From contig CALZJE010000001.1 of the NCBI GenBank assembly GCA_945787715.1, positions 75,127 through 126,918 of the forward strand: 51,792 nucleotides of DNA, read 5' to 3'. Positions 1 through 51,792 of this stretch are shown here, piece by piece. This DNA is from an uncultured Ectothiorhodospiraceae bacterium. GTDB taxonomy: Bacteria > Pseudomonadota > Gammaproteobacteria > S012-40. The position numbers and the translations under genes were made by a program. How positions within the stretch are numbered: the stretch's first letter is position 1; each line of letters begins with the position of its first letter. Under the pieces are notes generated by a model. The model had not been told where the DNA came from, made no database searches, and saw only the letters and a program-made list of their open reading frames with translations.

Positions 1-1
1 A

Positions 2-1282
2 GCCTTCGCTGCACTAACCATTGAAATCACCGAAGGTGTAAGTGATGCTTTACCAATTGCTATTGTCCCATTTAAATGGTTGGGTAAAGATGAATCCCCT
101 GCCGCAATAATAACTGAAGTGATCAATGCAAACCTTGCGCGTACTGGATTATTTGCGCCACTGGAAGAAATAAATTTAGTGGCCAAGCCATATAAGACAC
201 AGCATATCAATTACAAAAATTGGCGCATGATTGATATTCCCAATTTAGTCATCGGTAGAGTTCAACCTGCCGGGGAGGGTACATTCAATATCGAGTTTGG
301 TTTGTATGATGTTTATCGCCAAAAATATATAACAGGTTATCGTTATGGCGCAAAAACAACACAGTTTAGAAAGATAGCGCATAAAATAAGCGACATAATT
401 CATGAAGAGTTACTCGGCATTAAAGGTGCATTTGATACTCAAATCGTATACATCAAGAAATTCCCCAATTCAGATGAAAAACCTTATCGTCTCTATTTAT
501 CTGATGCGGATACGTACAATGAACAAGAAATAATGCGGCATAATTGGCCCATATTTTCACCAACGTGGTCACCTGATGATTCCAAGATCGCATTTGCAAT
601 GGCAGGAAGTCATGGGCAAAGTATTTTTCTTTTTGATATTTCAAAAGGTGATCGCCCCAAGCGCGCAACAGATCGCAAACACAAAGCCAGTGCGCCGTCA
701 TGGTCTCCTGATGGAAAAAAACTCGCTATGCAGGTTCTCAAAAATGGTAGTGCTGACATTTATGTGATGGAAATTGAATCTCGAAAAATGAAGCGCATTA
801 CACGCCACTGGTCTATTGATGCAGAGCCAGCTTGGTCTCCGACTGGAGAGCAAATTGTATTTACATCTGAGCGCGGTGGTTCGCCACAATTGTACGAATA
901 TCGATTCGATAGTGGAAAAATTAATCGTTTAACCTTCAAAGGTAAACAAAATTTACGCGCATCGTTCTCGCCTGATGGAAAACTGATAACTTTCGTGCAC
1001 TTGTCTCAAATTAGTGGCTATAATGTTGCCGTCATGGATCTGAGTACAAAGCAAATGCGGATTTTAACTGATTCATCCAAAGGCGAATCAGAGCACGAGT
1101 CGCCAAGTTTCGCACCAAATGGCGGTATGGTTATCTATGCTGCAAACTACGCGCAAAAGGGAAAGCAGGGTAAGAAGACAGGTCTAGTTGCGGTTTCTGT
1201 CGATGGGAATGTTCAGCAACATTTTGTAGACACAGGGGTTGGAGAAGTTCGAGAACCTGCCTGGTCCTCTTACCTGGATTGA
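2..1282 (+). CDS. tolB: Tol-Pal translocation protein TolB (5' end outside window)
   Basis: TolB is the periplasmic beta-propeller protein of the Tol-Pal system. It links TolA and Pal and is needed for outer-membrane integrity and constriction during division. The reading frame is open from base 2, so the signal peptide and first residues lie upstream of the window; a TTG at 80 is not the real start. The visible N-terminal domain begins with the typical EITEGVSDALPIAIVPF stretch. The second half carries five propeller blades with the PxWSPDGxxIAF signature (for example WSPDDSKIAFA, WSPDGKKLAMQ, WSPTGEQIVFT, FSPDGKLITFV). The gene stops 31 bases before pal, as in the usual tol operon. Confidence 0.97.
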   Translation, partial: AFAALTIEITEGVSDALPIAIVPFKWLGKDESPAAIITEVINANLARTGLFAPLEEINLVAKPYKTQHINYKNWRMIDIPNLVIGRVQPAGEGTFNIEFGLYDVYRQKYITGYRYGAKTTQFRKIAHKISDIIHEELLGIKGAFDTQIVYIKKFPNSDEKPYRLYLSDADTYNEQEIMRHNWPIFSPTWSPDDSKIAFAMAGSHGQSIFLFDISKGDRPKRATDRKHKASAPSWSPDGKKLAMQVLKNGSADIYVMEIESRKMKRITRHWSIDAEPAWSPTGEQIVFTSERGGSPQLYEYRFDSGKINRLTFKGKQNLRASFSPDGKLITFVHLSQISGYNVAVMDLSTKQMRILTDSSKGESEHESPSFAPNGGMVIYAANYAQKGKQGKKTGLVAVSVDGNVQQHFVDTGVGEVREPAWSSYLD

Positions 1283-1313
1283 ATAATTTTATGGCAAACA
1301 TGAGGAGTGGTAT

Positions 1314-1904
1314 ATGAAGCCGGTCATAAAGCTGGTAGTGGCAATTCTGCCTGTGTTGATGATTGTTGGCTGCGGAGGAGATAAGGCCGTTGAGGAAGAA
1401 GCTGCTGCAGGTCAAGAAGTGACTGTTGATAGCGGTGCAACAACCGGAGATTCTGTTTCAGGCACAAGATTGGATGAAGGAGCGGCTGACAGTGCTATAA
1501 GCACTGGTGTTGATGATGCGGCAGCTACTATTGAAGAAGTTATTGATGATACAGATGCATCTGCGGCTCTATTATCCGAAAGAAAAATATACTTTGATTT
1601 TGATCGAAGTGAAATTAAGCCAGAATTTAGAGAAGTGCTGAGTGCTCACGCGAATTATTTAGCATCCAATCCTAATGTGTCTTTGGCAATCGAAGGTCAT
1701 TGCGATGAGCGCGGAACGCGAGAATATAATATGGCACTGGGTGAGCGTAGGGCTTTTTCTGTAAAACAGTTCTTGTCACTTCAAGGTGTGTCAAATGATC
1801 AAATCAGAACTGTAAGCTTTGGCGAAGAGCGCCCTGATGTAGAAGGGCACGATGACTCAGCATGGAAGTGGAATCGTCGAGCTGTATTTGTTTACGCTGA
1901 GTAG
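1314..1904 (+). CDS. pal: Peptidoglycan-associated lipoprotein Pal
   Basis: Pal is the outer-membrane lipoprotein of the Tol-Pal complex and binds peptidoglycan and TolB. The 196-residue product starts with a lipoprotein signal peptide ending in the lipobox IVGC (Cys20). An acidic, Ala/Asp/Glu-rich linker of about 70 residues follows, then an OmpA-like domain beginning IYFDFDRSEIKPEF. That domain contains the peptidoglycan-binding run EGHCDERGTREYNMALGERRA. The ATG at 1314 has a GAGG Shine-Dalgarno about 8 bases upstream. The acidic linker is longer than in the E. coli protein; otherwise the gene is ordinary. Confidence 0.97.
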   Translation: MKPVIKLVVAILPVLMIVGCGGDKAVEEEAAAGQEVTVDSGATTGDSVSGTRLDEGAADSAISTGVDDAAATIEEVIDDTDASAALLSERKIYFDFDRSEIKPEFREVLSAHANYLASNPNVSLAIEGHCDERGTREYNMALGERRAFSVKQFLSLQGVSNDQIRTVSFGEERPDVEGHDDSAWKWNRRAVFVYAE

Positions 1905-1922
1905 ATTTAAAATATCGTGATA

Positions 1923-2747
1923 ATGTTTGTTAAAAAGGCGATTGTCCGTAGAGTGGCTGGTGCGGCAGGTCGCCTTTTTATCTGTTTTATGCTCTTTTTC
2001 TTTGCGGCTGTTCCTCAATCGATTGCTGCAAGTGATCAATCTGTCGAGCAGCGCGTCCAGCGTCTTGAGCGTTTGTTGGCAAATCAAAACTTGATCGACA
2101 TGCTGACCTCATTAAAGGCTCTTCAGCAAGAAGTTAGTAACCTGCGTGGTGATCTTGATTTATTGAATCATGAATTGAGTCAAATTAAAAAACAGCAAAA
2201 AGATATATATATCGATCTGGATCAGCGTATTCAAGACCTAGACGGACGTGTAACAAAGCTGCGTATTTCACCGATCATCCCATCTGTGGACTTGAGTGGT
2301 GACGCGACTGAAGCTTTTGGGGATGAGGTTGTTTCTGTAGAAGCTGAGCAAAGTGCCTTAAGTAAGGAGCAGGATTATCAAAACGCATTGGCTATTCTAA
2401 GGGATGGTCGATACGACGAAGCAATCCAGGCCTTCCAAATATATCTTATCTCTTATCCAACAAGTGAATTAGCGGCTAATGCGCAATATTGGATGGCTGA
2501 AGCCTATTATGTGCTGAAGAGCTACGAGTCTGCTTTATCTCACTTTCAAAAAGTTATTACAGCTTATCCTGAAAGTCGAAAAATATCTGATGCGTATTTG
2601 AAAATGGGATTTAGTTATTACGAGCTTCAAAAATGGGCGGAAGCGAAAGGTGTGTTAGAAAAAGTTGTTTCAGATTATTCTGGTACTGCAGCTGCCCGCT
2701 TAGCAAGTCGCCGACTAGATAAGATGAAAGTCGAAGGTCATTTGTAA
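1923..2747 (+). CDS. cpoB: Cell division coordinator CpoB (YbgF)
   Basis: CpoB is a periplasmic TPR protein that couples Tol-driven outer-membrane constriction to septal peptidoglycan synthesis. The product has an N-terminal signal peptide (basic start, hydrophobic core, cleavage near SIAAS) and a coiled coil of roughly residues 40-110 with LeuxxxLeu heptads (QRLERLLA, LRGDLDLLNHELSQI). Three TPR units from about residue 150 to the end include AQYWMAEAYYVLKSYESALSHF. The ATG at 1923 is preferred; a GTG two codons upstream (1917) is in frame but has no better ribosome site. It is the last gene of the tol-pal cluster. Confidence 0.93.
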   Translation: MFVKKAIVRRVAGAAGRLFICFMLFFFAAVPQSIAASDQSVEQRVQRLERLLANQNLIDMLTSLKALQQEVSNLRGDLDLLNHELSQIKKQQKDIYIDLDQRIQDLDGRVTKLRISPIIPSVDLSGDATEAFGDEVVSVEAEQSALSKEQDYQNALAILRDGRYDEAIQAFQIYLISYPTSELAANAQYWMAEAYYVLKSYESALSHFQKVITAYPESRKISDAYLKMGFSYYELQKWAEAKGVLEKVVSDYSGTAAARLASRRLDKMKVEGHL

Positions 2748-2780
2748 AAGTCGACCTTGCTCGGAGATTACACTTTGCTT

Positions 2781-2808
2781 TTGATTTAATGTCTTCTTGT
2801 GTAATAAT
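2781..2808 (+). promoter_or_regulatory. Possible sigma-70 promoter upstream of queE
   Basis: The 128-base gap between cpoB and queE contains TTGATT at 2781 and a TAATAAT-like -10 at 2802-2808. The spacing is shorter than optimal (about 15), so this is a weak assignment made by eye. Confidence 0.3.
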
Positions 2809-2875
2809 TCGCCGCTTTGTGTGGTGAATTTAAAATCACCCATCCTCTGTTAACAATGAATCACTGGTTATATCC

Positions 2876-3526
2876 ATGTCTAAGAATCCTCGTTTAAGGA
2901 TTACCGAAATTTTTTATTCCCTTCAAGGTGAGGCGATAACTGTTGGCTGCCCCACAGTTTTTATTCGGCTAACTGGCTGTCCGCTTCGCTGTCAGTACTG
3001 CGATTCTGCGTATGCGTTTCAAGGAGGTGACTGGTGGGATATCGACGACATTGTCACTGAGACATTAAAATATAATTCGCAATACGTGACGGTGACGGGT
3101 GGAGAGCCACTCGCGCAAAAAGACAGCTTATTGTTGCTAAAAAAATTATGCGATACCGGAGTGAATGTATCTCTTGAAACTAGCGGCGCACTCGATATCA
3201 GCGAAGTTGATGGTCGTGTTAGTCGGGTTATGGATATAAAAACACCTGGATCTGGAGAAGTAGCCAAAAATCTCTGGAAAAATATTGATCTACTAACCTC
3301 GCGTGATCAAGTTAAATTTGTTCTTTGCAGTAAAGATGATTACGATTGGGCAAAATCCATCCTGCAAATATATAGCTTCCCCAAAGATTGCGAGATTCTA
3401 TTTTCAGTTAGTGTTAACGAGTTAAGTCCGACTGAATTGGCTGACTGGATTGTTGAAGATAGGCTTAAAGTCAGATTTCAAGTGCAGCTGCATAAATTGC
3501 TTTGGGGGGATGAGCCTGGAAGGTGA
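2876..3526 (+). CDS. queE: 7-carboxy-7-deazaguanine synthase QueE
   Basis: QueE is a radical SAM enzyme that converts 6-carboxytetrahydropterin to 7-carboxy-7-deazaguanine in the preQ0/queuosine pathway. The 216-residue protein carries the iron-sulphur motif Cys35-x3-Cys39-x2-Cys42 within GCPLRCQYCDSAYAF, and the SAM-binding TVTGGEPL. The substrate region SLQGEA near residue 15 is also typical. The ATG at 2876 has no strong Shine-Dalgarno, which may mean modest translation. The stop lies 6 bases before queC, so the two genes form one unit. Placement after cpoB is the same as in pseudomonads. Confidence 0.95.
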   Translation: MSKNPRLRITEIFYSLQGEAITVGCPTVFIRLTGCPLRCQYCDSAYAFQGGDWWDIDDIVTETLKYNSQYVTVTGGEPLAQKDSLLLLKKLCDTGVNVSLETSGALDISEVDGRVSRVMDIKTPGSGEVAKNLWKNIDLLTSRDQVKFVLCSKDDYDWAKSILQIYSFPKDCEILFSVSVNELSPTELADWIVEDRLKVRFQVQLHKLLWGDEPGR

Positions 3527-3532
3527 TGGAGC

Positions 3533-4210
3533 ATGAATGACTCAAAAAAAGCTGTAATTTTATTATCTGGTGGTTTAGATTCTGCGACAGTTTTAGCGAT
3601 CGCTAAATCTCAGGGGTATGAATGTTATACCGTGAGTTTTGATTATGGGCAGCGGCATCGAGCCGAGCTTGAAGCAGCGGCTAAGATATCTCAAGAATCT
3701 GGCGCCAAACAACACAAAGTTGTGGCGATTAATTTGGCGGATTTTGGTGGCTCTGCTTTAACTGATAAAGCGATTGATGTGCCGATTAATTCACCAGAAG
3801 GTATACCGATTACCTATGTGCCAGCAAGAAATACAGTTTTTCTTTCGCTTGCGCTAGCTTGGTCTGAAGTGTTGGGCGCAAATGATATATTTATTGGTGT
3901 AAATGCGGTGGACTATTCCGGTTACCCGGATTGCAGGCCGGAATATATTGATGCTTTCGAGAGAATGGCTAATTTAGCGACAAAAAACGGCGTTGAAGGT
4001 GTGGGCTTGAATATACGAGCACCGCTCATTCACATGAGTAAGGCAAAGATAATCGAACTAGGCGTTATCTTGGGAGTGGATTACAGAAAAACAGTCTCCT
4101 GTTATCAGGCGGATGAAAAAGGCGCCGCATGCGGAGTTTGTGATTCTTGTCGCTTGCGTCGGCAAGGTTTTAAAGAGGCGTGTGTTGAGGATATGACGGT
4201 TTATCGCTAG
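3533..4210 (+). CDS. queC: 7-cyano-7-deazaguanine synthase QueC
   Basis: QueC uses ATP and ammonia to convert 7-carboxy-7-deazaguanine to preQ0, the next step after QueE. The PP-loop SGGLDS occupies residues 12-17. A zinc site is formed by Cys190, Cys200, Cys203 and Cys206 ([10 protein letters not shown]). The length of 225 residues matches the family. The ATG overlaps the end of a GGTGATGGAG ribosome-binding stretch. It forms a two-gene unit with queE. Confidence 0.96.
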
Positions 4211-4358
4211 GCTGTTGTGAAGTACATTCATTGTTTAAATAATATTCACAAGCCTGTTGTTTAAGTTTATGTATTCTATGCTTTTATGTCTGCTCGCTCA
4301 AAAAACTTATTGCGAATTATTGAATTTTAAAAACAGCGAAAAAATTCAAGAAAGGCAC

Positions 4359-4386
4359 TTGTCATTTGGCAAATTCTCTGTATGAT
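4359..4386 (+). promoter_or_regulatory. Promoter of tRNA-Lys
   Basis: TTGTCA at 4359-4364 and TATGAT at 4381-4386 are separated by 16 bases. A GC-rich discriminator (ACGCGC) follows, as is usual at stringently controlled stable-RNA promoters. The tRNA starts 17 bases after the -10 element. Confidence 0.75.
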
Positions 4387-4403
4387 ACGCGCTTCCTAAG
4401 TGA

Positions 4404-4479
4404 GGGCCGTTAGCTCAGTTGGTAGAGCAGTGGACTTTTAATCCATTGGTCCCGCGTTCGAGTCGCGGACGGCCCACCA
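4404..4479 (+). tRNA. tRNA-Lys (anticodon TTT)
   Basis: The 76 bases fold as a complete cloverleaf with acceptor GGGCCGT/ACGGCCC and an encoded CCA end. The anticodon loop CTTTTAA gives anticodon UUU. It lies just downstream of queC, as in pseudomonads, and has its own promoter and terminator. Confidence 0.97.
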
Positions 4480-4490
4480 TTTTCAGAAAG

Positions 4491-4517
4491 CCCTGTATGA
4501 ATTGCAGGGTTTTTTTA
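4491..4517 (+). terminator. Rho-independent terminator after tRNA-Lys
   Basis: CCCTG (4491-4495) pairs with CAGGG (4505-4509) and is followed by a run of eight T. It separates tRNA-Lys from the next tRNA operon. Confidence 0.75.
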
Positions 4518-4596
4518 TTTGCTTACAAGTTCTGCTAATCAGATGCAGGGTTCGTTTTCGCTCTTGAAAAAAGCTTGAGTTTTCATGAGTTAGATG

Positions 4597-4625
4597 TTGA
4601 CATGCAAACGTGGTTTGTAGAGAAT
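4597..4625 (+). promoter_or_regulatory. Promoter of the tRNA-Tyr-Gly-Thr-tuf unit
   Basis: A consensus TTGACA (4597-4602) is followed after 17 bases by GAGAAT (4620-4625). The tRNA-Tyr gene begins 15 bases later. It is the only strong promoter between the tRNA-Lys terminator and tuf. Confidence 0.7.
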
Positions 4626-4639
4626 ACACCGCTATTTTT

Positions 4640-4724
<85 letters not shown>

Positions 4725-4772
4725 TTTTTTGAATAGGCTATATTAATGTAGTTATTCTGATGGGTTTACGAC

Positions 4773-4846
4773 GCGGGTGTAGTTCAATGGTAGAACTTCA
4801 GCCTTCCAAGCTGAATACGTGGGTTCGATTCCCATCACCCGCTCCA
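4773..4846 (+). tRNA. tRNA-Gly (anticodon TCC)
   Basis: The 74-base cloverleaf has acceptor GCGGGTG/CACCCGC and an encoded CCA. The anticodon loop CTTCCAA gives UCC. It is the second gene of the Tyr-Gly-Thr-tuf unit, equivalent to E. coli glyT. Confidence 0.97.
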
Positions 4847-4945
4847 AATTTGTAGTGCTTGCACTAGGTAAAGATCTGAAGCTTTGCGTTGTTAGTTTTA
4901 ACACCTAGGTTTGTTAGGGTGAGTGGCCTTTAGGCAGTTAGATTC

Positions 4946-5020
<75 letters not shown>

Positions 5021-5076
5021 GAATTTTTGTATTCATTTTTATTGATCAATTTAGTTATGTTAGAGGGGATCTCTCG

Positions 5077-6267
5077 ATGTCTAAGGAAAAATTTGAACGT
5101 ACTAAACCCCATGTGAATGTTGGCACAATCGGCCACGTTGATCATGGTAAAACAACTTTGACTGCAGCATTGACCAAGTGTATGGCAGAAAAGCATGGTG
5201 GTGAAACTAAAGGCTACGATCAAATCGATAGCGCACCAGAAGAAAGAGCGCGTGGTATAACTATCGCAACCGCTCACGTGGAATATGAATCTGATGTTCG
5301 TCATTACGCGCACGTAGATTGCCCAGGTCATGCTGACTATGTTAAAAACATGATCACTGGCGCTGCTCAAATGGACGGTGCGATCCTTGTGTGTTCAGCA
5401 GCTGACGGCCCTATGCCTCAAACGCGTGAGCATATTTTGTTATCACGTCAGGTTGGTGTTCCTTATATTGTTGTCTACTTAAATAAAGCAGACATGGTTG
5501 ATGATGAAGAATTGCTTGAGCTTGTAGAGATGGAAGTTCGTGAATTGCTGGATATGTACGAATTTCCTGGTGACGATACTCCTGTTATCATTGGCTCCGC
5601 ACTGAAAGCAATCGAAGGTGATCAGTCTGAAATCGGTGTCCCTTCAATTAATCGATTGATCGAAGCAATGGATAGTTATATTCCTGAGCCAGAGCGTGCA
5701 ATTGATGGTGCATTCTTGATGCCTGTTGAAGATGTGTTCTCTATCTCTGGTCGTGGTACTGTAGCAACGGGTCGTATCGAGCGCGGTATCGTCAAAGTTG
5801 GTGAAGAAATCGAAATCGTTGGTATTAAAGATACGGTAAAAACTACAGTAACTGGCGTGGAAATGTTCCGCAAGCTGCTTGATGAAGGTCGCGCTGGTGA
5901 TAACGTAGGTATTCTTCTTCGTGGCACCAAACGTGAAGATATCGAGCGTGGTCAAGTATTATCAAAGCCAGGCAGTATCACTCCTCACACCTACTTCGAC
6001 GCAGAAGTTTATGTGTTGAGTAAAGATGAAGGTGGTCGTCATACACCATTCTTCAAAGGTTATCGCCCTCAGTTTTACTTCCGTACTACAGATGTAACAG
6101 GTGCATGTGAATTACCAGAAGGTGTTGAAATGGTAATGCCTGGTGATAACATAAACATGAAAGTCAGATTGATTGCACCAATTGCAATGGAAGATGGCTT
6201 GCGATTCGCGATTCGTGAAGGTGGCCGTACTGTTGGTGCTGGTGTTGTAGCAAAAGTTATTGAGTAA
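5077..6267 (+). CDS. tuf: Elongation factor Tu, first copy
   Basis: EF-Tu is the GTPase that delivers aminoacyl-tRNA to the ribosome. The 396-residue product has the GTP-binding motifs [15 protein letters not shown] and NKAD, followed by the two beta-barrel domains. The ATG at 5077 gives the family start [12 protein letters not shown] and has AGAGGGG 7-10 bases upstream; longer in-frame starts would run into tRNA-Thr and are rejected. It is co-transcribed with three upstream tRNAs. It differs from the second copy at 21699 by five residues (T9N, one V to A, one V to T, one S to A and a final V to I). Confidence 0.98.
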
Positions 6268-6284
6268 TTAGTTGTTCTAGAAAT

Positions 6285-6312
6285 ATTGAGGCGCCTGGAA
6301 AGGCGTCTCAAT
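6285..6312 (+). terminator. Strong hairpin after tuf
   Basis: ATTGAGGCGCCT pairs with AGGCGTCTCAAT around a GGAA tetraloop, giving a 12-bp stem. The following sequence TGTTGGG is a poor T-run, so it may be a partial terminator or an RNA-processing or 3'-end stability element before tRNA-Trp. Confidence 0.5.
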
Positions 6313-6355
6313 TGTTGGGTGTTTAAGCGCGCTTTTTTAAAGTGTGATTGTCAGT

Positions 6356-6431
<76 letters not shown>

Positions 6432-6458
6432 TTATTTATAGTTAGGTACGTGTACCAA

Positions 6459-6806
6459 ATGGCAGACCGAATTAAACTGATAGTTGCAGTGCTCCTGGTT
6501 GCAGGGGGAATTGTAGGTTTCTACTATTTCTCTGAAGAGTCCACTTTATACCGAGTGATCGGCTTATTAGTGGTTTTTGGAGCTGCTGTAGCAGTAGGTA
6601 TGATGACCGCAGTTGGTAAAAATTCCTGGGCATTTGTCGGGGAAGCTCGAACTGAGGTTAGGAAAGTTGTGTGGCCTACTCGCAAAGAGGCTTCACAAAC
6701 AACGCTTCTCATAATGGCTAGTGTTATAGTGGTTGGCCTGGCGCTGTGGGGTTTGGATTCCTTATTGCTATGGGGCGTGCAGATCTTAACTGGTCAAGGG
6801 AGTTAA
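6459..6806 (+). CDS. secE: Preprotein translocase subunit SecE
   Basis: SecE is the essential small membrane subunit of the SecYEG channel. The 115-residue protein has three predicted membrane helices and the conserved cytoplasmic amphipathic motif ARTEVRKVVWPTRKEA before the last helix. The ATG at 6459 (MADRIKLIV) is chosen because earlier in-frame starts overlap tRNA-Trp; a GTG at 6450 is the only near alternative. It lies 6 bases upstream of nusG, and the pair is co-transcribed. Confidence 0.95.
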   Translation: MADRIKLIVAVLLVAGGIVGFYYFSEESTLYRVIGLLVVFGAAVAVGMMTAVGKNSWAFVGEARTEVRKVVWPTRKEASQTTLLIMASVIVVGLALWGLDSLLLWGVQILTGQGS

Positions 6807-6812
6807 TCGGCT

Positions 6813-7346
6813 ATGGCATTGCGCTGGTATGTGGTACATGCTTACTCAGGTTTTGAGAAGCAGGTGCAGAAGTCACTGGAAGATCGCGTGCGAAACAGTG
6901 ATGTTGCAGATAAATTTGGTCAAATTCTCGTTCCTACTGAAGAAGTGGTAGAAATGCGAGAAGGCCAGAAGCGGAAGAGCGACAGGAAGTTTTTTCCTGG
7001 TTATGTTCTGGTGCAGATGGATATGGATGATGCTACATGGCACTTGGTGAAAAGTGTACCAAGGGTTATGGGGTTCATTGGTGGTTCTAGCGATAAACCA
7101 GCAGCCATTACCGAAAAAGAAGCTGACGTTATTCTTCAGCGTGTTCAAGAGGGTGTTGATAAGCCCAGACCCAAGATTTTATTCGAGCCAGGTGAAGTTG
7201 TTCGAATTAACGATGGACCATTTAATGATTTCAATGGCGTTGTTGAAGAAGTAGATTACGATAAAAGTCGTTTAAGAGTATCAGTTTTGATATTTGGACG
7301 TTCTACGCCTGTTGATTTAGAATTTGGGCAAGTCGAAAAAGGTTGA
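6813..7346 (+). CDS. nusG: Transcription antitermination factor NusG
   Basis: NusG binds RNA polymerase and couples it to the ribosome or Rho. The 177-residue protein has the NGN domain (start [18 protein letters not shown], conserved [10 protein letters not shown]) and a C-terminal KOW domain ([19 protein letters not shown]). Its length matches the family. It is the last gene before a strong terminator. Confidence 0.97.
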
Positions 7347-7354
7347 ATTTATTG

Positions 7355-7388
7355 CTCCTGCTCGCGTATTCGCGTGCGGGAGTTTTTT
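7355..7388 (+). terminator. Rho-independent terminator after nusG
   Basis: CTCCTGCTCGCG and CGCGTGCGGGAG form a 12-bp stem with one mismatch and one G-T pair around TATT. Six T follow. It separates secE-nusG from the rplK operon. Confidence 0.85.
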
Positions 7389-7421
7389 GTCGTGTGAAAA
7401 CCGGGGAGCTGAAAGGCGTTA

Positions 7422-7457
7422 GTTACTCCACTTACTCAGTAAGTTTATGAGAGTAAC
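7422..7457 (+). promoter_or_regulatory. Nested hairpin in the rplK leader (candidate L1-binding site)
   Basis: GTTACTC (7422-7428) pairs with GAGTAAC (7451-7457) and encloses a second hairpin, CTTAC/GTAAG (7431-7443). It ends 24 bases before the rplK start. In E. coli, L1 represses rplKA from a leader structure at this place; that role here is inferred from position only. Confidence 0.45.
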
Positions 7458-7481
7458 GGTACCCAATAAAGGAAGTTGAAA

Positions 7482-7913
7482 ATGGCTAAAAAAGTACAAG
7501 CTTACATTAAGCTTCAGGTTAAAGCTGGTCAAGCTAACCCAAGTCCTCCTGTTGGACCTGCATTAGGTCAGCACGGTGTTAATATTATGGAATTCTGTAA
7601 GGCGTTCAATGCTCAAACTCAGAGCATGGAAGCTGGTCTGCCAATTCCTGTTGTTATTACAGTTTATGGTGATAGAAGTTTTACTTTTATTACTAAGACT
7701 CCTCCTGCATCAGTTCTAATTTTGAAAGAAATTGGTTTGAAAAGCGGAAGTAAGACACCGGGGCGTGATGTTGCTGGCAAAGTGACTCGTGAGCAATTGG
7801 CTAAAGTTGCTGAAATCAAAATGCCTGATTTAACAGCTGCTGATGAAGAAGCTGCGATTCGGACGGTTGCAGGTAGTGCGAGAAGCATGGGCTTGGAAGT
7901 AGAGGGCTTATAA
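7482..7913 (+). CDS. rplK: 50S ribosomal protein L11
   Basis: L11 binds the GTPase-associated centre of 23S rRNA and is needed for the RelA stringent response. The 143-residue product contains the signature [22 protein letters not shown] and the C-terminal rRNA-binding domain. The ATG at 7482 follows AAGGAAG; a TTG two codons upstream is in frame but is not the family start. It lies 2 bases before rplA. Confidence 0.98.
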
Positions 7914-7915
7914 TC

Positions 7916-8611
7916 ATGGCAAAATTAACAAAACGTCAAAAAGCAGTAAGTGAAAAAATAGAGCCGGGCAAAGTTTTGTCTGCTGAAGATGCATTTGCTC
8001 TTTTAAAATCTTTACCACAAGCTAAATTCACAGAGTCTGTGGATGTTGCGGTAAATCTAGGTGTTGATCCACGAAAATCAGATCAGGTTGTTCGTAGCTC
8101 TACCGTTCTTCCAAATGGAACAGGTAAAACAGTTCGTGTTGCTGTATTTACGCAAGGCGCAAATGCTGACGCTGCCACTGCTGCTGGTGCTGATATTGTT
8201 GGTATGGATGATTTAGCTGCTGAAATTAAAGCGGGTAAGATGGATTTCGATGTTGTTATTGCAACACCGGATGCGATGCGTGTTGTTGGTCAACTTGGCC
8301 AAGTTCTTGGTCCTCGCGGCCTTATGCCTAATCCTAAAGTCGGTACTGTTACAACGGATGTAGCTGCTGCTGTTAAAAATGCTAAGTCTGGTCAAGTTCG
8401 GTACAGAACTGACAAAGCAGGAATTATTCATTGTAGTGTGGGTAATACCGCATTTGAACCAAATGCATTAAAAGAAAACCTTGTTGCTTTATTGGCCGAT
8501 TTGAAAAAAATTAAACCTAGCTCGGCGAAAGGCATATATTTCAAGAAAGTTACTGTTTCCACAACAATGGGCCCTGGAGTTCTAGTGGAAGTATCATCGG
8601 TAGCATCTTAA
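7916..8611 (+). CDS. rplA: 50S ribosomal protein L1
   Basis: L1 forms the mobile stalk at the E site and represses its own operon. The 231-residue protein has the conserved core [15 protein letters not shown] and the end [12 protein letters not shown]. The ATG follows the rplK stop by 2 bases, so translation is coupled. Confidence 0.98.
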
Positions 8612-8639
8612 AAAACTTTGGACTGCTGGCTTAATCGTC

Positions 8640-8707
8640 AGTAGTCGTCAAAGACCGTAGGAGCACCTAAGAATTAGTTGCTTAATGTCCTACGCAGACG
8701 GTGACCC
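8640..8707 (+). ncRNA. L10 leader, autoregulatory mRNA element
   Basis: CGTAGGA (8656-8662) pairs with TCCTACG (8688-8694). This is followed by the characteristic CAGACGGTGACCC, as in the L10 leader of gammaproteobacterial rplJL mRNAs. Free L10-(L7/L12) complex binds this element and blocks rplJ translation. It lies between rplA and rplJ, the expected place. Confidence 0.85.
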
Positions 8708-8804
8708 TTTACAAAATTGTAGTAGTGGTAAACCGTGGGTGGTGTGAAGTAGTTTTACTTTGCACTTTTGTTGGAGTATTAGACGATACCCTGGAGATTT
8801 GCTT

Positions 8805-9332
8805 GTGAGTTTAACTCTAAAAGCTAAAAAAGCGGTTGTTGATGAAGTATCTGTAATTGCTGCATCAGCCCATTCAGCGGTAGCGGCAGAGTATTCTGGA
8901 CTGACAGTTGAAGAGATGAGCGACCTACGTGTGCAAGCACGAAAAGGCGGAGTCTATCTTCGTGTTGTCAAAAACACACTTGCTCGTCGTGCGGTCGAAG
9001 GTACTGAGTTTGAATGCATGAAAGATGGTCTAACCGGACCATTAATTATCGCGTTTTCTCAGGAAGACCCAGGTAGTGCAGCGCGTGTTATTGACGGATT
9101 TGCCAAAGGAAACAGCAAGCTGGTTGTTAAGCTTGTTGCTCTAGGTGGAAAGCTGTTAGCACCGTCAGATATTAAAACTGTTGCTAGCTTACCTACTAAG
9201 GATGAAGCAATTGCTCAATTGATGTCCGTAATGATCGGACCTGTTGGCAAACTCGCTCGTACACTTAATGAAGTGCCTAGTAAGTTGGTTCGTACAGTTG
9301 CTGCTATTAAAGATCAAAAAGAAGCGGGTTAA
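8805..9332 (+). CDS. rplJ: 50S ribosomal protein L10
   Basis: L10 anchors the L7/L12 stalk dimers to the ribosome. The GTG at 8805 is chosen because it has CTGGAGA 8 bases upstream and gives the family-like start (V/M)SLTLKAKKAVVDEV. Starts further upstream would enter the leader. The 175-residue product has the conserved VVKNTLARRAVEGT and a C-terminal helix that binds L12. It is autoregulated through the leader at 8640-8707. Confidence 0.96.
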   Translation: MSLTLKAKKAVVDEVSVIAASAHSAVAAEYSGLTVEEMSDLRVQARKGGVYLRVVKNTLARRAVEGTEFECMKDGLTGPLIIAFSQEDPGSAARVIDGFAKGNSKLVVKLVALGGKLLAPSDIKTVASLPTKDEAIAQLMSVMIGPVGKLARTLNEVPSKLVRTVAAIKDQKEAG

Positions 9333-9397
9333 TCCCACTGTTTTTGTTCTTGGATAAATAGAATTGTTTAAATATAGTCAAAGTTAGGAGATTTAAC

Positions 9398-9772
9398 ATG
9401 GCTGCTACTAAAGAAGATATCCTAGAAGCCATTGCCAATATGTCGGTAATGGAAGTTGTAGATTTAGTTTCTGCAATGGAAGAGAAATTTGGTGTTACAG
9501 CTGCTGCTGCAGTTGCTGTTGCTGCACCTGCTGGTGAAGCTGCTGCTGCAGCTGAAGAAAAAACAGACTTCAATGTTGTTATGACTAGCTTCGGCGCTAA
9601 CAAAGTTGCTGTTATCAAAGCAGTACGTGGCGCTACAGGTCTTGGTCTTAAAGAAGCTAAAGCAATGGTTGAGGGTATCCCTGCAACTGTTAAAGAAGCA
9701 GCACCTAAAGATGAAGCTGAAGAGCTTAAAAAGCAATTGGAAGAAGCTGGAGCTGCAGTCGAGCTTAAATAA
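9398..9772 (+). CDS. rplL: 50S ribosomal protein L7/L12
   Basis: This is the multicopy stalk protein that recruits translation GTPases. The 124-residue product has the N-terminal dimerization region, an Ala-rich hinge (residues about 35-55) and the C-terminal domain with [21 protein letters not shown] ribosome site lies 7 bases before the ATG, fitting the high expression needed for four or more copies per ribosome. Confidence 0.98.
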
Positions 9773-9824
9773 TTACACCAAAAACTTTGTTAAGTGTAAT
9801 AGTTTCTACTAATATGTAAGATTT

Positions 9825-9848
9825 GGCTGGTGGCTTTTGTCGCCGGCC
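9825..9848 (+). terminator. Hairpin between rplL and rpoB (attenuator or RNase III site)
   Basis: GGCTGGTGGC and GTCGCCGGCC form ten consecutive pairs, three of them G-U in RNA, around a TTTT loop. The sequence TATTCTTGCTTG follows, a weak T-run. In E. coli the same gap holds a partial terminator and an RNase III site that lower rpoBC relative to rplJL; that function is inferred here. Confidence 0.65.
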
Positions 9849-9973
9849 TATTCTTGCTTGTTATTAACCCTTTGATTGTTGATTGCTATTTAAACAGTTT
9901 ACAGAATTAATCGTTTTCGAGTTTAAAATCTGAGCAATTTGTCCTTTTTTTGCACGGCTTAAGAGGCACACTA

Positions 9974-12900
9974 ATGGCGTACTCATTTACCGAGAAAAAG
10001 CGAATCCGAAAGGATTTTGGTAAACACCCAGATGTTTTAAAAGTTCCATATTTACTTTCCATCCAACTTGATTCATATAAAGAATATTTACAGCGCGATG
10101 TAGCTCCAGAAGATCGAAATGACAGAGGGTTGCATGGTGCTTTTAAATCGGTATTTCCAATCGTCAGTTATACCGGTAACGCCGCTTTAGAATATGTAAG
10201 CTACCGCTTGGGTACTCCTGTTTTTGATGTGAAAGAGTGTCAAATGCGTGGTTTAACATATGCCGCGCCACTTAGAGTTAAACTTCGATTGGTTATCTAT
10301 GATAAAGATGCTGGTCCAGAAGCTAAATCTGTAAAAGATATTAAAGAGCAAGAGGTTTATATGGGTGAGATCCCATTGATGACTAATAACGGCACTTTTG
10401 TTATCAATGGCACTGAGCGAGTAATCGTTTCCCAGCTTCATCGGTCACCTGGTGTGTTTTTTGACCACGATCGTGGTAAGACTCATTCTTCAGGTAAATT
10501 ATTATATTCAGCTCGCATAATCCCCTACCGTGGGTCATGGCTAGACTTTGAATTCGATGCGAAAGATGCTGTCTTTGTTCGTATCGATCGTCGTCGTAAA
10601 CTTGCTGCATCTATACTGCTAAGAGCATTAGGCTATTCTACGCAAGACATGCTGGAAATGTTCTTTGATACAGATAAATTTACGCTTGAAAATGACAAGT
10701 GGTATATCGCATTAGAGCCTACGCGTTTACGTGGTCAAACGCTTACTTTCGATTTGAAAGACAAGGCGGGCAATGTGTTGGTTGAGGCTGGTCGCCGTAT
10801 TACGGCACGTCATATTCGTGATATGGAGAAGAACGAACTAAGTGTTCTCGAAGTTCCTGCAGAATATCTTTACGGTAAAGCATTCTTCAAAGATATTATT
10901 GATGAAACTACCGGCGAAGTAATCATTAATGCTAACGATGAAATAACTGAAGAGTCGCTTGAGAAGATACTTGCTGCTGGCGTTAAAGGTTTTGAGACGC
11001 TTTATACCAATGATTTGGATCATGGTCCTTACATGTCCGATACATTGCGTATTGATTCAACGACCACAGACCAAGAAGCGCAATTTGAAATTTATCGAAT
11101 GATGCGTCCGGGTGAGCCACCGACAAAAGACGCTGCACAGAACCTATTGCAGAATTTATTCTTTACTGATGATCGTTATGATCTATCAGCGGTAGGGCGC
11201 ATGAAGTTTAACCGTCGGATTGGTAAGGAAGACGGAGATGGCACAGGTGTTCTTACTAACGATGACATAATTGCAGTCCTTAAAACGCTCATCGGAATTC
11301 GCGATGGTCACGGTCATGTTGATGATATTGATCATCTTGGGAATCGTCGTGTACGTAGTGTTGGCGAAATGGCTGAGAATCAATTTCGAGTCGGTTTGGT
11401 GCGTGTTGAGCGTGCTGTTAAAGAGCGTTTAAGTCTTGCTGAGTCTGAGGGATTGATGCCGCAAGAGTTAATCAACGCTAAACCTGTTTCTGCAGCCGTG
11501 AAAGAATTTTTCGGTTCTAGCCAGCTGTCTCAGTTTATGGATCAAAATAATCCTTTATCTGAAATTACACATAAACGAAGAATTTCTGCGTTAGGTCCTG
11601 GTGGTTTGACGCGAGAGCGTGCCGGATTTGAGGTTCGCGATGTTCATCCAACACACTATGGTCGTGTTTGTCCAATTGAAACGCCTGAAGGGCCGAATAT
11701 CGGTCTGATTAATTCGCTATCGGTGTTTGCCAGAACAAATGCATTCGGCTTTCTTGAAACGCCTTATCGAAAAGTAAATGACGGGAACGTTACTGACGAG
11801 ATTGATTATCTTTCTGCAATTGAAGAAGGTAACTTTGTTATCGCCCAGGCCAATGCAACAATTGGTGAAAATAAAACGTTAACTGATGAGTTGGTTTCTT
11901 GCCGCTCGGAAGGTGAGTTTATTTTAGCGACACCTGATCGCGTTAACTACATGGACGTTTCTCCAAAACAGATATTATCTGTGGCGGCATCACTTATTCC
12001 GTTCCTTGAGCATGATGATGCTAATCGCGCGTTAATGGGGTCGAATATGCAGCGTCAAGCGGTACCGACGTTGAAAGCAGATACCCCGATGGTTGGAACA
12101 GGTATTGAAAAAGCGGTGGCAGTCGACTCGGGTGTAACAGTGGTTGCGAGCCGTGGCGGTGTTATAGACTCAGTTGATGCGGCAAGAATCGTGGTTCGTG
12201 TTAATGACACTGAGACAGAAGCGGGTGAAGCGGGTGTAGATATTTATAATTTGAATAAATATTCTCGTTCAAATCAAAATACCTGTATTAATCAGCGACC
12301 ACTAGTTAAGCCAGGTGATTTGATTTGTGCTGGTGATGTGCTGGCAGATGGTCCATCAACAAGTTTGGGTGAGTTGTCGCTCGGACAAAATATGTTGATC
12401 GCATTTATGCCGTGGAATGGATATAACTTTGAAGATTCGATACTCATTTCTGAGCGCCTAGTTGAAGAAGATCGCTTTACAACAATCCATATCGAAGAGA
12501 TGACTTGTGTGGCGCGTGATACCAAGCTCGGGCCTGAAGAAGTCACAGGTGATATTCCAAATGTTGGTGAGTCAGCATTATCAAAATTGGATGAAGCAGG
12601 GATTGTTTATATTGGTGCTGAAGTAAAAGCTGGCGATATCCTTGTCGGTAAAGTTACGCCAAAAGGTGAAACTCAGTTAACACCAGAGGAAAAGCTGCTC
12701 AGAGCTATTTTCGGCGAAAAAGCGTTAGATGTTAAAGATACTTCTTTGCGCGTTCCTTCCGGTATGAACGGTACTGTTATCGATGTTAAAGTCTTTACAC
12801 GTGATGGGATTGAAAAAGACTCTCGTGCTAAAGAGATTGAAACTGCTGAGTTAGATCGTTTTCGCAAAGATTTGAATGATCAATTCAGAATTCTTGAAGG

Positions 12901-14050
12901 TGATACATATCAACGTATCGAAAAATTATTGCTTAGCCAAGAGGCATCTGGTGGTCCAAATGGGCTCGCATCTGGTGCTGCTATTAGTAGTGAATATTTA
13001 ACGGGTCTGGATCGTGAAAAGTGGTTTGAAATTCGTTTGAAAGACGACTCTGCCAACGAACAATTAGAGAAGGTCGCTGAGCATTTGAAACAGCAGCGTT
13101 CGCTATTTGATGAGCGGTTCGAAGAGCAACGTGTCAAGATCACTTCAGGTGACGATTTAGCGCCTGGCGTACTTAAGATGGTTAAAGTGCATATGGCGGT
13201 CAAACGTCGTATTCAACCAGGTGACAAGATGGCTGGTCGTCACGGAAACAAGGGTGTTATTTCACAAATTGTTCCTGTTGAAGATATGCCCTACACCAAA
13301 GATGGCACTCCTATGGATATTTGTTTGAACCCTCTGGGTGTGCCGTCTCGAATGAATGTTGGCCAGGTATTAGAGACGCATTTGGGTTGGGCGGCAAAAG
13401 GCCTGGGTGTGAAAATTGGCAAAATGCTCGATGCTCATGCTCGTACAGAAGAGATGCGTGAGTTTTTAGGTAAAGTTTACGCTAACGGTGCAAACGAACC
13501 ATTAGATGATTTAACCGATCCTGAGATCGATGAGCTGTCGCATAATCTACGCAACGGTGTGCCGATGGCTACGCCTGTATTTAGTGGTGCCACTGAGCAA
13601 GAAGTTAAAGATATGTTGACGCTAGCTGATTTGCCTACTTCCGGTCAAACGCACTTGATAGACGGGCGAACAGGCGAAACGTTCGATCGAGCGGTAACTG
13701 TCGGTTATATGTATATGTTGAAGTTAAATCACCTTGTTGATGACAAGATGCATGCGCGATCAACCGGCCCATACAGTCTTGTTACGCAACAACCTTTGGG
13801 CGGTAAAGCTCAATTTGGCGGACAACGATTTGGTGAGATGGAAGTGTGGGCGCTTGAGGCTTACGGTGCTGCATACACGCTTCAGGAAATGCTTACAGTT
13901 AAGTCGGATGACGTTAATGGTCGAACCAAGATGTATAAAAACATTGTTGATGGTGATCACAAAATGGATGCAGGTATGCCTGAGTCTTTCAATGTGTTGC
14001 TTAAAGAGATTCGCTCCTTAGGTATCGATATTGAACTTAGTAAGATATAA
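9974..14050 (+). CDS. rpoB: DNA-directed RNA polymerase subunit beta
   Basis: This is the catalytic-core subunit of RNA polymerase. The ATG at 9974 starts [17 protein letters not shown], the family N-terminus; an earlier in-frame start at 9950 is not used in relatives. The 1358-residue length is close to E. coli (1342). The rifampicin pocket reads [22 protein letters not shown] then ISALGPGG, the drug-sensitive form at the usual positions. The C-terminal [23 protein letters not shown] clamp-contact region is intact. Confidence 0.98.
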
Positions 14051-14111
14051 GCATGAAGATGTATCCAAGAAACTTTGAGATTATTAGTTTTCTTCAAAAG
14101 GAGAAACGACT

Positions 14112-17100
14112 TTGAAAGATTTGCTGAATTTATTAAAGCAAGGTCAAACGGAAGAGTTTGATGGCATCAGAATCGGATTGGCTTCGCCAGAAAAAATTCG
14201 ATCGTGGTCGTATGGTGAAGTTAAAAAACCTGAAACGATTAACTACAGAACTTTTAAGCCGGAGCGTGATGGTTTGTTTTGCGCGAAGATCTTTGGGCCT
14301 GTCAAAGATTATGAGTGCTTATGTGGGAAGTACAAACGACTAAAGCATCGTGGTGTGATTTGCGAGAAATGTGGTGTTGAAGTAACACTGGCTAAAGTTC
14401 GCCGTGAACGTATGGGGCATATTGAGCTTGCTAGTCCTGTTGCACATATCTGGTTTTTAAAGTCATTGCCGTCACGCATGGGCTTGTTGCTGGACATGAC
14501 TCTGCGTGATATTGAGCGCATTCTCTATTTTGAAGGTTTTGTTGTTATCGATCCTGGTATGACAGATCTTGAACGAGGGCAGTTGTTAACTGACGAGACA
14601 TACCTCGATGCAATAGAGCAATGGGGCGATGATTTTGATGCTCGCATGGGTGCCGAAGCTGTTTTTCAACTGCTCCGCACGCTAGATATGGAAGCAGAAG
14701 TAGCTCAGGTTCGAGAAGATATGGATGCAACATCTTCTGAAACTAAGCTGAAGAAATTAACTAAACGACTAAAGTTGATGGATGCGCTAATCGGATCTGG
14801 CAATAAAGCACAGTGGATGGTAATGACAGTGCTTCCAGTTTTACCGCCAGAGTTAAGACCTTTGGTGCCGCTAGATGGTGGGCGTTTTGCAACTTCAGAT
14901 CTAAATGATCTTTATCGTCGAGTTATTAATCGTAATAATCGCTTGAAGCGACTTCTTGATCTAAATGCACCGGATATTATTGTGCGTAATGAAAAGCGTA
15001 TGCTTCAGGAAGCGGTTGATGCGTTACTCGATAACGGTCGCCGTGGTCGCGCAATCACTGGTACAAACAAGCGACCTTTAAAATCTCTTGCAGATATGAT
15101 TAAAGGTAAGCAAGGGCGTTTTCGTCAAAACTTGCTTGGTAAACGAGTTGATTATTCGGGTCGCTCAGTTATCGTGGTTGGCCCTACGCTTCGTCTCCAT
15201 CAGTGTGGCTTGCCTAAGAAAATGGCGCTTGAGTTATTTAAGCCATTTATCTTTAGTAAGTTGGAACGACGTGGTTTGGCGACTACAATCAAAGCAGCTA
15301 AAAAAATGGTCGAGCGTGAAGGGGCAGAGGTTTGGGATGTGCTTGAGGAGGTTATCCGTGAGCATCCCGTATTACTTAACCGTGCGCCCACGCTTCATCG
15401 ACTCGGTATTCAAGCATTTGAGCCGGTATTGATTGAAGGTAAAGCTATTCAGTTGCATCCGTTGGTCTGTGCTGCTTATAACGCTGACTTTGATGGTGAC
15501 CAAATGGCGGTCCATGTGCCGTTGTCGCTCGAAGCCCAGTTAGAAGCACGAACATTAATGATGTCGACAAATAACGTGCTTTCACCAGCTAATGGTGACC
15601 CGATTATTGTTCCTTCTCAAGATGTCGTTTTGGGGCTTTACTATGTTAGCCGCGAAAAAATTAACGCCAAGGGTGAAGGTAAAGTTTTCGCTAATGTTGA
15701 TGAGGCTCAGCGTGCTTTCGAAGGTGGTTATGTTGAATTGCATGCGAGAGTTAAAGTGCGAATTCCTGAGCCTGTTGTCGATGAAGAGAGCGGCGAAGTT
15801 AAATATGTAAACAAGATTTTCGAAACAACTGTTGGTCGAGCACTGCTTCGTGCAATTGTTCCTAATGAGTTGTCTTTTGAAGTTTGCAACCAGAATATGA
15901 CGAAGAAAACCATTTCTAGTCTTATCAATGCTTGTTACCGTAAGTTAGGTTTGAAAGCTACCGTAATATTTGCAGACCAGTTAATGTATGCTGGTTTTAA
16001 GTATGCGACCAAAGGTGGTGTTTCATTTGGTGTGGAAGATATGGTTATTCCTGACCAGAAAAACTCAATTCTTGCTGTTGCGGAAAACGAAGTTCGCGAA
16101 ATCGAAAATCAATATTCTTCCGGTCTTGTGACCAATGGCGAGCGCTATAACAAAGTTGTTGATATCTGGTCCCGTACAAATGACCAGGTTGCAAAAGCAA
16201 TGATGGATGGTTTGGGTACTGAGCCAGTTATCGATAAAGATGGCAATGAAGCGCGTCAGATGTCATATAACTCCGTATTCATGATGGCTGACTCAGGTGC
16301 TAGGGGTAGTGCTGCTCAGATTCGTCAGCTTGCGGGTATGCGTGGTCTGATGGCTAAGCCTGATGGTTCTATCATCGAGATGCCGATTACGGCAAACTTC
16401 CGTGAAGGGTTGGATGTTTCTCAGTACTTTATTTCTACCCATGGCGCACGTAAGGGTCTGGCGGATACGGCATTGAAAACTGCAAACTCTGGTTATTTGA
16501 CGCGTCGACTAGTGGATGTTGCGCAAGACTTGGTTGTAACTGAAGTTGATTGTGGAACAGCAAACGGCTTGTTGATGGAGCCTCACATCGAAGGTGGTGA
16601 TGTTGTCGAGCCTTTGCGAGAGCGTGTATTAGGTCGTGTTGTTATTGAAGATGTCATTTCACCGACAACAAAAGAAGTCGTTGTTACGGCAGGTACGTTG
16701 CTTGATGAGAGGCTGGTTGATATGTTGGAAGAGGCCAGTGTCGATCATATGAAGGTCCGGTCTCCAATTACTTGTGAAACTCGCTATGGGATCTGTTCGA
16801 CTTGCTATGGTCGTGACTTGGCGCGCGGGCATCAAGTGAATATTGGTGAAGCGATTGGAGTTGTTGCAGCTCAATCGATTGGTGAGCCTGGCACACAGTT
16901 AACCATGCGTACTTTCCACATCGGTGGTGCGGCTTCTCGTTCGGCGGCGGTTAGTAGCGTTGATGTGAAATCGAAAGGCTCGCTACGGCTCCATAATTTG
17001 AAAACAGTTAAGCATTCCAAAGGACACTATGTTGCAGTTTCTCGATCCGGTGAAATTGGTGTTGTTGATGAATTTGGGCGCGAGCGTGAGAGGTATAAAG

Positions 17101-18311
17101 TTCCTTACGGAGCAATTCTGAGCAAAGGTGATGGCGAGATTTGCGAGGGTGGCGAAACTGTCGCCAACTGGGATCCGCATACACATCCAGTTATTACAGA
17201 AGTAGCGGGTCGTATCAAGTTTCATGATTTTACGGTTGGCTTAACAGTGGAGCGTCAAGCTGATGACGTCACAGGGTTGAGCAGCATGGTTATTATCGAT
17301 CCAAAACAACGTAGCTCTGTCGCTAAAGATATGAGGCCAATGGTTAAATTGGTTACTGAAAGTGGCGAAGATTTGATGATTGCTGGAACCGATATTCCTG
17401 CAATGTACTTCTTACCTGCAGGGGCTATTGTTAATTTAACTGATGGCGTTGATGTAGGTGTTGGGGATGTTGTTGCTCGTATTCCACAAGAGTCATCGAA
17501 AACTCGGGATATAACCGGTGGTTTACCACGCGTTGCGGATCTTTTTGAAGCTCGAAAACCAAAAGAGCCTGCAATCATGGCAGAAATTACTGGTATTGTT
17601 GGCTTCGGTAAAGAAACGAAAGATAAGCAACGCTTAGTGATTACTCCATTAGAGGGTGATGTCTATGAAGAGTTAATACCAAAATGGCGCCATGTTACAG
17701 TTTTCGAAGGCGAGCATGTAGAAAAAGGTGAAATCATTTGTGATGGCCCACCAAGCCCTCAAGATATTCTTCATCTCTTGGGTGTTAGTGAATTAGCGAA
17801 ATATATCGTTAACGAAGTGCAGGATGTATATCGATTACAAGGGGTTAAGATAAACGATAAGCATATTGAAGTTATTGTCCGGCAGATGCTTCGTAAAATT
17901 GAAGTGTCGGATGCTGGTGAGACGACTTTCTTGAAAGGTGAACAGGTAGAGCGTTCTCGACTCCTAGAAGAGAATGATCGGATTAAGGCTCAAGGTAAAT
18001 TGCCTGCGACATTTAATGAATTGTTGCTCGGTATTACCAAAGCTTCGTTGGCTACTGAATCCTTTATATCAGCAGCATCTTTCCAAGAGACAACTCGCGT
18101 TCTAACCGAAGCTGCAGTTAATGGGAAAGTGGATGATTTACGTGGTCTGAAAGAAAATGTAATCGTTGGTCGCTTGATTCCCGCCGGAACAGGCTTGGCG
18201 TACCATGCAGATCGTCGTAAGAGTGATAATGGGCCTACTGGTATTGATGATGGATCTCAAGGCGGTAGCCAAGGGGATCTACCTGAAAATGTTGAGCAGG
18301 TGGTTAATTAG
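14112..18311 (+). CDS. rpoC: DNA-directed RNA polymerase subunit beta'
   Basis: This is the subunit with the catalytic magnesium site. It begins with a TTG codon at 14112 ([12 protein letters not shown]) preceded by AAAAGGAGAAA, a strong ribosome site. The absolutely conserved NADFDGDQ lies at residues 457-464, with Asp459, Asp461 and Asp463 binding the metal. Zinc-site cysteines are in [20 protein letters not shown] near residue 70 and in [16 protein letters not shown] near residue 890. The 1399-residue length matches the family. It is followed by a strong terminator. Confidence 0.98.
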
Positions 18312-18322
18312 TCAATAGGTGG

Positions 18323-18357
18323 AAGCTAAGATTGATGTTTGATCAGTCTTAGCTTTT
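18323..18357 (+). terminator. Rho-independent terminator after rpoC
   Basis: AAGCTAAGATTGAT pairs with ATCAGTCTTAGCTT (14 bp, one G-U) around GTTTG and ends in TTTT. It closes the rplKAJL-rpoBC unit. Confidence 0.85.
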
Positions 18358-18553
18358 GCTTAGATTTATTGAGTTGGGAATGAGTTTTGTCTTTACAGTG
18401 TTTTATTCCTCCTTCTGTTGTCCTCTTAAATTAGCTGTGAGAATTTCGGTCAGCTGATGTAGCATTCATAGAACTTTAGTATGTTTAAAAAAGTTCTCTA
18501 CTATCAATAAAATTACAATTTTATTACTGTTTGTAATTTATTCGCGACGGCCC

Positions 18554-18582
18554 TTGACAGCGATAGGGCTTGTCAATACAAT
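18554..18582 (+). promoter_or_regulatory. Promoter of the str-S10 operon
   Basis: A perfect TTGACA (18554-18559) and TACAAT (18577-18582) have the optimal 17-base spacer. The discriminator TGCGCG is GC-rich, as in promoters repressed by ppGpp and DksA. The rest of the 346-base gap between rpoC and rpsL is AT-rich and shows nothing else beyond the rpoC terminator. Confidence 0.85.
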
Positions 18583-18657
18583 TGCGCGTCCTTGGATTCG
18601 CTTGCTCGGCAGGTGGAAATTCACTTGTCAATAAAATTTTGCGTTTGGAGCAGTTAG

Positions 18658-19032
18658 ATGGCGACAATCAATCAGTTAGTGCGCAAACCGCGCGCTAAAA
18701 AAAGAGAAAAAAGTAATGTGCCTGCACTAGAGGCATGTCCGCAGCGTCGTGGTGTATGTACTCGTGTTTATACAACTACACCTAAGAAGCCTAACTCGGC
18801 ATTGCGTAAAGTGGCTCGTATCCGTTTAACTAACGGAATGGAAGTTACTTCATATATAGGTGGTGAAGGTCATAACCTTCAGGAACATAGTGTTATACTT
18901 ATCCGCGGCGGAAGGGTGAAAGATTTGCCTGGTGTGCGTTATCACACTGTTCGTGGAACATTAGATACTTCCGGCGTTACAGAGCGTCGTCAAGGCCGTT
19001 CTAAATACGGCGCGAAGCGTCCTAAGTCTTAA
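18658..19032 (+). CDS. rpsL: 30S ribosomal protein S12
   Basis: S12 sits at the decoding centre. The 124-residue protein has [21 protein letters not shown] and [14 protein letters not shown], the sites where streptomycin resistance mutations arise; both carry the sensitive lysines. TTTGGAG lies 6-12 bases before the ATG. It is the first gene of the long ribosomal operon. Confidence 0.98.
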
Positions 19033-19548
<516 letters not shown>

Positions 19549-19573
19549 CTTGTGATATTTTGGAGTTTAAACA

Positions 19574-21673
19574 GTGGCTCGCAAGACTCCTATATCGCGT
19601 TATCGCAACATTGGTATCATGGCGCATATCGATGCTGGTAAGACGACAACGACAGAGCGAGTACTGTTTTATACCGGTATCTCCCATAAAATAGGTGAAG
19701 TGCATGACGGTGCTGCCACTATGGACTGGATGGAGCAGGAGCAGGAGAGGGGGATTACAATTACCTCGGCTGCGACTACAACATTCTGGCGTGGGATGGA
19801 TAAGCAGTTTGAAGAGCACCGCATTAATATTATTGATACACCAGGGCATGTTGATTTCACTATTGAAGTAGAGCGCTCGCTTCGTGTTCTGGATGGTGCT
19901 GTGGCGGTTTTTTGTGCTGTTGGAGGTGTTGAGCCTCAGTCCGAAACTGTATGGCGCCAAGGGAATAAATACAATGTTCCCCGCATCGCATTTGTTAATA
20001 AAATGGACAGAGCTGGTGCTGACTTTATACGTGTTATTGGTCAAATAAAAGACCGATTAGGCGCTAACCCTATTCCAATTCAATTGCCGATAGGGGCTGA
20101 AGATGAGTTCGAAGGTGTTGTCGATCTTGTTCGTATGAAGGCTATCTATTGGAATGAGGGTGATAAAGGGCTGACTTACGAGTCTCGAGATGTTTCTGAA
20201 GCTATGTTAGCGGAATGTGAAACATATCGAGAATTGTTGGTTGAGGCTGCGGCTGAATCTAGTGATGAGCTTATGGAAAGATACCTTGATGAAGGTGAGC
20301 TTTCCGAAGATGAAATTCACCACGGTTTGCGAGCGATATCCTTAAGCGGAGACGCAGTACTTTGCTTATGTGGCTCTGCTTTTAAGAATAAAGGCGTACA
20401 AGCAATGCTTGACGCTGTTGTGCGTTACATGCCTTCCCCTATCGACGTCCCCGCTATAAAGGGTGCAGTTGATGATAAAGGAGAGGTTGAGCAGGAGAGA
20501 CCTGCTGCTGATGATGCGCCTTTTGCTTCATTAGCATTTAAAATTGCCACAGATCCCTTTGTTGGGACATTGGCCTTTTTTAGAGTTTACTCTGGCGTTC
20601 TTAAATCAGGCGATTCAGTATTTAATTCTATTAAAGGTAAGAAAGAACGTATCGGTCGTATTTTGCAAATGCATGCAAATAGCCGGGAAGAGGTTAAGGA
20701 AGTACGGGCAGGTGATATAGCAGCTGCCGTTGGCTTAAAAGATATTACAACTGGCGATACCTTATGTGCGCTGGATAACAAAATAACGCTGGAGCGCATG
20801 GATTTTCCAGAGCCAGTGATATCTGTTGCGATTGAGCCTAAGACAGTAGCTGACCAAGAAAAAATGGGTGTTGCTTTAAGTAAGCTTGCACAAGAAGATC
20901 CTTCTTTTAGAGTGCATACTGATGAAGAGTCAGGCCAAACGATAATTTCTGGCATGGGTGAATTGCATCTAGATATTATTGTCGACAGACTTAAAAGAGA
21001 ATTCACTGTGGGTGCCAATGTAGGGGCGCCGCAAGTGGCTTATAGAGAGACAATAAGTTCAACTGTAGAGCAGGAAGGTAAGTTTGTTCGTCAGTCTGGT
21101 GGTCGAGGCCAATATGGTCACGTGTGGCTAAAAATTGAGCCGCAAGATCGAGGTGTTGGATACGAATTTGTTAACGAGATTGCTGGCGGTGTAGTACCTC
21201 GCGAATATATTCCAGCAGTTGATCGTGGAATACAAGAGCAAATGGGAAGCGGTGTCTTAGGTGGTTTCCCAGTCGTTGACGTCAAAGTCACGTTGTTTGA
21301 CGGCTCATTTCATGATGTGGATTCTAACGAAGTAGCGTTTAAAATAGCAGGCTCGATGGGTTTTAGACAGGGTGCGTTAGACGCAAATCCGATATTGCTA
21401 GAGCCAATCATGAAGGTCGAAGTTGTGACTCCTGAAGACAATATGGGAGATGTAATGGGTGACTTGAATCGTCGCCGAGGTATTGTTCATGGAATGGATG
21501 AAACACCATCTGGAAAGATAGTTAGAGCAGAGGTGCCGCTTTCAGAAATGTTCGGTTACGCAACCGACTTGCGCTCAGCAACTCAAGGGCGCGCAACATA
21601 CTCGATGGAATTTGCAAAATACAGTGAAGCACCATCAAGTGTGACAGATGCAGTTATTAAAAGATTTTTGTAA
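19574..21673 (+). CDS. fusA: Elongation factor G
   Basis: EF-G catalyses ribosomal translocation. The 699-residue protein starts with GTG at 19574 ([14 protein letters not shown]) after TTTTGGAG. GTPase motifs are [20 protein letters not shown] and NKMD. Domains II-V follow, with GQYGHVWL marking domain IV. There is a 25-base gap to the second tuf. Confidence 0.98.
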
Positions 21674-21698
21674 TTATCAATTAGAGTGAGATATTAAC

Positions 21699-22889
21699 GT
21701 GTCCAAGGAAAAATTTGAACGTAACAAGCCACATGTAAACGTCGGCACAATCGGCCACGTTGATCATGGTAAAACAACTCTGACCGCAGCATTGACCAAA
21801 TGTATGGCAGAAAAGCATGGTGGCGAAACCAAGGGTTATGATCAAATTGATAGTGCGCCAGAAGAAAGAGCGCGTGGTATAACCATCGCAACAGCTCACG
21901 TAGAATATGAGTCAGATGCCCGTCACTATGCGCATGTGGATTGTCCTGGGCATGCGGATTATGTTAAAAACATGATCACTGGTGCGGCTCAGATGGATGG
22001 TGCAATACTTGTGTGTTCAGCCGCTGATGGCCCTATGCCCCAAACCCGTGAGCACATTTTGTTGTCGCGTCAGGTTGGCGTTCCCTATATTGTTGTCTAC
22101 TTGAATAAAGCTGACATGGTCGATGACGAAGAGTTGCTTGAGCTGGTTGAAATGGAAGTGCGTGAGTTGTTGGATATGTACGAATTTCCTGGCGATGATA
22201 CACCAGTGATCATCGGGTCTGCACTTAAAGCAATCGAAGGTGATCAGTCTGAAATCGGTGTTCCTTCAATCAATAGATTGATTGAAGCGATGGATTCTTA
22301 TATTCCAGAACCTGAGCGTGCGATTGATGGTGCGTTTCTTATGCCTGTAGAGGATGTGTTTTCTATCTCTGGACGAGGTACTGTAGCAACGGGTCGCATC
22401 GAGCGCGGTATCGTAAAAGTTGGCGAAGAAATCGAAATTGTTGGTATTAAAGACACCACAAAAACAACTGTAACTGGCGTAGAAATGTTCCGTAAATTGC
22501 TCGACGAAGGTCGTGCTGGCGATAACGTGGGTATTCTTCTTCGTGGCACTAAGCGTGAAGATATTGAACGTGGCCAAGTGTTGGCTAAGCCGGGTAGCAT
22601 TACGCCTCACACATACTTCGACGCAGAAGTTTATGTATTAAGCAAAGATGAAGGTGGTCGTCACACGCCATTCTTTAAAGGTTATCGTCCACAGTTTTAC
22701 TTCCGTACTACGGATGTAACAGGTGCGTGTGAGTTACCTGAAGGTGTTGAAATGGTGATGCCAGGCGACAACATAAACATGAAAGTAAGATTAATCGCAC
22801 CAATTGCGATGGAAGATGGTTTGCGGTTCGCGATTCGCGAGGGCGGGCGTACTGTTGGCGCTGGTGTTGTAGCTAAAATTATTGAGTAA
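21699..22889 (+). CDS. tuf: Elongation factor Tu, second copy
   Basis: This 396-residue EF-Tu begins with GTG ([12 protein letters not shown]) after GAGTGAGA. Its GTPase motifs match the first copy at 5077. The two proteins differ at five residues, while the genes differ at many synonymous sites between blocks of exact identity. It lies between fusA and rpsJ, with only 8 bases to rpsJ, so the str and S10 clusters are joined. Confidence 0.98.
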
Positions 22890-22897
22890 ATAAACAA

Positions 22898-23209
22898 ATG
22901 ACAAATCAACGTATTCGAATTAGGTTAAAGGGCTTTGATCATCGTTTAATTGATCAATCAACTAAAGAGATTGTAGAAACGGCTAAAAGAACTGGCGCTC
23001 AAGTACGTGGGCCGATTCCATTGCCGACTAAAATCGAAAAATTTACAGTATTGATATCTCCTCACGTGAACAAAGATGCACGAGATCAATACGAAATCAG
23101 AACACATAAAAGACTGATGGATATTGTTGATCCAACAGATAAAACTGTGGATGCACTGATGAAGCTAGATTTGGCTGCCGGTGTAGATGTTCAAATTAAA
23201 TTAAATTAA
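22898..23209 (+). CDS. rpsJ: 30S ribosomal protein S10 (NusE)
   Basis: The 103-residue protein is a head protein of the 30S subunit and also acts as NusE in antitermination. [20 protein letters not shown] and [15 protein letters not shown] are diagnostic. Only 8 bases separate it from tuf, so there is no room for the long S10 leader that L4 regulates in E. coli. Confidence 0.98.
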
Positions 23210-23257
23210 TAATTACCCTAGCTGGTCAATCGTAATCAGCAAATTGAGGAAACAAAA

Positions 23258-23902
23258 ATGACTATAGGTGTCGTTGGACGCAAATGCGGAATGACACGCG
23301 TATTTACCGAGTCAGGTGAATCCGTGCCAGTTACCGTAATTGAAGTGGAAGCAAATCGCATCACTCAGCTTAAGACTGTAGAGTCTGATGGCTACACCGC
23401 AGTGCAAGTGACCGTTGGTGAGCGACGAGCAAATCGTGTAAACAAATCGATGGCTGGACATTATGCAAAAAGTAATGTTGCGGCTGGTAGAGGTTTATGG
23501 GAATTTAGAGCAGATGAGTCTGAACTAAGTAGCCTTGAAGTTGGTGGTGAGATCAAGGTAGATATGTTCTCCGAAGGCCAAAAGATAGATGTTGCTGGTA
23601 CTACTATTGGTAAAGGTTTTGCCGGTACAGTAAAGCGACATAATTTTGCAATGAAAGACGCAACTCATGGTAACTCTATATCTCATAGAACTCCCGGTTC
23701 TATCGGGCAAAACCAATCCCCAGGTAAAGTCTTTAAAGGCAAAAAAATGTCTGGCCAAATGGGTAATGTGCGTCGCACTGCACAAACGCTAGATGTTGTT
23801 CGTGTAGACGTCGATCGTAACTTGCTATTAGTTAAAGGTTCTGTGCCTGGCGCTAAAGGCGGTAACGTATTTATTCGTAACGCCATTAAAGCGCGCGGTT
23901 AA
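23258..23902 (+). CDS. rplC: 50S ribosomal protein L3
   Basis: L3 is an early assembly protein near the peptidyl transferase centre. The 214-residue product contains [20 protein letters not shown], where the glutamine of GSIGQ is the residue methylated by PrmB in E. coli. The ATG at 23258 follows TTGAGGAAAC. Confidence 0.98.
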
Positions 23903-23911
23903 GGGGGAATT

Positions 23912-24529
23912 ATGGAATATAAAATCATCGCAGATAATGGCGACGATTCGTCTAGCGTATCTTTGTCAGATAACGTATTTGCTAAAGACTTCAATGAAGA
24001 TTTGATTCATCAAGTAGTAACAGCTTATATGGCTGGTGGTCGTTCTGGTACCAAAGCTCAGAAAACACGCTCAGAAGTAAGCGGTGGCGGAGCTAAGCCT
24101 TGGCGTCAAAAAGGTACTGGTCGAGCGCGTGCTGGTACAATTCGCAGTCCAATTTGGAAGGGGGGTGGCAAGACGTTCGCTGCTACACCTCGAAACTACG
24201 AACAAAAAGTTAACAAAAAAATGCATCGCGCCGCTATTCGCTCAATTTTGTCGGAGCTAGCAAGGCAAGAGCGTTTGGTTATCGTTAATGAGATCAAGCA
24301 AGATTCTCCAAAAACTAAGGACCTTAACACTAAATTAAAGGCTTTAGGATTGGATAACGTGTTGTTGGTGACCGAAGGTTTCAGCGAAAATTTACATTTG
24401 TCAGCACGTAATATCATCAATGTAGACACAATGACAGTTAACAACATAAGTCCAGTAAGCTTAATCGCTTACGAAAAAGTGCTGATTTCTGTAGGTGCCG
24501 TGAAGAAAATTGAGGAGCTATTGAAATGA
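23912..24529 (+). CDS. rplD: 50S ribosomal protein L4
   Basis: L4 lines the exit tunnel, and in E. coli it regulates the S10 operon. The 205-residue protein has [20 protein letters not shown], the tunnel loop where macrolide resistance changes occur. It lies 9 bases after rplC and overlaps rplW by 4 bases (ATGA). Confidence 0.98.
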
Positions 24530-24825
24530 CGCCAGAAAGATTGATGAAGGTGTTATTAGCGCCACACGTTTCGGAAAAAACAACTAATGCCGCAGATAAA
24601 GGCAATCAGTTTGTTTTCAAAGTCGTAAAAAATGCAACTAAAAAAGAAATTAAAGACGCTGTTGAGTTGTTATTTGAAGTGAAAGTTGATGCTGTGAACC
24701 TCATGAACGTTAAAGGCAAAACCAAAGGTAGAGCCGGTGCTAAAAAAGGTAAACGAGCGGATTGGAAAAAAGCATATGTAAAGCTTGAGCAGGGCTTTGA
24801 TATCGATTACATGGGCGCAGAATAA
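24526..24825 (+). CDS. rplW: 50S ribosomal protein L23
   Basis: L23 lies at the tunnel exit and docks SRP and trigger factor. The 99-residue product has [11 protein letters not shown] near the start and [23 protein letters not shown]. The start codon overlaps the rplD stop, implying coupled translation. Confidence 0.98.
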
Positions 24826-24842
24826 GCGAAGGATTAGACGAT

Positions 24843-25664
24843 ATGGCTATAGTAAAAACTAAACCAACATCTCCTGGAAGGCGCTTCCTTGTTAAAGTCG
24901 TTAACAAAGAGTTGCATACAGGTAAACCACATGCCGGGTTGGTTGAAAAGCAAAAGCAAAACGCAGGCAGAAATAATCACGGGCGCATCACTGTTAGGCA
25001 TCGTGGAGGTGGTCATAAGCACCATTACCGAATCATCGATTTTAAAAGAAATAAAGATGGTATACCTGCAGCAGTAGAAAGATTAGAATACGACCCAAAT
25101 CGTACGGCAAATATTGCCCTAGTTTTGTACGCTGATGGCGAGCGTCGATACATCATTGCTCCAAAAGGCTTGGAAACTGGCGCTCAAATAGTATCCGGCG
25201 ATGACGCTCCGATTAAAACGGGTAACTGTCTTCCACTTAGAAACATTCCATTAGGTTCTATCGTTCATTGTGTAGAGCTGAAGCCAGGTAAAGGTGCTCA
25301 AATAGCGCGAAGTGCTGGCGCAACGGCGCAATTGCTTGCAAAAGAAGGGCGGCATGCGATGTTAAGGCTTCGTTCTGGCGAGCAGCGACTTGTGCTGGCA
25401 GATTGCAGAGCAACAATTGGCGAAGTCGGTAATTCTGAGCACAGCTTGCGTTCACTAGGTAAAGCTGGTGCAACCAGATGGCGTGGAAAAAGGCCTTCGG
25501 TACGTGGCTGTGTGATGAACCCTGTTGACCATCCTCATGGTGGTGGTGAAGGTAGATCTTCAGGTGGACGCCACCCCGTAACTCCTTGGGGTGTTCCAAC
25601 TAAAGGTTATAAAACACGTACAAATAAGCGAACAGATAAACTAATTGTTCGTCGACGCAAGTAA
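24843..25664 (+). CDS. rplB: 50S ribosomal protein L2
   Basis: L2 is the conserved core protein needed for subunit association and peptidyl transfer. The 273-residue protein has [17 protein letters not shown] and the C-terminal [15 protein letters not shown] with its essential histidine. Start and length match E. coli. Confidence 0.98.
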
Positions 25665-25683
25665 AGGATAAAGAGGATTTCGT

Positions 25684-25956
25684 ATGCCACGTTCTATTAA
25701 AAAAGGTCCTTTCATCGACGAGCATTTAGCGAAAAAGGTCGAGAAAGCCGTAGAAACAAATAATCGCAGACCAATTAAAACATGGTCTCGTCGTTCAATG
25801 ATTCTTCCAGATATGGTAGGTCTAACCATCGCTATCCATAATGGTAAAGTACATGTGCCAGTATTGATTAATGAAAACATGGTTGGGCACAAGCTGGGTG
25901 AATTTGCCTTAACACGAACCTATCGCGGCCATGTCGCTGACAAGAAATCGCGATAA
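25684..25956 (+). CDS. rpsS: 30S ribosomal protein S19
   Basis: S19 binds the head of the small subunit with S13. The 90-residue protein starts [19 protein letters not shown] and contains [16 protein letters not shown]. Positions and spacing are those of the S10 operon. Confidence 0.98.
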
Positions 25957-25969
25957 CTAGGGGTTAGAA

Positions 25970-26302
25970 ATGGAAGTACAAGCAAAATTAAAATTTGTTC
26001 GCGTATCACCGCAGAAAGCTCGACTAGTTGCTGACCAGGTTCGTGGAATAAATGTTGAGAAAGCGCTTCAAACATTGTCTTTTAGCAATAAAAAAGCAGC
26101 AGGTATCATGAAAAAGGTACTTGAATCTGCAATTGCTAATGCAGAGCATAATGAAGGTGCGGATATTGATGAGTTGAAAGTGAGCGCAGTAACTGTTGAT
26201 GAAGGTCCAACGCATAAACGTATCCGGCCTCGAGCAAAAGGTCGCGCTAACCGTATTTTAAAGCGAACAAGTCACATCGTTGTGACCGTCTCGGATCGTT
26301 AA
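25970..26302 (+). CDS. rplV: 50S ribosomal protein L22
   Basis: L22 lines the exit tunnel with L4. The 110-residue product has [16 protein letters not shown] and the tunnel hairpin [26 protein letters not shown] lies 4-11 bases before the ATG. Confidence 0.98.
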
Positions 26303-26313
26303 GAGGAATAATA

Positions 26314-26997
26314 ATGGGTCAAAAAATTCATCCAACGGGTTTTCGGTTAGGGATTGTCACTGATTGGAATTCAAAATGGTACGCAGATACAAAAGATTAC
26401 GCTAACTTCCTTAATGCAGATTTGAAAGTTAGGAGTTTTCTGAAAAAGAAGCTAGCGCACGCGTCGGTAAGTAAAATACAAATTACACGCCCAGCGAAAA
26501 ACGCTAGAATCGTTATACACACTGCGCGTCCTGGTATCGTCATCGGTAAAAAAGGTGAGGATATTGAAAAACTACGCTCTGAAGTTTCTAAGATGATGGG
26601 GATACCTGTTCATATCAATATCGAAGAGATTCGTAAGCCAGAGCTAGATGCTACTCTTGTAGCAGAAAGTATTGCTCAGCAGCTAGTTAAGCGTATTATG
26701 TTTCGCCGAGCGATGAAGCGGGCGGTATTTAACTCAATGAGATTGGGTGCTCAAGGTATTCGGATCAATGTTGCTGGCCGTTTGAATGGGGCTGAGATTG
26801 CTCGTAGCGAATGGTATCGCGAAGGTCGTGTACCTTTGCATACACTAAGAGCTGATATCGATTACGGTACTGCAGAAGCTCTGACTACATATGGAATCAT
26901 TGGTATCAAAGTGTGGATCTTTAAAGGCGAAATTTTTGATAAAAATGCTACCGCTATTGAAGATGCACCAGCGTCTAAAAACGCTGCAAACGGTTAA
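26314..26997 (+). CDS. rpsC: 30S ribosomal protein S3
   Basis: S3 is at the mRNA entry channel and helps unwind mRNA. The 227-residue protein has the KH domain motif [15 protein letters not shown] and the C-terminal [21 protein letters not shown] short acidic/Ala-rich tail follows. Confidence 0.98.
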
Positions 26998-27011
26998 ATA
27001 AGGAGCCGCAA

Positions 27012-27425
27012 ATGTTACAGCCAAAGCGGACTAAGTTTCGTAAACAGTTTAAGGGCAGAAACCGAGGTTGGGCTTCGACCGGAGCAAAGGTAAGTTTCGG
27101 AGAATTTGGATTAAAAGCTACTGAACGCGGTAGAGTAACAGCTAGACAAATCGAAGCTGCACGTCGAGCTATGACTCGTCACGTTAAACGTGGCGGTAAA
27201 ATCTGGATCAGAGTATTTCCAGACAAACCAATCACAAATAAGCCACTAGAAGTGCGAATGGGTAAAGGTAAAGGTAATGTAGAATACTGGGTGGCTCAAA
27301 TCCAACCAGGCCGCATGCTTTATGAAATGGAAGGAGTGAGCGAAGAGATTGCTAGGGAAGCTTTTCGATTAGCTGCTGCTAAATTGCCTGTTAAAACAAC
27401 ATTTGTATCGCGCTCGGTAATTTAG
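27012..27425 (+). CDS. rplP: 50S ribosomal protein L16
   Basis: L16 lies between the A site and the subunit body. The 137-residue product has [19 protein letters not shown] and the loop [18 protein letters not shown], whose arginine is hydroxylated in E. coli. AAGGAG is 7 bases before the ATG. Confidence 0.98.
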
Positions 27426-27434
27426 GAAATTATG

Positions 27435-27632
27435 ATGAAAGCTGAAGAATTGAGAGGCGAAGGCCTAGATAATCTTAAACAGTCGCTGCATGACTTGTTG
27501 AAAGAGCAATTTACTTTGCGAATGCAAAAAGCTACCGGTCAACTTGGTACTACTCACCAGTTAAAGCTGGTTAGACGCGATATCGCTCGTGTTAAAACAG
27601 TAATAAACCAAAAGCAGAAGGGTGCTGAATAA
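27435..27632 (+). CDS. rpmC: 50S ribosomal protein L29
   Basis: This 65-residue protein sits at the tunnel exit beside L23. Two ATG codons are adjacent (27432 and 27435). The second gives the usual MKAEELRG start and better spacing from [25 protein letters not shown] is the family core. It overlaps rpsQ by one base (TAATG). Confidence 0.96.
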
Positions 27633-27898
27633 TGTCGGAAGTAATTAAATCTGAGCGCGTATTAACTGGGCGTGTTGTTAGTAATAAAATGGATAAAACC
27701 ATTACAGTTTGTATAGAAAGAAAGGTGAAGCACCCACTTTACGGCAAATATGTAAAGAAGACGACTAAGTTGCATGCTCACGATGAAGACAATCAATGCA
27801 CTGAAGGCGACGTTGTTACTATAAAACAATGTCGACCACTTTCTAAGTTGAAAAAATTTCAACTTGTTGAAGTGCTAGAAAAAGCGACCATTGTTTGA
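27632..27898 (+). CDS. rpsQ: 30S ribosomal protein S17
   Basis: S17 is a primary 16S rRNA binder. The 88-residue protein has [20 protein letters not shown] and [18 protein letters not shown]. It is the last gene of the S10 section, before a 128-base gap with an internal promoter. Confidence 0.98.
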
Positions 27899-27951
27899 TC
27901 GCTATATCCTGACTCAAGCATCGTTGAATATTTTTATTTGGCGACTATGTT

Positions 27952-27979
27952 TTGTGTTTAAATAGTTATGTGTTAGAAT
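27952..27979 (+). promoter_or_regulatory. Internal promoter before rplN (spc section)
   Basis: TTGTGT (27952-27957) and TAGAAT (27974-27979) are 16 bases apart and are followed by CCGTCGCC, a GC-rich discriminator. The position matches the spc operon promoter of E. coli. Confidence 0.65.
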
Positions 27980-28026
27980 CCGTCGCCTTTTAAAGGTAGA
28001 TGTCTAACTAAGGTTGGAGAAAACCC

Positions 28027-28395
28027 ATGATTCAGATGCAATCAGTACTTGATATCGCTGATAACAGTGGTGCACGCCGAGTACAGTGTATCAAAGTCCT
28101 TGGTGGCTCACGTCGCCGTTATGCTGAAATAGGTGACATTATAAAAGTAAGCATTAAAGAAGCTATTCCAAGGGGTAAGGTAAAAAAAGGCGATGTATAC
28201 AACGCAGTTGTTGTAAGAACTCGTAAAGGTGTTAGAAGATCTGACGGTTCACTTATTCGCTTTGATGGCAACGCCGCAGTATTATTGAATACTCAAAATC
28301 AACCCATAGGTACACGTATATTTGGGCCTGTGACACGAGAGCTTAGAACCGAAAATTTCATGAAAATTATTTCGCTAGCTCCGGAAGTTATATAA
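28027..28395 (+). CDS. rplN: 50S ribosomal protein L14
   Basis: L14 is at the subunit interface and is the target of the silencing factor RsfS. The 122-residue protein starts [20 protein letters not shown] and has the conserved [20 protein letters not shown] precedes the ATG by about 8 bases. Confidence 0.98.
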
Positions 28396-28414
28396 ATTTA
28401 TAAGGTTTGATGTT

Positions 28415-28732
28415 ATGCGTAAAATTCGCAAAGGCGATGACGTAGTCGTAGTCGCAGGAAAAGATAAAGGCAAAAGAGGGCACGTTACTAGAGTCGTTTC
28501 TAGTGAACGCATTATTGTCGAAGGCGTTAATATCGTTAAGCGTCATACTAAAGGCAATCCTCAAATGAATGTTCCCGGCGGGATTATTGATAAAGAAGCA
28601 CCGCTACATGTTTCCAATGTGATGGTGTTTAATCCAGGCCTTGGAAAAGGGGATAGGGTTGGCATTAATGTTCTTGATGACGGTAAAAAAGTTCGTGTCT
28701 TCAAGTCTAATGGCGAAAATGTTGATGTGTAA
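28415..28732 (+). CDS. rplX: 50S ribosomal protein L24
   Basis: L24 is an assembly initiator of the large subunit. The 105-residue product has a KOW motif ([19 protein letters not shown]) and the conserved [12 protein letters not shown]. It lies 12 bases before the rplE start. Confidence 0.98.
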
Positions 28733-28744
28733 TTGGGGTTCGAA

Positions 28745-29284
28745 ATGGCAAGGCTGAAAGATTATTATAAAGATTCGGTTATTAGTAAACTAACCGAGCA
28801 ATTTGGGTATAAAAGTGTCATGGAAGTGCCCAAAATTACTAAAATCACACTCAACATGGGCTTAGGCGAAGCAATCGGCGATAAAAAAATAGTCGAGCAT
28901 GCTACTGGCGATATGATAAAAATAGCTGGTCAAAAACCAGTCGTCACTCTAGCGCGTAAATCTATAGCGGGTTTTAAAGTGCGTGACGGATGGCCAATTG
29001 GCTGTAAAGTTACGTTGCGAAGAGAGAAAATGTTCGAGTTTATGGATCGTTTGGTGTCTATCTCGATCCCTCGTATTCGTGACTTCCGTGGATTGAGCCC
29101 AAAATCCTTCGATGGTCAAGGTAACTACAGTATGGGAGTATCTGAACAGATCATATTCCCTGAAATCGATTATGATAAAATCGATAAGTTGCGTGGTATG
29201 GATATTACCATTACCACAACAGCAAAAACGGATGAGGAAGGTAGAGCATTACTTAAAGCCTTCAATTTCCCATTTAAAAATTGA
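28745..29284 (+). CDS. rplE: 50S ribosomal protein L5
   Basis: L5 binds 5S rRNA in the central protuberance. The ATG at 28745 gives [12 protein letters not shown] and exactly 179 residues, as in E. coli; a TTG at 28733 directly after the rplX stop is in frame but not the family start. Conserved [15 protein letters not shown] and [15 protein letters not shown] are present. In E. coli, S8 represses the spc operon near this start; no such site was resolved here. Confidence 0.97.
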
Positions 29285-29294
29285 GTGAAACGTA

Positions 29295-29600
29295 ATGGCT
29301 AAAAAGAGCATGATTAACCGCGAGCTAAAAAGAGAAAAGCTTGTGAAGCAATACGCAGAAAAGCGTGTTCAACTTAAGAAAGTTATGAGCGATGTTTCGC
29401 TTTCAATCGAAGAGCGTGATGAAGCAGCTAAAAAGTTTCATAGTCTGCCGCGTAACTCAAGCCCTGTTCGCCAACATAATCGTTGTAAAATCACTGGCCG
29501 GCCTCATGGTTATTACCGTAAGTTTGGTTTGTCACGTAACAAGCTTAGAGAAGCTGCAATGCGCGGTGATGTTCCTGGTTTAACTAAGTCAAGCTGGTAG
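29295..29600 (+). CDS. rpsN: 30S ribosomal protein S14 (zinc-free form)
   Basis: The 101-residue long form has no CxxC zinc ribbon, only one Cys in [20 protein letters not shown]. The end is the usual GLTKSSW. It lies between rplE and rpsH. Confidence 0.98.
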
Positions 29601-29610
29601 GGGTAGAACT

Positions 29611-30006
29611 ATGTCAATGTCAGATCCTGTTGCAGATATGCTGACTCGAATTCGTAACGCTCAGTCTGCAAACAAATCAAGCGTTACAATGCCTTCATCA
29701 AAATCTAAAGAAGCAATTGCGTTTTTGCTTAAAGAAGAAGGTTATATTGAAGATGTTGAAAAAGAAATGGATGGCAGCAAAGCTACCATGACTATTTCGT
29801 TGAAATATTATGAAAGCAAGCCCGTAATTGAAGAGATTAAACGTGTTAGCCGTCCTGGATTGCGCATATACAAAGGTGCTGGTGAATTACCTCAAGTCAG
29901 AGGCGGTTTGGGTGTAGCGGTTATCTCTACTTCCAAAGGTCTTATGTCAGATAGAGAGGCACGTAAATCGGGTTTTGGTGGCGAAGTAATCTGTTACGTT
30001 GCCTAA
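29611..30006 (+). CDS. rpsH: 30S ribosomal protein S8
   Basis: S8 is a primary 16S binder and the autoregulator of the spc operon in E. coli. The 131-residue product starts [18 protein letters not shown] and ends [16 protein letters not shown] second ATG two codons in is possible, but family members begin MSM. Confidence 0.97.
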
Positions 30007-30018
30007 TAGGAGAACAAG

Positions 30019-30546
30019 ATGTCACGTATAGCAAATATGCCTATCAACCTCCCTGCGGGTGTAGAGGTTAGTATAAATGGGCAAGAGATTGCGGTTAAAG
30101 GGCCAAAAGGGAAAATGGACTTTAATGCGCATGCTGCGGTTTCCACTAAAATCGAAGAAAATGTTGTAACAGTTTCTGCAAATGAAGCAACTTCATCCGC
30201 GTTAGCGGGAACAACACGCGCTATTGTTAATAATATGGTTGTAGGTGTTTCAGCTGGATTTGAAAAAAAGTTGCAGTTGGTCGGTGTTGGTTATAGAGCT
30301 CAAGCAAAGGGCAATACACTGAGCCTAACATTGGGATTTTCGCACCCAGTGGATTTTAAATCGCCAGAGGGAATATCGATCGAGACGCCAAGCCAGACTG
30401 AAATTGTTATCAAAGGAATTGATAAGCAGCAGGTTGGCCAAGTGGCTGCAAATATAAGAGCGTATAGACCACCAGAGCCGTACAAAGGCAAAGGTGTAAG
30501 ATACGTAGATGAGTACATTGTACGTAAAGAAGCCAAGAAGAAATAA
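30019..30546 (+). CDS. rplF: 50S ribosomal protein L6
   Basis: L6 lies near the factor-binding site. The 175-residue protein starts [17 protein letters not shown] and carries the signature [16 protein letters not shown] at its C-terminus. TAGGAG precedes the ATG by 7 bases. Confidence 0.98.
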
Positions 30547-30557
30547 GGGCTGAAGAC

Positions 30558-30914
30558 ATGAATAAGAAAACAGCTAGAGTACGTCGGTCAGTAAAAGCTA
30601 GAGCACGACTGAAGCGGCAGGGAAAGATTAGATTATGTGTCCACAAGACACCTCAACACATATACGCGCAAGTCATTAGCGAGAATGGAGATTCTGTAAT
30701 TGCAGCAGCTTCAACGGTTGAGGCATCTGTGAAAGAGAAAATTACCGGTCATAAAGGCAATTGTGATGCGGCAAAGATCGTCGGACAAATTATCGCAGAA
30801 AGAGCGACAAGCAAAGGCATCAGCGACGTATCATTCGATCGTTCGGGCTTTAAATATCATGGTCGATTAAAAGCATTGGCAGACTCAGCGCGCGAAAACG
30901 GGCTTAAATTTTAG
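30558..30914 (+). CDS. rplR: 50S ribosomal protein L18
   Basis: L18 binds 5S rRNA together with L5. The 118-residue product has a basic N-terminus ([20 protein letters not shown]) and the end [20 protein letters not shown]. The position in the spc order is standard. Confidence 0.98.
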
Positions 30915-30928
30915 ATTAAGGGTGTTAT

Positions 30929-31435
30929 ATGGCTAATTTTGATGTGCCATCAAGTAATGACGATTTACAGGAAAAACTAGTAGCAGTAAATCGTGTCGCT
31001 AAGGTGGTTAAAGGTGGTAGACAATTTGGTTTCTCAGCGCTGACTGTTGTAGGCGATGGAAAAGGCCGGGTCGGTTTTGGAAGTGGGAAAGCGAGAGAAG
31101 TGCCTGTTGCTATTCAAAAGGCATTAGAAAAAGCTAGAAAAAACATGATCACTGTTAGCCTGAATGGCGACACCCTTCAGTATCCTTTAGAAGGCAAGCA
31201 TGGGGCAGCTAAAGTTTTCATGAAACCCGCTTCTGATGGTACTGGTATAATCGCCGGCGGTGCTATGCGAGCAGTTTTTGAAGTCGTTGGTGTGCACAAC
31301 GTGCTAGCTAAATGCATCGGAACAAATAACCCAGTTAATGTTGTTCGCGCAACTATTCAAGGTCTTGGAGATATGAACTCTCCCGAAGACGTAGCGGCAA
31401 AGCGCGGCAAAAAAGTAGATGAAATTACGGGCTAA
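30929..31435 (+). CDS. rpsE: 30S ribosomal protein S5
   Basis: S5 affects decoding accuracy and lines the mRNA entry. The 168-residue protein has [20 protein letters not shown], the loop where spectinomycin resistance changes occur, and [12 protein letters not shown] at the end. Confidence 0.98.
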
Positions 31436-31437
31436 TT

Positions 31438-31623
31438 ATGAGTACTGGAAAGGTAAAAGTTACGTTAATTAAAAGCGTAAGTGGGCGTTTAAAAAGCCAT
31501 AAAGCATGCGTTGCGGGCTTGGGATTAAGAAAAATCAACCACAGCGTTGAAGTAATCGATACGCCTGAAAATCGTGGAATGATTAATAAAGCATACTACA
31601 TGCTTCGCGTAGAGGAAGTATAG
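31438..31623 (+). CDS. rpmD: 50S ribosomal protein L30
   Basis: This is a 61-residue ribosomal protein. [18 protein letters not shown] and [14 protein letters not shown] are diagnostic. It lies 2 bases after rpsE and 2 before rplO, so translation is coupled. Confidence 0.97.
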
Positions 31624-31625
31624 CA

Positions 31626-32060
31626 ATGAGATTAAACACAATAAAGCCTGGAGAGGGCTCTCGGACTACTCGAAAAAGAGTGGGGCGTGGGATAGGCTCT
31701 GGTTTGGGTAAAACGTGTGGACGCGGACATAAAGGTCAAAAATCTCGTTCCGGCGGCAAAGTTCAAATTGGTTTTGAAGGCGGGCAGATGCCACTTCAAA
31801 AGCGGTTGCCAAAAGTTGGTTTCACTTCTCGACTTAAAAAGACTTCTTTAGAAGTTCGATTGAGTGAAATTCAAAAAATTGATGCCGAACAAATTGATCT
31901 TGCAATCTTGAAAAAAGAGGGGATTTTGCCTCAGTACATAAAGACTGCAAAGGTTATAAAGTCAGGTGAGCTAACTCGAAGCGTAACTGTGCTTGGATTA
32001 GGCGTAACTTCTGGTGCAAAAGCAGCTATTGAAGCTGCCGGCGGAAAGGTAGAGGGCTAA
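31626..32060 (+). CDS. rplO: 50S ribosomal protein L15
   Basis: The 144-residue late-assembly protein has the glycine-rich basic start [17 protein letters not shown] and [16 protein letters not shown]. Its stop codon directly abuts the GTG start of secY. Confidence 0.98.
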
Positions 32061-33413
32061 GTGGCAAACTCATCTTCAGTTGCATCAAGTTTAGCGAGAG
32101 GGAAGCTTACCGAACTGCGGCAGCGGTTGATGTTTGTACTTGGCGCCCTTATAGTTTTTAGAATTGGGGCACATATTCCTGTTCCCGGAATTGACCCAGC
32201 TGCGTTGGCGCTTTTGTTTGAACAAACCAAAGGTACCATCTTGGATATGTTCAATATGTTCTCGGGTGGAGCGCTAGGGCGCTTGTCAGTCTTCGCCCTA
32301 GGTGTAATGCCTTATATTTCTGCATCCATTATTGTGCAGTTATTATCCTCAGTTTGGCCTAAGCTTGAGCAATTAAAAAAAGAAGGCGAGTCAGGACGAC
32401 GGAAAATTACCCAATACACACGCCAACTAACATTAGTTTTGGCAACGTTTCAAGCAACAGGTATTGCAATCGCGTTACAACAGCAATCAATTGGAAACGT
32501 CTCGGTAGTTATTGATCCAGGTCCATTGTTCATGGCGACATGTATTGTAACCTTAGTTACAGGAACAATGTTTTTGATGTGGCTTGGTGAGCAGGTCACT
32601 GAACGTGGGATCGGAAATGGAATATCTATAATTATCTTTGCTGGAATTGTTGCCGGTCTACCTACTGCGGTAGCAGGAACAATGGAGCTTGCGAGAACAG
32701 GCGAATTGCAATGGTTTGTAGTGTTGGTCTTGTTTGTTTTAGCGCTGGCTGTCACCTTTTTTGTAGTGTTTGTAGAAAGAGGGCAACGGCGAATAACAGT
32801 AAATTATGCAAAGCGTCAGCAGGGAAATAAACTTTATGCGGGCGGTACAAGTCATTTACCTTTAAAGGTAAATATGGCGGGCGTTATACCACCAATATTT
32901 GCATCTAGTATTATTTTATTTCCAGCAACTATAGGTGGTTGGTTTGGTAGTGGGGAAGGCATGGAGTGGTTGAAAGAGTTGTCCTCAACGCTTGCGCCTG
33001 GTCAACCCTTGTATGTGCTATGTTACGCGATAGCGATAATTTTCTTTTGTTTCTTCTATACGGCACTTGTATTCAATCCTAAAGAAACAGCGGATAATTT
33101 GAAAAAGTCTGGCGCGTTTATACCCGGCGTAAGACCCGGTGATCAGACCGCTAAATATATCGATACTATCATGTCTCGCTTAACATTGGCGGGCGCGATT
33201 TATATCACGGCAGTTTGCTTGTTGCCAGAATTTTTAATTCTTAATTGGAATGTACCGTTCTATTTCGGCGGCACCTCACTTTTAATTGTGGTAATTGTTG
33301 TTATGGATTTTATGTCGCAAGTTCAGGCCCATATGATGTCTCATCAATACGATGGACTGATGAAAAAAGCTAATTTGAAAGCTCATGGCCGTGGTGGCGG
33401 CATGATTAGATAA
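32061..33413 (+). CDS. secY: Preprotein translocase subunit SecY
   Basis: SecY is the channel subunit of the Sec translocon. The 450-residue protein has ten predicted membrane helices, the plug region [21 protein letters not shown] and the cytoplasmic loop [18 protein letters not shown]. It begins with GTG directly after the rplO stop, so it depends on coupled translation. It partners with SecE encoded at 6459. Confidence 0.98.
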
Positions 33414-33440
33414 CAACGGTAGTGTTTATTGGAGTTAATG

Positions 33441-33554
33441 ATGAAAGTCAGAGCATCTGTTAAAAAAATGTGTCGAAATTGTCGAGTTGTCCGTCGGAAG
33501 GGCGTAGTACGAATAATTTGTAAAGACGCAAAACATAAGCAACGCCAAGGATAA
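33441..33554 (+). CDS. rpmJ: 50S ribosomal protein L36 (zinc-binding form)
   Basis: This short gene encodes 37 residues beginning [17 protein letters not shown]. Zinc ligands are Cys11, Cys14, Cys27 and His32, so this is the C+ form. A second ATG immediately upstream at 33438 is in frame. TTGGAG lies 7 bases upstream. It follows secY as in most gammaproteobacteria. Confidence 0.96.
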
Positions 33555-33562
33555 ATTGGTAG

Positions 33563-33591
33563 TTGATTAAATAGGTGAAGAGTAGTAGAAT
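33563..33591 (+). promoter_or_regulatory. Promoter of the alpha section (rpsM-rpsK-rpsD-rpoA-rplQ)
   Basis: TTGATT (33563-33568) and TAGAAT (33586-33591) are spaced by 17 bases and followed by a GC-rich discriminator (TCGGCGCC). It sits in the 82-base gap between rpmJ and rpsM, as in E. coli. Confidence 0.7.
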
Positions 33592-33636
33592 TCGGCGCCT
33601 TTAAGGCACGGCCGACGGTTTGGGAGTGAAGAACGC
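33592..33636 (+). promoter_or_regulatory. rpsM leader, candidate S4 autoregulation element
   Basis: The leader contains TCGGC pairing with GCCGA and an inner GCCTTTAAGGC hairpin just before the ribosome site. In E. coli, S4 binds a pseudoknot at this position. A full pseudoknot was not proven by eye. Confidence 0.35.
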
Positions 33637-33993
33637 ATGGCGCGTATAGCTGGAATTAATATACCGACAAACAAACACGCAGTGATAGCTCTCACTGCTA
33701 TATATGGTATAGGGAAAACAAGAGCACAACTAATTTGTAATACTAGCAATATTGTACCTTCAACAAAAATAAAAGATTTGGGCGAAGATCAGCTAGAAAC
33801 ACTTCGCCAAGAAGTTGGTAAATTTATTGTGGAAGGCGACTTGCGTCGCGAAGTGTCGATGAATATAAAGCGCTTGATGGATCTAGGCAGTTTTCGAGGT
33901 ATCAGGCATCGAAGAGGTCTTCCTTTGAGAGGACAACGCACTAAAACAAACGCTAGGACTCGTAAAGGTCCGCGCAAAATGATTAAACGTTAA
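33637..33993 (+). CDS. rpsM: 30S ribosomal protein S13
   Basis: S13 forms a bridge between the subunits in the head. The 118-residue protein starts [20 protein letters not shown] and ends with the basic [17 protein letters not shown] tail that contacts P-site tRNA. Confidence 0.98.
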
Positions 33994-34023
33994 TCATAAA
34001 TTTTAACTGATTTAGGTAACATT

Positions 34024-34413
34024 ATGGCAAAAGCTGGTAGCAGAAGTCGTAAGCGTGTAAAAAAGAATGTATCTGATGCGGTAGCTCACATTCACGCTTC
34101 GTTTAACAACACAATTGTGACGATTACTGATCGTCAAGGCAATACTTTAACGTGGGCAACGGCGGGTGGCTCCGGTTTTAGAGGATCTCGCAAAAGTACA
34201 CCGTTTGCCGCACAGGTTGCATCAGAACGTGCTGCTAGAGCCGCGCAAGAATACGGCGTTAAAAATGTAGACGTGTTTGTTAAAGGCCCAGGTCCAGGTC
34301 GAGAGTCAGCGGTGCGAGCCCTAAATTTGGTGGGTTTTAAGATTAACAATATTACGGATGTAACACCGATACCTCATAACGGTTGTCGTCCACCTAAGAA
34401 ACGACGAGTTTAA
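34024..34413 (+). CDS. rpsK: 30S ribosomal protein S11
   Basis: S11 is on the platform of the small subunit. The 129-residue product has [20 protein letters not shown] and ends in [16 protein letters not shown]. Standard position in the alpha section. Confidence 0.98.
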
Positions 34414-34427
34414 GCGGGAGATTAATC

Positions 34428-35054
34428 GTGGCAAGGTATATAGGTTCAAAATGCCGTCAGTGTCGACGTGAAAACGTCAAGCTGTTTTTAAAAGGCGAAA
34501 AGTGCTACACCAGTAAATGTGCAATGGAATCACGCCCATTTCCGCCAGGACAGCATGGTCAACGACGCGGTCGGTTGTCAGATTACGCTACACAATTGCG
34601 CGAGAAACAAAAAGTTCGACGCATTTATGGGATTCTAGAGGGTCAGTTTCGCTTGTACTATAAAGAAGCGGATCGTAGAAAAGGATCGACAGGCGAGAAC
34701 CTTCTTAAGCTATTGGAAGGACGTTTAGATAACGTCACTTATCGCATGGGTTTCGCGTCGTCTCGATCAGAAGCTAGACAGCTAGTTAGGCACAAGGCAA
34801 TATTAGTAAACGGGGTTAAAGTTAATATCCCTTCTTATCAAGTTAAGCCTAATGATGTTGTCAGTATTCAGGAAAAACGAAAAGCACAACTTCGTATTAA
34901 AGGTGCTTTAGATGCTGCTAAACAACGTGGTTTCTCGGAATGGTTAAGCGTAGACGTGAGTAAAATGGAAGGTACTTATAAGCAAGTGCCCGAAAGAAGC
35001 GAGCTTCCCGCTGATATCAACGAACAGCTTATTGTAGAGCTGTATTCTAAGTAA
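34428..35054 (+). CDS. rpsD: 30S ribosomal protein S4
   Basis: S4 nucleates 30S assembly and represses the alpha operon in E. coli. The 208-residue protein begins with GTG ([15 protein letters not shown]). It has an S4 RNA-binding domain ([18 protein letters not shown]). The N-terminal Cys residues CRQC and C-x4-C are of the cysteine-containing type. Confidence 0.97.
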
Positions 35055-35085
35055 TTAATAACGGCGCAACGAAAGAGGATATTAC

Positions 35086-36081
35086 ATGCAAGGTGCATTA
35101 GGCGATCTATTAAAGCCTCGTTTGGTCGATGTTCAAAAAGATTCTGAAACGAAAGCAAAAATAGTTCTTGAGCCTCTAGAAAGAGGTTTTGGCCATACGC
35201 TAGGAAGTGCTTTACGCAGAATCCTGCTTTCCTCTATGCCTGGCTGCGCAGTGGTAGAAGTCGAGATCGATGGCGTTCTTCATGAGTACAGTACAATTGA
35301 AGGAGTCCAAGAAGACGTTATTGAAATATTGCTAAATCTAAAAGAGCTAGCGATTAAAATGCACTCAAAAAATGAGGCGACAATAACGTTAAATAAAAAG
35401 GGTCCCGGAGTTGTAACTGCGAATGATTTTACACTAGACCATGATATCGAAATAGTAAATACAGATCATGTTATCGCAAACCTAACTAAGGCGGGCGAGC
35501 TTAATATGACTGTTAAAGTCGCAAGAGATAGAGGGTATCAACCTTCTAATCTACGTGAAAGCGATGAAGATCGTCCTATAGGTCGGCTAATGCTGGATGC
35601 GTCTTTTAGTCCAGTATTAAAAGTAGCTTACTCAGTTGATAGTGCTCGTGTAGATCAGCGTACAAATCTCGATAAACTGATAATCGAGGTGGAAACCGAT
35701 GGCACGGTAGATCCAGAAGAAACGATCAGAGCAGCTGCTACAATATTACAGGATCAATTGACACATTTTATTGATCTCAAAGGAAAGAAAGAAGAAGAGC
35801 CAAAATCGGATGAACCGGAAGTCGATCCAGTTCTTATTCGGCCGGTAGATGACTTAGAGCTTACTGTACGGTCTGCGAACTGTCTGAAGGCTGAAAATAT
35901 CTACTATATTGGTGATCTGATTCAACGAACAGAAGTTGAGCTTTTAAAAACACCAAATCTAGGTAAAAAGTCGCTAACAGAGATAAAAGACGTGTTGGCG
36001 TCAAAAGGATTATCTCTTGGTATGAGACTGGATAATTGGCCGCCTGCTCAATTAAAAGAGAAGCAGAAGGATATCGCGTAA
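35086..36081 (+). CDS. rpoA: DNA-directed RNA polymerase subunit alpha
   Basis: The alpha dimer is the scaffold of RNA polymerase and its C-terminal domain contacts UP elements and activators. The 331-residue product has the N-terminal dimerization domain ([20 protein letters not shown]), an acidic linker (about residues 232-250) and the C-terminal domain with [12 protein letters not shown], including the DNA-binding arginine, and [16 protein letters not shown]. Length is normal. Confidence 0.98.
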
Positions 36082-36114
36082 AACTAAGCGATAATAAATT
36101 CTAGGAAAACTATA

Positions 36115-36498
36115 ATGCGTCATAGAAATATTGGAAGACAATTAAGTCGAAACAGCAGTCACCGTAAAGCGACATTGCAGGCATTAACCGTGTCATTGCT
36201 TCGCTACGAGACTATTAAAACAACCTTAGCTAAGGCGAAAGAACTTCGTCGTGTTGCAGAGCCATTAATTACGAAAAGCAAAATTGATTCAGTGGCAAAT
36301 CGTCGTCTTGCTTTTGATCGTCTTCGGGATAAAGAAGTCGTAGGCAAACTATTTTCCGAATTAGGCCCTCATTTTAATGAAAGACCGGGCGGTTACGTGC
36401 GGATACTTAAGTACGGTTTTAGAGCTGGTGATAAAGCTCCTATGGCACTGGTTCAGTTAGTAGGTCGTGAAGAGATTAGTAGTAGCGAAGACGCCTAG
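36115..36498 (+). CDS. rplQ: 50S ribosomal protein L17
   Basis: L17 surrounds the tunnel exit. The 127-residue protein starts [20 protein letters not shown] and contains [20 protein letters not shown]. It is the last gene of the ribosomal block and is followed by a strong terminator. Confidence 0.98.
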
Positions 36499-36514
36499 TA
36501 GTTGCACTACAAAG

Positions 36515-36546
36515 TAAAAAAAGCCACTTCCTGAAGTGGCTTTTTT
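36515..36546 (+). terminator. Rho-independent terminator after rplQ
   Basis: GCCACTTC pairs with GAAGTGGC around CT, with A7 before and T6 after the stem, so it can act on both strands. It marks the end of the conserved block. Confidence 0.92.
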
Positions 36547-36633
36547 GTTTGTTAGGATTGAAAAATATTCTAAAGACATCGAATATATTATTTCAGCTTA
36601 GGAAAGGGTTTGTTCTTAATATAAGGAAACAAA

Positions 36634-36990
36634 ATGATTTCAAAAGAAGAGTTGATTAGGTCGTTCTTTTACTTTTCGCTAGTTGTGATCGGAGAGGTCG
36701 TTCTATATTTATCTACGTCCTATTTTATGATTACTAATGATTACACCTTGCCTGCAATGATATTTGTGTTTTTAATAATTGCATGGTTGTTAAAAACTAA
36801 TTTGAAAACTTTAGGATTAGTCTCTGTTCTTGTCGCCATATATGGTTGTGTTTCTTTCTTCACTCACTTTGTTGTCTATACAACAGAGTATCCAGTAACA
36901 TTAATTGATTTTGCTCCGACAATTATGATTAAGACACTAATATATACATTTCCAATCGCAGTAATAGTGGCACTATCTTCCAGGAAATAG
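36634..36990 (+). CDS. Hypothetical membrane protein
   Basis: I do not recognise this 118-residue protein. It has four hydrophobic segments, at about residues 9-30, 38-52, 58-80 and 92-114, with short loops and a basic end (SSRK), so it is probably a small inner-membrane protein. AAGGAAAC lies 7 bases before the ATG, a good ribosome site. It stands alone after the ribosomal block, in AT-rich DNA unlike the neighbouring genes. No function can be assigned. Confidence 0.65.
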   Translation: MISKEELIRSFFYFSLVVIGEVVLYLSTSYFMITNDYTLPAMIFVFLIIAWLLKTNLKTLGLVSVLVAIYGCVSFFTHFVVYTTEYPVTLIDFAPTIMIKTLIYTFPIAVIVALSSRK

Positions 36991-37696
36991 CAATATATTA
37001 AACTTGGTATGAATGCTGGTAGATAAGATTATGTATAATTACTTAGGAATATTGAGAGGAAGCGTTCACTATTCAAAACAGAATTCAATGTAGAATTTTG
37101 GAAATTGTATTGCCAATACCGGTAAACAAAAACATTAAGAATTAAACGACTTAAGCCTAATATGAGACAGGAGCTATTCATGTAATCAGATGTAGTTTTA
37201 ATGTTTCTGGTTAAGATAGCTAATGTAGATAAGGAATAATAAAATTTTCGGCCCTGTAATTAATGATTTAGTACCTATATTCCAAACATCCCACTAAAAA
37301 ACTATTTTCATATTTAATTTTGTAATTGCAAATCTATTGGTTTACTGACTAAAGCTCGGCAGGCCAGGCATACAGTATTGAATTTAGTATTAACTATGTC
37401 TCCCATTTATTTTGCTAGTACTAATGCGTAGTTTTAGATCTCAGGTGTGAAATCACTCACTTACTTATCAGTCCTTTATTTGCTCTATTATGTTGTTCAG
37501 TTGTTTCAAATCTGAATATTTTTGGTTGATATTAAGATATTAGTAGGCCGTTTTTTTACTCGAGTTTGAATTTTAACTGGAGGTATTCATAAGATAATTT
37601 TAATAGCCACGAGTACATCACATAATAGAAATTAATGACTTTTCTTGTCATTTCCTTTGACGATCTTATTCACAGAATAATTGTTGTGAGTATCCT
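36991..37696 (+). other. Gene-free AT-rich stretch
   Basis: About 700 bases with stop codons frequent in all frames. I see no tRNA, no clear repeat and no strong hairpin. Base use is much more AT-rich than the ribosomal block. A TTGACG near 37657 could be a -35 for the following gene, but no convincing -10 pairs with it. Confidence 0.6.
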
Positions 37697-38344
37697 ATGT
37701 CTTTAACAAAACATAAAAATCAACAAGGTTATCTACTTGTTCACGCAGTTGAACTGCTAGTTGGAATAAGCTTATTAGGAATAGCCGCATTCCACGGGCA
37801 AGATTGGTGGCAGGATTCAAAGCGAGATTCTTTCTACCAATCTTTAAAGGATTTAGAGACACTTGTTTGGGAGTATCGAGAAAACAATGGGAGATGGCCT
37901 GGGGATTGTAACAATAACGAGGTGATTGAGGGCGTTGTTGTTAGTATGGGGGAGGATGTTCAATTCAGAATTTCAAATGAGGAGCTGGATTTCGCTGACG
38001 ATTCATGTGCGGTAAATTCAGTCAGAGAATATCCTTCACATTTAATGTCAGAGCTGAGACAGTTTAAAATGAATACCTTTTTCATGGATTCTAAAGATAT
38101 TTTGAAATATTCGGATGAGATATCGTTTTACATTGGTTCGTTATTAATTGATGAGGATGTTAATCAAACAAATGCAATTATTGCAAATGGGATCTCAGAA
38201 GATTTAGCTGAGTGGCTGGAATTGAGGGTTGATGGTGAAGCAGAGTCGCAGAGTGTGAATTATTCAGGGAGAATAAGATTTTGGAAGCAGCCTCAAGGAG
38301 ATAGCATTCTTCTAACATATTTATTTGACTCGGATATATTATAA
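37697..38344 (+). CDS. Orphan prepilin-like protein
   Basis: The 215-residue product starts MSLTKHKNQQGYLLVHAVEL followed by LVGISLLGIAAF. This looks like a short basic leader, Gly, then a single hydrophobic helix containing Glu, as in type IV prepilins and type II secretion pseudopilins. The motif is degenerate, however: the Glu is at +8 rather than +5 after Gly11. The segment WEYRENNGRWPGDCNNNEVI resembles the post-helix part of many pseudopilins (YxxxxGxWPGDxNxDG). No pilus-assembly or secretion gene lies nearby. The Shine-Dalgarno is weak. A plain single-pass membrane or secreted protein is the alternative. Confidence 0.6.
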   Translation: MSLTKHKNQQGYLLVHAVELLVGISLLGIAAFHGQDWWQDSKRDSFYQSLKDLETLVWEYRENNGRWPGDCNNNEVIEGVVVSMGEDVQFRISNEELDFADDSCAVNSVREYPSHLMSELRQFKMNTFFMDSKDILKYSDEISFYIGSLLIDEDVNQTNAIIANGISEDLAEWLELRVDGEAESQSVNYSGRIRFWKQPQGDSILLTYLFDSDIL

Positions 38345-38388
38345 AAAGGCGAACATAGATAAACTTCCTTATTTTCGCTTTGGTTCGA

Positions 38389-38484
38389 TCACTTTCGCTT
38401 ATCTGAATTTCCGCCGTGCATGATCATTACAAGCGATATTTTTCGAAAGTCGATAGTTTCTCGATACAAATAGGCCGTTATATT
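38389..38484 (-). pseudogene. IS66-family TnpB N-terminal fragment (remnant)
   Basis: On the minus strand the frame reads NITAYLYRETIDFRK and then runs about 16 more residues to a stop. The YLYRxxxDFRK segment is the N-terminal signature of IS66 TnpB. The rest of TnpB and all of TnpC are missing, and the sequence after FRK does not continue normally, so this is a decayed, internally deleted copy. It lies directly downstream of the TnpA remnant, in the order expected for IS66. Confidence 0.55.
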
Positions 38485-38499
38485 CTGGCTAACACGACA

Positions 38500-38845
38500 T
38501 CATAGCTTCACCAATGTATGTATGAGCTGCGGTAAACCCGATGAGACGGACGGAATATCAATGTGAATCCCGTTATGGAGCGTTATTGTTATCCGAGTTC
38601 TGTTTGAAAGATCACCAGAAGGTAAAGAAGATACTTTAAGGAAAGCAGACTTTTTGTTTTCCACATTATCCATTTCTCACCTTTCCCAGTAGCTCCTTCA
38701 TCTGCAACAGATTTCGCCAATTGTACAATGCTTTAATATTCAGCTGATATTGTTCCGCATAATCAGCAAATGAAAGCTCACTATTCTTTGCGGTCAGTAT
38801 GTAGTTCAGCCAATACTGTTGTTTAAATGTGATATATGATTTCAT
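38500..38845 (-). pseudogene. IS66-family TnpA, frameshifted remnant
   Basis: The first frame (ATG at 38845, stop at 38666) gives 59 residues with a helix-turn-helix-like pattern: QQYWLNYILTAKNSELSFAD, then YAEQYQLNIKALYNWRNLL. Insertion-sequence TnpA proteins of IS66 type share W..(x)..S..S...YC(x)..L....Y.WR. A second frame (38673 to 38500) continues with 57 residues, including TRITITLHNGIHIDIPS, like the TnpA C-terminus. The two join at about 38670 through one frameshift. Together they make about 116 residues, a normal TnpA size. I found no complete inverted repeats. Confidence 0.6.
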
Positions 38846-38980
38846 TATGACTCCTATTTCTGGGTGCCAGTATAATAGGTGATGGAATTTGTAAAGATAG
38901 ATGGGGTTTAATTTGCGCTTATGTCCAAATTAGGAGGGAGGGCAATAATGAAGATTGGTAATTTGTGTTTCGGCAGCGCA

Positions 38981-39013
38981 AAAATAATACCTGCATAAAG
39001 CAGGTATTATTTT
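38981..39013 (-). terminator. Terminator of the S8 peptidase gene
   Basis: AAAATAATACCTGC and GCAGGTATTATTTT form a perfect 14-bp stem around ATAAA, 13 bases beyond the peptidase stop codon. It is flanked by A and T runs, so it can act on both strands. Confidence 0.85.
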
Positions 39014-39026
39014 GTGAGTATCACAA

Positions 39027-40883
39027 TTATTTGCGTCCTTTGCCACCGCCTCTAGGTTTGGTTTTTCCGTTTCCAGAAGAGCTTGATCCAATCGTAAAGT
39101 TGATTGCTGATAAGCTGGTATTCCCTGCTAAATCAAATGCCTCAGCGCTAATTGAGTGACTACCTTCTTTTAATTTTTTCGTATTAATGGGGCAAGAGAG
39201 AGGGCTAATATTGCTACTGGCAACAAGAGCTCCATTTATGTAGCAATAGATCATGGATAGTCCGACATCATCGCTAGCCTCAATGGTAACTTTCATGTTC
39301 GATAACAAAATTGCATCATTGATTAGATTTCTAATATAAACAGATGGTGGCGTTGAATCCATCGCTATATTATTCGCTATGGTAATTTCGATAACTGAAG
39401 TATTCGTATTGCCATAACTATCTGTTGCTGTTGCGCTTAATGTATAAGGACCATCGGCGAGTTGCGTTGTGTCTAGGCTGATACTTATCTGGTCTCCATT
39501 CACGCTGGATAATAGCTGTTCGTCAATTGCTGAAACTAAGTTGAGCACAAGAGTGTTTACAGAAGTATTGTCAGTGGCAAAAACGCTTACACTGGCTATT
39601 CCCGATAATTGGGTATTCGTTAGATCAAAATTGATAGATGGTGGCGTTGCATCAGGTGTTGGGTTATCAGCGCCTCCAGTAGTTTGTTGTGCCAATAGAA
39701 CTGCTGCACGCGCATCAACTCGGCCATGTCCATAATAAACATCAAATCCTCCATTACCAAGATCTAGAGCACTTTGCTCAAGGATATTTTCCATTTGATC
39801 AGGTGTTAGATTCCAGTTGGCAGATTTAATGAGCGCAAGAATGCCCGCTGTTAGAGGCGCAGAAAAGGATGTGCCTGATACTGCGGCATAACCACCCCCA
39901 TTGCTTGTCGTGTAGATTCCAGCACCAGGCGCTGCTACATCGACGAAGCTGCCATATGACGACCAACTCGTTTTTTGATCGCTCGATGAAGTGGCTGAAA
40001 CAGATATCAAATTTATGCTATCGCCGAAAGACCATTGACTTCCATCATTGCCAGCGGAAACAACCATAATTCCACCTTTCTCTTTAAGGTAAGCTGCCGC
40101 AGAATTAACACTAGAAGAGGATGTTAGCGCATAACTTGCGTTGACAATGTGGGCGCCATTGTTAGCAGCCCATGTAACACCTTCCGCAAGATCACTGGTG
40201 TATGCTGAGCCACCGCTTTGGTTAGAGACTCTTATAGGTAATATGTGAGAATCCCACGCTATGGAAGTGACACCTTGGGCGTTATTACTTATTGCGCCAA
40301 TAACACCCGCTACTTTCGTGCCGTGACCGGCCACGTCACTTGTATTGTTTGTATTATCAACCGTATTAATTCCTTGCAACACTTTACCTTGCAGATCAGG
40401 GTGGTTTGAGTCAACACCTGTGTCAAGCACTGCGACAACAACGCTTTTTCCGCTACTTAGATCCCATGCGATTGGGGCATTAACTTTTGGTAGATGCCAC
40501 GAAGCGTTAAAGTAAGTGTCATTTGGATAGGTTTCTTCCAACGAATGCACTTGGTCGGTTTCTGCGAACTTTATATTTGGATTGTGGGATAGTGCTCGAG
40601 CAAGGGCCTCTTCAGCGCCTACTGGGACGTTAATTATTCTGACATTTATTGCATTAATAATTGCCCGCTGATTAGCGTTGTGAGATCGCAACAGGCGAGA
40701 AAGTGTGGTTTCTGAAACACCTTGAGCTGGTTTTATCAGAATTCTACCGGGTGCGAACTCTGCGCCTGCCGAAAAAACAGGTGTCGCAGCTAAGCTGTAA
40801 CCCAAGGTTGTTAAAAGCAGTAGTGATAATTTTGATTTTTTGAAAGCAGAACGAAATGTTTGGAGGTCAGATTTACAATTCAT
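39027..40883 (-). CDS. Secreted subtilisin-like serine peptidase (S8) with Ig-like repeats
   Basis: The 618-residue protein is an extracellular protease. The ATG at 40883 gives MNCKSDLQTFRSAFKKSKLS and a hydrophobic signal ending near PVFSAG; longer in-frame starts give no signal peptide. A propeptide (about residues 40-130, RILIKPAQG to IKFAETDQV) precedes the catalytic domain. The triad is Asp154 (AVLDTGVDSNHPDL), His187 (GHGTKVAGVIGA) and Ser339 (GTSFSAPLTAG). Two Ig-like units, each starting TPPS, follow from about residue 435. The tail GNGKTKPRGGGKGRK is basic and glycine-rich. It is a single-gene unit next to the sugar operon; a role in remodelling surface or matrix proteins is inference. 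Confidence 0.93.
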   Translation of the reverse strand: MNCKSDLQTFRSAFKKSKLSLLLLTTLGYSLAATPVFSAGAEFAPGRILIKPAQGVSETTLSRLLRSHNANQRAIINAINVRIINVPVGAEEALARALSHNPNIKFAETDQVHSLEETYPNDTYFNASWHLPKVNAPIAWDLSSGKSVVVAVLDTGVDSNHPDLQGKVLQGINTVDNTNNTSDVAGHGTKVAGVIGAISNNAQGVTSIAWDSHILPIRVSNQSGGSAYTSDLAEGVTWAANNGAHIVNASYALTSSSSVNSAAAYLKEKGGIMVVSAGNDGSQWSFGDSINLISVSATSSSDQKTSWSSYGSFVDVAAPGAGIYTTSNGGGYAAVSGTSFSAPLTAGILALIKSANWNLTPDQMENILEQSALDLGNGGFDVYYGHGRVDARAAVLLAQQTTGGADNPTPDATPPSINFDLTNTQLSGIASVSVFATDNTSVNTLVLNLVSAIDEQLLSSVNGDQISISLDTTQLADGPYTLSATATDSYGNTNTSVIEITIANNIAMDSTPPSVYIRNLINDAILLSNMKVTIEASDDVGLSMIYCYINGALVASSNISPLSCPINTKKLKEGSHSISAEAFDLAGNTSLSAINFTIGSSSSGNGKTKPRGGGKGRK

Positions 40884-41120
40884 ATAATTTTCTCTGATAA
40901 AGAATTTATTAGCGTAATGCATTATTATTGCCAAAATAACATGGGTAAAAAATAGTGATGACAAGTGAATAAGATCTGCGCGATATGTCTATTTGATCAG
41001 CAGATTAAAGAGTGAAAGAGGATATTAATGTCGAAGAAAAGTCATTAATGAATTCCATGTCAGAACGATTGTATTTAAGTGTAGGGGGATGGCGACAAGG
41101 TGTAAGATTTTACAACAAGA

Positions 41121-41157
41121 AAAGTTTCGACAGCATTTGACGAAAAATGCTGTCGAA
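41121..41157 (-). terminator. Terminator of the nucleotide-sugar operon
   Basis: TTCGACAGCATTT pairs with AAATGCTGTCGAA (13 bp). On the minus strand it is followed by ACTTTTCTTG. It lies 9 bases beyond the stop of the epimerase gene. Confidence 0.8.
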
Positions 41158-41165
41158 GATTGTTT

Positions 41166-42173
41166 TTATACTTTGTAATAATCTCTATACCAATCAACAA
41201 AGTTCGCAATGCCGGTTTCTATAGGTGTGCTTGGTTTAAAGCCAACATCATTAATTAAAGCATCTACATTCGCATATGTTGCAGGCACATCGCCAGGTTG
41301 TAATGGTAAATAATTTTTATCTGCTTTTTTACCAATACACTCTTCAATGATTTCTATATAACGCATGAGCTCAACAGGTTTGTTATTACCTATGTTGTAT
41401 ATGCGGTAAGGCGCTTTGCTTGTTGCAGTATCAGGATCGTCCCCGCTCCAGTTCTCATTTGGAGAAGCCACACTATCAAGTGTGCGAATGACGCCCTCGA
41501 CTATATCGTCGATATAGGTGAAATCGCGTTTGTGTTTTCCATGATTAAATACATCAATAGGTTTTCCTTCGATGATGTTCTTAGTGAACATAAAAAGAGC
41601 CATATCGGGACGACCCCATGGGCCGTAGACCGTAAAAAAACGTAAGCCTGTAGTCGGTAGATCATATAAATGACTATAGGTATGAGCCATTAATTCGTTA
41701 GCTTTTTTGCTTGCGGCATATAAGCTTACTGGATGGTCTACATTATGGTGAACGGAAAAAGGCATTTTCTCATTTGCACCATATACTGAGCTACTGGATG
41801 CATAAACCAAATGCTCAACATTGTTGTGTCTGCAGCCTTCCAATATATTGGTGAATCCCATAATATTGGAGTCAATGTAGGAGTAAGGATTGATTAGCGA
41901 ATATCGAACACCTGCCTGAGCGGCCAAATTAACTACGCGCTGTGGTTTGTGTTTGGCAAAAGTGTCCTGCATTGCATCTCTATCCTCGATGCTAATGCGA
42001 ACTTCAGTGAAGTTTGGATGATCTTTTATTTTTGCCAATCGTGCTTCTTTCAGAGAAACTTCGTAGTAATCATTGACGTTATCTATACCAATGATTTCAT
42101 CACCTCGATCTAGTAAGCGCTGTGCTAGTGAGCTACCGATGAAGCCGGCTGTGCCTGTAATTAATATTTTCAT
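41166..42173 (-). CDS. NAD-dependent epimerase, probable UDP-glucuronate 4-epimerase
   Basis: The 335-residue short-chain dehydrogenase/epimerase starts with the NAD motif GTAGFIG. It has the catalytic YxxxK in [12 protein letters not shown] and the subgroup signature [12 protein letters not shown] found in UDP-GlcA 4-epimerases. It would convert UDP-glucuronate to UDP-galacturonate, using the product of the ugd gene in the same operon. A UDP-HexNAc uronate epimerase acting after the TviB-type enzyme is the alternative. It lies 15 bases after the preceding gene and is the last of three. Confidence 0.85.
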
Positions 42174-42188
42174 TTAAAAACTCTTTGT

Positions 42189-43466
42189 TTAAAGTCTGCC
42201 ATCAACTTGATCTTTTGGTAGCAGCGCTTTGACATCATATAAAACAGAATCAGATTTGCCCAAGGCGCGAATTTTATCGGCTCCCATTGCGACAAATTCT
42301 TTATGTGATACTGCAAGAATAATTGCATCGTAAGTGCCATTCTTGAGTTCACTCATTGGAGTTATTCCGTATTCGTGTTGTGCTTCTTCTGAGCTTACCC
42401 ATGGGTCATAAACATCAACCTGTGCATAGTAATCTTTTAATGTATCAATGATATCAGTTACTCGTGTGTTACGAAGATCTGGGCAATTTTCTTTGAATGC
42501 TAGCCCCATAACGAGAATTTTTGAGTCGACAACATGGATGCGTTTTTTTGTCATCATACGCACAACTGATTCAGCGATATGTTCGCCCATATTATCGTTG
42601 ATACGACGACCTGATAAAATAACTTCTGGATTGTAACCTATCTCGGTTGCCTTATGTGTTAGGTAATATGGATCAACACCTATACAGTGTCCGCCAACAA
42701 GGCCGGGCCTGAAAGGAAGAAAATTCCATTTTGTTCCCGCTGCTTCAAGGACTTCTAGCGTATCAATGCCTAGCTTACCAAAGATCAATGATAATTCGTT
42801 AACGAGAGCAATGTTTACATCACGCTGCGTATTCTCGATAACCTTTGCGGCTTCTGCTACACGAATGCTACTTGCTAGGTGAGTACCTGCTGTTATAACT
42901 GTTTTATACAAATCATCGACAAATTTAGCGGACTCAGGCGTAGATCCAGAAGTGACTTTTAATATATTTGTTACTCGATGTTCTTTATCACCTGGATTGA
43001 TTCGCTCGGGGCTATAACCCACGAAAAAGTCTGTATTGAATTTTAAGCCTGAGGCTTTTTCAATTAAAGGAACGCAGTCTTCTTCGGTTGCGCCGGGATA
43101 AACGGTAGATTCATAAATTACCACATCACCTTTGCTGATAACTTCGCCAAGCATTTTGGACGCGCCAATTAAAGGGCTCAGGTCTGGACGTTTGTAATTA
43201 TCAATCGGCGTTGGGACTGTGACGATATAACAATTGCAGGATTTTAGGTCGTCGCGACTTGCTGTGTACGCCAGTTTTGTCGCCTGCGCCAGCTCTGTTG
43301 GTTCAACTTCCAAAGTGCTGTCTTGTCCAGATTTCAATTCTTCGACACGGTCTACCTTGATGTCGAACCCGATTGTGTCGAATTTTTTACCAAATTCTAC
43401 CGCTAATGGTAAGCCTACATAGCCTAAACCGAGTATTCCAATTTTAACGTTTTTTAATTCCAACAT
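42189..43466 (-). CDS. Nucleotide-sugar dehydrogenase of TviB/WbpO type (UDP-HexNAc 6-dehydrogenase)
   Basis: The 425-residue protein has the NAD site [18 protein letters not shown] and the catalytic Cys in [19 protein letters not shown]. The central and C-terminal UDP-sugar domains are complete. The sequence belongs with TviB/WbpO rather than Ugd, which oxidise UDP-GlcNAc or UDP-GalNAc to the uronic acid for capsules and O-antigens. AAGGGA lies about 9 bases before the ATG. It is the middle gene of the operon; the exact substrate is not shown by sequence alone. Confidence 0.88.
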
Positions 43467-43496
43467 TCTTTAATCCCTTATTTTATAACTTGAATT

Positions 43497-44831
43497 TTAA
43501 GAACAAGACCTGCCGCGGCCCATGCCAAAGTATTCAATTCCTTGTTTTTCCACAGTATCAGGATCGTAAATATTTCTTCCATCGAAGATAACGGCATTGT
43601 TAAGTTTATCTTTGATTAACTTGAAGTCAGGGCTTCGAAACAGCCTCCACTCTGTAACAACAATCAGTGCATCAGCATGCTCTAAAGTTGTATTTGAATC
43701 TTCGCAAATGATGAAATCATCTCTTTGTCCATATATTCGTTGTGCTTCATCAGCGGCTTCAGGGTCATATGCTTTGACTTTTGCTCCGGCATCCCATAAT
43801 GCTTCCATTAGAACGCGACTAGGTGCATCCCGCATATCATCTGTATTGGGTTTGAATGCAAGCCCCCATAATGCAAATGTTTTTCCTTGCAGATTGCTAT
43901 TGAAGTAACTGTTAATTCGCTCGAATAGTTTGTGCTTTTGGCGATTATTAACATCTTCAACCGCTGTTAATAGTTGAGAGTCATAACCGATGCTTTTTGC
44001 TGTCTTTTCTAATGCTTTAACATCTTTCGGGAAACAAGAACCACCATACCCACAACCTGGATAGATAAAATGGTAGCCAATTCGAGGATCAGAACCAATA
44101 CCCAATCGGACACTTTCTATATCAGCACCTAGTTTTTCCGCAAGATTGGCCAACTCGTTCATGAAGGTGATTTTAGTTGCTAACATGGCATTAGCGGCAT
44201 ATTTGGTAAGTTCTGCAGACCGAATATCCATATCAACTAATCGATCATGGTTGCGGTTAAATGGCGCGTAAAGCGCCTTAAGGAGTTCAACTGTCCTGGG
44301 ATTGTCAGTACCAATAACAATTCGATCAGGCTTCATGAAATCATCAATTGCTGCACCTTCTTTTAAAAACTCAGGATTCGAAACAATATCGAACTCACAT
44401 CCAAGCTCTCTCTTATCTAATGCATTTTGAACGGTATTACGAACTTTATCTGCAGTGCCGACTGGTACAGTTGATTTGTCAACAATGACTTTGTATTCGG
44501 ACATGTTCTCGCCAATAGATTTTGCAACTGCCAGGACATATTGTAAATCAGCAGATCCATCTTCATCGGGAGGTGTGCCCACAGCAATAAATTGGAATAA
44601 TCCATGATTTACACCTTCTGTAACATCGGTTGTAAAGGATAGTCGGCCTTCTTTAACATTTCGCGTAATCATTGCTTCAAGGCCTGGTTCATAGATGGGA
44701 ACCCCACCATTATTGAGCATGTCGATTTTGTTTTTGTCGATGTCAACACATACAACATTGTTGCCTACTTCAGCTAAGCATGTTCCTGTTACAAGGCCTA
44801 CATAGCCACTGCCAAATATAGTTACATTCAT
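43497..44831 (-). CDS. ugd: UDP-glucose 6-dehydrogenase
   Basis: The 444-residue enzyme oxidises UDP-glucose to UDP-glucuronate with two NAD. It has the N-terminal NAD motif [17 protein letters not shown], the catalytic Cys in [18 protein letters not shown] and the C-terminal domain ending [26 protein letters not shown] lies 7 bases before the ATG. It is the first gene of the minus-strand operon, with 30 bases to the next gene. Confidence 0.95.
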
Positions 44832-44932
44832 GTTTATTCCTTAAAAATATTTTAGATCTTGTTGTTTTTCCAACGCAGAAAGGGGGTGGTTGATTGTTGA
44901 ACGATTTTTGTCGCAAAATGTTAAAGCTTTAA

Positions 44933-44938
44933 ATTATA
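44933..44938 (-). promoter_or_regulatory. Possible -10 element for the ugd operon
   Basis: A perfect TATAAT lies on the minus strand about 100 bases before ugd. The -35 is poor (a TTGGGA at about 20 bases), so an activator may be needed. Confidence 0.4.
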
Positions 44939-45023
44939 CACAAGAAACACATTAATTTTCCCAAAGATTTTCAGCAGAAGTATCGCTAACTATTGCATTG
45001 AGGAAAGCGTTTTTGCCTACTTG

Positions 45024-45103
45024 GCTTAATTATTAAGCATAAAAGTTAAGAATTGTATTGTTCTTCGTTAATATAACGTTAGTTAGAAAATTTGTTGTAT
45101 ACT
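45024..45103 (+). promoter_or_regulatory. Palindromes and -10 element upstream of the sugar transferase
   Basis: The 340-base divergent gap contains a perfect 15-base palindrome, GCTTAATTATTAAGC, at 45024-45038. A second one, CGTTAATATAACG, lies at 45066-45078. TATACT at 45098-45103 is a candidate -10 with a poor -35 (AACGTT) overlapping the second palindrome. The arrangement suggests an operator or activator site. No -24/-12 (sigma-54) promoter was found here by eye. Confidence 0.4.
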
Positions 45104-45172
45104 CCCGACGCAATAAGTTAAGTTTAATTTCTTAGTGTTTTCAAATTCTTGGGTGTCACGGGCTAAAAAAGT

Positions 45173-46555
45173 ATGGTTCGACTATTTAAACATTACATAC
45201 CTAAATCACTGCTAGTTATGAGCATGGTTGAAATGCTTTTGTGTATCCTGGCTGTTTATTTGGGTGTTCTGCTTCGATTTGATTTTCAGTCTGATGAAGC
45301 ACATAAGTTTGTTTTTTCCTCTGCATTGGTTTTTGCTGCTGTGGTTTTCAGTTCCATGGCTACAATGGGTCTTTATCAAAGACATCTACGCGATGGTCGA
45401 CGAGGTATGTTTATCCGAATCTGTGTGGCATTTGCCATTAGTTTCGGAGTTATGAGTATGCTTTTTTATCTATTCCCTGAGGTAACATTAGGCCGGGGAG
45501 TATTTGCTTACACATTCATCATGGCGCTCGCTGGCGTAATGGTTACTCGTGCTATCTATATTAAAGTGACAAATAGAGAAGATTTAAAGCGTAGAATTTT
45601 AATTGTTGGTACTGGTGAAAAAGCTAATCTGATAGAGACGCTTTTAAAACGTAAAACCGACAGGCGGGGATTTAAAATTGTTGGTTATGTTTCCGTCAGT
45701 GGCGAGGAAGTGCTTGTTCCCGAAAATGAAGTGATTCAACATAAGAAAACATTGATGAACATCGTGGAAGAAACTGACGCTGATGAGATTGTGCTTGCAA
45801 TTACTGACCGGAGAAAGGGATTTCCTGTTGAGGAATTGCTCGATTGCAAAATGAGCGGTGTGGAAGTTTCCGATATTGCAACATTGTTTGAACGTCAGTC
45901 AGGGCGGATTATTCTTGATCTTCTTCATCCGAGCTGGTTGATTTTCTCTGATGGTTTTGCGCATGGATTGGCTCGCGATGCTGTAAAGAGAACCTTTGAT
46001 ATCGTTGCGAGTTCTTTGTTGCTATTATTTACCTTTCCTATTATGTTGGTAACAGCATTATTGATATACCTGGAAGATAGAGGCCCAGTTTTTTATCGAC
46101 AGGTAAGAGTAGGAAAGAACTGGAAACTGGTTCATGTCATGAAGTTTCGCAGTATGAGAACAGATGCTGAAAAAAACGGGGTGCAATGGGCAAAAGCAGA
46201 TGATGATCGAGTAACCAGAATCGGGAAGTTTATCCGAAAAACTCGAATAGACGAACTCCCGCAGATGTTTAATGTACTGCGTGGAGATATGAGTTTTGTA
46301 GGGCCCAGACCTGAACGCCCCCAATTTGTTGAGCAATTTTCGGAATCTATACCATTTTATGCAGAACGTCACCGAGTTAAACCTGGCGTTACCGGTTGGG
46401 CTCAAATCTCTTACCCCTACGGCGCTTCGGAAAAAGATACCATAGAAAAATTGCAATATGATTTATATTATGTGAAAAACTATAGCATTTTTCTGGATCT
46501 GACTGTCTTGTTTCAAACAGCAGAGGTTATTTTGTGGGGCAAAGGAGCGAGATAG
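45173..46555 (+). CDS. Undecaprenyl-phosphate sugar phosphotransferase (exosortase-associated EPS type)
   Basis: This 460-residue enzyme would transfer the first sugar-1-phosphate onto the lipid carrier to prime exopolysaccharide synthesis at the inner membrane. It has four predicted N-terminal membrane helices and a Rossmann-like middle domain (ILIVGTGEKANLIETLL). One more helix (about residues 277-297) precedes the catalytic domain with KFRSMRTDAEKNG and RIDELPQMFNVLRGDMSFVG PRPE. The whole resembles the sugar transferase family tied to PEP-CTERM/exosortase loci, which fits prsK-prsR downstream. No strong Shine-Dalgarno precedes the ATG. The sugar donor is unknown. Confidence 0.9.
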   Translation: MVRLFKHYIPKSLLVMSMVEMLLCILAVYLGVLLRFDFQSDEAHKFVFSSALVFAAVVFSSMATMGLYQRHLRDGRRGMFIRICVAFAISFGVMSMLFYLFPEVTLGRGVFAYTFIMALAGVMVTRAIYIKVTNREDLKRRILIVGTGEKANLIETLLKRKTDRRGFKIVGYVSVSGEEVLVPENEVIQHKKTLMNIVEETDADEIVLAITDRRKGFPVEELLDCKMSGVEVSDIATLFERQSGRIILDLLHPSWLIFSDGFAHGLARDAVKRTFDIVASSLLLLFTFPIMLVTALLIYLEDRGPVFYRQVRVGKNWKLVHVMKFRSMRTDAEKNGVQWAKADDDRVTRIGKFIRKTRIDELPQMFNVLRGDMSFVGPRPERPQFVEQFSESIPFYAERHRVKPGVTGWAQISYPYGASEKDTIEKLQYDLYYVKNYSIFLDLTVLFQTAEVILWGKGAR

Positions 46556-46575
46556 CTTGCGAAGGATTGTAAGCA

Positions 46576-48657
46576 ATGCCATTTAATATTGGCGCTGTTA
46601 ATTACGCCATAACTGCTTTTTTATTTGCCTTTCTAAGCGTACTTCTCCTGACTGTCTGGCGTGGACGTCTCCATGGTTTGCTTTTTTTTCTTGTTTGCTT
46701 ATTTACTGCAATCTGGGCTTCAATAGCTGCCTATTCTGCCCAATATGGATATTCTTTAAGTTTTAATGTTATTGCATCCGAGCTTGTAAAGAATGCAGTC
46801 TATGCTGCGTTCCTTATCCAGTTATTTCGAAATTCAAATCACTACCATAGCAAACATTTTCTCAAGTTTGTTGCTCGGGCCGCGATCATATTTCCCTTTC
46901 TTTTATTGACACTCATTGTTTATTTAAAGTACATACAGGCCGCCCCATCTTGGTTGGGTTTTGATTTGCGAGTTTTTAGTCATATCTTGATTGCACTGTT
47001 TGGTTTATCTTTATTGGAGCAAATTTTTCGCAGTATTAAATCAGAGCAGCTTTGGGCTCTCAAGTTTTTGTGCTTTGGCTTTGGGGCTCTCTATGCATTC
47101 GATTTTCTACTCTACAGTGATGCATTATTATTTAAACGTATAAATATCGATCTGTGGGACGCGCGAGGAATTGTTGATGCACTCGCGCTATGCTTAATTG
47201 CCATAGCTGTTCACCGGAATCCTCAGGCAGAGTCGCTAGTGAATATTTCTCGATCAGCCGTTTTTTATACGACGGCTTTGATTGCCGCTGGCGCTTATTT
47301 GATCATAATGTCTGCGGGAGGATTTTATCTAAAATCGTTCGGTGGTGATTGGGGAGCTGTAGTCGCATATACATTTTTATTCACTGCTGTTTTATTTTTA
47401 ATAATTCTTGTTTTTTCGGGTCATATCCGAGCACGCATACGTGTTTTCATTGATAAGCATTTTCTTGACTACAAATATGATTATCGCGCTCAATGGCTGG
47501 GATTAATCAGGGATTTGTCGATTGAAAATGCAGCGCTATCATTAGAAAACAGAGCGCTAAATGCGCTTACTGAAATGATGGATAGCCCTGGGGGGAGTTT
47601 GTGGGTAAAGCACAATCAACGTTTTTATTCTCCAGTTGCAATTTTAGGTATGAGTGAGTTGGAAAAAGAAACAGAGCCGCGCGATGGGCTACTAGCGAAA
47701 TTTCTTGAAAAGTGGCAATGGGTGATAAATCTTGATGAATTTAAATCAGAGCCTGATCTATATCGAGAACTGACATTGCCAGATTGGATAGTAAATTCAC
47801 CAAAAGCCTGGCTTATTGTGCCTTTAATGTTACAGGCTGAACTATATGGTTTTGTCGTTATTGCTAGGCCCCGCGCAGAAAAAGATTTCAATTGGGAAGA
47901 TATCGATTTATTAAAAACCGCCGGTCGCCAAGTCGCAGTCCATTTAGCACAAGACCGATCAGCATTAGCATTAATTGAAGCTCGTCAATTTGAGGCATTC
48001 AATCGATTTTCTGCGTATGTGGTCCATGATTTAAAAAATCTGGTCTCCCAGCTAGCACTTGTGGTGAAAAATGCGGAAAAGCATAAACACAATCCCGCCT
48101 TTATGGATGATGCAATACTAACAGTGGATAATGCAGTTGAAAGAATGAACCGTTTACTTGCTCAACTAAGAACAGGAGCTGTGACGGATAAATTTAATGA
48201 AAGCGTAGATTTGACGAAAATTATAGCCACCGTTGTCAGGGAAAAGAGAAATATGAAACCTGTTCCAGTGGCTAAGTTGAACCAAGAGCATGTTTTTGTT
48301 GCTGCTAATGAAGCGAGACTTGTTTCTGTTATCGGTCATTTGGTGCAAAACGCGCAGGATGCAACTGCTGATACTGGAGAAATTGTGATAAATCTGTATC
48401 TTCAAAGTGATAATGCAATTCTGACAATTCGTGATACTGGTGGGGGTATGGATGCTGAATTTATAAAAAGCCGACTGTTTGAACCGTTTGTCACTACTAA
48501 AGGATTAACAGGAATGGGAATAGGTGCACATGAATCTCGTGCATATATTGAAGAACTTGGCGGTACATTGGAAGTTGAAAGTGAGAAGGGTGTTGGATCA
48601 ACATTTTTTATTACGTTACCTTTGAGTGGAAAAAAAGAACCGGAAAGTGAATTGTGA
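46576..48657 (+). CDS. prsK: Histidine kinase PrsK (exosortase/PEP-CTERM system)
   Basis: The 693-residue sensor kinase has about eight N-terminal membrane helices (residues 1-290), a GAF-like cytoplasmic domain (about 305-465) and a dimerization helix with the phospho-acceptor His484 in VVHDLKNLVSQ. The ATPase domain has N box HLVQNAQDA, G1 DTGGGMD and GMGIGAHESRAY. This is the architecture of PrsK, the kinase paired with PrsR in PEP-CTERM exopolysaccharide loci. GAAGGA lies 10 bases before the ATG, and the gap to the sugar transferase is 20 bases, so they are co-transcribed. The signal sensed is unknown. Confidence 0.92.
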   Translation: MPFNIGAVNYAITAFLFAFLSVLLLTVWRGRLHGLLFFLVCLFTAIWASIAAYSAQYGYSLSFNVIASELVKNAVYAAFLIQLFRNSNHYHSKHFLKFVARAAIIFPFLLLTLIVYLKYIQAAPSWLGFDLRVFSHILIALFGLSLLEQIFRSIKSEQLWALKFLCFGFGALYAFDFLLYSDALLFKRINIDLWDARGIVDALALCLIAIAVHRNPQAESLVNISRSAVFYTTALIAAGAYLIIMSAGGFYLKSFGGDWGAVVAYTFLFTAVLFLIILVFSGHIRARIRVFIDKHFLDYKYDYRAQWLGLIRDLSIENAALSLENRALNALTEMMDSPGGSLWVKHNQRFYSPVAILGMSELEKETEPRDGLLAKFLEKWQWVINLDEFKSEPDLYRELTLPDWIVNSPKAWLIVPLMLQAELYGFVVIARPRAEKDFNWEDIDLLKTAGRQVAVHLAQDRSALALIEARQFEAFNRFSAYVVHDLKNLVSQLALVVKNAEKHKHNPAFMDDAILTVDNAVERMNRLLAQLRTGAVTDKFNESVDLTKIIATVVREKRNMKPVPVAKLNQEHVFVAANEARLVSVIGHLVQNAQDATADTGEIVINLYLQSDNAILTIRDTGGGMDAEFIKSRLFEPFVTTKGLTGMGIGAHESRAYIEELGGTLEVESEKGVGSTFFITLPLSGKKEPESEL

Positions 48658-48714
48658 TGCAAAATCAGTTTACAATGAAGGGTATTTAAAAAGTTGTTAA
48701 GTTAAGGGGTTTTT

Positions 48715-50067
48715 GTGGCCAAAAAAGATACACTACTTGTTGTTGAAGATGACCATGGTATACAAAGCCAGCTTAAGTGGAGTTTCGATGATTATGACGT
48801 CGTAATTGCCGGCGACCGCGAGGAAGCACTCTCGCTTCTGAGGAGGCACGAGCCAAAAGTTGTTACCTTAGATATGGGCCTGCCTCCAGATCCCGGAGGA
48901 ACAACTGAAGGTTTAGCTACTCTACAGGAGATATTAGAATTATCGCCAAAAACAAAAGTTGTAGTCGTTACCGGAAATGATGATAGAGAATCCGCTGTAA
49001 GAGCGATTGGTATTGGCGCCTACGATTTTTATCTAAAGCCTATTGATGCAGATATTCTCGGATTAATTGTGAATCGCGCGTTTCGTGTTCGTGAACTCGA
49101 AGATGAGAATGAGCGTTTAGGTAGTGGGGAAGGAGAGTCACCTCTATCTGGTTTAATTGCTTCAAGTGTACAAATGTTAAAAGTTTGTCGGACCGTAGAA
49201 AAAGTCGCGCCAACCAATGCGACAACATTGCTACTTGGTGAAAGTGGGACTGGTAAAGAAGTTCTTGCTAAAGCTCTCCATGAGCTAAGCCCCCGTTCTG
49301 AAAAAAGATTTGTGGCTATAAATTGTGCTGCCATACCTGACAATCTATTAGAGAGCGAGCTTTTTGGATACGAAAAGGGTGCATTTACGGGAGCAGCTAA
49401 ACAGACTTTAGGTAAGATCGAGGTTGCTAATGGTGGAACCTTGTTCTTAGATGAGATTGGCGACTTACCTATGGGATTGCAAGCAAAATTACTACGTTTT
49501 CTCCAAGAACGAGTGATAGAGCGTGTAGGTGGGAGGCAAGAAATTCCAGTTGATGTGAGAATAGTATGTGCAACTCATCGTGGCTTGCCTAATATGATCA
49601 GTGGTGGTGATTTTCGCGAAGATTTGTATTACCGCTTAAGTGAAATCACAATAAATATTCCCGCAGTACGTGAAAGAGAAGGAGATGCCGTTTTATTAGC
49701 GCGAACTTTTATAGAAAAGTTTGCTAAAGAGCAGGGGAAAAAAACGCCGGCTTTAGCAAAAGATGCTTTATTGGCTATCGAAAATTACCAATGGCCGGGG
49801 AATGTTCGAGAAATGGAAAATAAAGTCAAACGCGCAATAATTATGTTCGATGGTAATCAGATAGCCTCTGAAGACTTAGAGCTAGAAGATGTTGAACAAA
49901 TGAACATGCCGTTTAATCTACGTGAAGTCCGTGAAGAAGCCGAACGCAAAGCTGTATTACGAGCGCTGCATCATGTAAATAGCAATATCGCTCAAGCTGC
50001 CGAGTTGCTAGGTGTTAGTCGACCTACGCTTTATGACTTGATCAAGAAGCTAAGTATAAACATTTAA
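48715..50067 (+). CDS. prsR: Sigma-54-dependent response regulator PrsR
   Basis: The 450-residue regulator starts with GTG after TTAAGGGG. Its receiver domain has the acidic pair Glu11-Asp12-Asp13, phospho-acceptor Asp53 and a conserved Lys (YLKPID). The AAA+ domain has Walker A GESGTGKE (residues 175-182) and the sigma-54 contact loop GAFTGA (residues 222-227). A Fis-type helix-turn-helix ends the protein (NIAQAAELLGVSRPTLYDLI). It directly follows prsK and is its likely partner. Targets should carry -24/-12 promoters; none was seen in this window, so they probably lie to the right. Confidence 0.94.
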   Translation: MAKKDTLLVVEDDHGIQSQLKWSFDDYDVVIAGDREEALSLLRRHEPKVVTLDMGLPPDPGGTTEGLATLQEILELSPKTKVVVVTGNDDRESAVRAIGIGAYDFYLKPIDADILGLIVNRAFRVRELEDENERLGSGEGESPLSGLIASSVQMLKVCRTVEKVAPTNATTLLLGESGTGKEVLAKALHELSPRSEKRFVAINCAAIPDNLLESELFGYEKGAFTGAAKQTLGKIEVANGGTLFLDEIGDLPMGLQAKLLRFLQERVIERVGGRQEIPVDVRIVCATHRGLPNMISGGDFREDLYYRLSEITINIPAVREREGDAVLLARTFIEKFAKEQGKKTPALAKDALLAIENYQWPGNVREMENKVKRAIIMFDGNQIASEDLELEDVEQMNMPFNLREVREEAERKAVLRALHHVNSNIAQAAELLGVSRPTLYDLIKKLSINI

Positions 50068-50107
50068 AGCCTCTGTATTTTACTTAACTAAAGAGAAGAA
50101 ACAGAAC

Positions 50108-51792
50108 ATGACGCATAGACTCATTAAAAAAACGTTTTTACTTTTTTTATTATGGTTACCTTTATCTGTTTATTCGACGAGCGTTGATGAATATATTAAG
50201 GATGCAAATATTTATATTGATAAGCAGGATTTCAAAGCAGCTATTATTCAGCTTAAAAATGCATTGCAGCAAGATTCGACAAGCAAAGAAGCACGTGCGC
50301 TACTTGGACAAACTTATTTGAAGGTAGGTGATGTTTTGCCTGCTGAAAAAGAGTTGCGTAAGGCCAAGCGTGCGGGTGCTGCTGCCACTGAATGGATGCC
50401 ATATCTTGCAGATGTATATTTGGCTCAAAACAAAGCGAATGAAGTAATAGAGGAGTTGAAAACTGATGACTCTATGCCGAAAGAGTTGCGTGCAGAAATG
50501 CTTGTTCGCTATGGGCAGGCCTATTTTTTAATGAGGGAAGTCGATAAATCCCTCGATCAATATGAAAAAGCAGTTAAACTTAATCCAAATCATACCAGTG
50601 CATTGCTCGGTATAGCTCAAATTTCTCTGTTTAGCAAAGACTTTAAAGCTGCTCAAACTAATACCAATAAAGCAATTGAAGGCAATCCTCAAAATGTGCG
50701 AGCGCTTACCTTTGCTGGTGAAATTTCTCGCATCCAAGGTGATTATAAAAATGCAGTAGAAGCTTATGAAAAAGCACTTGCTGTGAGGTCTCAGTACATT
50801 CCCGCATTAGGTGGTTTGGCTTCTTCGTTAGTGTCCCTGCAAGAGATTGACGAAGCGAATAAAACGATAGGGAAATTGTTGTCAATTAATAAAAATTATC
50901 CTAACGCGCATTATTTAAAAGCATTGATAGCGGCACAGGAGAATGATTTGAAAAGCGCTGAAGATGCGTTGCAACAGGTATTGCGGATTACAGAAGATCA
51001 CATGACGGCAATATTGTTAATGGGGCGTGTGCAATACGAAAATAAAAATTTCGAGCAAGCTGAAAAATATTTAAAGCAGTTTAATAATAAATTCCCCAAG
51101 CATCTACCTACTGTTAAATTGTTAGCGACAACACGATTAAAACTTAGAGACTTTAATGGAGCGGAAAAACTATTAACTGACATTGAGCCAAGTGCCTCAA
51201 ATGATCCGGGTGTTTTAAGCTTGCTAGGAATGGTCTATGCGCAAAGCGGAGACGTTGCAAAGGGTACTGAGTATTTTGAGCGCGCAACGATAATTGCGCC
51301 TGATCAAGCACAATTACAAGCCCAGCTCGGTGTAAGCCACTTAGCTGAAGGCGATATAGGCGAAGCAATCAAAAATTTGGAATCGGCTGTCAAACTGGAT
51401 GCAACTGACTCGCGAACAGATATGATGCTAATACTCGCTCACTTGCGCAACAAAGACTATGATAACGCGTTAAATGTTGCAAAGGCGTATGTGGAAAAAG
51501 ATCCTAAAAATCCGATTACTTATAATTTTATGGCGGCGGCATATAGTGGGAAAAAGGATTACGCAAAAGCGAGGCGCACATTAGAAAAAGCGTTATTAAT
51601 TAAACCAGATTTTAGTGCAGCAGAGATCAACCTAGCACGTATAGATTTGGCAGAAAATTTCCCTGGCGAGGCTAAAAAACGATTTAAGAATATTATTCGC
51701 TACGACGGAAAGAATGTCGAAGCTCACATGGAATTGGCAAAACTCGCCATTTCACAAAACAATAAAGAGGAAGGTTTGCATTGGATCAAGGA
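50108..51792 (+). CDS. prsT: PrsT-type TPR protein of the exosortase system (3' end outside window)
   Basis: The frame from ATG 50108 stays open to the window end, giving 561 residues. A signal peptide (basic MTHRLIKK, hydrophobic LFLLWLPLSV) is followed by about fourteen tandem 34-residue TPR units, for example AAIIQLKNALQQDSTSKEAR and NAVEAYEKALAVRSQYIPAL. Size, composition and position after prsR match the PrsT TPR lipoprotein family of PEP-CTERM loci. Unlike most members, the signal region has no Cys, so no lipobox is visible. It lies 40 bases after prsR with AAAGAGAAG upstream. A periplasmic scaffold for polysaccharide export is the likely role by family. Confidence 0.88.
   Translation, partial: MTHRLIKKTFLLFLLWLPLSVYSTSVDEYIKDANIYIDKQDFKAAIIQLKNALQQDSTSKEARALLGQTYLKVGDVLPAEKELRKAKRAGAAATEWMPYLADVYLAQNKANEVIEELKTDDSMPKELRAEMLVRYGQAYFLMREVDKSLDQYEKAVKLNPNHTSALLGIAQISLFSKDFKAAQTNTNKAIEGNPQNVRALTFAGEISRIQGDYKNAVEAYEKALAVRSQYIPALGGLASSLVSLQEIDEANKTIGKLLSINKNYPNAHYLKALIAAQENDLKSAEDALQQVLRITEDHMTAILLMGRVQYENKNFEQAEKYLKQFNNKFPKHLPTVKLLATTRLKLRDFNGAEKLLTDIEPSASNDPGVLSLLGMVYAQSGDVAKGTEYFERATIIAPDQAQLQAQLGVSHLAEGDIGEAIKNLESAVKLDATDSRTDMMLILAHLRNKDYDNALNVAKAYVEKDPKNPITYNFMAAAYSGKKDYAKARRTLEKALLIKPDFSAAEINLARIDLAENFPGEAKKRFKNIIRYDGKNVEAHMELAKLAISQNNKEEGLHWIK

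Follow-up and report, generated by a model that had tools for sequence, protein, structure and literature searches.

The window analysed here, by which is meant the whole stretch of 51,792 nucleotides, represents positions 75127-126918 of contig C1 of a 4.4-Mb genome (G000) comprising 227 contigs. Located at 37697-38344 (+) is an open frame encoding a pilin-like protein of 215 residues, for which the coordinates were verified and the ATG is the first start codon of the frame. Of 13 genomes from the order, nine, the window genome among them, carry a class B gene, as this gene and its relatives are designated below. Upstream, rplQ is followed by an open reading frame at 36634-36990 (+) for a hydrophobic protein of 118 residues with no match in Pfam or NCBIfam, and by non-coding DNA at 36991-37696 with the lowest GC content (0.300) among the stretches measured. 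An earlier note placed the gene in accessory AT-rich DNA, which is accurate for overall composition (GC 37.5% versus 42.0% for the window) but not for third codon positions, where the GC3 of 0.333 is like that of rplQ (0.312) and PrsK (0.311). No RNA family reached the gathering threshold in 36400-41300, and a scan for sigma-70 promoters was uninformative, with 8 sites versus 10.8 in shuffled sequences.

Downstream, the region at 38500-38860 (-) contains two short open reading frames and is probably the remnant of an insertion element, showing a match to HTH_Tnp under the cut-off (E 0.042) and having a second copy (81%) on contig C55. The adjacent gene at 39027-40964 (-) encodes an S8 subtilase with Ig-like domains (PF00082, E 3.2e-50) and a C-terminal tail rich in Lys, Arg and Gly; it occupies the spot where relatives have the pilin-like gene beside the epimerase. 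The remnant and subtilase separate the pilin-like gene from a block of sugar genes 2.8 kb away. The nearest of these, at 41166-42173 (-), is convergent with the pilin-like gene and its homologues adjoin class B genes in other genomes. Its product, which matched no NCBIfam family at the threshold used (E≤1e-50), we take from its sequence to be a probable NAD-dependent sugar epimerase. The block continues with a TviB-type nucleotide-sugar dehydrogenase at 42189-43466 (-) and a nucleotide-sugar dehydrogenase like UDP-glucose 6-dehydrogenase at 43497-44831 (-), over the cut-offs of PRK15182 and TIGR03026 respectively. The forward strand then encodes the XrtA/PEP-CTERM system glycosyltransferase TIGR03013 at 45173-46555 (598.7 bits, cut-off 393.35), the sensor kinase PrsK at 46576-48657 (TIGR02916, 746.9 bits, cut-off 300), the response regulator PrsR at 48715-50067 (TIGR02915, 737.7 bits, cut-off 502.6) and, at 50108-51790, the TPR protein PrsT (TIGR02917, 495.5 bits, cut-off 312.2), which is cut by the end of the window and contig. 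The set of PrsK, PrsR, PrsT and TIGR03013 is referred to here as the XrtA locus. Exosortase A was without a match in G000, the contig of which ends inside PrsT, and in the order genomes G001 and G006.

The protein had been described as an orphan lacking pilus or type II secretion genes in its vicinity. This is borne out by the entire 126.9-kb contig, on which no PF00437 ATPase, PF01478 prepilin peptidase or other pilin was found at E≤0.001, although the description overlooked the nearby PEP-CTERM-type exopolysaccharide locus. Other contigs of the same genome contain such pilus genes, with two hits to PF01478, and encode a type II secretion system (C45), a type IVa system (C17) and an MSHA-like system (C22) as read from the sequence and BLAST labels.

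The defining feature of pilins is a conserved helix that carries Glu at position +5 (Glu5) of the mature protein. The window protein has a class III signal, a leader ending in Gly followed by a hydrophobic helix. The leader (residues 1-11; 37697-37729) is basic and ends with Gly11, aligned with the Gly-1 of canonical members, and the helix from +1 to +24 (37730-37801) has a mean Kyte-Doolittle value of 1.50 and lies within a predicted helix of residues 9-64. The mature protein would begin Y+1 L L V H+5 A V E+8, with His (37742-37744) at the position occupied by Glu in filament subunits and a Glu at +8 (37751-37753) that occurs otherwise only in the other genome of the genus. Residues 67-74 are WPGDCNNN. 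The earlier account of a Gly, one hydrophobic helix, Glu at +8 and WPGDCNNN is therefore correct to the residue, whereas its interpretation is sustained only in part. Kinship with pilins is supported, as set out below. A displaced Glu is not supported, as no gap is needed at the cleavage site, the +5 residue varies among class B proteins and Glu at +8 is found in two of nine; nor is cleavage at an unusual site, since Gly-1 is the ordinary one. Cleavage after Leu14, which would place the Glu at +5, was discarded in view of the absence of a preceding Gly and the family alignment that fixes Gly11.

The WPGDC motif (37895-37909) is invariant in 19 aligned sequences, the window copy included. Presumably, the extended family motif WPGDC[ND]x[DN]G (37895-37921 in the window) resembles the DxNxDG calcium loop, the DG being absent from the window copy. 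Cys104 (38006-38008), invariant in an alignment of 15 family members and nearly so in one of 12 proteins, is a possible disulfide partner of Cys71 judged from the sequence. In the GRIRFW motif of the pilin domain (38267-38284) the G, both R and the W are invariant in the 12-protein alignment, in which the window copy is without the second conserved Trp and without the Gly of the WPGDCNxDG motif. The C-terminus is FDSDIL, and no PEP-CTERM model was among NCBIfam matches at E≤10; thus, the sorting signal expected of a substrate was not detected.

Searched singly, the window protein gave zero matches in Pfam at E≤10, PF07963 included, and none to TIGR02532 at E≤10; the sole NCBIfam match was to a prepilin-type model with an E of 0.058, and the closest solved chain by sequence was meningococcal PilE (E 0.16). 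A profile built from 15 family members reached geopilin and PilE at approximately 1e-6, mostly via the helix and the turn following it. A search of 56 genomes recovered relatives covering most of the length in nine, the own genome included, for a total of 12 genes with E values from 1e-10 to 1e-18 apart from the self match, all within the GTDB family of the window. All nine carriers belong to the 13 order genomes examined, which are themselves of this one family. The full-length alignment of the 12 proteins revealed 16 invariant columns, among them WPGDC, N159, D179-G180 and G.R.R.W.

The AlphaFold2 model of the window protein consists of the helix at residues 9-64 and six strands (pLDDT 70, pTM 0.67). 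The best PDB alignment was with PilW of C. difficile (Z 7.1, rmsd 3.7, 114 aligned), a Z below 8 being weak by itself, followed by the CFA/III pilin of ETEC (Z 6.7, rmsd 4.4, 148 aligned) and a next row at 3.5. Foldseek returned nothing at E≤0.001, with protein kinases ranked first. A class A relative, described below, folded from the same 15 sequences gave a pLDDT of 83 and the first 14 rows were all type IV pilins, led by PilA1 (Z 9.1, rmsd 3.4, 125 aligned), with the CFA/III pilin (8.4, 4.5, 167) and TCP (7.9, 4.0, 148) also among the best; Foldseek placed a pilin first at E 2.9e-3, above 0.001. On the question raised by the earlier note, whether the protein only looks like a pilin, the relatives and the full-length homology to canonical pilins with Glu5 indicate that the resemblance is not due to chance and that the protein is a true pilin homologue; the predicted helix-plus-sheet model, of which the two best PDB entries are pilins at middling Z, points the same way.

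Relatives in the order fall into two classes. Class A, present in three genomes (G004, G008 and G009), has the N-terminus GF[TS]LIEL with Glu5, and all three proteins are over the cut-offs of both PF07963 and TIGR02532. Class B comprises nine proteins, those of the window (G000), G001, G008, G007, G009, G004, G010, G011 and G005, all with open frames. The +5 residue is His in the window protein, Asn in G001, G008 and G004, Thr in G007, Lys in G009, Asp in G010 and Met in G011 and G005; Glu5 is found in none of the nine versus 10 of 10 other members with WPGDC (Fisher p 1e-5, with rows that are not independent). Gly-1 is retained in seven of the nine and replaced by Ala in G011 and Thr in G005, which belong to one genus, so that six of eight members besides the window protein have the signal of Gly followed by a helix, absent from G005 and G011. 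Glu at +8 is confined to the window protein and G001, also of one genus. PF07963 matched none of eight class B proteins scanned singly, the ninth (G005) having been scanned only within the 15-member set, of which 8 of 15 matched, equal to the number of canonical members it contains.

The 10 other WPGDC members are the three of class A and seven loci distributed over six other genomes, of which five bear the titles Hydrogenophaga, Polaromonas or Comamonadaceae and one is an alphaproteobacterial MAG; two of the loci (L032 and L036) share one MAG. All seven are canonical pilins with Glu5. They derive from a scan of 84,980 species for [RY]WPGDC[ND]x[DN], which confirmed 14 loci from 28 pattern matches and which members with other motifs would escape. 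A whole-protein profile identified 10 of 369 genomes in a sample of the class at E≤1e-15, two in the order and eight outside, the latter all with canonical Glu5 pilins. With a profile of the domain only at E≤1e-5, 2 of 369 class genomes were recovered, both in the order, and 4 of 398 phylum genomes, the own genome and three with four partial matches. Three of these four places outside the order are canonical Glu5 pilins, L105 being the fourth. The tree places class B on one side of a branch with a support of 40/0, present in 41% of bootstrap trees, which is too low for a single loss of Glu5 in class B to be read from it. Full-length class A is absent from three genomes with class B (G000, G005 and G007, rated 95-100% complete and fragmented), for which reason class B is probably not merely a helper of a class A pilus. 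The class B protein of G010 (L020, 7418-8065, -) has a short HExxH-like stretch and weak metalloprotease/metzincin matches under the cut-offs, a sequence resemblance that is probably due to chance.

The two classes differ in neighbourhood. Downstream of class A come an unnamed gene and genes for a T2SSE-type ATPase and a GspF-type protein, joined in G004 and G009 by secretin and AAA genes; both ATPases that were scanned showed an MshEN domain or an MshE-related motif, and the class A contig of G008 ends in two more pilin genes. Each of the seven outgroup stretches likewise combines two or more genes of the set ATPase, GspF, secretin, MshM-like and MshN-like, as determined by BLAST to genes of the class A operon. 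No open reading frame grouping with pilus ATPases, GspF or other pilins was recognised in any of the nine class B neighbourhoods fetched; the open reading frames of the neighbourhoods were called with a greedy six-frame script that leaves starts uncertain and may mask some genes. Instead, class B is tail-to-tail with a nucleotide-sugar dehydrogenase/epimerase block in seven of nine (seven of eight genomes besides the window), adjoining and converging with the epimerase in G004, G005, G007, G008, G010 and G011 and with a sugar dehydrogenase in G009. The G001 gene is flanked on one side by ahcY and on the other by an unnamed gene, beyond which is a coaX-like gene with a match under the cut-off. 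The upstream neighbour varies by genome (uup, purC, uppP or divergent genes), and for this reason the class B gene looks mostly to stand alone.

TIGR03013 and PrsK are on the same stretch as class B in six of nine genomes (G000, G004, G008, G009, G010 and G011). For G005 and G007 the stretch with class B is limited to the sugar block, TIGR03013 being on another contig and, in G005, PrsK only below the cut-off. The co-occurrence is imperfect: four genomes (G002, G003, G006 and G012) have TIGR03013 without class B, and G001 (80% complete) has class B, TIGR03013 not having been found and PrsK being only below the cut-off. A sigma-54 promoter tying class B to PrsR, a sigma-54-type regulator, was also considered and dropped, no shared site of this type being found in the 300 bases upstream of the nine class B and three class A genes; low shuffle counts were obtained only for the class B gene of G008 (6/200) and for the epimerase gene (3/200), one of seven control genes of the window.

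Class B has diverged more than class A in the same three genomes, where pairs of class A proteins are 55-66% identical and pairs of class B 26-37%, with identities over the helix (+1 to +24) of 0.88-0.92 and 0.08-0.38 respectively. The mean pairwise identity of class B is 0.32 with 17 positions invariant in all nine, and the window protein and that of G001 are approximately 31% identical overall and at 9 of 24 positions of the helix. The sole close pair, G005 and G011, yielded a dN of 0.196 and a saturated dS of 2.0, for a rough dN/dS near 0.1; the N-terminal 50 codons (dN 0.19, dS 2.36) were no looser than the rest (0.20, 1.93). The helix is more conserved than the domain in 10 of 10 pairs for GspK, 13 of 15 for GspJ, 15 of 15 for GspI, 20 of 21 for GspH, 17 of 21 for GspG and three of three for class A, versus nine of 36 for class B, the secretion rows being those in seven fetched stretches with some cut at the motif inside longer frames. 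When the first five residues were left out, the ratio was 0.90 for class B (14 of 36 pairs), 1.02 for the seven members with Gly-1 (12 of 21), 1.11-1.60 for the type II secretion pseudopilins and 1.53 for class A. The seven canonical outgroup rows also gave a ratio below 1 (0.86, 6 of 21 pairs), and the comparison was abandoned as a means of separating class B from all filament pilins.

We interpret class B as an inner-membrane-anchored protein of pilin fold that has been retired from filament building, with a probability of about 0.5. The gene product has a common ancestor with the canonical WPGDC pilin encoded in MSHA-like type IV pilus operons, but may no longer act as a repeating filament subunit. 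Prepilin peptidase would either cut the protein or leave it uncut, and it would stay in the inner membrane with the helix in the membrane and the pilin domain in the periplasm. That domain could act in binding or signalling, plausibly as part of a surface-polysaccharide or envelope function. It is solely from location that we infer a link of class B to exopolysaccharide, and the convergent orientation, which precludes co-transcription with the sugar genes, speaks against this interpretation. A more specific role, in which the unpolymerised domain senses the state of the envelope or pilus machinery, for example relaying to PrsK, or aids the polysaccharide machinery, is unlikely.

Retention of Gly-1 in seven of nine, as in a processed prepilin, is evidence against retirement. 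Glu5 is outlined as dispensable for processing and needed for homopolymers, with tip subunits able to do without (PMC4471445, PMC5207764). For a protein with Gly-1 and lacking Glu5, processing can therefore be followed by residence in the membrane or by initiation of a filament. The main rival reading, possible though we doubt it, is that class B is a minor pilin at a filament tip in the manner of GspK, cleaved by the peptidase and entering as the first subunit for which Glu5 is not needed. The filament could be the MSHA-like pilus, type IVa pilus or type II secretion system of the genome, all of which are present along with the two PF01478 hits, and precedents are the GspK family without Glu5 and TcpB, which starts assembly without needing it (PMC5207764). 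However, the +5 residue of class B is H, N, T, K, D or M versus Thr in five of five GspK of the same order, the helix of those five GspK is conserved (0.65-0.70), and the window protein with 215 residues is not larger than class A (220-225). No minor-pilin cluster was found, a pilin neighbour being recognised in none of nine stretches, and Gly-1 is lost in the genus of G005 and G011 (g5). Retirement with a membrane anchor is preferred over a tip location based on the variable +5 residue, the loss of Gly-1 while the gene is kept, survival without class A, and location.

That Glu at +8, one helix turn on, stands in for Glu5 and pairs with the following subunit's N-terminus in an ordinary filament is highly improbable. 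The residue is found in both genomes of the genus despite a protein identity of only ∼31%, but the 9 of 24 helix positions common to the two make one shared residue not striking; furthermore, seven of nine class B proteins are without it and pilus genes are absent nearby. A decaying, functionless pilin copy, near the sugar block by descent only, would explain the long branches (2.29 for the window, 0.18-1.33 for other class B and 0.17-0.35 for class A) and the second conserved Trp and motif Gly missing in the window copy, and the convergent position needs no common function. We regard decay as quite unlikely in view of nine of nine intact frames at a mean identity of 0.32, the 17 invariant positions and, in the one comparable pair, the dN/dS of ∼0.1 with dS saturated.

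One lineage thus contains the same pilin in a canonical and a Glu5-less version, both together in three genomes. The Glu5-less version has been kept intact in all nine of its genomes, even where, in one genus, the cleavage Gly has gone. Such a natural series allows one to ask what a pilin domain can do when it does not polymerise, and whether parts are common to pilus and PEP-CTERM exopolysaccharide systems. The interest would be local only if a tip subunit or decaying copy proves true. Literature searches combining pilins with PEP-CTERM, exosortase or exopolysaccharide brought up no paper with a title or abstract opening that describes a canonical pilin having a Glu5-less sister class next to a PEP-CTERM-type locus. 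Already known, as outlined in the sources cited, are Glu5-less pilins in the form of GspK and of archaeal pilins (PMC4471445), and pseudopilins within a polysaccharide locus (PMC4284469); most type II secretion and type IVa systems are described as having one minor pilin with a hydrophobic +5 residue (PMC5207764).

The closest known proteins are the WPGDC pilins of MSHA-like operons (class A and those of Comamonadaceae), which share with class B full-length homology, WPGDC, the segment like GR.R.W and a similar or somewhat larger size, and which, unlike class B, have Glu5 and pilus-assembly genes nearby. The tip pseudopilin GspK/XcpX of type II secretion resembles class B in the absence of Glu5 and the pilin-type N-terminal helix. 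GspK is distinct in being encoded with other pseudopilins, with Thr at +5 in five of five and a conserved helix; it is also larger with an inserted domain as described in PMC5207764. The type IVb pilins CofA/TcpA and PilA1 of C. difficile, which the class A relative matches best in fold, build filaments, unlike the reading proposed for class B; sequence identity over the first 14 rows is 8-14%. In placement, class B is analogous to the cyanobacterial HpsB/C/D/H, the pseudopilin genes of which are reported inside the hormogonium polysaccharide locus (PMC4284469); that locus is a different one in another phylum, and class A gives only weak helix matches to models of HpsB and HpsC. Finally, the minor pilins of P. 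aeruginosa that act on FimS-AlgR and the pilin-like CpaL of Caulobacter are reported to influence two-component or holdfast output (PMC5979040, PMC12607857), and these proteins are tied to a pilus or its tip.
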